A DNA stretch of 46,765 bases, from assembly GCA_020832825.1 (NCBI GenBank), contig JAJHRL010000003.1, forward strand, positions 1-46,765, read 5' to 3'. The notes beneath the pieces are model-generated. The model did not search any database. It had not been told where the DNA came from and saw nothing but the letters and a program-made list of their open reading frames with translations. The DNA comes from Candidatus Aenigmatarchaeota archaeon (GTDB lineage: Archaea; Aenigmatarchaeota; Aenigmatarchaeia; CG10238-14; SpSt-28). Below are positions 1 to 46,765 of the stretch, in pieces (positions within the stretch are counted from its first letter, which is position 1; each line of letters starts with the position of its first letter). Position numbers and translations under genes: made by a program.

Positions 1-89
1 TTGGTATAGATAGGTTAACGATGATTTTGACAAATGTTCAATCGATAAGAGAGGTTATCGCATTTCCAACTTTGAGACCAGAGAAATAA
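1..89 (+). CDS. lysS: Lysyl-tRNA synthetase class II, C-terminal fragment (truncated by window start)
   Basis: Frame starting at nt 3 reads GIDRLTMILTNVQSIREVIAFPTLRPEK*, matching the class II LysRS motif 3 C-terminus (GIDRLxMxLT...SIRxVIxFPxLRPE). Confidence 0.85.
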   Translation, partial: GIDRLTMILTNVQSIREVIAFPTLRPEK

Positions 90-148
90 GCTTAGTAGTA
101 CTGTAGTATTAATAGTAAAAAAAAAAATATAAAAATATAAAATAAACA

Positions 149-574
149 ATGACAAGCATAGATTTTATAAAAAACGATAAAGTAGTTGAATTAATTTTGA
201 TTGTAGTGATTGGAACCTCGCTCCTTGGGTTGTTCTTTTCTGCACAAAAAGTGAAAAATATGAGAGATATTAAAGAAATCTTCTTAAATAAAACATCTGT
301 GGTTTTAAGTATACAACCTGAATCTTTTTGTGGACCTTCATTTATGACAATAGTTGTTAAGAATGATGGACATAACGCAAGTGGACCTATAAAAGTAACT
401 GTTTCTGACCCAGAAGAAAGGGTGTCTTCAACATGCGTAATATCAAATATAGATCCCTTAAATATTGAAAGTTGTTCGATACAGAGAGGAGTAAGCCTAA
501 TGAAACCAGGATTTTATAAAATAACAGTATCTTCAGAAAAATCAAATGCAAGCGGAAAAATTTACTGTCCTTAA
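149..574 (+). CDS. Hypothetical protein with N-terminal TM anchor
   Basis: 141-aa ORF with a hydrophobic N-terminal segment and a predicted extracytoplasmic domain. Confidence 0.6.
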   Translation: MTSIDFIKNDKVVELILIVVIGTSLLGLFFSAQKVKNMRDIKEIFLNKTSVVLSIQPESFCGPSFMTIVVKNDGHNASGPIKVTVSDPEERVSSTCVISNIDPLNIESCSIQRGVSLMKPGFYKITVSSEKSNASGKIYCP

Positions 575-618
575 AAAATTAAAAACATCGGTTAATTAAT
601 GGCTAAAGAAATAAAATT

Positions 619-1623
619 ATGAGTGTTTTCAAAAGAGAGGAGGTTTTGTATCCGGAGTATTTGCCATTGAATTTACCACATAGAGAAGGACAAATAAGGC
701 TAATCTCTGAGAATCTTTCTTTGCTATTGAAAAACAGCAAGCCTATGAACATTTTCATTTATGGTCCACCAGGAGTTGGAAAGACTGCAGTTGCAAAATT
801 CATCTTGAGAGAATTTGAGCAATATTCAGGAATAAAAAACATTTACATAAATTGTTGGCAATACAACACTTCTTTTGCTATTCTTTCTGAAATCGGAATT
901 TCTATTGGTGCTTTTGTTTCCAGAAGAGGATGGGCAAAAGATGAAATATTCAGTAGAATTGTTCAAACAATGGAAAACAACAGATTAAATTTGATTGTAG
1001 TTTTGGATGAGGTTGATCAATTGGTAAAAAATGATTCAAGTGTTCTCTACGATTTGTTAAGAATAGAAAACTACACAAAACAAAAGATTGGTTTAATTTT
1101 CATTTCGAACGATAAGTATGTCTTCAGAAATGTTGAAGAGAGAATAAGAAGTAGTTTAAATTTGGAAGAAATAGAATTTAAACCTTACACTTTTCTAGAA
1201 ATGAAAGATATTGTTGAAGAAAGGATGAAAGAGGCCTTTGTTGCTTATGAAGATGGAGTTTCTGCTTTGATAGCTGCAAGAGCCGCTGAAAAAGGTGATG
1301 TTAGAATCGCTTTAGAAATTTTATTAAAAGCTGGAAGAATAGCAAAAGATAAGTTAAGGGTTGAAGACGTAAAAAAAGTGATAAAAGAAGAGATTAATCC
1401 AAAAGCTCAAGAAATAATGAAAGTTTTGAGTGAAGAAGAAAAAAGAATTATTGAGATATTGGATAGACCAAAAACAACTAAAGAGATTTTCGAGGAACTA
1501 AAGAAAAGTAGCAACATTAGCAGAGCGGAATTCTATAGAATTTTGAACGAAATGATTAAAAAAGGCTTAATTAAAATTCTCGGAAAAAAGAATCGTCTTT
1601 CAGTTTTACATAAAGTTTTATAA
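619..1623 (+). CDS. cdc6: Orc1/Cdc6 replication initiator AAA+ protein
   Basis: Walker A GPPGVGKTAV, Walker B VVLDEVDQL, C-terminal winged helix; typical archaeal Orc1/Cdc6 architecture. Confidence 0.9.
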   Translation: MSVFKREEVLYPEYLPLNLPHREGQIRLISENLSLLLKNSKPMNIFIYGPPGVGKTAVAKFILREFEQYSGIKNIYINCWQYNTSFAILSEIGISIGAFVSRRGWAKDEIFSRIVQTMENNRLNLIVVLDEVDQLVKNDSSVLYDLLRIENYTKQKIGLIFISNDKYVFRNVEERIRSSLNLEEIEFKPYTFLEMKDIVEERMKEAFVAYEDGVSALIAARAAEKGDVRIALEILLKAGRIAKDKLRVEDVKKVIKEEINPKAQEIMKVLSEEEKRIIEILDRPKTTKEIFEELKKSSNISRAEFYRILNEMIKKGLIKILGKKNRLSVLHKVL

Positions 1624-1665
1624 CCTTGCTGAACTCAATAAATATTAAAGCGGGAATATAGTATA

Positions 1666-1678
1666 TAGGATAGCGGGA
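1666..1678 (+). repeat. Left arm of 13-bp inverted repeat flanking the initiator tRNA (TAGGATAGCGGGA)
   Basis: Perfect reverse complement of 1807-1819 (TCCCGCTATCCTA). Confidence 0.95.
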
Positions 1679-1715
1679 CTAGAAAGCGGGGTAGGGCAGC
1701 CTGGAGTGCCCGCCG

Positions 1716-1729
1716 ACATCGAGGCGGAG
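1716..1729 (+). other. Non-canonical tRNA intron at 29/30 (14 nt)
   Basis: BHB-like: central helix CCGC(1710-1713)/GCGG(1724-1727), 5' bulge CG^A, 3' bulge AG^G; excision restores anticodon stem CCGGG/CCCGG. Confidence 0.82.
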
Positions 1730-1764
1730 GGCTCATAACCCGGAGGTCGTTGGTTCAAATCCAA

Positions 1765-1794
1765 AGAGGGTAAGCCAAGCTTACCCTCGGGAAA
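1765..1794 (+). other. Non-canonical T-arm tRNA intron (30 nt, about position 64/65)
   Basis: Excision restores T stem GTTGG/CCAAC. The intron contains a perfect 10-bp hairpin GAGGGTAAGC-CAA-GCTTACCCTC. Relaxed BHB with bulges AA^A and AA^C. Confidence 0.85.
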
Positions 1795-1806
1795 CCCCCG
1801 CTATCA

Positions 1807-1819
1807 TCCCGCTATCCTA
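1807..1819 (+). repeat. Right arm of inverted repeat flanking the initiator tRNA (TCCCGCTATCCTA)
   Basis: Perfect reverse complement of 1666-1678. Confidence 0.95.
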
Positions 1820-2105
1820 ATCTTATAGCTTTTTCCCATTCTGAATCTTCTGAATCCTCAGTAGTAAGTGTAAAATTCTGACTGTTTACGGATTTTACAC
1901 CATCTGTATATCTTATTCTTTGAAAAATTCTTTCAAAAACTCCTTTCTAATTTCGAATGATCGAAAATTCTTTTAAAGAAGTAGTATATCATAAGTTCTT
2001 AGTTCTTAATCTCAAAACTATTAGTAATTTTCTAACATCATTCCATTTCACTTTAATGTCTCAACTAGCTTATTACTAAGCCAATACTCGTTTAATTTTC
2101 CGATG
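1816..2105 (-). pseudogene. Possible decayed coding remnant
   Basis: Coding-like minus-strand fragments in shifted frames (LNEYWLSNKLVETLK / KVKWNDVRKLLIVLRLRTKNL / SFEIRKEFLKEFFKE / GVFERIFQRIRYTDGVKSVNSQNFTLTTEDSEDSEWEKAIRLG*) that together read like one interrupted protein. Confidence 0.4.
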
Positions 2106-2136
2106 AAGTTTAATTTTTCAATTTTCAAAATCACAA

Positions 2137-2991
2137 ATGCCAGCAAATTTACCAAGAGAATGGTACATTCTAGAAGAAGAATTTAGAAACGAGAAGAATT
2201 TAGAGAAAAAGATAGAACTTCTTAAGGAATTAATAGCTCTTACTCCGAAGCATAAAGGAACGGAAAATTTGCTAGCAGAGTTAAGAAGAAGATTATCTAG
2301 ACTAGAGGATATACTCGAGAAGAAAAGCAAGAGAGTCGGTAAAAAAATAAAGCTCATAGAAAAATGTGGAGATATTTTGGTTTCTATCCTTGGTTTTACT
2401 CAAGTCGGTAAAAGCACATTGCTAAAACTGTTAACGAATGCTAACGTAGAAATTGATGATAAACCATATACAACAAAAGAGCCGGCAACAGGAGTTTGTT
2501 TTTATAAAGGTGTCTATATTCAATTCGTAGAAATTCCTTCATTTTTCCTTAAAAAACATTTGAGTATTTGCCATTCTTCTGACTTACTTCTTTTATTGAT
2601 AAGAAATGAAGAAGAGTTAAGAGAACTTGAAAAGATTCTTGATGAAAACAAGCTGAAGAACAAACCAAATATTGTTGTTAAAAGAGTTGGCGGTAGCATT
2701 TTCTTCGAAAACACAGAAGTAAATGAAAACTTCTGTAAACTCCTGGATAGCATCTTGAAGCAGACAAAAGTTATTAGAGTATTCATGAAACCTCCTGACA
2801 AAGAGGTTGAAAGAAGAGCAGTTGTTCTTAAAGAAGGTGCAACGATAAAAGAGCTTATAGAAAAATTAAATACATCTTGGCTAAAAACTTTCAAGTTTGC
2901 AAGAATTTTTGACAAAACAAAATTCTCTGGTAGAAGAGTTGGTTTAGACTATCAGCTAAAGGATGAAGATATTGTAGAACTACATTTTTAA
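2137..2991 (+). CDS. DRG/Obg-like P-loop protein with C-terminal TGS domain, degenerate G motifs
   Basis: G1 GFTQVGKSTLL; C-terminal TGS-like VVLKEGATIKELIEKLN...GLDYQLKDEDIVELHF; no clear DxxG or NKxD. Confidence 0.75.
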   Translation: MPANLPREWYILEEEFRNEKNLEKKIELLKELIALTPKHKGTENLLAELRRRLSRLEDILEKKSKRVGKKIKLIEKCGDILVSILGFTQVGKSTLLKLLTNANVEIDDKPYTTKEPATGVCFYKGVYIQFVEIPSFFLKKHLSICHSSDLLLLLIRNEEELRELEKILDENKLKNKPNIVVKRVGGSIFFENTEVNENFCKLLDSILKQTKVIRVFMKPPDKEVERRAVVLKEGATIKELIEKLNTSWLKTFKFARIFDKTKFSGRRVGLDYQLKDEDIVELHF

Positions 2992-3012
2992 TTTGGAACT
3001 CAAATAACTGAA

Positions 3013-4095
3013 ATGAGAGTTGGAGAAGTGATGACAAAAAATATTTATACATTGAGTAAAAACGATACAGTAGCTAAAGCAATTTCATTGATGATTGAAA
3101 AGAGATTTCATCAGATTCCGATAGTGGAGAAGAAATATGAAGGGATGGTCTTTTTGAAAGATTTAATAAAATGTAGGTCAGATCCAACAAAGACCAAACT
3201 CGAGAATTTCATAACCACCACGCCTATATTGAAAGAAAGTATGGATATTTTAGAGGCTACGAAAGTGCTTATAGGTTCTGGTTTAAGAGCGCTGCCTGTT
3301 GTTGAAGACAAGAATATTGTTGGAATATTGAGTGAGACGGATGTAATTTTAAGAATAAAGAGGAAAGAGTTAAGAAATGTTAAAGCAAGCGAAGTAATGA
3401 GCAAGGTAATTGTTGCATCTGAAAATGAAAGATTAAGAACAATTTTAAGGATTATGGAAAAAAATAGAATAAGTTCTGTCCCTCTTGTGGACTGGAAAGA
3501 AGAACTTTCTGGATGTATAAATCTTTTTTCAATTGCAAGATTTCTTTGCAAAAAGAAGGAAAGAATAGAATCGCTGAGATCAGCAAAAGAAAGGGAAAAT
3601 ATCTTGGATAATCCTGCAAAGAATTTTTCCTTTATGCCAAATACTGCAGCAGAGGATACTACACTCGAAGAAATCGTAAAACTTTTGCAAAATGGGGAGG
3701 AAGTCGTTATAACAGAAAAAAATAAGCCAAGAGGAATCATAAAAGCTAGAGATGTGTTAGAAAGACTAAGCTTTAAGGAGAGGGTTCCTGTACTGATATC
3801 AGGAATGGAAGAAGGAAGAGAGAAAATTGTGGAATTTTTTGAAAGGACATCTGAAAAATGGAAGAAGCTTGATGTTCAGCAAGTAGTTATTCAAGTGGAG
3901 AAACTAGGAGCAAGGGAAAAATACTTTGGTAGAATAAAAGCTTACACACGAGGCGAAATTTTAATAGCTTCTTCACAAGCTTTTGATCTTAATACTCTGG
4001 TAAGAGAGTTAAGAGAAAAAATAGAAAGAGAAATAATAAAGAGGAGAGAAATAAGAAGGGATAAGAAAAAAATGATTAAGATAATGGGTGAATAG
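3013..4095 (+). CDS. Four-CBS-domain protein with C-terminal HPF/S30AE-like domain
   Basis: Four CBS repeats (VGEVMTKNIYTL..., ILEATKVLIGSGLRALPVVE..., ASEVMSKVIVASENERL..., TLEEIVKLLQNGEEVVITE...) followed by an S30AE-like tail (VQQVVIQVEKLG...AFDLNTLVRELREKIEREIIKRREIRRDKKK). Confidence 0.75.
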   Translation: MRVGEVMTKNIYTLSKNDTVAKAISLMIEKRFHQIPIVEKKYEGMVFLKDLIKCRSDPTKTKLENFITTTPILKESMDILEATKVLIGSGLRALPVVEDKNIVGILSETDVILRIKRKELRNVKASEVMSKVIVASENERLRTILRIMEKNRISSVPLVDWKEELSGCINLFSIARFLCKKKERIESLRSAKERENILDNPAKNFSFMPNTAAEDTTLEEIVKLLQNGEEVVITEKNKPRGIIKARDVLERLSFKERVPVLISGMEEGREKIVEFFERTSEKWKKLDVQQVVIQVEKLGAREKYFGRIKAYTRGEILIASSQAFDLNTLVRELREKIEREIIKRREIRRDKKKMIKIMGE

Positions 4096-4653
4096 ATGAG
4101 TATAACACTTTTTTTGATTTTCTTAATGCTCTTTACTTTTGCTATTCAAGATTCTTTTAACTTACTGCCCTACTTTTCTTTTATTCCACATTATGCAATT
4201 GTGCAACCATGGAGATTCGTAACCTCAATATTTTTGCATGCAAATTTTCCACATTTATTTTATAATATCCTCGCGCTCTTCTTCTTTGGACATTACCTTG
4301 AGAGAATCATTAGCAAAAAATCTTTTCTATTGATTTTCTTCCTCTCCGGAATTTTTGGCAACCTACTATTTTTCCTAACAACATCCAATGCTTTATCGCT
4401 TGCCGTTGGAGCGTCTGGAGCTATTTATGGAATAGTAGGTGCATTAGCAGCGTTAAGACCTTTTGCGATTGTATATGTTTACTTCACCCCCGTACCCTTA
4501 ATTACCATGGCTTTTATCTGGGCTTTCCTTTCTTTTTTAGGAATTTTTGTTCCAAGCAACATAGCACATGCTGCACACTTTTCTGGCTTAGTAACAGGAT
4601 ATGTTTTAGGACGCTACATAGGAGAAAGAGGAAGAAAGTTTAAGAGGGGATAA
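4096..4653 (+). CDS. Rhomboid family intramembrane serine protease
   Basis: Multi-TM protein with GASGAIYGIVGA (GxSx) and AHAAHFSGLVTGYVLG (catalytic His helix). Confidence 0.88.
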   Translation: MSITLFLIFLMLFTFAIQDSFNLLPYFSFIPHYAIVQPWRFVTSIFLHANFPHLFYNILALFFFGHYLERIISKKSFLLIFFLSGIFGNLLFFLTTSNALSLAVGASGAIYGIVGALAALRPFAIVYVYFTPVPLITMAFIWAFLSFLGIFVPSNIAHAAHFSGLVTGYVLGRYIGERGRKFKRG

Positions 4654-4670
4654 AAAACATAGTTGGTTGC

Positions 4671-4964
4671 TTAAGATTTTTGTATTTCCTCCTTGGATAT
4701 TTCTCCTTCCTGCGGTGCTGAGGCAACTATGTGCTTCGTTATAACTACATCACCAATCGCTTGGACTACAGAATAAGGAATTATGACCCTCTTTGCTCCT
4801 AAAAGCTTTCCCATCTCGCTGCTTGTATCTGTTTCCACAACTATGGACTTTAATCTAAATGTGCTCAGATCTATCTCCAGATCTCTGAGCTTACCAAGAT
4901 AATATCCTTTGTTTGTAAATACGTCTCTTTCTATCGCTTCTGTAACTTCTTTGACACTCACCAT
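4671..4964 (-). CDS. PRC-barrel domain protein
   Basis: GYYLGKLRDLEIDLSTFRLKSIVVET...RVIIPYSVVQAIGDVVIT typical of archaeal PRC-barrel proteins. Confidence 0.8.
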   Translation of the reverse strand: MVSVKEVTEAIERDVFTNKGYYLGKLRDLEIDLSTFRLKSIVVETDTSSEMGKLLGAKRVIIPYSVVQAIGDVVITKHIVASAPQEGEISKEEIQKS

Positions 4965-5031
4965 CCTCTCGCCTCCAATATTAGTATATTAATTTAGAGT
5001 ATTTAAAACCTGTAATTAAAATGAAATTAGT

Positions 5032-5132
5032 GCTGGGGTCGCCTAACCTGGTAGGGCACCAGCCTGCTATAGTTCGACTATGGAAAGCTGGTGGGGTTTA
5101 TCCCCTTGCGGGTTCAAATCCCGCCCCCAGCG
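5032..5132 (+). tRNA. tRNA-Ser (GCU), type II, with 16-nt intron
   Basis: Acceptor GCTGGGG/CCCCAGC, long variable arm GGGGTTTATCCCC, T arm GCGGGTTCAAATCCCGC, anticodon loop CTGCTA-intron-A in stem CCAGC/GCTGG. Confidence 0.93.
5070..5085 (+). other. tRNA intron at 37/38 (16 nt)
   Basis: TAGTTCGACTATGGAA; excision restores a 7-nt anticodon loop CTGCTAA. Confidence 0.88.
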
Positions 5133-5141
5133 AGGGGAAAA

Positions 5142-5762
5142 ATGAAAACTCTTCAACTAGAGGAAGCATTAAGAAGTAGGAAATTCTCTTTTTTATCTCC
5201 ATCTCTTCTTATAGCAAAGGAATTGGGTTTGAAGTATGTAATTGTTGAAAAAAATTCAATAACTGGTCCTGCTATCGGCCTTTCAATAGTTGTAGATAAA
5301 TTAACAAAAAACTTGCCAATAAAATCGATGATGGATTTATGTTGCGGTACTGGTGCATTAGCTAAAATTGCATACAGAAATGGCGTTGAGAAGATCGTAT
5401 GCATAGATAAAAATATCAATGCAGCTAAAAGAAATCTGAACGGAAAGAACATAAGAATAATAAAAGCCGACATTCTTCGGTTTAAAATCAATGAATTCTT
5501 CGATTTGATAGTTTTAGATGCTCCAAGAGGAATACTACCAAAACTTTTTAAAAGATTTGAAGAGTTTCTCCGCCATTCCAACATTTTCATTCTTTGGCAT
5601 GGTAGTTGTGAGGAAGAAGAATGGAACAAAAGTGTTAGAGAAATTCTTCGAGGCGTTTCCAACACTGTTTATTCTTTTTCAGTTTATGGAGAAGAAATAT
5701 CCGCAGCTTCTTCAACAAAGAAAGGAGTAAGATGGTTGAAAAAATTTTATAGAAAGTGGTAA
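5142..5762 (+). CDS. Class I SAM-dependent methyltransferase
   Basis: MMDLCCGTGALAKIAYRNGVEKIVCIDKN. ATG at 5142 chosen because the listed ORF start (5091) lies inside the tRNA. Confidence 0.8.
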   Translation: MKTLQLEEALRSRKFSFLSPSLLIAKELGLKYVIVEKNSITGPAIGLSIVVDKLTKNLPIKSMMDLCCGTGALAKIAYRNGVEKIVCIDKNINAAKRNLNGKNIRIIKADILRFKINEFFDLIVLDAPRGILPKLFKRFEEFLRHSNIFILWHGSCEEEEWNKSVREILRGVSNTVYSFSVYGEEISAASSTKKGVRWLKKFYRKW

Positions 5763-5763
5763 G

Positions 5764-6213
5764 ATGGAGTGTGAAATTTGTGGAGAGAAAGCGAAAAGAA
5801 TTTTCGTTGTTGAAATAGAAGGAGTTAGAGTTAGAGCTTGTGAAAAATGCTCAAAAAGCGGAAACATTTTAACTATCATTGAAGAAAAGAATGAGGAAAG
5901 AAAAGAAAAGAAGTTGTATAGAGAAATGACAGATGAATATCTACTCGTTGAAAACTACGGAAAAATTATAAGCGAGGCAAGGAAAAAGGCTGGACTTAGT
6001 ATAAGAGAAATAGCTGAGAAAATTGGGGAAAAGGAAAGTTTAGTTAAAAAAATTGAGAAAGAGGAAATAAGACCATCAGAAGAACTTGTTAATAAACTTG
6101 AGAGAATTTTGAAAGTAAATCTTAGAGAGAAGATAAAAGAAGAAAGGGAAAGCAGGAAGAAGGAGACTGGAAAAAAACTAAGAATAGCTGATGTTGTAAT
6201 TATAAGAGACTAG
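5764..6213 (+). CDS. Archaeal multiprotein bridging factor 1 (zinc ribbon + HTH)
   Basis: MECEICGEKAKRI...CEKCSKSG followed by HTH IISEARKKAGLSIREIAEKIGEKESLVKKIEKEEIRPSEELVNKLERIL. Confidence 0.85.
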   Translation: MECEICGEKAKRIFVVEIEGVRVRACEKCSKSGNILTIIEEKNEERKEKKLYREMTDEYLLVENYGKIISEARKKAGLSIREIAEKIGEKESLVKKIEKEEIRPSEELVNKLERILKVNLREKIKEERESRKKETGKKLRIADVVIIRD

Positions 6214-6482
6214 AGAGCCTTCTTAAATTTTTCTCTAAATTCTTTTGTAATCTCTATTAGTTCCTCTGCCGCTTTTTTTAATGCATCCTTGACTGTCCCT
6301 TCTTTAACTTTTACCCATATTTTCGGTTCGCTGAGGTAAGGATGTTCTCTGAAGGAGGCTGCCTCAGTAACGTTCTTATTTTCCCAAAGCTGTTCTTCTA
6401 GGGCACTAGTTAGTGTGAACGTCTCCTCTTTTACTTCTATCAAGGCGCTCTTTGCATCGCCTTTAAGTTTAATTATTCTCAT
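6210..6482 (-). CDS. rpoL: DNA-directed RNA polymerase subunit L
   Basis: Rpb11-like: TLTSALEEQLWENKNVTEAASFREHPYLSEPKIWVKVKEG...ALKKAAEEL. Confidence 0.9.
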   Translation of the reverse strand: MRIIKLKGDAKSALIEVKEETFTLTSALEEQLWENKNVTEAASFREHPYLSEPKIWVKVKEGTVKDALKKAAEELIEITKEFREKFKKAL

Positions 6483-6519
6483 GCGTTCTATTTTACCTTC
6501 GCTATTTATAAAACTTCAA

Positions 6520-7752
6520 CTATGGGTATGAAATTCTTAGCACAACTTTATATGGTTCATACATATCGTAGTTCTGAATATCTAGGTATGTAAGCGTGTA
6601 CGCACTTGTTGGCTGTGGAAAGTAAGGCCTTCTGTTTGATACACTCAAAATTAAAGAAAGTAAAGCAAGTTTTTGGTCGTGAGTCGTTTTATTCTCTCTA
6701 TCAAAATCCGCTATCCACGCTATTTTAGATGTATTTAACACTGCTACAGGAACTTTGGAAGTCGGTAAACCTTCGTAGAGAAATATTCTGTCCTCTTTCC
6801 CATCTATTAAAGTAACGTTATTACTGCCTCGAAAATCAGTAAAATTATAAATCTTCTTGAAGGAAACTGCAAAGCTTGAATTCGATAAAATATAGGAAAG
6901 GAAAAAATTGTAGTCATAAAGAGAGAAGCTCTCTCTTTCTGAAACAGAAACTATTGTTGTTGAAGTTTTAAAATAAACTTTCTTTGAAGCATAATCTATT
7001 TCAAAAGGTACAACATAGTTTCTAAAGGTGAAATTGCCGATGTAATTCCCTGTTGTAGTGTTTAGAGAAGTCGCATTAACGATAAGCGGAATATTGTAGA
7101 AAAATTTATAGGGATAATAAATGTCACTAGAAGCTGCAGAAGGTATGTTTATGTAAACATCACTGGTAACCTGTTGAGGAGAAATTTCTATACCAAAAAT
7201 TTCTTTCGTTGCACTATCTATTACAGAAGGGAAATCAGAAATTTCAATGAGACCTTTTCCTTTTGAAATGTAGTTTAAAACATTGCTCTTGTAGTCTGTC
7301 AGGTTAATGTAATTACAAATGAGCAGTAGATCTGAATATTCTGGAATGCTTGTTAAATTAACTGGAATGAAAAAAATGTTAATTACTCTTTTGTTAACAA
7401 CAAGAGAACCATACCATTCTGAAAATCTTTTTATCTTCTCTTCGCTACAATTAGCTGCAACTATTATAGCTTTCTTAAGAGTTTCTTCTGGGAAAACATC
7501 TACAATTAAAGACTGATTAGCAATGGTAGTTTTACTTAAGAATTCTTTTAAGGATACTTCAAAAAAGGAAGCATTATACAGCTTTTTGCTAAAATCGAGT
7601 GCAACTAGTATATCCCTTCCAAGTATAGCTAATGTTGCTTTTTCCCAATTATCTTGGGAAACTATAGGTTTAAAAATAAAATAAAAAGATGCAAACAAAA
7701 TGAGCAAAGCAGAAAGAACTTCAAGTGTGCTTATCTGAGCTAGTAAAGCCAT
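6520..7752 (-). CDS. Large extracytoplasmic protein of pilus locus, N-terminal TM
   Basis: N-terminal hydrophobic helix, many N-x-S/T sequons, last gene of the co-directional pilus cluster. Confidence 0.6.
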   Translation of the reverse strand: MALLAQISTLEVLSALLILFASFYFIFKPIVSQDNWEKATLAILGRDILVALDFSKKLYNASFFEVSLKEFLSKTTIANQSLIVDVFPEETLKKAIIVAANCSEEKIKRFSEWYGSLVVNKRVINIFFIPVNLTSIPEYSDLLLICNYINLTDYKSNVLNYISKGKGLIEISDFPSVIDSATKEIFGIEISPQQVTSDVYINIPSAASSDIYYPYKFFYNIPLIVNATSLNTTTGNYIGNFTFRNYVVPFEIDYASKKVYFKTSTTIVSVSERESFSLYDYNFFLSYILSNSSFAVSFKKIYNFTDFRGSNNVTLIDGKEDRIFLYEGLPTSKVPVAVLNTSKIAWIADFDRENKTTHDQKLALLSLILSVSNRRPYFPQPTSAYTLTYLDIQNYDMYEPYKVVLRISYP

Positions 7753-8213
7753 ACAACCAGCTCTCCATAACTTCCATTATCAAAACTTACAATCCTAGAA
7801 AACTTTATCCCAGTATCTGCCCCTCGATAACAGCTCGCTATTAACTTCCCTTCTAAGTAAACAAATAGATTTATTTCATTTTTTAAGTCAAGCATTTTTT
7901 TAAACTTCTGATAATCTGAATTACAAATTGTAATTGCACTATTCACTTTAAGAAGCGAAAGAACGTTGGTTTTGTTTAAAGTTTCATTCATTAGTCCTAT
8001 CCTTTTGATTTCCCCTTCGTACCAATTAGCAGGACTGCCAACGTCATTCACAAGAAGTTCAGAAACTTGATACGCTTCTGAAAGTAAAAACATTCTTTTA
8101 ATTTCAGTAAGATAGGTAGAATAGTAAGTAAGCAGTTGATAAATGAGAAATAGTACTGCTGAAACGAAAATAGAAATGGCTGCAAATTGTTCAAAACCGA
8201 CTTGCGTCTTCAT
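7740..8213 (-). CDS. Pseudopilin-like protein
   Basis: N-terminus MKTQVGFEQFAAISIFVSAVLFLIYQ resembles a class III prepilin signal (G^FEQF). Confidence 0.6.
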   Translation of the reverse strand: MKTQVGFEQFAAISIFVSAVLFLIYQLLTYYSTYLTEIKRMFLLSEAYQVSELLVNDVGSPANWYEGEIKRIGLMNETLNKTNVLSLLKVNSAITICNSDYQKFKKMLDLKNEINLFVYLEGKLIASCYRGADTGIKFSRIVSFDNGSYGELVVWLY

Positions 8214-8215
8214 TC

Positions 8216-9133
8216 TTAAACACCTATTAGACCTATTCTTGCTAAAAGCAAGTAAGATGCCATTATTATGCTTGCTAATATTAAGCAGTGTTTCAAACCA
8301 GCTCTGATAGAGCCTTCTGAAATCTGACCTGCCGCTAATCCAACAAAAATCGCTTGTATTAAAGAGAGGAAGAAGAAAATAGAAAAATAGTAAGGACTTC
8401 TGGATTTAAATCCAAAAACAGATTGTGTTAAAAGAGAGAAAAAATCGCATACGTTACATACAGCACCACTACAAGTAAGGCAAGGATCAAATAAACCCAT
8501 ACTGGTTCCTATTCCGATAAAATGTGGACTAGCAAAAATAGGTAGTAGGACTTTAGTTATCATTACTACTACTCCTAAGAAAATGAAGGAAATAACGTAC
8601 ATCATGAGAGTATACTGATTTAGTATTGATTTCCTCTCTTTTTCCATTTGTTGCAACATTTCTAACGATTCTGAAAGAGTGGTGAGAACTGCTAGCGTAT
8701 TTCCCCCTGAGATATAAGCTTCTCTCAATATTCTAAATGCTGTAGAAATCCTCTTATTCTTTCTCATCCTTTCAACAAACTTATCGAGCGCTTTATGGAT
8801 AGGAATATTCCAGCTTAATTGATTAGCAAGAAGTTTTATTTCGCTGCTTAAGCTTCCATAGTCATTTTTGCTAACAATTCTGATAGCTTGAGGTAGTGTC
8901 ACTCCGCTTCCTAGCGTTTCAGTTAAGTCACGCAAAAAAACTGGAAGTTTCTCCTCCATTTCCTTCCACTTTCTATAGTGTACGTATTCGAAAAACGCAA
9001 AGGTTGAGAAAGAAGCGAATATTGAGATGATAAGAAGATTTGCCAAAATTCCAACATCTTTTGAAAAATATCCGAGCAGAATTAGGATAGTAGAAACAAG
9101 GATAACCAATATTTTCACGTTTCTCTCATTCAT
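8216..9133 (-). CDS. Type IV pilus/T2SS platform protein, TadC/GspF family
   Basis: LPVFLRDLTETLGSGVTLPQAIRIVSKNDYGSLSSEIKLLANQLSWNIPIHKALDKFVERM plus TM helices. Confidence 0.85.
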   Translation of the reverse strand: MNERNVKILVILVSTILILLGYFSKDVGILANLLIISIFASFSTFAFFEYVHYRKWKEMEEKLPVFLRDLTETLGSGVTLPQAIRIVSKNDYGSLSSEIKLLANQLSWNIPIHKALDKFVERMRKNKRISTAFRILREAYISGGNTLAVLTTLSESLEMLQQMEKERKSILNQYTLMMYVISFIFLGVVVMITKVLLPIFASPHFIGIGTSMGLFDPCLTCSGAVCNVCDFFSLLTQSVFGFKSRSPYYFSIFFFLSLIQAIFVGLAAGQISEGSIRAGLKHCLILASIIMASYLLLARIGLIGV

Positions 9134-9160
9134 AAGCTATATTTTTTGGCATAATTAAAT

Positions 9161-10030
9161 TTATTCCCAGAAAGGCTGAGCCCTTCGAACCATGAAGAGA
9201 AATAGAAGGGAAACTGCAGGTAAGAAAACAAAAATCATGAAGAGCTGTAGAGGTAAAATGTTTTGAAGGGTTCCAAGCGTTGAAACTATTGATGTCAAAA
9301 CAACAAAGAAAATGGTTCCAAGTATGACAGAGACTAAGTAGATTTCGGTATAGATTGTCATGCTGTGTGAAAACTCAGAAAGCTTTCTCTTGTAGTCTAA
9401 GAAAAAATCTGCAGTCTTCTCTTTGACAAAAATATAGACATTTCCACCACTTCTTATCGTCGATAAAATACCATATAAAAATTCCCTAAACTTTCTTGAT
9501 GGTGTTCTAGCTATTGCCCTTTCCAAAGCTGATAAAACATCTAGTCCGTAAAACTCGATATCATAAACAATCTTCCTAAACTCATCAACAACTGCATTTT
9601 TCTCACTAAATTCTGTAAAAGTATGAAATGCTTTATGTAAAGGTAAGCCAGAGCCAAGTATTGAGGAAAGATGGAGGGTAGAAAAGGGTAAAAAAGTGTC
9701 TATCTCCTTTTCTCTTTGCATAACAAGAGATTTGGGATACCTTATATAGATAAAGAAAACAAGAAGGGGTAACAAAGTGGCTAAAGTTACTGAAGTTAAG
9801 TAACCGAACAAGAAAGAGGCAGAAGCTAAAGATATAGAAAACGCCAGTATTGGCAATATGATTATAAACGTTAGCAAGGAAGCAAAAAACGCGTTAGCTA
9901 GGTATTCTTGAGAGGAAATTTTCAGGTTAGCTTTTTTTAAATCTTCTCTTAGCTCAGGAAAATACGGCTCTGCTTTTTTTGCCAAATCTCCAAAAAGTCT
10001 AAATGCATAGGTGGATATCATCCTACCCAC
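9161..10030 (-). CDS. Type IV pilus/T2SS platform protein, TadC/GspF family
   Basis: EIDTFLPFSTLHLSSILGSGLPLHKAFHTFTEFSEKNAVVDEFRKIVYDIEFYGLDVLSALERAIARTPSRKFREFLYGIL plus TM helices. Confidence 0.85.
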   Translation of the reverse strand: MGRMISTYAFRLFGDLAKKAEPYFPELREDLKKANLKISSQEYLANAFFASLLTFIIILPILAFSISLASASFLFGYLTSVTLATLLPLLVFFIYIRYPKSLVMQREKEIDTFLPFSTLHLSSILGSGLPLHKAFHTFTEFSEKNAVVDEFRKIVYDIEFYGLDVLSALERAIARTPSRKFREFLYGILSTIRSGGNVYIFVKEKTADFFLDYKRKLSEFSHSMTIYTEIYLVSVILGTIFFVVLTSIVSTLGTLQNILPLQLFMIFVFLPAVSLLFLFMVRRAQPFWE

Positions 10031-11732
10031 TTTCTATTAGAGCCAAGACCCTATTTGGTGTTGAGTAATATGCAGAAAGAATGGCGTAAACTTCCTTAAA
10101 GTCTGTAATATTCTTTTCTTTCATCCATTTTAAAATGGCCACTCTTCTTTGAAATTCATCTAGAATTTCCTTCTCACTTAATCCGAAAGATTGTGAAATT
10201 CTTTTCAAAACTACACTTCTTTCCCCAATTTCAAACGTATCGTTAAATGGATTCCATTTAAATACATAATTAACAATTGGGTTCCTTTCCTCTTTAGGAA
10301 ATTCGATCATCTCTACCACTTCGGTTATTCTCCTTACAGATTTTTGTTTGTATTTAATTCTTTGTAAAAACACTATAATGTCCAAACTTCCAATGAGAGA
10401 ATGTGGAAGAGAAATAGGTGGTGATGTTAATCTATCTACTAGTTTACTAAGATTTTCTGCGTGAATAGTTGCAAGAGATGGATGTCCTGTAGCCATTTGT
10501 TGGAATAAAACATATGCCTCTTGACCTCTTACCTCTCCCAAAATAAGATAGTCTGGCCTTTGTCTTAAGCTTTCTTTAAGTAGTTGAAAGAGATCAATCT
10601 CGCCTTCTTTCCCTGTAGAAATTGGTGTTCGTGCTACATGAGAAACCCAGTGCGGATGTGGTAAAATTATTTCCGCTGTATCTTCGATAGAAACTATCTT
10701 TTTTTCGGGCCTTATGAACAAGGACAGAACGTTTAAGAGGGTTGTCTTCCCGCTCGCTGTACCCCCTGCCACTAGTATGCTTCTTCCGTAATCAACAACT
10801 AACCAAAGATATGCTAATATTCTCTCATCAGCTGTACCATAGTTAATTAAATGGATTGGAGTTAGTGGCTCTTCTGAAAATTTCCTTATTGTAAAGTTAC
10901 TTCCTCTTCTTGCTATATCTGTTGCTAGTGTTGCTTGCAGTCTTGAGCCATCTGGCAGAGTACCGCTAACCAAGGGTTGGGAAATCGACACACTCTTTCC
11001 TGCAAGCTGCGCCAATTTTATAACAAAAGAATCCAGCTCATCCGGATCGCTGAAAACTATGTTTGTTGGAATAGAGCCAATTCGAGGATCCCTATGAAAA
11101 ACAAAAACAGGTATGTCTAATCCGTCACAGCTTATATCCTCGATATTAGGATCTTTCATTAATGGCTCGATTCTACCTAAGCCAAGAAAATCTCTCTCTA
11201 TGTAATACCTCACAACTTCAATTTCCTCTGCTGTAAGTTTAAATTTAAAGTATCTAATGATATCCTCAATTTGTTTTTTCAGGTATTCCTTAGCTCTCAT
11301 TAGATTCAACTTAGATAGGTCAACATCCAGCCTCTGCTCTAATAGCTCTTTTATCCTTTTAATCGTTTCCTTCATTTTATCATTTAGTTTTGGTTCAACC
11401 AGTTCGTAGAAGTAGGTTTGTCTCCTTCGATCCCAATATATTTTAGCAAATGCAAATATTTTCTCGCCTTCCTTTGGACTTCTAGGAATCAAAGGATAGG
11501 AAAGAGAAACTTCTTCTGGCTGAGGTTGAGGTGAAGGTGGTATTATCCTGAGTTGTCTTGGAATGGCTATGCCTTCGATTTCTTTCTTCTCTTTATCTTC
11601 CTTTTCTTCACTCATGATTGAAACGACGGGTTGTAGAGGAGGTAGTTGTGTTTCTAACTTTTCTTCTGATCTGCTTGAAATTTTCTTCCACCCTTCTGTC
11701 GCTTTCTTAAAAATTTTCCTAGCTAATCTCAT
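10023..11732 (-). CDS. Type II/IV secretion ATPase (GspE/VirB11/TadA family)
   Basis: Walker A VAGGTASGKTTLLNVLSLF, Asp box SIEDTAEI, LILGEVRGQEAYVLFQQMATGHPSLATIHA. Confidence 0.95.
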   Translation of the reverse strand: MRLARKIFKKATEGWKKISSRSEEKLETQLPPLQPVVSIMSEEKEDKEKKEIEGIAIPRQLRIIPPSPQPQPEEVSLSYPLIPRSPKEGEKIFAFAKIYWDRRRQTYFYELVEPKLNDKMKETIKRIKELLEQRLDVDLSKLNLMRAKEYLKKQIEDIIRYFKFKLTAEEIEVVRYYIERDFLGLGRIEPLMKDPNIEDISCDGLDIPVFVFHRDPRIGSIPTNIVFSDPDELDSFVIKLAQLAGKSVSISQPLVSGTLPDGSRLQATLATDIARRGSNFTIRKFSEEPLTPIHLINYGTADERILAYLWLVVDYGRSILVAGGTASGKTTLLNVLSLFIRPEKKIVSIEDTAEIILPHPHWVSHVARTPISTGKEGEIDLFQLLKESLRQRPDYLILGEVRGQEAYVLFQQMATGHPSLATIHAENLSKLVDRLTSPPISLPHSLIGSLDIIVFLQRIKYKQKSVRRITEVVEMIEFPKEERNPIVNYVFKWNPFNDTFEIGERSVVLKRISQSFGLSEKEILDEFQRRVAILKWMKEKNITDFKEVYAILSAYYSTPNRVLALIESG

Positions 11733-12191
11733 TTAACCCCCTATTTTGAATTTGACTTCAGTTTTATTAAAGAAAATGGGAAGTGGGGATGCTCCTGTTA
11801 GGTTATAAAGTGAAGAAGACATCCCTGTCGAATAGAAGCCAAGAAATTCTGCCGTGTAATTCAGATTGTGTACCGATGAAGAGCTCTGTTTTTGAGTTGG
11901 TGTGCTTCTGATGTAGATCATATCACTTGCTGCAACTACTTCATGAAAATTATCAAAAACTTTGTAAGGTATCCAATATGTTGCATTAGAATAGTTACAG
12001 TATTTGCAATTTGCATAGGTAGTTATGAGAGAACCAGAAATGTAAGAAGTAAATAACTCGCGAAAAGAAGAGAGAAGTCTGTCTTGGGAAGAATAAGAAA
12101 AGTAGAAAATATAACTTGAAACGAGCGAAAAAATAGAAAGAGAAATTAAAAGGAGGAGCACAAACTGAATAACTTGAGTTTGCGACTTCAT
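11733..12191 (-). CDS. Pilin-like membrane protein of pilus locus
   Basis: N-terminal hydrophobic helix MKSQTQVIQFVLLLLISLSIFSLV, overlaps neighbours in the pilus cluster. Confidence 0.55.
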   Translation of the reverse strand: MKSQTQVIQFVLLLLISLSIFSLVSSYIFYFSYSSQDRLLSSFRELFTSYISGSLITTYANCKYCNYSNATYWIPYKVFDNFHEVVAASDMIYIRSTPTQKQSSSSVHNLNYTAEFLGFYSTGMSSSLYNLTGASPLPIFFNKTEVKFKIGG

Positions 12192-12817
12192 GATATTTCT
12201 ATTTTTAATTTTATAATTGTGCTATTTAACATTCTTTCCGTGCTAATTCTACTTATTCGAATTGTCTTTCCTGTCCTTCTTATAACTCCTATCGGAGAAA
12301 ATAATTGTAGTGAATAAATTTCACCAGCTATAGAAGTTAGATTCCGAAGAAAAAGAAAGTAAGTTATGTTAAAACCGTCATAAAGAGGAGTTCCAGAAAG
12401 GCAGATAACAGAGAAAGAATCTTTTCCCGCAATACCTCCCGATGGCGGGCAACTCGCACCCGGAGTTAATGAAATTGGTTGTTGCGTATTGATATTCGTT
12501 ACCCTTGAAAAAAAAGAAAAGACAATAGAATTGTTGAGAGGAGAGGGATCATCAAAAGGGTGAATTTCCCACACGCCTTGAGCATCCAAAGTTAAAACTT
12601 CTGTAGAGCCTGTAGCTGCAACAGACTCTATTTTTCTCGGTAAAGAAGATGGATTATAATAATTGAAAAAACTGATTACCCTTTCAAGTGTTGATTTATC
12701 TTGAGATTTCTGTAAGAGAGGTAAACCATACATGTAAGCTGCAGAAATTAAACCGATAGAAATGGCTATTATCATAACAACAGAAACTATCTCTGAGATT
12801 GCCTTTATCTTAATCAC
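12188..12817 (-). CDS. Archaellin/pilin-like protein
   Basis: MIKIKAISEIVSVVMIIAISIGLISAAYMYG typical archaeal prepilin N-terminus. Confidence 0.7.
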   Translation of the reverse strand: MIKIKAISEIVSVVMIIAISIGLISAAYMYGLPLLQKSQDKSTLERVISFFNYYNPSSLPRKIESVAATGSTEVLTLDAQGVWEIHPFDDPSPLNNSIVFSFFSRVTNINTQQPISLTPGASCPPSGGIAGKDSFSVICLSGTPLYDGFNITYFLFLRNLTSIAGEIYSLQLFSPIGVIRRTGKTIRISRISTERMLNSTIIKLKIEIS

Positions 12818-12821
12818 CTAT

Positions 12822-13295
12822 TCACTGCGTAGTTTTAAGAGGAAAAGGAGGTTTAGGTGGTGGTAAAGGCCTTGCCAGCTTTCTTGAAATCTCCTCTAGT
12901 AAAGATATTAATGTCTCATTGTTTTCCAGTATTTTGTTGTTAATTTCTGTAAGTTTCTCGATTTTTTCTATAAGTGGTTTACTCTCAAGCTGAGGTTTTG
13001 CCTCTTCTTCCCCTGCACTCTTTATAAGTTCTATAAGCTCGTCGAGCTTCTTTACCAACTCCTCTAGTTTTAATGGAAGTTTAGAAAGCTCTATTCTCAA
13101 AGCATCATTAGCTTTTATTAAAGCATCTACAATCTCCTGATTCATTCTAATAATCTGGATAATCTCCTTGTAAAGCTCTCTCTCATTTATAGAAGCTTTT
13201 TTCTCTAATTCCTCGATTCTTTTCTCCAATCTCCTCAATGGAGTCACAGGAATTAATTCAAACTCTTCTTGCTTTTTTTCAACCTCAGTCTCCAT
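12822..13295 (-). CDS. Coiled-coil protein at head of pilus locus
   Basis: Heptad-rich sequence EKRIEELEKKASINERELYKEIIQIIR..., proline-rich C-terminus PLPPPKPPFPL. Confidence 0.6.
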   Translation of the reverse strand: METEVEKKQEEFELIPVTPLRRLEKRIEELEKKASINERELYKEIIQIIRMNQEIVDALIKANDALRIELSKLPLKLEELVKKLDELIELIKSAGEEEAKPQLESKPLIEKIEKLTEINNKILENNETLISLLEEISRKLARPLPPPKPPFPLKTTQ

Positions 13296-13378
13296 ACTCT
13301 TAATTGATTTGAATTATTTAAATGTTCTTCTCTCTAATTTCTAACCCCGTAACCTCAAAAAAGAAAAAAGGAAAAAGA

Positions 13379-15034
13379 CTAGTATTCTTCACTTGGCGTC
13401 TCCGTCTTCTTTCCTTTCTCTTTTTCTTCTTTTCCTATTCTGCTCGCAGCTATAACATCATCTATCCTTAATATCATCTCTGCAGCCTCTGCAGCACTTT
13501 TTATTGCCTGGGATTTCACTTTAAGAGGTTCTATTATTCCTGCTTCCAATGCATCAACAATCTTTCCTGAAAAAACATCTATTCCATAATTTATTTTGCC
13601 TTGCTCATGAGCCGCTCTCAACTCGACAAGAATATCTATAGGATCTAAACCAGCATTCTCTGCCAGCGTCCTTGGAACTATTTCTAAAGCGTTCGCAAAT
13701 TCCTGAATGGCTAACTGCTCTCTTCCTGAGAACTTTTCTGCAAATTCTCTTATCCTTCTTGCTAACTCTGCTTCAATCGCTCCTGCACCCGGAACTATTT
13801 TACCACTTTCCAGAGCCGATACTAATGCTCCTATTCCATCTTCAACATTTCTGTCAATTTCATCAACCACATGCTCTGTGCTCCCTCTTACAAGAATTGT
13901 TACTGCTTTTGGATTCTTGCATCCCATAACAAAGGTCATTGCTTCTCCTGCAATCTTTCTTTCTTCAACCAACTCAGCATAACCTAAGTCTTTTTCTGTT
14001 AGATCATCTAGATTGCTAACTATTCTTGCTCCTGTAGCCTTTGCTAAAGCTTCTAAATCAGAACGCTTTATTCTTCTGCAAGCAGCTATTCCTTTCTTTG
14101 CTAAGTAATGCTGGGCCAAATCATCAATTCCTTTCTCACAAAATACAACATTGGCTCCAACTGCAGCTATTTTATTTACCATCTCTCTTAACATTTTCTG
14201 TTCCTGCTCTAAGAAGGCTTGTAACTGTTCTGGTGATGTTATCCTGATTTGAGCATCTGTTTCTGTTTTTTCTATTTCAAGTGGACAATCTAGTAAAGCT
14301 ATCTTCGCATTCTTAATTGTCTTTGGCATTTGTGGATGAACTATTTCTTTGTCAACAATTATTCCTCTTACTAACTGCGTTTCTTCGACAGAAGCCCCAT
14401 GTTTTTTAACCCTTTTTATATTGTCTTTATCAATCTTTAACTTACCATTTTTCACTTCTGCCACAGTTCTAACAGCTTCTATAATTAGCTCTGCAATCTT
14501 TGGTGCAGCCTCTTTTCCCGATTTTCCGGACATAGAAGTAACAACTATTTTTTTCAAAGTTTCTGTATCATCAATCTTAATTGGAATAGCTAGTTCATCT
14601 AAAACTCTCAGTGCTTCTTCCTTGGCCAATTGATAACCTTTAGTTATCACTGTAGGATGAATTTCTTGATCTAAAAGCGTTTCCGCTCTTTTCAAAAGCT
14701 CTCCTGCAAGAATTACTGCCGTTGTTGTTCCATCTCCAACTTCCTCATTTTGTGTTTTAGCCACTTCTACCATCATTTTTGCTGCTGGATGTTCGACTTC
14801 CATTTCTTCTAGAATTGTTACTCCGTCGTTTGTTATCGTTATGTCGCCTATTGAATCTACTAGCATTTTATCCATTCCTTTTGGTCCTAGTGTTGTCCTA
14901 ACTATGTCAGCTACTGCCTTAGCTGCCGCTATGTTAGCCTTCTGAGCATCTCTTCCTGTTGATCTAACTGTACCCTCTGGCAATATTAATACTGGTTGTC
15001 CTCCTATTTGAGCCAAGTAAGCTTGTTGAGGCAT
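13379..15034 (-). CDS. thsA: Thermosome (group II chaperonin) subunit
   Basis: [81 protein letters not shown]. Confidence 0.98.
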
Positions 15035-15122
15035 TTTATCACCCTAGATAAGCGTAAGCGAGTTTTAAACACTATTATTATTATCCCTTAAAAACTTTAA
15101 AAGTTTAAGCCCAATCATTCAC

Positions 15123-15407
15123 ATGGACTTCTATAAAATGAGGAAAGTAGGATCTATAGGAAAAGAGGATACTAAGTTTTCTTTAGTAGGTAGGATTAAA
15201 GAAGTAGAAAATAATCGCTTTATTCTTGAAGATGAAACTGGTGAAATAAGTATTATCAGTAATTTTAAAGTCAAAGCTGGTGAGCTAGTAAGAGTTTTCT
15301 GTAGGAAAATTGATGACGAGATAATTGCGGACTTCATTCAGAGTATGGAAGGTTTGGACTGGGAACTATGGAAAAAGGTAGAAAGTTTATATTTAAAGCT
15401 CTTATAA
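15123..15407 (+). CDS. Small OB-fold nucleic-acid-binding protein
   Basis: FSLVGRIKEVENNRFILEDETGEISIISNFKVKAGELVRVFCRKIDDEIIADFIQSM; OB-fold pattern. Confidence 0.6.
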   Translation: MDFYKMRKVGSIGKEDTKFSLVGRIKEVENNRFILEDETGEISIISNFKVKAGELVRVFCRKIDDEIIADFIQSMEGLDWELWKKVESLYLKLL

Positions 15408-15426
15408 CTAGATTTATGGTGAGAAA

Positions 15427-16170
15427 ATGAAAGCAACTATTGCCGAACCTGAGGTGTTAATAACAACAATTGCAACAGCCGCAGAAATAATTGACGAAGG
15501 TATACTAAAATTTGGAAAAGAGGGAATTAGTCTAACAGCAGCTGATAGAGCAATGGTTGCTGTTATAGATTTGCTGATATCAAAAGATGCATTTGAAGAG
15601 TACAATGTAGAAGAGGAGAAGGAAATAGGATTGAATATGACAAACTTTCTCTCCCTTCTAAAAAGAGCTAGAGGCTCGGAGAAAATTAGCCTAGAGTTAG
15701 TGGAAAACAAAATGCTTCTTACAATTCACAATGGAGTTAAAAGAAGATTTGTTGTTCCTTTATTACAGTTAACAAGAGAAGAAATACCTCCTATAGAACA
15801 GCTAGAATTTAAGGTAGTTGCAACGTTAAAGCCTGATGTTTTGGAAGATGCTATTAAGGATGCAAGCGTAATAACTGACGCTATAACCTTTCAAGCCACT
15901 AAAGAATATTTTAAAATATCGGCAGAAGGAGATGTTAGTCAAACAGAAATTGAATTGAGAGAAGGAGATGAAGGTCTCATAGATCTACAAGTCAAAGAGG
16001 AAAGTAAAGCAAAATATCCCCTCGACTACCTTGAAAAAATACTAAAGGCTGCGAAAATTGCAGATGAAGTAACATTAAAGTTTGCACAAGATTACCCAAT
16101 GAGACTCGATTTTAAGTATGAAGGTAAGGCAAGGATATCTATGGTTGTGGCGCCACGAGTTAGCGAGTAA
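15427..16170 (+). CDS. pcn: PCNA sliding clamp
   Basis: EGISLTAADRAMVAVIDLLI...YPLDYLEKILKAAKIADEVTLKFAQDYPMRLDFKYEGKARISMVVAPRVSE. Confidence 0.93.
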   Translation: MKATIAEPEVLITTIATAAEIIDEGILKFGKEGISLTAADRAMVAVIDLLISKDAFEEYNVEEEKEIGLNMTNFLSLLKRARGSEKISLELVENKMLLTIHNGVKRRFVVPLLQLTREEIPPIEQLEFKVVATLKPDVLEDAIKDASVITDAITFQATKEYFKISAEGDVSQTEIELREGDEGLIDLQVKEESKAKYPLDYLEKILKAAKIADEVTLKFAQDYPMRLDFKYEGKARISMVVAPRVSE

Positions 16171-16173
16171 AGA

Positions 16174-16308
16174 TTATTGTTGCTGTTTGAACCTACAAAT
16201 AGCAATGTGCTTGAGAAAACCTATGTAAATAGGTTTTCCGCAGTATGGACAAACCCCCTCGGGTTCCGGTAATTTTTCTTTAGTCATTATACAACCCCCA
16301 CCGCTCAT
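16174..16308 (-). CDS. Small C2HC zinc-finger protein (44 aa, absent from ORF track)
   Basis: Minus strand reads MSGGGCIMTKEKLPEPEGVCPYCGKPIYIGFLKHIAICRFKQQQ*; CPYC...HIAIC zinc-ligand pattern; fits the gap between pcn and the HIT gene. Confidence 0.7.
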   Translation of the reverse strand: MSGGGCIMTKEKLPEPEGVCPYCGKPIYIGFLKHIAICRFKQQQ

Positions 16309-16320
16309 ACCAATTTTACA

Positions 16321-16806
16321 TTAGGCAATCTGCCAATCTCTTTTAAGCCAAAAAATTTCTTCCTCGCTTCTATCTCTGCTTTCTTTTGCGGTTTCTGTTT
16401 TTTGCACAACTTCTCCTTCCATACTATTTCTAATTGTCTCTGCAAGCCTCTCCAATTCCTCTTTTTTTACTTCTACAGGCTTGTTTTCTATTAGTGGAAT
16501 TTCGTTCTCAAAATAAGGATAAATTCTTAGATGCAAATGCTCAACGTGAGAAGGTAAATATGCAATAGCTATGGCTTTCGGAGAAAGAGCCCTCATTATG
16601 GCTCGTGCGATTTTTATGCAAGTAAGGAAGAGTCTTCCTGATAAATCCTCGTCTTCATCAAGGCTTTTAACATGTTTCTTAGGAATAACAAGCGTCATTC
16701 CTTTACTTCTAGGATAGATGTCTAGAAAAGCAACAAAATTTTCATCTTCATAAACTATCTTGCTTGAGATTTCTTTTCTAGCTATTTTACAAAAATGACA
16801 TTCCAT
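16321..16806 (-). CDS. HIT family hydrolase/transferase
   Basis: CHFCKIARKEISSKIVYEDENFVAFLDIYPRSKGMTLVIPKKHV; SHVEHLHLRIYP. Confidence 0.88.
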   Translation of the reverse strand: MECHFCKIARKEISSKIVYEDENFVAFLDIYPRSKGMTLVIPKKHVKSLDEDEDLSGRLFLTCIKIARAIMRALSPKAIAIAYLPSHVEHLHLRIYPYFENEIPLIENKPVEVKKEELERLAETIRNSMEGEVVQKTETAKESRDRSEEEIFWLKRDWQIA

Positions 16807-16898
16807 AATCTGGTTTTAAACTTTGAGTTTAAGAATATTGTTGACTTAAATTTAAAGGTATAAATTAAAGCATAGAAATAAAAATCATCGGTGATCAA

Positions 16899-17876
16899 AT
16901 GCCGGACATAAAAAAACCACGAGAGGGAAGCCTCGCGTTTTACCCTAGGAAGAGAGCTGCAAGAATCTATCCAAACATAGATACTTATCCTTCTTTAGAT
17001 AAAACCATTCCCCTTGCCTTTGCTGCCTATAAGGTTGGAATGGGGCATGTAATTGCTTTAGATAACAGGAAAACTTCACCAACTTATGGACTTCAAATTT
17101 CAATCCCTGTAACCGTTCTAGAGGCGCCTCCTCTCAAAGTTATTGGTGTTAGAATATACCAAAAAACGATAAAAGGTTTGAAGGCCTTAACAGAAGTATA
17201 CGCCAAAGAATTACCCAAGGAGCTAGAGAGAAAAGTAAAAATTAATTCTAACTATTCTGATGGAAAAATTGAAGAAATGAAAAAATTGGTTGATAAGATT
17301 TCGAATGTAAGACTGATAGTTGCAACACAACCGAAAAAAGCTGGAATTGGAAAGAAAAAACCGGAAGTTTTTGAAATTGAAATTGGGGGGAAAGATGCAA
17401 AAGAAAAAATCGAGTATGCGCTAAGCCTTTTAGGAAAGGAGATCTCTGTAAGCGAGATTTTTAAAGAAGGGGAAATAGTCGACGTTATAGCTGTTACAAA
17501 GGGTAAGGGAACTCAGGGTCCTGTAAAAAGATTTGGTGTTAAAATTCAAGGAAGAAAGGCAAAAGAAAAGAGAAGACATGTAGGAAGCTTAGGCCAAGAA
17601 AGACCAGGCAAAGTCAGGTGGACTGTTCCTATGGCAGGTCAAATGGGTTTTCAAACGAGAACAGAGTTAAACAAGAGAATCGTTAAACTTGGTAATGGAA
17701 ATGAGATAAATCCAAAAGGAGGATTTAAAAGGTATGGAATTATAAAGTCTTCTTTCATTCTTATAGAAGGTTCTGTGCCAGGAAGTAAAAAAAGATTAAT
17801 TATGATAAGAAAAGCAATTAGATCTAAAGAGCCGCCTGTACTACCTTATGAGGTGAAAAGGATAGAGGTGGGATAA
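16899..17876 (+). CDS. rpl3: Ribosomal protein uL3
   Basis: GSLAFYPRKRAARIYPNIDTYPS; GVKIQGRKAKEKRRHVGSLGQERPGKVRWTVPMAGQMGFQTRTELNKRIVKLG. Confidence 0.97.
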   Translation: MPDIKKPREGSLAFYPRKRAARIYPNIDTYPSLDKTIPLAFAAYKVGMGHVIALDNRKTSPTYGLQISIPVTVLEAPPLKVIGVRIYQKTIKGLKALTEVYAKELPKELERKVKINSNYSDGKIEEMKKLVDKISNVRLIVATQPKKAGIGKKKPEVFEIEIGGKDAKEKIEYALSLLGKEISVSEIFKEGEIVDVIAVTKGKGTQGPVKRFGVKIQGRKAKEKRRHVGSLGQERPGKVRWTVPMAGQMGFQTRTELNKRIVKLGNGNEINPKGGFKRYGIIKSSFILIEGSVPGSKKRLIMIRKAIRSKEPPVLPYEVKRIEVG

Positions 17877-17877
17877 A

Positions 17878-18684
17878 ATGGTTAGTGTTTTTGGAATAGA
17901 TGGGAGGGAAATTGAAAAAATTGAACTACCAAAAGTGTTTAATCAACCTGTAAGAGAAGATTTGATACTAAGAGCTTTTCTGGCTATTCAAAGCCATAAA
18001 AGACAGCCTTACGGGCCAAATGAGCTCTCTGGAATGAGAACTTCTGCCCATTATCATGGGAAGAGACGCTCTAGGTATACAATGATGAACAGAGAAATAG
18101 CAAGACATCAAAGATTACACAGCAAAACTGTTCCTTTCCTATTTTGGCAAGCAAGAGTTGCTCCTCAAACTAAAGGAGGTAGGCCAGGACATCCGCCCAA
18201 GCCAGAAAAAGATTGGTATCAAAAAATTAACAAGAAAGAAAGGATAAAAGCAATAATTTCTGCAATAGCTGCTACGTCTCTGAAAGAATTCGTAAAAGCC
18301 AGAGGACATAATGTAGATGAGATAAAAGAATTACCAATAGTCGTTGATGATAAACTTGAAGAAATCAAAAAAACCAAGGAAATTGTGGAATTTTTAGAGA
18401 AAATTGGATTGAAAAAAGAATTAGAAAGAGTTAAAAAGAAGAAAGTTAGAGCAGGCAAGGGAAAAATGAGAGGTAGAAAATACAAGAAAAAAGTTGGAAT
18501 TTTGTTTGTGGTTAACGAAGATAGAGGAATAGGTAAGGCTGTTAGAAATTTACCAGGATGCGAAGTGGTACTAGCTAAGGATTTATCTGTTGAACAACTA
18601 GCTCCTGGTGGCAAACCTGGTAGATTGACGATTTTCACAAAATCGGCAATTTTAAAACTGGGTGAAAAATATGGATCCTTTTAA
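17878..18684 (+). CDS. rpl4: Ribosomal protein uL4
   Basis: [95 protein letters not shown]. Confidence 0.97.
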
Positions 18685-18931
18685 AGTTCTTCTATATCCA
18701 CTGATAACAGAAAAGACTGTTGGAATGATTGAAAGAGAAAACAAAATAGTTTTTATCGTAGATAGAAGAGCGAACAAACAACAAATAAAGGAAGCATTTG
18801 AAAAACTTTTCGGAGTTAAAGTTGAAAAAGTGAATACCTTAATAACAAGAGATGGAAAGAAAAAAGCGTTTATAAAATTGAAGAAAGAATTTAAGGCAAG
18901 TGATGTAGCTGTTAAATTGGGGATATTGTAG
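18671..18931 (+). CDS. rpl23: Ribosomal protein uL23
   Basis: [58 protein letters not shown]; overlaps the rpl4 end. ATG at 18671 preferred over upstream GTG at 18662. Confidence 0.93.
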
Positions 18932-18939
18932 GTGGTTGA

Positions 18940-19635
18940 ATGGGAAAGCGTATAATTGCTAGAGCGAGAGGGAAAGGAGGACCAAGATATAGAGCTCCTT
19001 CTCATCGATACTTAGGTAAAGTTGAGTATTACGATGGTGTGGGCGAAGGAGTGATTAAAGATATTCTTCATGATCCTGGTAGATCAGCACTGGTAATGCT
19101 AGTAAAAATTGGAGGAAGAGAAATTTTGCAAATCGCACCAGAAGGAGCTTATGTTGGGCAGGTAATAAAGTACGATGGGGAAATAGCCCCTGGAAATGTT
19201 GTTGAACTAGGAAAAATTCCAGAAGGAACAAAAATTTTTGGAATCGAAAGCTATCCTGGTTCTGGACCAAAATATTGTAGAGCCGCTGGAAGCTTTGGTA
19301 TTGTTATAGGGAAAAGTGGGAATAAGGTCGTAGTTCAATTTTCCTCAGGAAAACAAAAAGTATTAGATGCGAGATGTAGAGCAACCATAGGAATTCCTTC
19401 TAATGCAGGTAGAATCGAAAAACCCTGGGTAAAGGCTGGAAAGAAATATATCGCATTACATGCAAGAGGGAAGCTATTTCCTAGGACAGCAGCCGTAGTA
19501 ATGAATCCTGTAGATCATCCATGGGGTGGTAAAAGAAAGAGGCCGAGACCATCAAAGTTTGTTAGTAGAAATGCTCCTCCAGGAGCGAAAGTTGGGAGTA
19601 TTTCACCAAAGCCGAAGAAAAAAGCAGAAGCTTAG
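18940..19635 (+). CDS. rpl2: Ribosomal protein uL2
   Basis: MGKRIIARARGKGGPRYRAPSHRYLGKVEYYDG...AAVVMNPVDHPWGGKRKRPRPSKFVSRNAPPGAKVGSISPKP. Confidence 0.97.
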   Translation: MGKRIIARARGKGGPRYRAPSHRYLGKVEYYDGVGEGVIKDILHDPGRSALVMLVKIGGREILQIAPEGAYVGQVIKYDGEIAPGNVVELGKIPEGTKIFGIESYPGSGPKYCRAAGSFGIVIGKSGNKVVVQFSSGKQKVLDARCRATIGIPSNAGRIEKPWVKAGKKYIALHARGKLFPRTAAVVMNPVDHPWGGKRKRPRPSKFVSRNAPPGAKVGSISPKPKKKAEA

Positions 19636-20345
19636 ACAAACTTCTGTAGTCCTGGTTTTATTTTTTCTGTATCAATTATCACGAGATTTTTATTAGCCGG
19701 AAAAGCTACGTTGTAAACAGGAACTGTATCAATCCAGGCAAACCTTTTCCCCAGATGGGCGTGACCATGAATGACTAGATTTGGTCTAGTTTCCAAAATA
19801 ACTTTTTCCATCTCAAGACTTCCAAGATTGGAGTAGAAAAGAGGATTTTCTCCTTCTAGAGTTTTATAAGTTGGAGCATAATGTGTAAGGAGAATTTTGA
19901 AACCTTTATAGCTTTTCAGACAAGACCTAGCTTTTTCCACTCTCGCTTTATAAATCTGAGTTATGTTTGGAAGATGAGTCTTTTGCCATCTAGTTGGTTC
20001 ATCCAAGCTTCCTGTTGTGCCAAAAATTAACACGCTTTTTTCTTCTATCTTAAGCTCTATAGATTGATCATCTAAAAATCTTATACCAACCTCTTTCTTA
20101 ATTCTTTCACGATATTCTTCAAATTCGGTGTTTCCGAACACAGCAACAATCGGAACAAAAAATTTTCCAAAAAAAGAGTTGTATATTTTTCTATATTCTT
20201 CTACCTCCTTCTCAAGAGTATCCCTTTCAACCATATCTCCAGCTAGCAATATTAAATCGACTTTCTCACTAAAAGATTCTAAAGATTTTATAAATTCCTG
20301 GTAAAAAATTGGGGAGTGAATATCCGAACAAGCTAAAATTCTCAT
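19632..20345 (-). CDS. Calcineurin-like metallophosphoesterase
   Basis: MRILACSDIHS...LILLAGDMVERD...VAVFGNTEF...LLTHYAPT...VIHGHAHLG. Confidence 0.88.
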   Translation of the reverse strand: MRILACSDIHSPIFYQEFIKSLESFSEKVDLILLAGDMVERDTLEKEVEEYRKIYNSFFGKFFVPIVAVFGNTEFEEYRERIKKEVGIRFLDDQSIELKIEEKSVLIFGTTGSLDEPTRWQKTHLPNITQIYKARVEKARSCLKSYKGFKILLTHYAPTYKTLEGENPLFYSNLGSLEMEKVILETRPNLVIHGHAHLGKRFAWIDTVPVYNVAFPANKNLVIIDTEKIKPGLQKFV

Positions 20346-20371
20346 ATTTTAGTTTTAAAAGCATTATTAAA

Positions 20372-20590
20372 TTACAACAAATTCATAAGGATTGTCCATG
20401 TCACAAACCATAAACCAAAGTATCCAAGTGCTGTTTCTCTTACGAATTCTTCAAACTTAAAGAGTTTTCCAAAAGCAAGATAACAGGAGAAATAAACGGT
20501 AAGGGAAATAGAAAAGGAAAGAAGGAAATTGGAAGAAAAGAAAGAAATTACACCAGAAAAAATTCCTAAAAGGAAAATTAACGTAAGCAA
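20372..20590 (-). CDS. Small membrane protein
   Basis: 72-aa ORF, mostly hydrophobic. Confidence 0.55.
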   Translation of the reverse strand: MLTLIFLLGIFSGVISFFSSNFLLSFSISLTVYFSCYLAFGKLFKFEEFVRETALGYFGLWFVTWTILMNLL

Positions 20591-20597
20591 TATTTTC

Positions 20598-21353
20598 TTA
20601 ATTTTCCTCCCCCCTTATAATTTTCTTTACAATAAAATCTTTTATCTTTTTTTGCCACGAATCCTGCTTTAATACCTCTCTAAAAACCCAACTTTTAATC
20701 TTTTTATTTTCCTCTAAAAGTTTTCTTGCTATATCCTCAACTGTTTCCCAATGGATCCGCAAATAGGGAGGGGGAGCTTCCTCTGTTTGTAAAATCTTTT
20801 CAATAAAAACTCTCGTTCTTTCATCGTGAGAGTATCCAACTCCAAAATCGAAGTTTACTTTTCTTTTGATTTTTTCTATCTCCCGATCCCTTTCGACCTT
20901 AGCTATTATAGAAGCTGCAGAAACTATCGGTACGCTTTCGTCTAAATAATTTTTTACAACCAATCTTACACTTTTACCTCTCGGTAAAAATTCCCTTATC
21001 ATTCTCTCGAACTTCTCACAGTTTTGCTCTATAGAATCAACGTATACCTTCTCGGCTTTAAGAATGCTAATAATATCTGCAATCTTCATAGCTTCTAGCT
21101 TATCAAGGTTTATTCCTTTAGCTTTAAACGAGGAAATTTTACAAGCAGAAACTTTGATTACTACGATTTCCTTCACCATTCTTTCTAATTCTTTTGCTAA
21201 TTCCTCTCTTTTTTCGGGAGTTAACTCTTTTGAATCCCTGATTCCCATTTTCTTAAGCTTCTTTGAGTCCTTGCTTTCGATGGAAACACCAGCTAGAACC
21301 ATTGGTCCAATTACTGCTCCTCTTCCAGCTTCATCTATACCAGCAATAATCAT
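20598..21353 (-). CDS. rnhB: Ribonuclease HII
   Basis: MIIAGIDEAGRGAVIGPMVLAGVSI...DSKELTPEKREELAKEL...VSAASIIAKVERDREIEKI...DFGVGYSHDERTRVFI. Confidence 0.96.
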   Translation of the reverse strand: MIIAGIDEAGRGAVIGPMVLAGVSIESKDSKKLKKMGIRDSKELTPEKREELAKELERMVKEIVVIKVSACKISSFKAKGINLDKLEAMKIADIISILKAEKVYVDSIEQNCEKFERMIREFLPRGKSVRLVVKNYLDESVPIVSAASIIAKVERDREIEKIKRKVNFDFGVGYSHDERTRVFIEKILQTEEAPPPYLRIHWETVEDIARKLLEENKKIKSWVFREVLKQDSWQKKIKDFIVKKIIRGEEN

Positions 21354-21422
21354 TCTAACACCTCACCTTTTTTCCATTATTTCTTTTATTTTCGCTCTTT
21401 ATTGCTATTAACTATAAAAAAT

Positions 21423-21854
21423 ATGAAGCTTGAAGATATTGAAGAGATGATAAGAGAAGGTAGGAATGTAGAGGAAATATTGAGTGCTGTAAATTGGAAG
21501 GAGTTTGAAGAGAAAGTAGAAGAAATCTTCCAAAGACATAACTTTAGAACAATGAAAAACTTTAGAATTAAAACCTCAAAAAGATTTGAAATCGATATAA
21601 TAGCTGAGAAGGGAAATTTGCTTTTCGTAGTAGATTGCAAGCAGTGGAGAAAAGGAAGATATAAACTATCTGCATTAAGAAAAGCGGCTGAGAAACAAAT
21701 AGAAAGGGCTGAAGCTATCAAACAGTCTCTTATCGGTCTAAATAAAAGAGTTATTCCCGTTCTCCTCACACTTTACGATGAGGGAATTTACAACTTTCAA
21801 GGAGTTTTCATAGTACCTCTTTTCAAGCTTAATAGTTTTTTGCTAGAGTTTTAA
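21423..21854 (+). CDS. Restriction-endonuclease-fold (PD-(D/E)xK) protein
   Basis: FEEKVEEIFQRHNFRTMKNFRIKTSKRFEIDIIAEKGNLLFVVDCKQWRKG; E...D-x(n)-DCK nuclease-like core. Confidence 0.7.
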   Translation: MKLEDIEEMIREGRNVEEILSAVNWKEFEEKVEEIFQRHNFRTMKNFRIKTSKRFEIDIIAEKGNLLFVVDCKQWRKGRYKLSALRKAAEKQIERAEAIKQSLIGLNKRVIPVLLTLYDEGIYNFQGVFIVPLFKLNSFLLEF

Positions 21855-21900
21855 TAGCAATTAAAGATAAAAAGATAAAAACGTGCAAAACAACATTCGT

Positions 21901-22461
21901 ATGGTGAAAAAAATGACAGACTTCGATATTAAAGTGGAAAACATTGTAGCATCTATTTCTCTCGGAGTTAAGGTTCCTCTAAACAAGTTACTCGACGAAA
22001 ACACAGAATATGAACCTGAGCAGTTTCCCGGTGTTGTTTATAGAATGGATGAACCAAGAGCAGCAGCACTTATTTTTAGTTCAGGAAAGATAGTATGCAC
22101 GGGAACCAGGAGCATGCAAGAATTAAAAAAGGCAATTCGACTAATTTTCAGGAAGCTTAGAAAGGCTGGCGTGAAAATTCCTCCAAATTATAAGGTAGAA
22201 ATTCAGAACATAGTAGCATCAGCGAAGTTTGAAGAAGGAATTAACCTGGATAAAATCGCATTTGAGCTAGAAAACACAGAATATGAACCGGAGCAGTTTC
22301 CCGGTGTTGTTTATAGAATGGATGAACCAAAGGTTGCCTTTCTCTTTTTTAGTTCAGGAAAGATAGTATGCACGGGGACTAGAAAGGTTGAAGAAATTAA
22401 GAAAGCGATAGAAAGAGTGTATAAGAAACTGAAAGAAATTAAAGCCTTCGAAAAATTGTAG
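21901..22461 (+). CDS. tbp: TATA-box binding protein
   Basis: Two direct repeats, each with YEPEQFPGVVYRMDEP...FSSGKIVCTGTR. Confidence 0.95.
   Translation: MVKKMTDFDIKVENIVASISLGVKVPLNKLLDENTEYEPEQFPGVVYRMDEPRAAALIFSSGKIVCTGTRSMQELKKAIRLIFRKLRKAGVKIPPNYKVEIQNIVASAKFEEGINLDKIAFELENTEYEPEQFPGVVYRMDEPKVAFLFFSSGKIVCTGTRKVEEIKKAIERVYKKLKEIKAFEKL
21997..22057 (+). repeat. Intragenic near-identical repeat, copy 1 (TBP first half)
   Basis: 61-nt segment identical to 22270-22330 except one base (cct/ccg). Confidence 0.93.
22270..22330 (+). repeat. Intragenic near-identical repeat, copy 2 (TBP second half)
   Basis: 61-nt segment identical to 21997-22057 except one base; a second shared block (tttagttcaggaaagatagtatgcacggg) follows in both. 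Confidence 0.93.
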
Positions 22462-22530
22462 CTTTTTTCTTCTTTTTTAAATCTTCATACTTTCATGAAA
22501 AACTTTAAATAAGTTTCTTTAAATTTCAAC

Positions 22531-24540
22531 ATGGAGAAAGAAAAGCTAGTGGAAAAATTTTTAACATTTCTGGAAGACTACTATAAAGATAAAATTTTAG
22601 TAGCGTTGAATGAGGGGAGAAATTCTATAGAAATAGACTTTCATGAACTAGAGAAGTATGACATTGAAATTGCTGATTATCTACTTGAAAATCCGGATGA
22701 ACTATTAACTGTTGTTGAAAGCTCTTTAGGCGAATTAGATCCTCTTCTCAGCGATAAAAGATTTCACTTGAGATTTTTTAATCTTCCTGAGGATAGGAAC
22801 GTTAGAATAAGAAATTTAAGAGCAGAACATATTGGTAAGTTAATAGTTGTTGATGGAATTGTTAAAAGAGCAAGTGAGGTTCGGCCAGAAGTTTACGAAA
22901 TAACTTTTCAATGTCCCTCCTGCAACGAGCTAATCGTAGTTAAACAAGAAGCTAGAAGCTTGAAAGGTCCGGATGCTTGTCCTAATTGTGGAAACAAGAA
23001 GGGATTTAAACAAGTTAGTGAGAAGTTTTATGATACGAGATGGATTGTAATAGAAGAGCCATTCGAAATAACGAGTGGGGAAAGACCTTCAGATTTAATA
23101 GTTTACTTAAAAGAGGATCTAGTTACCCCTAAAATGCAGTTTAAAACCGACCCTGGAAATAGAATAAAAGTTACTGGTATACTAAGGCAATTGCCAAGAA
23201 AAGTAAAAGGTGGCATTTCGAAGCAAATGGAAATATATTTAGATGCTATTCATGTAGAGAGCGTAGAAACAGAGTGGGAAGAAATAGAAATTACAGAAGA
23301 AGATGAAAAGAAAATAATCGAGCTTGCTAAAGATCCTCAGATTTATGATAAACTTGTCGCTTCCATAGCACCAACCATTTATGGACTGGAGGATATTAAA
23401 TTGGCTATTGCTCTACAACTTTTTGGAGGAGAAGAACATATTCAGAAAGATAAATCTAGAGTAAGAGGAGAAATTCATATCCTACTAATAGGAGATCCAT
23501 CAACAGCTAAGAGCCAGCTGATGAAGGTTGCATCTACTTTAATCCCTCGAGCGAGATATGTTAGTGGAAAAGGAATAACAGGTGTTGGCATAACAGCTAC
23601 TGTAGTAAGAGATGAAGAGCTTTTTGGCGGTTGGGTATTAGAAGCTGGTGCTTTAGTGCTCTGCAATAAATCTCTACTCGCAATAGACGAATTCGAAAAG
23701 ATAGAAAAACAAGACATGATAGCTATGCATGAAGCAATGGAAATGGGACAAATATCTATAGCCAAAGCAAATATAGTTGCCACACTGCCTGCAAAAACAT
23801 CAATCCTGGCTGGTGGAAATCCAAAATTCGGAAGATTTGATCCTTATCTACCTATTAAAGAGCAAATTGAGGTTCCTGAAACAATTTTGAGCAGGTTTGA
23901 TTTGAAATTTGCAATAAGAGACATACCTAATCCAGAAACTGACGAAAAAATTGTATCTCACATCCTACAAGCGCGACATTTCGGAGGAGAAGCAGCACAA
24001 CCTCCTATTCCACCTGAACTTTTTAGAAAGTATGTAGCATATGCCAGAAAGAATTGTCATCCCAAATTAACTCCTGAAGCAGCGGAAGAGATCAAAAAAT
24101 TCTTTCTTAATCTAAGAAGTAAGTATGTAGAAGGTTCTCCAGTTTCCATAACTTTCAGACAATATGAAGCCTTAGTAAGATTGGCTGAAGCTTCAGCAAG
24201 AGTTCAATTGAGAAACGAAGTAAGTAGGGAAGATGCACTAAGAGCTATAAGATTAATGAGCGTTTCACTAAGACAACTTGGCTTTGAACCACAAATTGGT
24301 ACTATAGATATTGATAGAGTAGAAGGTGCAAGAGCCACCGCAATGCAGAGGAGTAAAATAAGAACTGTAATTTCATTGATAGAGGAGTTAGAGAAGACTT
24401 ACGGCAAGGAAATTCCTTTTGATGAAATAGTGAAAAAGGCGAAATCGAGCGGAATTGAAGATATAGAAGAGATTTTGAGGAAAATGCAGCAAGAAGGCGT
24501 CATATATTCTCCTAGACCAGGATTTATAAGCAGAGTATAA
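22531..24540 (+). CDS. mcm: MCM replicative helicase
   Basis: Zinc motif CPSC...CPNC, Walker A GDPSTAKSQLMK, Walker B LLAIDEFEK, Arg finger LSRFDLKF. Confidence 0.97.
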   Translation: MEKEKLVEKFLTFLEDYYKDKILVALNEGRNSIEIDFHELEKYDIEIADYLLENPDELLTVVESSLGELDPLLSDKRFHLRFFNLPEDRNVRIRNLRAEHIGKLIVVDGIVKRASEVRPEVYEITFQCPSCNELIVVKQEARSLKGPDACPNCGNKKGFKQVSEKFYDTRWIVIEEPFEITSGERPSDLIVYLKEDLVTPKMQFKTDPGNRIKVTGILRQLPRKVKGGISKQMEIYLDAIHVESVETEWEEIEITEEDEKKIIELAKDPQIYDKLVASIAPTIYGLEDIKLAIALQLFGGEEHIQKDKSRVRGEIHILLIGDPSTAKSQLMKVASTLIPRARYVSGKGITGVGITATVVRDEELFGGWVLEAGALVLCNKSLLAIDEFEKIEKQDMIAMHEAMEMGQISIAKANIVATLPAKTSILAGGNPKFGRFDPYLPIKEQIEVPETILSRFDLKFAIRDIPNPETDEKIVSHILQARHFGGEAAQPPIPPELFRKYVAYARKNCHPKLTPEAAEEIKKFFLNLRSKYVEGSPVSITFRQYEALVRLAEASARVQLRNEVSREDALRAIRLMSVSLRQLGFEPQIGTIDIDRVEGARATAMQRSKIRTVISLIEELEKTYGKEIPFDEIVKKAKSSGIEDIEEILRKMQQEGVIYSPRPGFISRV

Positions 24541-24601
24541 TTTTTGAATATCTTGAGATTTTTTAATGCAAAAGTTTAAAACATGTTTAGTGAGAAGTAT
24601 G

Positions 24602-25759
24602 CAAAAAACGGTCTTAGTTTTAATATTGATAATAGCTCTACTTTTGCCAGTGATAGCTCTAGCACAGCAAAGATCTTTAGAAAGAAGAGAAACTACTGCA
24701 ACTGCTACGCCTTTTGAGTTCAACGAGACAGAAATAGAAGCAAGATTAAGAAAGGAAGAGGGAAAAGTTTGGGAGATTTTAGAAGAAAAATTCATAAAAA
24801 TCAAAAACTGCTCAAGGGATGAAGACTGTTTACACATCTTTTGCCCTGCAGTTATTGGTGGGGATACTCCAATGTGTGTGGAAGGAAGATGTGTTTGTGG
24901 TCCTGGTCGATTTCCAAAATATCCTATTAACGCAACTAAAATTACCATTTGTAGAGAAGTAAGAGAGAAGATGAAAGAATTTGTAGAGAAGATGAAAGAA
25001 GAGAAAAACCAATCAAGAATGGAAGAACTTCTCAACCAACTGGTAGAATTAAGAGAAAGGAATAAAGAATGTTTCCCACGACCAGCAAGAATTGTTCCAT
25101 TTATTGCTTTAGAATCGGCAGTAAAGAAAGCACAAGGTGTAGACGAATTCTTAGAAGGGATGAAAAATTTAAGGGAAGAACTACTCAATAATATAACATC
25201 TCAAAACTTAACAGGAAGAGAACTTGCACAAGTGATTAAAGAATACAACGAAAAAAGAAAGGAACTTGTTAAAGAATTTGTTCAAAAGATTCATGAAATA
25301 AACATGGAAAGAATGGAAGAAATTAAAGAAGTTGTAGTTGCAAGACATGTAAAGTGGGAAAACGAAACATTATTCAATGTAACAAGAATTGTAGTAACAG
25401 TAAATGGTAAAAACATTACAATAGAACCTGGAGATTATGTAACAATAAGCGTAGAGGGTGTTGTTGTTAAGTCAATAATTCCACTAAAAGTTAAAAACAA
25501 TACAATAGAAGATGCAGATACGAATCAAACAATTAGAGAAACTCCAGACAGAATTAGAGCCAGGATAAGAGAACAAATAAGAGAAATGAAATTAGAAAGA
25601 AAGGAAAATAAGCCAGTTTACATAGTAGCTGCAGCAAAACGAGGAAGGTTACTAGGAATTATTCCAGTAAATGTTAGTGTAAACTATGAGATATCAGCAA
25701 CTGATGGCAGTACAATAAAAGTAAATAGACCTTGGTGGAGCTTTCTTGTTATTGGCTAA
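24602..25759 (+). CDS. Secreted protein with Cys-rich N-terminal region
   Basis: Signal-peptide-like MQKTVLVLILIIALLLPVIALAQQ; CSRDEDCLHIFCPAVIGGDTPMCVEGRCVCGPGRF; helical and beta C-terminal regions. Listed ORF starts at 24566. Confidence 0.6.
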   Translation, partial: QKTVLVLILIIALLLPVIALAQQRSLERRETTATATPFEFNETEIEARLRKEEGKVWEILEEKFIKIKNCSRDEDCLHIFCPAVIGGDTPMCVEGRCVCGPGRFPKYPINATKITICREVREKMKEFVEKMKEEKNQSRMEELLNQLVELRERNKECFPRPARIVPFIALESAVKKAQGVDEFLEGMKNLREELLNNITSQNLTGRELAQVIKEYNEKRKELVKEFVQKIHEINMERMEEIKEVVVARHVKWENETLFNVTRIVVTVNGKNITIEPGDYVTISVEGVVVKSIIPLKVKNNTIEDADTNQTIRETPDRIRARIREQIREMKLERKENKPVYIVAAAKRGRLLGIIPVNVSVNYEISATDGSTIKVNRPWWSFLVIG

Positions 25760-25802
25760 TTCTTTCTTTTTCTTTTTTATTTTTTGAAACAAGAATAATT
25801 TA

Positions 25803-27119
25803 ATGGACATTTATGAGATTTTAAAGAACAAAGGTATTTCTATTGGAGACAAAATAAGAGTAGATTCTATAGAAGGAATTTTGATGCCAAGAACAGAGTT
25901 TGTAGAGAACGATGTTATTGTTCTCAAAATGAATAATGGCTATAATATAGGAATAAAATTTAGAGACGATTTGAAAATTGAATTGATAGAGAAAAAGAAG
26001 GAACAAAAATTAGAGAAACAAAAGCATAAAGAATTCGATCCAAGTAAACCTACTGTTTCAATTTTAGCGTGCGGGGGAACAATAGCAAGTAAAGTTGAAT
26101 ATAAAACTGGAGCTGTTTTCCCATCATTTTCTCCAGAGGAATTAATAGAAGCTTTTCCTGAAATAGGAGAAATAGCAAACATAAAAGTAAGAAAACTTTT
26201 TGATTTGTTTAGCGAAGATATGCAACCTGAACACTGGAAAATTATCGCTCAAGAAGTTGCTAAAGAAATTGAAAGTGGAGTTGATGGTGTTGTTTTAATG
26301 CACGGAACTGATACAATGCATTATACAAGCGCAGCTTTAAGTTTTATGTTACAAGACTTGCCAGTACCAGTAGTTTTAGTAGGCGCCCAAAGAAGCAGTG
26401 ACAGGGGAAGTAGTGACAATAGAGTAAATTTAGTTTCTGCTATTTTGTTTGCTGCTAAAGGAGAAATAGCAGAAGTTGTTGTTTGCATGCATGAAAGTTC
26501 AAATGATGATTATTGCGCTGTTCATAGAGGTACTAAAGTTAGAAAAATGCATACTAGTAGAAGAGATGCATTTAAGTCAATAAACATTTCTCCTCTAGCA
26601 AGGGTCAATTACTTTGAAAGAAGAATAGAGTATCTCACAGCAAACTTTAAGAAAAGAGACAAAAGTAGAAAGTTAAAGCTTGATACTAATATTAATCCAA
26701 ATGTTGGAGTTTTTTATTTTCATCCTGGGTCAAAACCAGAATTTTTGAGAGAAATGAGCAAATTTTATGAAGGTATAGTCATAGCTGCTACTGGTTTAGG
26801 TCATATTGGAATAAATCCAGGAAATGACAAATTAGCAAAGAATTTTCTACCTGTAATAAAAGAGTTAATAGAAAAAGGCATTCCAATTGTTTTTGCTCCT
26901 CAAACAATTTATGGAAGATTGAATTTGAATGTCTATTCTACAGGAAGAATTTTAGAAAAAGCTGGTGTTATAGGAAGTCTTTGCGATTGGACAATTGAAA
27001 CAGCATTAGTAAAATTAATGTTTGTCTTGGGACATACGAAAGATATGAACGAAATAAAAAAGATGATGCTTACAAATATTGCAGGAGAAATAAATGAGAG
27101 AATTGAGTATGAATTATAA
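25803..27119 (+). CDS. gatD: Glutamyl-tRNA(Gln) amidotransferase subunit D
   Basis: PTVSILACGGTIASKVEYKTGAVFPSFSPEELIEAFPEI; VVLMHGTDTMHYTSAALSFML; VPVVLVGAQRSSDRGSSDN. Confidence 0.97.
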   Translation: MDIYEILKNKGISIGDKIRVDSIEGILMPRTEFVENDVIVLKMNNGYNIGIKFRDDLKIELIEKKKEQKLEKQKHKEFDPSKPTVSILACGGTIASKVEYKTGAVFPSFSPEELIEAFPEIGEIANIKVRKLFDLFSEDMQPEHWKIIAQEVAKEIESGVDGVVLMHGTDTMHYTSAALSFMLQDLPVPVVLVGAQRSSDRGSSDNRVNLVSAILFAAKGEIAEVVVCMHESSNDDYCAVHRGTKVRKMHTSRRDAFKSINISPLARVNYFERRIEYLTANFKKRDKSRKLKLDTNINPNVGVFYFHPGSKPEFLREMSKFYEGIVIAATGLGHIGINPGNDKLAKNFLPVIKELIEKGIPIVFAPQTIYGRLNLNVYSTGRILEKAGVIGSLCDWTIETALVKLMFVLGHTKDMNEIKKMMLTNIAGEINERIEYEL

Positions 27120-28542
27120 AGAGTTAGGATTGAAAGTTGGCTTAGAAATTCATTTCCAGTTAGATGTAGACAAAAAACTTTTCTGCGATTGTTCTTCTAG
27201 CATGAAAGAAAAAGAACCAATAGCAATTGTTAAAAGAAAATTGCATCCAGTTGCTAGCGAGTTGGGAGAAGTGGATGTTGCTGCTCAATTTGAATATTTG
27301 AGAAATAGAACTTTCTTTTACGAAGTTTTTAAAAATGAAAGTTGTCTTGTTGAATTAGATGAAGAACCTCCACACAATCCAAATGAAGAGGCTTTAAAAG
27401 TTGCACTACAAATTGCAAAGTTATTTAATTGTAGAATACCAGAACAAATTTTTGTGATGAGAAAAACTGTTATTGATGGGAGCAACACTTCTGGTTTTCA
27501 AAGAACAATGATAATAGGATTTGATGGTTATTTTGAATTTAAAGGAAAGAAAATTCCAATAACTCAAATTTGCTTGGAGGAAGATGCGGCTGCGATAGAC
27601 AGAGAAGAAAATGGAAATGTTTATTACAAACTAAATAGACTTGGAATTCCTTTAGTAGAGATTGATACTGGAGTTATAGAAGGTTTTGAGCCAAAAGAAA
27701 TAGAAGAAATAGCTTACCAAATTTTCTTGATAGCATCCTCTACAAGAAAGATTAGAAAACAAATCGGAGCAATAAGGCAAGATGTTAATGTTTCTATAAG
27801 CGGTGGTGAAAGAGTTGAAATAAAGGGAGTGCAGAAACTTAGTTTGATATCAAAAGTTATAGAAAAAGAAGTTGAGAGACAACTCGAATTGATAAAAAAA
27901 GGTGAAAAAGTCCAAAAAGAAACTAGGGCAGCAAAGGAAGACGGTACAACAGAATTCATGAGACCTTTACCAGGAGCAGAAAGAATGTATCCTGAAACAG
28001 ACATAAAACCAATAAAAACTGAAGATATTTTGAAGAATTTAGAAATACCTGAGCTACTCAACAAACGAATAGAAAGATATGAAAAAGAGTACAAACTATC
28101 AAAAAGTTTGATAGAAAGTTTGTTGAAAACAGATTACTTTTTCTTTTTTGAAGATTTAGCAAGAAAATTTCCAAAAATTGAACCAACTGTTATTGCAAGT
28201 GTTCTTTCTTCAACCTTAAAAGAAATTGAAAGAAAAGAGAAAGTAGAAATTAAACTAAAAGAAGAACGATTAATTGAATTTTTTGATGCATTAAACAGAG
28301 GGTTTGTGTTCAAGGAAGCTGCATACGACATACTGAAAAAGATGAATGAGGGTAAATCTGTTGAAGAGGCAGTAAAAGAACTTGGATTAATTCCATTAAC
28401 AAAAGAAGAAATTCTAAAAATAATTGAAGAAACAAGAAAAGAAGTTGCTGATAAAAAGAAGTTGATTGGAGTAGTGCTTTCTAAAGTAAGAGGAAGAGCA
28501 AATATTTCGGAAGTTATAAAGATGATAGAAAAGTTAAGTTAA
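27094..28542 (+). CDS. gatE: Glutamyl-tRNA(Gln) amidotransferase subunit E, without GAD insertion
   Basis: GLKVGLEIHFQLDVDKKLFCDCSS...VIDGSNTSGFQRTMIIGFDGYFE...LCLEEDAA...IRQDVNVSISGGERVEIKGVQ; overlaps gatD by 26 nt. Confidence 0.94.
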   Translation: MRELSMNYKELGLKVGLEIHFQLDVDKKLFCDCSSSMKEKEPIAIVKRKLHPVASELGEVDVAAQFEYLRNRTFFYEVFKNESCLVELDEEPPHNPNEEALKVALQIAKLFNCRIPEQIFVMRKTVIDGSNTSGFQRTMIIGFDGYFEFKGKKIPITQICLEEDAAAIDREENGNVYYKLNRLGIPLVEIDTGVIEGFEPKEIEEIAYQIFLIASSTRKIRKQIGAIRQDVNVSISGGERVEIKGVQKLSLISKVIEKEVERQLELIKKGEKVQKETRAAKEDGTTEFMRPLPGAERMYPETDIKPIKTEDILKNLEIPELLNKRIERYEKEYKLSKSLIESLLKTDYFFFFEDLARKFPKIEPTVIASVLSSTLKEIERKEKVEIKLKEERLIEFFDALNRGFVFKEAAYDILKKMNEGKSVEEAVKELGLIPLTKEEILKIIEETRKEVADKKKLIGVVLSKVRGRANISEVIKMIEKLS

Positions 28543-28983
28543 AATTTCAACTATATCAGCTGAATTCTTCAAGCTAGAAGAAAATCCTGGCTCAGCACCA
28601 AAAACTATAACCTTTTTACCATATTCCTTTGCTTTTTGTATTAATGGTAAGAAATCCGCATCTCTTGTTGCTAAAGCAATTATTTGAATATCTTTTGTTA
28701 GAATTGCCTCCATAGCTTCAACTGCCAAAGTCACATCTACATCGTTTCCCTCATCTTCTTTTGTTGCCAATACTACTTTTGGTTCAAATCCTTCGTTTAT
28801 AATTGCCTCTATCAGCTTTTCTGGTGCAAATTGATTGATGAAAACTTTTGCTATTACAATTCTACCATACCTAGAAACTCTTTTTTTGAGCTCTTTTAGG
28901 TTTATGGAGAATTCTTTTCTAAGCATGTTAGGTCCATCTACAAAGAGTGCTATGTTTTCTGGTTCATACCTACTTCTTATCAT
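28534..28983 (-). CDS. NYN/PIN-like (LabA/DUF88-type) nuclease-fold protein
   Basis: NIALFVDGPNMLRKEF...KEDEGNDVDVTLAVEAMEAI...ALATRDADFLPLIQKAKEYGKKVIVFG. Confidence 0.85.
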   Translation of the reverse strand: MIRSRYEPENIALFVDGPNMLRKEFSINLKELKKRVSRYGRIVIAKVFINQFAPEKLIEAIINEGFEPKVVLATKEDEGNDVDVTLAVEAMEAILTKDIQIIALATRDADFLPLIQKAKEYGKKVIVFGAEPGFSSSLKNSADIVEILT

Positions 28984-29624
28984 TTTTCACACCAATAGTT
29001 TACTCTAGCTACTCCTTTTAATAGTGTTCGATTGGAAATTAGAATCTCTCCACTAAAATCTAATAGTTGAACTTTAGCACATGGAGGAAAGTTAATAACT
29101 GTTGAAATTTGTCCGTTTAAGAGTTTCTCCAATTTTCCTTTAAAGTTTTCGATCACCATGGACTGTATGAAGATAGGAGCGGAAAAGTAATTAACAATTG
29201 CTTTAAATGTTGTTTTCTCTCCTGTTTGGTAAAGCACGTTGTTAATCTTTAGAGAGTAAGTATGAGCCTCTACCGATATATTCTTCCCCTCCATTTTCAC
29301 TTCACCTTTAGAAACTTGAGCCTCTACTTTGCAATCTAAAGAAGGTAGTTGAATGAGGAGTTTTCCTATTGCTATAGGAGTTACGCAAAGCCCGTCAATA
29401 ACAAGAGTGCCGTTGAGCAAACGAAGGATCTGCTTCTCTTTCATATCTTCATCTAGATAAAGGTTAAAGTTGACTGGTTTCTGAGAAGAAAAAAGAGTTG
29501 AGAAAAAACCGGTCACGGATGGAAAAGATGGTAGCTTTACAAAGGGGGATTCTAGGGGCTTCAAACGAAGAAAAACAGCAAGGAGTAGTAAGAGAAAGAT
29601 AAATAATAGAATCTTCCATTTCAT
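28980..29624 (-). CDS. Hypothetical protein with N-terminal TM/signal
   Basis: N-terminal hydrophobic helix MKWKILLFIFLLLLLAVFL followed by an extracytoplasmic beta-rich domain. Confidence 0.55.
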   Translation of the reverse strand: MKWKILLFIFLLLLLAVFLRLKPLESPFVKLPSFPSVTGFFSTLFSSQKPVNFNLYLDEDMKEKQILRLLNGTLVIDGLCVTPIAIGKLLIQLPSLDCKVEAQVSKGEVKMEGKNISVEAHTYSLKINNVLYQTGEKTTFKAIVNYFSAPIFIQSMVIENFKGKLEKLLNGQISTVINFPPCAKVQLLDFSGEILISNRTLLKGVARVNYWCEK

Positions 29625-29680
29625 AACTTTATTTTGTAAAAAAACTATTTATATTTACATTACTATCAGTAAATGAAAGT

Positions 29681-30865
29681 ATGAGAGTTCCTCTCTTTCA
29701 ACTTCAATACGACATTTTTAACATTTTTTGGTTAGTAATCTTCTTCTTTATGATGTTTTTTTATCCGCGTCTGCTTTTATACCAACTCTTGGGCAGGTTT
29801 TTCAAAACTTCCCAACTTTTAGATGAATTAAATGAGAAGAGTAGAAAAAAGCTTTTGGATAGAATTGGAGGAGGTAAGGAAGAAGAAAGTAAAATTAAAA
29901 CTTTCCTCGACTTCTTCGTCATAACACCTGTCTCCTTAGATCCTTTTGGAATAATAAAGAAACTGGAACATCTAATCAATCAAGAAGAATTTAAATTCAG
30001 ATACTTTGCGGATAAAGTGGCAAAGAATCTAAATGAAGAGGAAAAATGGAATTTTATCTCGGCACTTTCAGCCCAAATAGCATTACACCAACTTTCGAAA
30101 ACCGTAAAACATTATATCAAGTTGATAGAAAAGACAAAAAGTTATCAATTAGGATTGCTCATTCAAATACAATTGCCTCTAATAGAGAGATATTCTAAAT
30201 CTCTCTACAAAGCTATCGAAGCCTTTAGTGCTGGTCAACCAATTGGAGACTCAGTAGGAGCACTTGTTGCTGCTTTAATGATGAGTAATAGATCAAGGGA
30301 AATTGATGACGTCGTATATACTTTAGAAAGAATTAATGGAAAAAAAGTAATAGTCGTTAAAGCCAAAGGACCTGGAGCTAGAATAGGTAAGATTGGAAGA
30401 GTTGTTGAAAAATTGGTTAAAATCTTCAAAGTTGAAAAAATCATAACAGTAGATGCTGCAGTTAAGTTGGAAAGTGAAAAAACGGGAGAAATAGCTGAAG
30501 GTGTGGGAGTTGCTATAGGCGGTATTGGAGTAGAAAAAGCAATAATAGAAGAAATTGCAACGAAGAGAGGGGTAACGTTAGATAGCTATGTAATAAAAAT
30601 GAGTCAAGAAGAAGCATTCTATCCTATGAAGGAAGAAATATTAAACGCTGCATTTGAGGTGAAGAAAAAAATAGAAGAAAACATTAGAGAAAGCAAAGAA
30701 AATGTAATAATGGTTGTTGGAGTAGGAAATACATGCGGTATTCCTAACAACAACAAGTTAGAGAAAGTTATTGAGAAGATCAAAAAAGCTTCAGAAGAGA
30801 TAAAACAATGGGAAGAAAGAGAAAGAGCCAAAGAGAAGGAAGTATGGAGTTTTGCAATGTATTAA
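29681..30865 (+). CDS. DUF1512-type archaeal membrane protein
   Basis: N-terminal TM, then GQPIGDSVGALVAALMM...VVKAKGPGARIGKIGRVVEKL...GEIAEGVGVAIGGIGVEKAIIEE...MVVGVGNTCGIPNNNK. Confidence 0.7.
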   Translation: MRVPLFQLQYDIFNIFWLVIFFFMMFFYPRLLLYQLLGRFFKTSQLLDELNEKSRKKLLDRIGGGKEEESKIKTFLDFFVITPVSLDPFGIIKKLEHLINQEEFKFRYFADKVAKNLNEEEKWNFISALSAQIALHQLSKTVKHYIKLIEKTKSYQLGLLIQIQLPLIERYSKSLYKAIEAFSAGQPIGDSVGALVAALMMSNRSREIDDVVYTLERINGKKVIVVKAKGPGARIGKIGRVVEKLVKIFKVEKIITVDAAVKLESEKTGEIAEGVGVAIGGIGVEKAIIEEIATKRGVTLDSYVIKMSQEEAFYPMKEEILNAAFEVKKKIEENIRESKENVIMVVGVGNTCGIPNNNKLEKVIEKIKKASEEIKQWEERERAKEKEVWSFAMY

Positions 30866-30898
30866 AGCTATAAATATGTAAGACAAAATCTTAATTAT

Positions 30899-31684
30899 AT
30901 GACAACTAAGATTATAGTTTTTGAAAAACCAAAACTAAAGGATCCAATCTTTATAGAAGGATTACCTGGAGTTGGAAATGTAGGAAGAGTCGCTGCCGGC
31001 TATCTTGTGGAGGAATTAAAAGCTAAAAAGTTCGCTGAGCTTATTTCTTCACATTTCATGCCCATTGCTGTTATTCCAAGAGGCTCTCAAGTTGAGATGA
31101 TTAAAGCAGAATTTTTTTATTGGAAGGCAAAGAACAAGAATCAAAATGATTTAATAATAATGATTGGAGATAGCCAAAGTGCAGATCCGGAAGGACATTA
31201 TGAAATAGTGGAAGAAGTTTTAAGATTTTTAAAACAGCTCGGCGTTAAAGAAATATTCGCACTAGGCGGACTCAACATTGGCATACCAACAGAAAGACCA
31301 AAAGTGGTGGGGGCAGTTAACGATGTTTCTCTCGAAAAGAAATACCAAAAATACAATATAGTTTTTGACACAAGCCAAAGAGTTGGGAGCATAGTAGGTG
31401 CAGCCGGTCTTTTTGTCGCCCTTGCGAAATATTACGACATCCCTGCAACCTGTTTATTGGGAGAAACATCAGGAATGCCCTTTCTACCCGATCCAAAAAG
31501 CGCAGAGGCTGTTCTCAAGGTGCTCTCTGATATTCTTAACTTAAAGATTGACACCACTAAGCTTGAGAAAAGAATAAAAGAAATGAAAGAATTCATGAGA
31601 AGAGTAGAGGCTATGCAATCGCAACTCTTGCGCTCTCATCTACCACCAACGGAGAAGAAAGAAGAGCTTAGCTACATTGGTTAG
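30899..31684 (+). CDS. PAC2 family (proteasome assembly chaperone-like) protein
   Basis: LKDPIFIEGLPGVGNVGRVAAGYLVEELKAKKFAEL...MIGDSQSADPEGHYEIVEEVL...GETSGMPFLPDPKSAEAVLKVL. Confidence 0.92.
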   Translation: MTTKIIVFEKPKLKDPIFIEGLPGVGNVGRVAAGYLVEELKAKKFAELISSHFMPIAVIPRGSQVEMIKAEFFYWKAKNKNQNDLIIMIGDSQSADPEGHYEIVEEVLRFLKQLGVKEIFALGGLNIGIPTERPKVVGAVNDVSLEKKYQKYNIVFDTSQRVGSIVGAAGLFVALAKYYDIPATCLLGETSGMPFLPDPKSAEAVLKVLSDILNLKIDTTKLEKRIKEMKEFMRRVEAMQSQLLRSHLPPTEKKEELSYIG

Positions 31685-31820
31685 TCTTCTTCATTTCTTC
31701 TAACTCTTTCTTGAATCTCTCAATAACTCTTGGTAAATCTTTGTCTTCGACTCTAAAAATTTTTGCCGCCTCTTTTAGAATTCTGTATTTCTTTTTCAAT
31801 TCTTCAAATTCGTCTCTCAT
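31668..31820 (-). CDS. Small coiled-coil ORF coupled to alaS by ATGA overlap
   Basis: MRDEFEELKKKYRILKEAAKIFRVEDKDLPRVIERFKKELEEMKKTNQCS; ATG overlaps the alaS TGA stop. Alternative ATG at 31850 is in the ORF track. Confidence 0.5.
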   Translation of the reverse strand: MRDEFEELKKKYRILKEAAKIFRVEDKDLPRVIERFKKELEEMKKTNQCS

Positions 31821-34165
31821 TTTCTCAACCTTTTCCTTTCTTTCTTCCATTCCTCAAACAATTTTTTACTCGCTTCAACAACCTTTTCTTCTTCAACACC
31901 AAGTTTTTCAGCTACTTCCTTCAATATTCTCTCTTTTTCCTTCAAATAATTCAAAGCAATTTCCCCGCTACAAAATTCTATTCTAACAACACCATCTTGA
32001 ATTCTCTTTGACCTAATTATTTTTATGAATCCTACTTCCCCTGTTGAATCGCAATGCGTGCCTCCGCATGCCTCATGATCTATTTCATTTATAGATACTA
32101 TTCTCAACATTCTTTCTGAAACAGCTCCTCCTTGATATATTCCAAATCCGTATTTTTGTTCGGCTTCTTGTCTTGACAAAATCTCAGTTTTAACTATTAA
32201 GTCTCTTTCAACAATTTGATTAGCCAAACTTTCAATTTTTTCCAATTCTTCTTCACTTAAAGCATCATAGTGAGTTATATCTAGCCTTGCTTTATCTATA
32301 CCTTTGAAGGCAGAATGCTGAAATACATGTTTACCTAAGATTAACCTAGCTGCCGCGTTAAGTATGTGGGTTGCCGTATGATGTTTCTTTAAAATTTCCC
32401 TTCTTTTTCTATCAACTACACAGTGAACAATTTTGCCTTCTTCAATAGGTTCTTCCAATTTATGTAAAATCACTTTTCTGATTTTTTTCACGTCTAAGAC
32501 CTTAATTCCATTAATTTCACCAACGTCATGGAGCTGACCACCAGACTCTGGATAAAAAGCAGTTTTATCAAGCGCGACCCAATTGCCTTCAAACACTTTT
32601 AAAACTTTAGCGTTAAATTCAAAAACTTCTGGTTTTTGATAGTATAATATCTCAGTTGGTGGTAAACTGCTTACATCAAACTTTAATTCATGTTCTTTTA
32701 ACTTTCCTCCCTTATGTCTTTCTGTAACCTTGCTATAAAATTTTGGAGGAATGTTTATCCTTAAGCCTGCTTCAACGAGAAGTTCGGGATTTATTCCATA
32801 GGAATCATAAAGCGTAATCAATTCCTCTTCGCTTGGGGTTCTATTCTCTTTGAGTAAAATTTCAACTATCTTCTTCATTTTTTCCCTAGATTTTTTATAT
32901 CTTTCCATCTCGATTTTGATAGCTTTCTCTACATACTCTCTGCTCTCTTCAAGTTTTGGAAAAAGTTTTTTTAGATAATCAACATGCCAATTCATTATGT
33001 CTAAAACATTAATATCCCATTTGAATCTATCTATAAGGCTTAGTGCTCTTCTCAAAATAACTCTCAAGTTATAACCACCGCCAACATTGCTTATTACTGC
33101 GCCATCCGATAAAGCAAAAAGCAATGCCCTCGAATGATCTACTATAGAATAAAGAGCTTGTAATGGTTCAATATTTTTTTCTAACTCTTCTAATGATATA
33201 CCAAGCCGAGTTGCTATTTTTTTCTTAGCGGAAATCATATCCTCTATTTCATCTACATTTATCCTTCCAGAAATTTTAGCATACTTGAGAAAAAGGTTCT
33301 CATCATAATTTATTCCAATCACTTTCTTCAATTTCTCGATTATCGGTTTAAAAACTACATCATAGCTTGTGGGAGTTCCGTGTGTTATCCATGTTAGTCT
33401 TTCTAAACCTGCACCCATGTCTATTACTTTAACTTCCATTTCCCTGTACTTTTCAGGAGTCCCCTCAAATTGAGTAAAAACAGTATTTCCGAGCTCAAGA
33501 CCTCTTACATGATACTCCAGAGACGGACCAAATGCGACTGGACTAAGCCAAATATCTTCAATAAAAACTATTTCTTCTTTTGGTATTCCAAGAATTTTTG
33601 TTAAAAACTCAAAATCTAATTCAATAGCTTCATTTTTCCAATATCCGCTTTTCCCGTCGAAAAGAGATGTTTGCTGAACCATCAAAAATGAGGTATAAGA
33701 TCTACCATTTACTCCAACATTTTGTATGTCGTTAAATCTAAGGCATGGTTGAAGCATAATAGTTGGATTTGCGGGAGCTTCAAAATTCAAGTTACCATTC
33801 TCATCAATCCTATAAAAATTTACAATTCCTGCATCTGTAAAATAGAGAGAGGGCCACCACCTACATAATATTGGATAGGCATTCAAGAAAGTATGACCTC
33901 TCTTAACAAAAAAGTCTTTTATACGTTCCCAAGCCTCAAAATACTCCATTCTCTTTTTCGTTGGCGGATCACCAATAAAATCGTAAGATCTACAGGATGA
34001 GTCATTACAAGTTTCTTGATTAGTTAGACTCCAAAAATATTTTCCACAATTTTTGCACTGCTTTCTTTCAAACCCTTCTCTTTCAAACAATTCAACTTTC
34101 CAGTATTTCTCTGGCTCTTTTTGGAAGATTCTCAATATCTCAAGCTTATTGGTCATATTCCTCAT
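31817..34165 (-). CDS. alaS: Alanyl-tRNA synthetase, C-terminally short
   Basis: GHTFLNAYPILCRWWPSLYFTDAGIVNFYRI; editing-domain HHTATHILNAAARLILG and ACGGTHCDSTGEVGFI; ends EEWKKERKRLRK* with no C-Ala domain. Confidence 0.96.
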   Translation of the reverse strand: MRNMTNKLEILRIFQKEPEKYWKVELFEREGFERKQCKNCGKYFWSLTNQETCNDSSCRSYDFIGDPPTKKRMEYFEAWERIKDFFVKRGHTFLNAYPILCRWWPSLYFTDAGIVNFYRIDENGNLNFEAPANPTIMLQPCLRFNDIQNVGVNGRSYTSFLMVQQTSLFDGKSGYWKNEAIELDFEFLTKILGIPKEEIVFIEDIWLSPVAFGPSLEYHVRGLELGNTVFTQFEGTPEKYREMEVKVIDMGAGLERLTWITHGTPTSYDVVFKPIIEKLKKVIGINYDENLFLKYAKISGRINVDEIEDMISAKKKIATRLGISLEELEKNIEPLQALYSIVDHSRALLFALSDGAVISNVGGGYNLRVILRRALSLIDRFKWDINVLDIMNWHVDYLKKLFPKLEESREYVEKAIKIEMERYKKSREKMKKIVEILLKENRTPSEEELITLYDSYGINPELLVEAGLRINIPPKFYSKVTERHKGGKLKEHELKFDVSSLPPTEILYYQKPEVFEFNAKVLKVFEGNWVALDKTAFYPESGGQLHDVGEINGIKVLDVKKIRKVILHKLEEPIEEGKIVHCVVDRKRREILKKHHTATHILNAAARLILGKHVFQHSAFKGIDKARLDITHYDALSEEELEKIESLANQIVERDLIVKTEILSRQEAEQKYGFGIYQGGAVSERMLRIVSINEIDHEACGGTHCDSTGEVGFIKIIRSKRIQDGVVRIEFCSGEIALNYLKEKERILKEVAEKLGVEEEKVVEASKKLFEEWKKERKRLRK

Positions 34166-34226
34166 TTTTTTGTAGGGTTTTAAACTTTAGATTGAATTTT
34201 AAATGCTAATCCAAAAAATTAATATT

Positions 34227-34318
34227 GGGCTCGTAGCTTAGCCTGGTGGAGCACCCGCCTTATATGGCGATGCTCCTAGGAAAGCGGGGGGTCGTGGGTT
34301 CAAATCCCACCGAGCCCA
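34227..34318 (+). tRNA. tRNA-Ile (UAU) with 18-nt intron
   Basis: Spliced: GGGCTCGTAGCTTAGCCTGGTGGAGCACCCGCCTTATAAGCGGGGGGTCGTGGGTTCAAATCCCACCGAGCCCA; tRNA-Ile-like body; loop CT-TAT-AA. Confidence 0.92.
34265..34282 (+). other. tRNA intron at 37/38 (18 nt)
   Basis: Clean BHB: outer CCCGC/GCGGG, central CTTA/TAGG, 5' bulge TA^T, 3' bulge AA^A, which fixes anticodon TAT. Confidence 0.9.
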
Positions 34319-34356
34319 CTACTTCATTCTTATTAGTATGGGAGATAAAAATAGAA

Positions 34357-35250
34357 ATGAACAGTGGGCAAACAAGCGAGGAGAAAAAGAGCTCTCCTAT
34401 AACTCTTCTAGTAATTATTGGCCTCGCTACTGTTTTCGTAGTACTTATTTTTGCTATGTTTACTCCTTCTTCCAAATCCTCCCGTCAAATTGCAAGTATA
34501 GTAGCAAAGTTCAATGGAAATACAACTTTGAAGTCAAACAGTTTTTTCAACTTAAATTTCACAATCGGTAACCCTTATGACATTTCACTAGAGAACGTAA
34601 GAATATGGGTAGAGGCTGCTCCTGAATTGTTTAGTTTCTCCTATAATCCTTTAAATGAAACTACTACTTTGAGAAGTTTTTCCTCAATTTTACCGAGAAA
34701 AAATGTAACTTACTTCTTGGCAAATGTTAAAGTTGAAAGAGTATATACGCAAATGAAGAACATTCCTGTAGTTCTGAAAATTTTATACACTTCAAAAATT
34801 TCAAAAAATTTCACTATAAATGTTGCTAGGAAAGAGGCTTTAAAGTGGTATGGTGGTGTTGAAAATTTGGGAATAAAAAGTTTAGGAAAAAACGAGAAAG
34901 CGCCTCTTGTTATTTCTTTCTTGTTTGATCCTAAAAGGTTTATTTTCGAAAAAGGAAAGAACGAAGTTGCTACATTTAAGATAGTTATCGAAGATGTAGG
35001 AGGTGGAAGATGCGTAAAAGATATGAAAATTAAAGGCAGCAGCAATGCAAATTTAGTATGTAAATATGAAAACAATAAGCTTGTAGGTTCTTTCGAGTTT
35101 TTAGCAAAACCATCGAAAAAGATAGAGATACCATGCAACTATACATTTTCATATCTAGAAAACAGAAATTTTGACAGTGTGCCTTCCTCTCTTGAAGTAA
35201 GTTGCGAATATTTAGAAACCAAAACCTTTTTATTCACGATAGCTCCTTAA
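34357..35250 (+). CDS. Membrane-anchored extracytoplasmic protein
   Basis: MNSGQTSEEKKSSPITLLVIIGLATVFVVLIFAMF then a beta-rich domain; listed ORF start (34246) lies in the tRNA. Confidence 0.65.
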   Translation: MNSGQTSEEKKSSPITLLVIIGLATVFVVLIFAMFTPSSKSSRQIASIVAKFNGNTTLKSNSFFNLNFTIGNPYDISLENVRIWVEAAPELFSFSYNPLNETTTLRSFSSILPRKNVTYFLANVKVERVYTQMKNIPVVLKILYTSKISKNFTINVARKEALKWYGGVENLGIKSLGKNEKAPLVISFLFDPKRFIFEKGKNEVATFKIVIEDVGGGRCVKDMKIKGSSNANLVCKYENNKLVGSFEFLAKPSKKIEIPCNYTFSYLENRNFDSVPSSLEVSCEYLETKTFLFTIAP

Positions 35251-35257
35251 TCAAACT

Positions 35258-36427
35258 TCACGCTCTATGAACAATCTCAATTACATCCCCATCTTTAAGC
35301 TCATACTCAGATGAAAGCCTCATCTTAGTTCTAGCATCAATGCCACAAATAAATTTTTCCCCAATTTCTGTATGTATAGAAAATGCAAGCTCTTTAAGTG
35401 TTGTTCCTTTTCTAACTAATAAAGCATCAGGTAAAATATTTCCTTTCGTATCAGAGAGCCTATCTTTATTGGCAACAGGATAGACAACTATGTAACCTAG
35501 CACTTCGAAAACTGTAAAGTTTAATGCTTTTTGAATCCCTGTTGATCCAAACTTTTTGAGTACATTTTCCTTTATTAATTCCAACGCTTTTTGTTGCTCA
35601 TAGGTTAGGTTGCCTTTAATGACAAAATTTTCGCTTCCTGGAAAGTAGTCTATTAATCCTTTAGCAGCAGCTAGTCTTAAAGCAATCTCAGCCTCAGCAC
35701 TAGCTGGGATTATGTTTTTGTACCTATCCTTTAGTCTCTCGTAGTTTTTTTGTGCACTTTCCAAGTCTACCTTATTCGCAACAATAATTATAGGCTTTGA
35801 AATTTCCCTCAGACACCTAGCAAAATCTTCTAGATTTTCTATTCCACAAATCTCTAGAGCTCTTTCTATCTCTTTCCTTTCCACTTCCAACCCACTTAGT
35901 TGCTTCATTAGAATGGTAATTAATTCCTCTTTGGAGAGATTTTTCAACCTTGATTTATATTTTTCAATTCCCCTCTCTATAATACTTCTAAACCACGCAT
36001 TTATCTCATTCTCAACAAATTCTATATCCTTCTCAACATCATAGTTTTCAGTCGGTTTTCCTTCTTCATCCGTCAAACCAGAAAAGTCTACAACATGAAT
36101 TAAAGCCTTCGTTTTTCTTGCCTCATCTAAAAACCTTAAACCTAATCCTTTTCCTTCATGTGCTCCAGGAACTATTCCTGGCAGATCCCATAATTCTATT
36201 GGAATAAATCTTATACCATTTATACAAGCTCCCTGTTTTGGGTTACACTTTACGTTGAACTCCTTACATACGCATTCTTTAGTTACATATGCTATAGCTA
36301 TATTTGGTTTAAGTGTAGTAAAAGGAACTGGTGATATTTTAACATCTTGTAGTGTTGCAGCCTTCAAAAAGGAGGATTTCCCCGCATTCGGTTTGCCAAC
36401 TAATCCAATTTCTATCATTTCCTTCAA
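35258..36427 (-). CDS. YchF/Obg-like GTPase with TGS domain
   Basis: GLVGKPNAGKSSFLKAATL...WDLPGIVPGAHEGKGLGLRFLDEARKTKALIHVVDFSG...IIVANKVDLESA...C-terminal TGS SSEYELKDGDVIEIVH. Confidence 0.95.
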   Translation of the reverse strand: MKEMIEIGLVGKPNAGKSSFLKAATLQDVKISPVPFTTLKPNIAIAYVTKECVCKEFNVKCNPKQGACINGIRFIPIELWDLPGIVPGAHEGKGLGLRFLDEARKTKALIHVVDFSGLTDEEGKPTENYDVEKDIEFVENEINAWFRSIIERGIEKYKSRLKNLSKEELITILMKQLSGLEVERKEIERALEICGIENLEDFARCLREISKPIIIVANKVDLESAQKNYERLKDRYKNIIPASAEAEIALRLAAAKGLIDYFPGSENFVIKGNLTYEQQKALELIKENVLKKFGSTGIQKALNFTVFEVLGYIVVYPVANKDRLSDTKGNILPDALLVRKGTTLKELAFSIHTEIGEKFICGIDARTKMRLSSEYELKDGDVIEIVHRA

Positions 36428-36456
36428 TTAATTAAAAAAAAAAATAAAAATAAAGT

Positions 36457-37056
36457 TTAAAGGGGTAGTGATGTAGTTCTGAATGAACTGAAGAGTTGAA
36501 GTAGTGAAGAAAGTGAAACTGATCTAGAGATGTAAATTGCCAGTGTTAAGTAAAAGGTTGCACCAACTGCTAGCATGAGTAAGCTTACTGCTACCCAAAT
36601 TGTAACTATATCTAGCTTGAAACTTTCCTTTAAAACTCTAAACGCCCCAGCAAAAGCAATTGCGAAATAAAGGGTAAAAAGTAAAGCTCCTAGAGCTACT
36701 GCAACCTTTTCTTGCCATCTGAAGATTACCGAAATCAATAGCGAAGAGAAAGCTACTCCAAAGAAAGGATAGACGAAAGCTATTAAAGCACCTGTAAAAT
36801 CTCCTTTACCTCCAAGTGTTGTTAGAATGGTTTGGGTAAAGAAGGCAACCACTAAAGTTCCTATTATTCCTCCGGTAAGGACTAGAGGTATTAGCGAAAA
36901 ATTCTGTGAAGGTAATCCTAGAGCTAAACTAAGAAAAATCCAGTCAATTACTAGCATTACTAACGCCTCGTTTGCATTTTTTTCCTTCGCTACTTTCGCT
37001 AGCGTCTCATGCGGTGCTGTTAAAAGCTCTTTTAGGAGTCGAGCCGTTATTGGCAT
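36457..37056 (-). CDS. Yip1-like multi-TM protein
   Basis: LLKELLTAPHETLAKVAKEKN followed by five to six TM helices. Confidence 0.6.
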   Translation of the reverse strand: MPITARLLKELLTAPHETLAKVAKEKNANEALVMLVIDWIFLSLALGLPSQNFSLIPLVLTGGIIGTLVVAFFTQTILTTLGGKGDFTGALIAFVYPFFGVAFSSLLISVIFRWQEKVAVALGALLFTLYFAIAFAGAFRVLKESFKLDIVTIWVAVSLLMLAVGATFYLTLAIYISRSVSLSSLLQLFSSFRTTSLPL

Positions 37057-37086
37057 AATGGTTGTTAAATTTTATATTTAAATGCT

Positions 37087-37332
37087 TCAAGCTTCTTCTT
37101 TTGCCATTTGATAAATCTCTCTTACCATCTTCTCTATACTTGAGATTTTCTCCGCTAGCAACTCATATTGAAGTTTTAAAGCGTCTATCTTTGCCATCAA
37201 GATTTCCATTTCTGGTTTTTGTTTCTCTTGAGTTGGTGCTTCTACATTTTTTACTTGCTGCAGTTGTTGGATAGGCGGAAAAACGGGCTCTTCCTTCTTC
37301 TCCTTTCTAAACGGGTTTCTAATCTTAAACAT
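37087..37332 (-). CDS. Small coiled-coil protein
   Basis: 81-aa ORF with basic N-terminus and C-terminal coiled coil AKIDALKLQYELLAEKISSIEKMVREIYQMAKEE. Confidence 0.6.
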   Translation of the reverse strand: MFKIRNPFRKEKKEEPVFPPIQQLQQVKNVEAPTQEKQKPEMEILMAKIDALKLQYELLAEKISSIEKMVREIYQMAKEEA

Positions 37333-37360
37333 TCTTGATTTTGCTTCTCTAACTTAAAAG

Positions 37361-37858
37361 CTATTCTAACTTAAGCAAAGATTTATAAGCTCGTAGAATC
37401 TTCTCGATCATCTCGCTACACATTTTTATATACTGTCTCCTTACTCTAAAGTAAAAAAAGAAATTGTAGAGCCAGAGAAGAGTTTTATAAAACGATGACT
37501 GTTGAAATGGTGTAATCAGCTTAAATTCAGTTTTAAGTTTACCTCCAATAAGGATAGTAAGCGTTCCATCTTTAGATGGATCTGTAGGTTGATTTCCGTC
37601 CATTACTATTTCAAAATAAATAGTGCTTCTTGCATCCATTCTTTTCTCAACAATTATTCTTGCATGAAATCCTCTTGGGTCAGAAGCTATACTCCACACA
37701 AATTCCCTTTCCTGATAATCTGCAGGATCGATCTCAATAGCTGCACGAAGAAGGCTATAAGCGGATTGATAAGCTTGGAATGGATTTGGTCCTTTATATA
37801 CAATTTTGACATGTCTCTCTGGAGCCAAACAATCGTCTTCTAAAATCCATACTGGCAT
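37361..37858 (-). CDS. Unknown-family protein, paralog of 37860-38408
   Basis: Shares VKIVYKGPNPFQAYQSAYSLLRA / EREFVWS / DPSKDGTLTILIGGKLKTEF pattern with its neighbour. Confidence 0.7.
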   Translation of the reverse strand: MPVWILEDDCLAPERHVKIVYKGPNPFQAYQSAYSLLRAAIEIDPADYQEREFVWSIASDPRGFHARIIVEKRMDARSTIYFEIVMDGNQPTDPSKDGTLTILIGGKLKTEFKLITPFQQSSFYKTLLWLYNFFFYFRVRRQYIKMCSEMIEKILRAYKSLLKLE

Positions 37859-37859
37859 A

Positions 37860-38408
37860 TTATCTCCTAGGTAGCGTATTTAGAAACTCTTTAATCGAGG
37901 AATGTAACTGCATCATGAGATTTGCACACTCTCGTTTATACTTCATTCTAGCTTCTTCATATATGAATTTATGATAAAACGTCCTAAAAAGTTCGTAAAG
38001 CAAACTTCTTTGCCAAAGTGTATCTTGTGGATACTCTGTTCTTAGCATACCCTCAATAGTAATAGAAAGATCTCCTTCCTTTCCTACTTCCTTACTTGGC
38101 CTTATTTTTCCTTTCATCGTTACACTTATTTGAATGTAGCTAAACCTATCCATATCTTTTATTACATCAAACCTTACAGAGAATTTTTCTTCCATTCCTT
38201 CTCTCATCCAACTAAAATCTCTTTCTATTATTTCGGTTTCCGGAACTTTGGTTATTTGAGATAGAATCTTTTTTGTTTGATAGTATGCTGCTTGAGGATT
38301 TGGACCGGAATATTCTAAAGTTATAAACTTCTTGCCTGGAAAAGGAGACCCAGGCACTTCCAAACAATCCTCATGAATTACCAACTTTGTTCTCGCAAAT
38401 ATTGGCAT
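37860..38408 (-). CDS. Unknown-family protein, paralog of 37361-37858
   Basis: Shares ITLEYSGPNPQAAYYQTKKILSQ / ERDFSWM / PSKEVGKEGDLSITIEGMLRTEY pattern with its neighbour. Confidence 0.7.
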   Translation of the reverse strand: MPIFARTKLVIHEDCLEVPGSPFPGKKFITLEYSGPNPQAAYYQTKKILSQITKVPETEIIERDFSWMREGMEEKFSVRFDVIKDMDRFSYIQISVTMKGKIRPSKEVGKEGDLSITIEGMLRTEYPQDTLWQRSLLYELFRTFYHKFIYEEARMKYKRECANLMMQLHSSIKEFLNTLPRR

Positions 38409-38519
38409 AAATATTTTTTGATGCTACATTAATATTATTTATGGAGCAACCACATTATACAACTCAAACAATTTTGGTAAATATTTTCCTCTGTTGTGTT
38501 TACTTTTTGAGGTGAAAAA

Positions 38520-38678
38520 ATGCAGAAAATTGTTGGATTTATGTTAATCTTGATTGGTCTTTCCATGATAATTTTTTTTCCATTTTTAGACAGATATCAA
38601 CCTGAAGAAATGGCCAAAACTGCTGCCTTAATTGGAGCAATACTAACTTTTGCTGGAATTTTTCTTCTCAAAAGTTAA
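38520..38678 (+). CDS. Small two-TM membrane protein (52 aa, absent from ORF track)
   Basis: MQKIVGFMLILIGLSMIIFFPFLDRYQPEEMAKTAALIGAILTFAGIFLLKS*; preceded by a GAGGTG-like ribosome-binding site. Confidence 0.65.
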   Translation: MQKIVGFMLILIGLSMIIFFPFLDRYQPEEMAKTAALIGAILTFAGIFLLKS

Positions 38679-38700
38679 TATTCACAAATAAAAATTAGTT

Positions 38701-40473
38701 ATGATTGAGTATCCGCGTTATCCTGCAGATTTTCCTCCGAAGATGAGACCTGGGGAAGGAGTAAATTCAAATCCCAATGATCAAAATGAAACTTTGGTTT
38801 ATAGTGCTCCGTTAGGAGGATGTACTAAAGTTTACTACAGTCTGATGGTTTGGCTTGGAACATGGGGGTTTCAAACCTTCAAAGTTGAAGAGAGCATATT
38901 CGTTTCTCCAGTAAATAAGAATTACTATGAAATCGTGTTAGGAGAGAAAGAAAGACTGGCCCAGCAGATTAAAACTGGTTTAACAAGCATTGCTCAAGCT
39001 TATGCGGATCTTGAGCTAATTTTACATGATCTAAGAAAGTACAAAGAATATGTAAGGCTTTTCAACGAAATTGAAGAAGCAGAAAATATTTTAAAGAAAG
39101 AAAAAGATGAAAAGAAAATTGAAGAGGCGAAAAATAAGAAGATAAAGGCCTTACAAACATTAAGATCCATTTTCATAGATCAAGTTGACGTGCATACAGA
39201 TTTACCAAATGTTCCTATAGCCCTTCGCTCTATTGCTTCAAGATGGCCAACTATAATCTCAGATTTTATGAAGCTTGATAATGAAAGCAAACCAGAAGAA
39301 ATAAAATTAGATGTTTCCTATGCTGAAAAAGTTGTACTAGCTACAAAGAATAAGCTATTCTGGAGTTGGTTGGAAATGTTTAAGAATACGGTTAAACAGA
39401 GGTACGAAAGGTTAAAAGAGCTGGCTGTGGCAAGGGAAAACTCTGTAAGAGAATATAAAGAGATGCTAAAACCAATTGCAGCAAGATATAAGATGATAAA
39501 TGACATGCTTAGCTTTCCTGAAAAGAGGGGGAGAATGTATGTTCACGTTTTTAGACCAGAGGCTCAGGCTTTTTCTATAGATACTATGACTGTGTGGGCC
39601 TGGAAACCGTTTGCACCAGAGGAAAAATGGAAAGCGAGCAGGCAGCAATTTGACAAAGTACCTGCAAAACAAGCCGGTTTTACTGATGAGGAAATAGAGG
39701 AGATAAAAAAAATTCAAAAAGAGAAAGGTAAGAAGTATGTCGATGAGAATGGAATGGTAGAGGCTTTGCCAATAGAGCCTTCTATTGATGGTATTGTAAG
39801 AGAAATAGTGAGAAAAATAAATGAAGATTCGGAATATAAAAAGTTTGGAGTAAAAATTACTACGGAAGACCTTTTTGAAGCAAGAAAAAGACTTTTAGAG
39901 AGATACCGCAAACTACCTGAAGGATCTGGCGGTGTAATTTGGCCTTTTAGTCCGTATTTCGTATTTGTTGAGATTCCAATGAGAAGAACATGTCTGCTCC
40001 TGCCAGATGGTACCCAGCTTGAAAGTCTGGCTATAGAAAATTTAAGAACATATGTTAAGACTCAAAACATAATAATTGGGCACATTCTGGAGGTAATGGC
40101 AAGAGAGAAAATATTAGAGAATTACATAGGCCAACTACTAGGAGAATTTGGAATAGATAAGGAAGGGAAAGTGAAAAAAGTTGAAGAAATGTTAAAGGAG
40201 GAGTTTCCCTATATTTATGGAGAAGTTAAAAAAACAACGGAAACAAAAGAGAAAGAAAAGAAAGCTGGTGTGTTGGATTTTCTGAAGAAAATCATGGACT
40301 ATTTTGGAATTCAACTAACATTCTTAAGATCGTATGGACCTTACGAATTTAATGTAGCTTATCGATTAGCAAAACATTACTTTAAATTCTCTGGAGAAGT
40401 GTTTAAGCAAATCAAAAGTTTTCTTGACTCTTCTTTCCAAGTTCCAGGGGCCTCTGCGGAGGTTAAAATATGA
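38701..40473 (+). CDS. Uncharacterised 590-aa protein with coiled-coil segments
   Basis: Long ORF with no family motif I recognise; stop overlaps the start of the downstream TIM-barrel gene. Confidence 0.75.
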   Translation: MIEYPRYPADFPPKMRPGEGVNSNPNDQNETLVYSAPLGGCTKVYYSLMVWLGTWGFQTFKVEESIFVSPVNKNYYEIVLGEKERLAQQIKTGLTSIAQAYADLELILHDLRKYKEYVRLFNEIEEAENILKKEKDEKKIEEAKNKKIKALQTLRSIFIDQVDVHTDLPNVPIALRSIASRWPTIISDFMKLDNESKPEEIKLDVSYAEKVVLATKNKLFWSWLEMFKNTVKQRYERLKELAVARENSVREYKEMLKPIAARYKMINDMLSFPEKRGRMYVHVFRPEAQAFSIDTMTVWAWKPFAPEEKWKASRQQFDKVPAKQAGFTDEEIEEIKKIQKEKGKKYVDENGMVEALPIEPSIDGIVREIVRKINEDSEYKKFGVKITTEDLFEARKRLLERYRKLPEGSGGVIWPFSPYFVFVEIPMRRTCLLLPDGTQLESLAIENLRTYVKTQNIIIGHILEVMAREKILENYIGQLLGEFGIDKEGKVKKVEEMLKEEFPYIYGEVKKTTETKEKEKKAGVLDFLKKIMDYFGIQLTFLRSYGPYEFNVAYRLAKHYFKFSGEVFKQIKSFLDSSFQVPGASAEVKI

Positions 40474-42296
40474 GCTATAAAATTGGTGTTTCGAGCGGAT
40501 GGTGGAGTATTGCAAGAAGTGAGGAATTATTGGGTATAGCGAGTAAGATAGGTTCTGTTGCAACTTATGGTGTAAACTTCGTTCAAGTTGATTTTGAGAG
40601 CATAGCGGAGTTTCAAGAACCAGAGGTTATCAAAAAAATAAAGAGACTTGTGGATACTCTGCAAGTAGATTGGGGTATGCATGGGGAGATTGGAGAAATG
40701 ATGGCTCTTGAAAGCGCCCTTGAAGTTTTTTGGAAGCATAGTCATAGGAGGCTTCATCAATATTTAGATACAATCTATTTGAAATTCTGGATAGAAGGAG
40801 ATTATAGAGAATACATTCCAAAATACATCGTTTTTCATGCTTCTAATACATTGACAATAGCTATGATTGTTGAAAGATATAGATATGCTGGGCAAATGAC
40901 TGTAACACCATTTGGAGATGTTAATTGGATAGAATTCATCAATAGAAATAAAAAATTAAAGGAATGGGTTGAAAAAAGCAATTTGCTTTACTTTTTAATT
41001 GGAAAGGAGAGCGGTCTCGGTTTTGTATCTGTTGAAGACATAAAAAAGAAGATTTATGAAAAAATAGGAGAAGAGGTTATGAAAGAAGGCGAATCTCTTA
41101 AGGAAGAGTTAGAAAAGGAAGTAGAAACTCATAGGCATGCATGGGAGTTTTTCAGAGAGATTACAAAACTTAGGTTTGCAGAAGGCGCAATAACCTATGA
41201 AGACATAGCATATCTTATAGTAGCAAGATATCTTTTCGAGGAAAGGAATAATCCGAACGAGCCTCTATGGAATCTTTTCTTTCCTAACTATTCAACAGAA
41301 AATGGATGGGAAAAACTTGAAGAAGATTTGATGGGAAAGGAAGTAAAATTCTTAAATATTGAAAAGGGAGAGGTAAGATTACCTCCACAAATAGTAGCTT
41401 TAGTTGCAGCAAGATACATTCTTGGTCATTTCACAGAAAGAAATAAGGAAGAATTTATAGCAGAGGAGAAGAGACAGTTGGAAAGAATTCTACCAAAAGA
41501 CAAATTGAAAGAAATAGAGGAGAATTTCCTAAAGAAAACACCATTCGAGAAACTTGCAATATTAAACAATCTTATCTCAGAAAAAGTAGGAAAGGAGAAA
41601 AGAAAATTCATGATACTTTTTGAAAATCCTGAACTTAAAGCGGCTGGGGAAGAAGGATTACAAAGGCTTATCCACGCTGTTGACATCTACAAAATGGTTA
41701 AAGCTGCAGAAAAAATTGCTAAAGATGTGTACATAGGAATGGTTTTTGATCAGGAGCACTATTTGCACAATAACTTAGACCCAATGAACGAGATAAAAAG
41801 TCTTAAGAGCGAAGCAAGCGACTTAGGAAAGTTTCTTCTCGTTTTCCATGTCGGTGCTCCTAAACCTTATCATCCTGCTCATGAACCGATAGATATTGGT
41901 AGTGAGGCACAATTTTGGATTTACAAATATGCATACGAACTTAGAAAACTTGGATTTGGAGTGGGAGAAAATGAAGGAATTTTTATTTTTGAGAGAGGCG
42001 GAGCCAGAGGACAAACTCCAGCTCAATTTATAGGTCAATCGGCTGCTGCACTAAGAATTATTGTTGAATATCTAGAGAAAAACGTGGAACCAGAAAAGCT
42101 TCCACCAGAATTTTATGGTATTTCCCCGAAAGAGATACTTGCTGAAGAAAGACAGCTTGCTATTATTAGAGAGCATTTCTTCGATCCGCTAAAAGGTTTG
42201 TTGCAAGTTCCTGAGGAAGAATACACATTCTTAGGAAGTAAAGCCATAGAGAAAGGGAAAAGACCTGAAGAATGGAAGAAAGAAGAGATAAGATAA
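40470..42296 (+). CDS. Xylose-isomerase/AP-endonuclease-like TIM-barrel protein with large helical insertion
   Basis: IGVSSGWWSIARSEELLGIASKIGSVATYGVNFVQVDFESIAEF...WGMHGEIGEMM...YIVFHAS...VYIGMVFDQEHYLHNN...FLLVFHVGAPKPYHPAHEPI...IFIFERGGARG. Confidence 0.65.
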   Translation: MSYKIGVSSGWWSIARSEELLGIASKIGSVATYGVNFVQVDFESIAEFQEPEVIKKIKRLVDTLQVDWGMHGEIGEMMALESALEVFWKHSHRRLHQYLDTIYLKFWIEGDYREYIPKYIVFHASNTLTIAMIVERYRYAGQMTVTPFGDVNWIEFINRNKKLKEWVEKSNLLYFLIGKESGLGFVSVEDIKKKIYEKIGEEVMKEGESLKEELEKEVETHRHAWEFFREITKLRFAEGAITYEDIAYLIVARYLFEERNNPNEPLWNLFFPNYSTENGWEKLEEDLMGKEVKFLNIEKGEVRLPPQIVALVAARYILGHFTERNKEEFIAEEKRQLERILPKDKLKEIEENFLKKTPFEKLAILNNLISEKVGKEKRKFMILFENPELKAAGEEGLQRLIHAVDIYKMVKAAEKIAKDVYIGMVFDQEHYLHNNLDPMNEIKSLKSEASDLGKFLLVFHVGAPKPYHPAHEPIDIGSEAQFWIYKYAYELRKLGFGVGENEGIFIFERGGARGQTPAQFIGQSAAALRIIVEYLEKNVEPEKLPPEFYGISPKEILAEERQLAIIREHFFDPLKGLLQVPEEEYTFLGSKAIEKGKRPEEWKKEEIR

Positions 42297-42324
42297 GCTT
42301 TAAAGTTTGAAAACATATTAAAAA

Positions 42325-43152
42325 ATGATTGAAAAGCTGGAAAAAGAATTAGAAAATGTTAAGCTTGTAAAGAAAGACGAAATAGAGGAAAGGAAAAATT
42401 TCTTAATCGAAAAAAGTGTGAAGCTAATGAATGAAGTTAGAAAAAAATTTGGAGAAATAGTTAAATCTGTTTTAATATTTGGCTCCGTTGCGAGAGGCGA
42501 CCTTAAGCCAACTTCAGATGCTGACGTATGGATAATACTCGATGATACTCTTTCAAAGACATCTGTAGATCTAGAAAGAGTGAAAGAAGAGATAGTAAGC
42601 ATGGCAGAAAGTCTGAAGGATTTACATGTACAAACTACATATCTAACTGAATTCTGGCAGTGGGTTAGGGCAGGTTCACCAGAATTGGTGAATTTCCTAA
42701 GATATGGCCTAGTTCTTTACGATACAGGATTTGTAAAACCTGTACAGCGCATGCTTCAACTTGGATTACTTCCTCCTAGTGAAGAAGTCATTAAATTAAA
42801 GCAAAAAACCTCGGAAATAAGACTAGAAAGGATAAAAGGAGATTTGAAAAACCTGGTTTTTGATTTGAGGTATTGCGCGAGCGATATGATACAAGCTGTT
42901 GTTATGTACTATTATAAAACTCAGCCGGATCCAAAAGACATTCCTAAGTATTTGGAAAAAATGATAGAAGAAGGTAAAATAGAGAAAGAGATCCTAGAAA
43001 AGTGGAAAGAGATTGATAAGCTATGGAAAGATGTAGACCATCAAATTGTCAAGGAAGTTGATGGAGAGTATGTTCAAAAAACTTTGAAATTAACACAAGA
43101 AATAGTTGAAAGAATGAAGAAATTGCTTCCTCAAGAAATATTGGAGGTGTAA
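42325..43152 (+). CDS. MNT-type nucleotidyltransferase with HEPN-like helical C-terminus
   Basis: SVLIFGSVARGDLKPTSDADVWIIL matches GSx10DxD; C-terminal helices with WKDVDH in place of an Rx4H motif. Confidence 0.8.
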   Translation: MIEKLEKELENVKLVKKDEIEERKNFLIEKSVKLMNEVRKKFGEIVKSVLIFGSVARGDLKPTSDADVWIILDDTLSKTSVDLERVKEEIVSMAESLKDLHVQTTYLTEFWQWVRAGSPELVNFLRYGLVLYDTGFVKPVQRMLQLGLLPPSEEVIKLKQKTSEIRLERIKGDLKNLVFDLRYCASDMIQAVVMYYYKTQPDPKDIPKYLEKMIEEGKIEKEILEKWKEIDKLWKDVDHQIVKEVDGEYVQKTLKLTQEIVERMKKLLPQEILEV

Positions 43153-43155
43153 AAA

Positions 43156-44289
43156 GTGAATGAAAGAGAGAAAAGAATGCAAGAGGCAAGAGAGTTTGCA
43201 AAGAGGGCATTAGAAAAATATGGCAACCTGATAAAATCTATTGTCTTGATGGGCTCGCTTGCTAGAGGAGAATTTAAGCCAGAAAGTGATATAGACATAA
43301 TAGTAATATTAGATGATACGCTAGAAGAGTTAAGCGAACAAAAATTAGAAGCGATAGATGATGATTTGGAAAAAATAGCAAAAAGTATTTCAGATAGACT
43401 ATCAATTCAACCATCTTACACTTTAACTGAGTTTGTTGATTATGCAAAATCTGGTCATCCCATAGTTTACAATTTCATCAAAGAGGGGGAACCTCTTTTT
43501 GATTCTGGCTTCTTCATGCCATGGAAAAGACTACTTAAACTTGGAAAGATTCAGGGGACGAGGGAAGCAATAGAGAATTATATGGAAGATGCTCCAAAAA
43601 AGTTAGCTAGGGCAAAAACTGTAAAATTGTTAATGCTTGCCGAAGATTGCTATTACGCTATGGTAAACTCAACCCAAGCTGTTCTAATGTTCATGGGTTT
43701 GGAACCACCTGTACCAAGTAAGTTGTATGACGAAGTAATGGAATATCTCGTTAAGCCTGGTCTTTTAGAAGAAGAATATGCAAAATGGTTGAAAGAAATT
43801 GTTCAAATAAGAAAAGACATAGAACATAAAAAACTTTTGGATGTTAAAGGAGAATTTGTAGATCAATGGATTGAAAGAGCGGAAAAATATGTTGAAAAAA
43901 TGTTTAACTTGCTTAATGCGCTTGAGATAAGAAAGAAAGAGAAGATTCTTGAAAGAACGCATGAGGTTATGATTAAAGCTGCAGCAACGGCCATAAAAGC
44001 CTTACATAAGTTGCCAGAAAACATGCAAATAGATGAATTGGAAAAACATCTAGGAATTAGTATAAGAGATGCTTTTAAAAGAGACTTCATAGATTCAAAA
44101 AGAATTGAAGGATATTACTTTGACATTTGGAAAAGAATTGAAGAATTGAAGAAAGAAGTTATAGATGAAAAGAAATTGGAGAAGTTAAAAGGAAATGAAG
44201 TAGAGCAATTGAGAGAATATGTAAGAAAGCTTATTCATGAGCTCTCTAGAGCTTTGAAAGAAGAAAGGAAAAACATTGAACAAAGCTAA
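43156..44289 (+). CDS. MNT-type nucleotidyltransferase with HEPN-like helical C-terminus
   Basis: SIVLMGSLARGEFKPESDIDIIVIL matches GSx10DxD; C-terminal helices with RKDIEH (Rx4H). GTG start. Confidence 0.8.
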   Translation: MNEREKRMQEAREFAKRALEKYGNLIKSIVLMGSLARGEFKPESDIDIIVILDDTLEELSEQKLEAIDDDLEKIAKSISDRLSIQPSYTLTEFVDYAKSGHPIVYNFIKEGEPLFDSGFFMPWKRLLKLGKIQGTREAIENYMEDAPKKLARAKTVKLLMLAEDCYYAMVNSTQAVLMFMGLEPPVPSKLYDEVMEYLVKPGLLEEEYAKWLKEIVQIRKDIEHKKLLDVKGEFVDQWIERAEKYVEKMFNLLNALEIRKKEKILERTHEVMIKAAATAIKALHKLPENMQIDELEKHLGISIRDAFKRDFIDSKRIEGYYFDIWKRIEELKKEVIDEKKLEKLKGNEVEQLREYVRKLIHELSRALKEERKNIEQS

Positions 44290-44292
44290 TTA

Positions 44293-44463
44293 TTATTCCA
44301 TTATTAAATCAGTATGTTTACCGACTCCACTAAGCTGAATAGATATGGGGTTATATCCTTTCGTTTGTTTAAATGCATTAAGAATTCTATCACACTCTCC
44401 TTTGATAAACCTTCTTTCTTTTGAAGTAAATCGCTTGAGAACTCCTGCACTACTATTGCACAT
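44293..44463 (-). CDS. Possible small protein or decayed gene fragment
   Basis: Minus strand reads (VISCVSKITEVSEKEIIEI)MCNSSAGVLKRFTSKERRFIKGECDRILNAFKQTKGYNPISIQLSGVGKHTDLIME*; coding-like, but upstream residues lack a start codon. Confidence 0.4.
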   Translation of the reverse strand: MCNSSAGVLKRFTSKERRFIKGECDRILNAFKQTKGYNPISIQLSGVGKHTDLIME

Positions 44464-44544
44464 TATTTCAATAATTTCTTTTTCACTAACCTCAGTTATT
44501 TTTGAAACACATGAAATTACTCTTTAAAAAACAATTCAACAAAA

Positions 44545-45360
44545 TTAAAATTTTGAGGATAAATTACTAGCTTCATGCTTTTCTGACCGAAAGATCTTTA
44601 AGGCCTTTTCATAACTTTTCATATCATTGATCGGTAGCCAAACATCTGGCGGAACAACTAGACTGTAAAGTTTTCCTTGAGAGGCAAGCCGAGGTATAAT
44701 AACATCTTCAAACTCAATTGGTTTTGGTAGAGTAATTTCTATCTCTTCTCTTATTAAATCAAGGACCTCTTTTTCAAACATATAGAGACCAATGTTAGTT
44801 AAGGTATCTACTAATGGTTTCTCAACGAAAGAAATAACCTTTCCCTCTCCATTCAATTTAGCAACACCGAATGGAAACTCTATTCCATTTACTAAAGTTA
44901 TCGTACCTAGTGAGCCATATTTATTAACAAAAGAAAGATGTTGAAGAAAGAGCTTTAATGGTAGTAGAGAATCGAACTTCAGATCATCTGGAAAAGAAAT
45001 TATAAACCTTTCCTTTTTTATTTTTCCTTGATCAAGTGCATATTTCAAAGCTTTTCCTTTTCCCCAATTCTCCGTTGTTGGATCAACCGAAATTTCCACG
45101 CTAAATCTCTTCTTATAACCCATTTTTTCCACATGCTCTTCTATTTGTTCATGCATATGACCAAGAACTAAAACAAAATTTTTAAATCCACATTTAGCAA
45201 AGAAATCTAACTCATTGTCTAATAGTGTCCATCCTTCCCTCAATTCGAGTAATGCTTTTGGTTTATCTATTTTTCCCATTCTTTTTGCGGAACCGCCAGC
45301 AAGAATAACAACTTGAGTTTTTTCTACCTCTTTCTTAAGATTTTCTAAAATCTCTACCAT
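44545..45360 (-). CDS. Sugar-nucleotide pyrophosphorylase-like nucleotidyltransferase
   Basis: VVILAGGSAKRMGKIDKPKALLEL...FIISFPDDLKFDSLLPLK...VISFVEKPLVDTLTNIGLYMFEKEVLDLI. Confidence 0.88.
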   Translation of the reverse strand: MVEILENLKKEVEKTQVVILAGGSAKRMGKIDKPKALLELREGWTLLDNELDFFAKCGFKNFVLVLGHMHEQIEEHVEKMGYKKRFSVEISVDPTTENWGKGKALKYALDQGKIKKERFIISFPDDLKFDSLLPLKLFLQHLSFVNKYGSLGTITLVNGIEFPFGVAKLNGEGKVISFVEKPLVDTLTNIGLYMFEKEVLDLIREEIEITLPKPIEFEDVIIPRLASQGKLYSLVVPPDVWLPINDMKSYEKALKIFRSEKHEASNLSSKF

Positions 45361-45398
45361 ATGAAATTTTAGAGAACATTTTTAAAGTTGCAGATAAT

Positions 45399-45498
45399 AG
45401 CCCTGGGAGGGATTTGAACCCTCAACCCCCCGCTAGCTTGCTATCATCAATCAAACTAGCGATACAAGGCGGGTGCTCTACCGTTGAGCTACCAGGGC
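45399..45498 (-). tRNA. tRNA-Thr (UGU) with 28-nt intron
   Basis: Minus strand: GCCCTGGTAGCTCAACGGTAGAGCACCCGCCTTGTA-intron-AGCGGGGGGTTGAGGGTTCAAATCCCTCCCAGGGCT. Confidence 0.93.
45435..45462 (-). other. tRNA intron at 37/38 (28 nt)
   Basis: Clean BHB: central helix CTTG/CAAG, 5' bulge TA^T, 3' bulge CT^A, outer CCCGC/GCGGG. Confidence 0.9.
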
Positions 45499-45539
45499 AA
45501 TTTTTTCTTTTAGATTTTTACATTAAATCTTTAATTTGT

Positions 45540-46765
45540 TTAAGTAATCTCTATAATCTGAGCATAACCATCCGCACTTTTATCTCTTTCCAATTTATAT
45601 GCTTTTCCTGTAACTGCTTCTTGCAATCTTTCATCATGAGTTATAATAAAAACTTGATCCATAAATTCAGAAACATTCTCTCTCAAAACTTTTGCTAATT
45701 CTTCTACAGCCTTTTGGTCTAAGTTATGAGTTGGTTCATCTAGAATTAAAATTCTTAATTGAGGGGCCAAGGCCAAAGAAAAAGCAATTCTCAAAGCTAA
45801 ACAAGCTAAGCTTCTTTCCCCCCCAGAAGCTATTCCCTCTACATTTACCCATTTTCCGCTTCTTTCCTGCAATTGCAGAACATAGTCTCCTTCTTCAATT
45901 TTTAAGGCAAGAGAAACATAGTCGCCGTAAGGGTAAAGGTTTGACCATATGCTTGCCATGTAATGATTGACCGTTTCAACAAAATCCTCCCTAATTTTAA
46001 CTTGAGTCATTTCCAACGCCTGTTTAAGAACTTTTAAGTCAACCAAAATCTTATTTAACTTCTCAACTTGTGTTCTTTCTTTTTCCATGAACTCCAAATT
46101 TTTCTCTATCTCTTCTTTTCTCTTCGTTTCCCTTCTCACAATTTCTTCCATTCCCTTAATCTCAGTTGCAATCTCTCTTTCTACGCTAATTAATTCTACA
46201 AGCCTTTTTTCCATTTCATCCACATTCTTTCCTTCGAGCAACTTTGTTAATTCTGAAATTTTCCTCTCAATCTCTTCCTTCCTTCTTTCATATTCTTTCC
46301 TTCTTTCAATCAAATTCTCCAAATCTATAATCCTTTGCCTGATTGTTTCAAAATTAGATTTTTCCTCCAAAACCCTTCTTAATAATTCCTCTTTCTCCTT
46401 TATTTCATTCCTCAAACTTTCAATCTCTTTGATAACGCTTGCTTTGTTGTCTTCATTAATTTTTAAAGCACTCTTACTGAATTCTAGCTCTCTCAAAAGT
46501 CTCTCTTTGTCTCCAATTAAAACTTTCATCTTCTCGATTTCTTTTAACTTCGCTTTAATTTCTTCTATTTCCTTTCTCATTTCAGCTTCTTTTTTTATCA
46601 ATTTTTCTACCTCTTTTTTTCCCTCTTCTATTTCCTTCTGCTTTTTCTCTATAATCCTCTTCTTTTTATCTTCCGTTAGTCTTGTCTCACAAACAGGACA
46701 TTTGCTTTCTGCAGAAGAAAGTTGAAGTATTGCCTCTTCAGCCTTTTTAATTTCATTTCTTAGCA
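45540..46765 (-). CDS. rad50: Rad50 ATPase, C-terminal part including zinc hook (truncated by window end)
   Basis: ASGGERSLACLALRIAFSLALAPQLRILILDEPTHNLDQKAVEELAKVL; frame continues past the listed start and contains the hook SKCPVCETRLT (about 46689-46700). Confidence 0.94.
   Translation of the reverse strand, partial: LRNEIKKAEEAILQLSSAESKCPVCETRLTEDKKKRIIEKKQKEIEEGKKEVEKLIKKEAEMRKEIEEIKAKLKEIEKMKVLIGDKERLLRELEFSKSALKINEDNKASVIKEIESLRNEIKEKEELLRRVLEEKSNFETIRQRIIDLENLIERRKEYERRKEEIERKISELTKLLEGKNVDEMEKRLVELISVEREIATEIKGMEEIVRRETKRKEEIEKNLEFMEKERTQVEKLNKILVDLKVLKQALEMTQVKIREDFVETVNHYMASIWSNLYPYGDYVSLALKIEEGDYVLQLQERSGKWVNVEGIASGGERSLACLALRIAFSLALAPQLRILILDEPTHNLDQKAVEELAKVLRENVSEFMDQVFIITHDERLQEAVTGKAYKLERDKSADGYAQIIEIT

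Follow-up and report, generated by a model that had tools for sequence, protein, structure and literature searches.

In type VII HepT-MntA toxin-antitoxin systems, the HEPN toxin and the MNT antitoxin are encoded by separate genes that are patchily distributed as mobile modules, and MntA modifies HepT by nucleotidylation, just as nucleotidylation by GlnE and GlnD switches nitrogen metabolism. The AP_endonuc_2 superfamily (PF01261) includes Endonuclease IV (Endo IV), the phosphodiesterase CbiR, and the ketose 3-epimerases. In GlnD/GlnE-like and aminoglycoside nucleotidyltransferases, a HEPN-like helical domain serves as a substrate or regulatory domain (PMC3710099). Among DPANN archaea, a 2019 survey ranked a DPANN-specific MNT-HEPN protein (cls.004259/NEQ050) as a top-priority unexplained protein, an MNT-HEPN fusion that is DPANN-wide, lies in a housekeeping context, and is unusually conserved for a toxin-antitoxin family, but whose partners and pathway go unnamed in the main text of that paper (Makarova, Wolf, and Koonin, 2019; PMC6393860).

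The locus described here was found in a 46,765-nucleotide stretch (the window) of a 703-kb Aenigmatarchaeota MAG. Its two MNT-HEPN proteins can be likened to cls.004259/NEQ050 at the level of architecture and distribution, and, unlike the protein of that description, they are tied to an orphan protein (O590), an Endo IV-like barrel (TIM608), and a pair of orphan paralogs (PB182 and PA165). They share both domains and the MNT active-site motif with type VII HepT-MntA, but the domains are fused and duplicated, the HEPN motif is dispensable, and the genes have a core-genome distribution and other partners. The fusion of a nucleotidyltransferase to a HEPN-like helical domain is also seen in GlnD/GlnE-like and aminoglycoside nucleotidyltransferases, whose models gave only low-scoring matches to the window proteins and whose genomic setting is different. 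In papers on Aenigmarchaeota and DPANN core families we found no description of the locus as a unit; the partners of a DPANN MNT-HEPN protein are new, and most of the gene set is without a family name. If these proteins belong to the same family as the MNT-HEPN protein of 2019, the locus supplies concrete partners and an active-site hypothesis, and makes the question testable.

A sequence-only reading had proposed nine open reading frames diverging from a gap of about 110 bp, and this layout holds at every coordinate, with four genes on the minus strand, five on the plus strand, and a gap of 111 bp (38409-38519) that presumably carries the promoters in both directions. On the minus strand lie genes for a Yip1-like membrane protein of 199 aa (36457-37056), a small coiled-coil protein of 81 aa (CC81; 37087-37332), PA165 (165 aa; 37361-37858), and PB182 (182 aa, with a Y-P-Q-D-T motif; 37860-38408), the most conserved orphan of the set. 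The plus strand encodes TM52 (52 aa; 38520-38678), for which hydropathy predicts two membrane helices, then O590 (590 aa, with long coiled-coil arms; 38701-40473) and, directly downstream, TIM608 (608 aa; 40470-42296), whose start overlaps the O590 stop by 4 nt. The short and long MNT-HEPN proteins follow, namely NT275 (275 aa; 42325-43152) and NT377 (377 aa, with a GTG start and a C-terminal extension; 43156-44289). The conserved set spans 37361 to 44289.

Across the 145 Aenigmatarchaeota genomes, TIM608 is present in 134 and MNT-HEPN in 139, each in 38 of the 39 near-complete genomes and each in essentially one copy per genome. The two genes lie at most 3.5 kb apart in 75 of the 117 genomes that have coordinates for both, and in some families MNT-HEPN is far away or on a different contig. 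O590 is directly 5' of TIM608, often with an overlapping junction or one of at most 10 bp, in 36 of 43 Aenigmatarchaeota loci and in all nine loci of a second phylum (phylum 17, probably Nanohaloarchaeota, to judge from its closed genomes of about 1 Mb and its acidic proteins). PA165 is found within 4.5 kb of TIM608 in 28 of the 43 loci and in four of the nine, and 28 of 43 is likewise the count both for loci in which PB182 diverges from TM52-O590 and for those in which TM52 keeps its position; all three are members of the conserved set. In a third phylum (phylum 16), genes for an O590-like protein (hhalign against O590, P 96, E=1e-9), a 671-aa barrel that matches PF01261 above the gathering score (E=1e-13), and an MNT-HEPN protein follow one another on the same strand, and a 221-aa open reading frame separates the first two. 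Partial versions occur in two further phyla: in phylum 12 the O590 gene does not adjoin the barrel gene, and a search for O590 in the phylum-18 loci found none. PB182 is confined to those sampled archaeal phyla that also carry MNT-HEPN. A scan of genome contigs with a single C-terminal pattern, too insensitive to prove absence elsewhere, matched Aenigmatarchaeota and one further record with no label but "archaeon."

Chance is far from able to account for the arrangement, given that genera, families, and phyla share it. The earlier proposal of a co-expressed, undescribed gene set with a TIM-barrel enzyme, an orphan partner, and twin MNT-HEPN proteins is one that gene order and linkage conserved in archaea support, at the level of sequence; homologs are not scattered across archaeal genomes, and neither O590 nor the barrel received a clear assignment to housekeeping metabolism. 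The word "island" in that proposal is misleading, as nothing points to mobility: the locus is kept vertically, and no mobile or defence genes were seen among its identified neighbours. Two of the proposed members also fall away, since among 20 mostly order-level loci the Yip1-like gene is nearby in only two and the patchily conserved CC81 gene in about half; the former is rejected as a member, and the latter counts as an accessory. DPANN archaea have tiny genomes, and because the set is kept nevertheless, it is likely to be important; a set of at least five proteins retained in nearly all of one phylum and common to several likely matters for cell function.

TIM608 had been read from sequence as TIM-barrel-like, and structure prediction bears this out, giving an eight-strand barrel (pLDDT 83, pTM 0.85) with a helical insert of about 240 residues (residues 133-373; 40866-41588, plus strand), placed by the secondary structure of the model between barrel strands 4 and 5. 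Nine metal ligands are listed for an Endo IV crystal structure, in the order H, H, E, D, H, H, D, H, E (PMC13113976). Eight of them have counterparts in TIM608 by motif, position, and conservation (H71, H123, E385, D427, H430, H460, H471, and E508), each conserved in at least 40 of 41 near and at least 17 of 20 far homologs, and the ninth, the second Asp, of a D-x-H pair, has no obvious counterpart. The TIM608 profile matches the genome's own Endo IV-like protein (E=3e-7), with an alignment that runs over several ligands. The PF01261 profile matches eight of 21 family members (best 1.5e-8), although the window TIM608 itself matches neither PF01261 in Pfam nor the curated Endo IV model TIGR00587. 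Fold and profile matches among its members together identify TIM608 as an AP_endonuc_2-superfamily barrel, which differs from Endo IV in being about twice as large, in its insert, in the missing Asp, and in its linkage to O590.

The claim of twin MNT-HEPN proteins is supported. Both NT275 and NT377 carry a nucleotidyltransferase domain above the Pfam cut-off; HEPN exceeds its cut-off only in NT275, but the two proteins align over their full length (E=4e-47). By motif conservation, NT377 has both motifs intact, the nucleotidyltransferase motif GSLARGEFKPESDID (43252-43296, plus strand) and the HEPN motif RKDIEH (R219-x4-H224; 43810-43827, plus strand), whereas NT275 keeps the MNT motif and has the HEPN arginine replaced (WKDVDH). 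The glycine, serine, and both aspartates of the MNT motif are conserved in all 87 MNT-HEPN proteins compared. The HEPN RNase motif (R-x4-6-H) is retained by nearly all Aenigmatarchaeota NT377 proteins and by the long copies of phylum 16, whereas NT275 has lost it, as have phyla 12, 17, and 18; its loss in several phyla speaks against a toxin role. The idea that NT275 is a recent duplicate limited to the host's order was dropped, as in the tree the short forms of further phyla fall together with it, though support for the deep split is only 78/88. A role as a stand-in for a missing CCA-adding enzyme was also rejected, PF09249 being present in 39 of 40 genomes.

The minus-strand 165-aa and 182-aa proteins are paralogs, as had been suggested (hhalign P=100, E=1e-39); nothing consistent was found for them in Pfam, NCBIfam, PHROGs, or PDB, the PDB profile search covering PB182 only. 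Invariant residues of PB182 are W67, D87, G100, G112, Q128, and R154. O590 has conserved polar residues (H109-D110-x-R112, D163, D188, E209, K216, and W223), and its comparison with PDB gave nothing under E=0.06 in the sequence search or under 0.1 in the structure search, so that the search for a function from its fold yielded nothing.

Our tentative reading, to which we give a probability of about 0.42, is that the locus encodes a core, housekeeping-type DPANN enzyme complex, in which a metal-dependent barrel works with a domesticated nucleotidyltransferase. O590 and TIM608, whose genes overlap, would be made together and are probably joined in a complex. TIM608 would be a metal-dependent enzyme on an Endo IV/xylose-isomerase-like scaffold, most likely a phosphodiesterase whose substrate is nucleic acid or nucleotide-linked and is held by the large helical insert. 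The MNT-HEPN proteins, as domesticated nucleotidyltransferases rather than toxins, would add a nucleoside monophosphate either to what the barrel produces, such as a nucleic-acid end, or, as regulators, to a partner protein. PA165, PB182, and TM52 may be accessory subunits, with TM52 perhaps serving as the membrane anchor of the complex. A bolder version, possible but rather doubtful, is a superphylum-wide DPANN machine in which a coiled-coil protein would work with an enlarged, Endo IV-like metallo-phosphodiesterase and a duplicated nucleotidyltransferase. It would process nucleic-acid ends by cleaving and then re-nucleotidylating them and would go back to an early DPANN ancestor with the order O590-TIM-NT275-NT377, which the window has retained.

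The chemistry of the barrel could also be isomerisation, because structural matches rank sugar epimerases above AP endonucleases: a Foldseek search with the TIM608 model gave ketose 3-epimerases (D-tagatose/psicose) at E=5e-5 and AP endonuclease at 3e-3. This is the starting point for an explanation that we consider unlikely, in which a sugar-metabolism or cell-surface module would pair a sugar or sugar-phosphate isomerase/epimerase with MNT enzymes that nucleotidylate sugars or a carrier, and the membrane protein would link it to the surface. Weak matches of some TIM608 relatives to fructoselysine 3-epimerase models, and a small epimerase-like PF01261 gene adjoining NT377 in one genus, are consistent with such a module. 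However, nucleotide sugars use the NTP_transferase fold, from which MNT-type enzymes differ, and no glycan genes were seen travelling with the locus across phyla. TIM608 also retains the additional histidines that belong to the multi-metal site of Endo IV; their diagnostic value is limited, since histidines occupy those positions in the small epimerase-like gene as well.

A further explanation, about equally unlikely, is regulatory protein modification, in which the MNT-HEPN pair would AMPylate or UMPylate O590 or TIM608 as an on/off switch. One proposal sees in fused MNT-HEPN proteins toxin-antitoxin modules that were domesticated as protein-modifying regulators (PMC3710099), and a universal MNT motif beside an optional HEPN motif agrees with this. 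Against it, no conserved acceptor residue was identified, and two paralogs adjoining the gene would be more than a regulator requires. This explanation is compatible with, not opposed to, the enzyme complex that we favour.

That TIM608 is an ordinary AP endonuclease of base excision repair with unrelated neighbours is very improbable. Its Endo IV-like ligands and superfamily membership would fit, but a separate Endo IV-like gene of about 275 aa is present in the host genome and nearly all others, which rules out TIM608 as the genome's only AP endonuclease, and the helical insert and the tight co-conservation with O590 and MNT-HEPN are not known from any Endo IV.

A toxin-antitoxin or anti-virus defence system, one of the options of the sequence-only reading, is the least probable explanation. 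Its rejection rests on how the genes are distributed, on their fusion and motif loss, and on the partner families: although such systems typically have MNT and HEPN domains, the R-x4-H motif is intact in Aenigmatarchaeota NT377, and PADLOC candidate models (PDC-S09/PDC-M05A) match the MNT proteins at E=3e-14 and weaker, the genes are near-universal, vertically kept, and essentially single copy, both domains are fused in one chain, three other phyla have lost the HEPN motif, the neighbours identified include no defence or mobile genes, the pair scores 25.2 and 29.9 bits against the NCBIfam MntA model (cut-off 60), and the PADLOC matches are to generic candidate models, with none for O590, TIM608, PA165, or PB182. 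A 2026 survey found DPANN archaea to be enriched in candidate "PDC" defence genes, and the nucleotidyltransferase-HEPN type PDC-M05 to be archaeal-enriched (PMC12988326). The window MNT proteins match the PDC-S09 and PDC-M05 models, a warning that a core enzyme may show up as a candidate defence gene in the output of defence-system scanners.

The locus exists and is conserved, which we consider nearly certain. All nine open reading frames proposed in the sequence-only reading were found where it had placed them, and its divergent gap was confirmed at 38409-38519. The paralogous orphans PA (37361-37858) and PB (37860-38408) lie on the minus strand; the plus strand carries TM52 (38520-38678), with two predicted membrane helices, the coiled-coil orphan O590 (38701-40473), the barrel protein TIM608 (40470-42296, sharing four bases with O590), and the short and long nucleotidyltransferase (MNT)-HEPN fusions NT275 (42325-43152, starting 28 bases after TIM608 ends) and NT377 (43156-44289, three bases further on). 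This order is kept wholly or largely in most of 20 compared loci (19 from the window's taxonomic order, plus one from another part of the class), and the genes flanking the set differ among them. The Yip1-like gene and the 81-aa coiled-coil gene, which had been counted as members, occur in just two and in about half of these loci, respectively, and are thus not core. The window gene order is also frequent among 20 loci that represent other families of the class, usually with a single MNT-HEPN gene.

Within Aenigmatarchaeota, the TIM608 profile matches 134 of 145 genomes, including 38 of the 39 near-complete ones, and the NT377 profile matches 139 of 145. In the 117 genomes with listed positions for both TIM608 and MNT-HEPN, the two share a contig in 82 and lie within 3.5 kb in 75 (median gap, 467 bases). 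Among 43 loci of the phylum, some ending at contig edges, O590 immediately precedes TIM608 on its strand in 36, MNT-HEPN follows at no more than 1.5 kb in 31, and PB, PA and TM52 occur near TIM608 in 28 loci each. One genome of the window's own family (G001, locus L033) has TIM608 without O590 or PB/PA alongside; the best MNT-HEPN match there, a partial one, is 89 kb distant, and the sugar nucleotidyltransferase gene found downstream of the window locus is there about 6 kb from TIM608.

We propose, with a probability of roughly 0.4, that the set encodes housekeeping enzymes acting as a complex: the barrel would work on a substrate that contains a phosphodiester, and the MNT-HEPN proteins would attach nucleoside monophosphates either to what the barrel produces or to a partner. 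Among the versions of this idea, we find processing of nucleic-acid ends the most attractive. The AlphaFold2 model of TIM608 is a confident eight-stranded TIM barrel (pLDDT 83, pTM 0.85) with a helical insert of about 240 residues between strands 4 and 5. Metal ligands in the AP_endonuc_2 superfamily sit at the C-terminal ends of barrel strands. H71, H123, E385, D427, H460, H471 and E508 of TIM608 are invariant and H430 nearly so, and in our reading of the model they occupy the C-terminal ends of strands 3 to 8 or positions close by; all eight are kept in at least 40 of 41 Aenigmatarchaeota sequences and in 17-19 of 20 outside sequences. TIM608 has counterparts for all nine ligands listed for a recent Endo IV structure (H75, H115, E153, D187, H190, a third His, D237, H239 and E269; PMC13113976) except the second Asp.

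For this model, Foldseek puts ketose 3-epimerases at the top (E=5e-5) and an AP endonuclease further down (E=3e-3). In a PDB sequence-profile search, even the best hits, one AP endonuclease and two Endo IV entries, are weak (E=0.01-0.06). Pfam AP_endonuc_2 matches eight of 21 family members (best 1.5e-8), the window's TIM608 itself giving no such match. The superfamily includes phosphodiesterases (CbiR) as well as isomerases (PMC7733943), so that we can only infer the chemistry of TIM608; a sugar epimerase is a less likely reading that still deserves real weight. In one genus, a second small PF01261 barrel gene (about 265 aa; L022 5859-6656, L023 12869-13666, L024 13721-14512, L025 12286-13083) adjoins NT377, and its product resembles fructoselysine epimerase and CbiR; families f10 and f12 also have small PF01261 genes in the vicinity of NT377.

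All 87 aligned MNT-HEPN sequences contain the glycine, the serine and both aspartates of the nucleotidyltransferase motif. The HEPN R-x4-H motif is present in most Aenigmatarchaeota NT377 and phylum-16 long copies and missing from NT275 and from phyla 12, 17 and 18 (working numbers for phyla outside Aenigmatarchaeota). Because the former is universal and the latter often lost, nucleotidyl transfer would be the activity that all share, and any nuclease function of the HEPN domain would be optional. This agrees with a published view in which MNT-fused HEPN domains are domesticated and, as a rule, inactive (PMC3710099). Regulatory AMPylation by these proteins, compatible with the proposed complex, is less likely than that proposal and about as probable as the epimerase. 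Short copies (NT275 and those of phyla 14, 16 and 18) separate from long copies in the tree, with deep-split support of only 78/88, which suggests an ancient origin of the pair and a near-ancestral arrangement in the window. The DPANN-specific NEQ050 cluster, flagged in 2019 as unexplained MNT-HEPN proteins in a housekeeping context (PMC6393860), resembles NT377 in architecture and distribution only. A role as CCA-enzyme replacement was tested and failed.

With the insert removed, the TIM608 barrel profile aligns to a 274-aa Endo IV-like protein encoded in the same genome (E=3e-7), placing H71, H123, D427 and H430 opposite its histidines and D-x-x-H, and E385 opposite or adjoining its glutamate. 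TIM608 is a specialised paralog, since such a short gene coexists in this genome (703 kb, 86 contigs, the window being C20) and in almost every genome sampled. That TIM608 is a plain AP endonuclease is very improbable despite this likeness; the 274-aa protein (L145, G000:C15, 1677-2501), below the TIGR00587 cut-off, is the candidate short AP endonuclease. Exonuclease III-type (PF03372) genes occur in only nine of 44 sampled genomes. Toxin-antitoxin or defence is the least probable reading, although two candidate-defence models of PADLOC, PDC-S09 (E=3e-14) and PDC-M05A, match NT377 and NT275, and DPANN defence counts from such models may take in a housekeeping MNT-HEPN family.

O590 is modelled as a small alpha/beta part with long coiled-coil arms (pLDDT 76, pTM 0.66), and no analogue was found in PDB; it may be more than a spacer, since H109, D110, R112, D163, D188, E209 and K216 are kept in most of 49 sequences. 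PA and PB have no consistent relatives in Pfam, NCBIfam or PHROGs, nor PB in PDB. Every enzymatic domain of the set falls in a known superfamily, and one component had probably been listed before among DPANN orphans. However, the combination with O590 and PA/PB fits no known kind of system, and no description of the set was found in the searchable literature (few subscription journals, no supplementary tables), within which it is new as a system.

A contig scan named only Candidatus Aenigmatarchaeota relatives, bar one labelled 'archaeon', with a single C-terminal pattern too insensitive to exclude bacteria. Against 392 relatives, the TIM608 profile matches 28 genomes outside the phylum, which, on a grouping inferred from list spacing (rotation by phylum assumed), belong to phyla 12, 17 and 18, plus one short isomerase-like match that is probably unrelated. 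In phylum 17, O590 is directly upstream of the barrel gene in 9/9 loci and MNT-HEPN within 1.5 kb downstream in 8/9; the genomes are mostly closed and about 1 Mb, most with acidic proteins (D+E about 20%, K+R about 13%), and the phylum is therefore probably Nanohaloarchaeota. At L124, one of its loci (L117-L127), the O590-TIM-MNT triad is flanked by a MoxR/DUF58 gene cluster on one side and an A-type ATP synthase operon on the other. In phylum 12, PB, PA and TM52 are near the barrel gene in four of nine loci and MNT-HEPN follows it in three; O590 was either not found there or lies across the divergent gap. In phylum 18, two MNT-HEPN genes follow the barrel gene. In one phylum-16 genome, a single strand carries the gene of an O590-like protein (hhalign P=96, E=1e-9), a 221-aa ORF, the gene of a 671-aa barrel that exceeds the PF01261 gathering score (E=1e-13), and that of a 266-aa MNT-HEPN protein; in a second genome of this phylum, a gene resembling O590 (E=1e-5) and a similar barrel gene (670 aa) are near each other. 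Furthermore, PB182 (PB) occurs in 8 of 62 genomes across other archaeal phyla, all eight with full-length MNT-HEPN.

One outside barrel homolog has apparently lost most or all near-invariant metal ligands; judged from its outlying match pattern, it is most likely L126 (G338, 9320-10852), possibly an inactivated or different paralog. In the window, ARAGORN places a tRNA with an unreadable anticodon at 34227-34319, overlapping the listed start of a 334-aa ORF.
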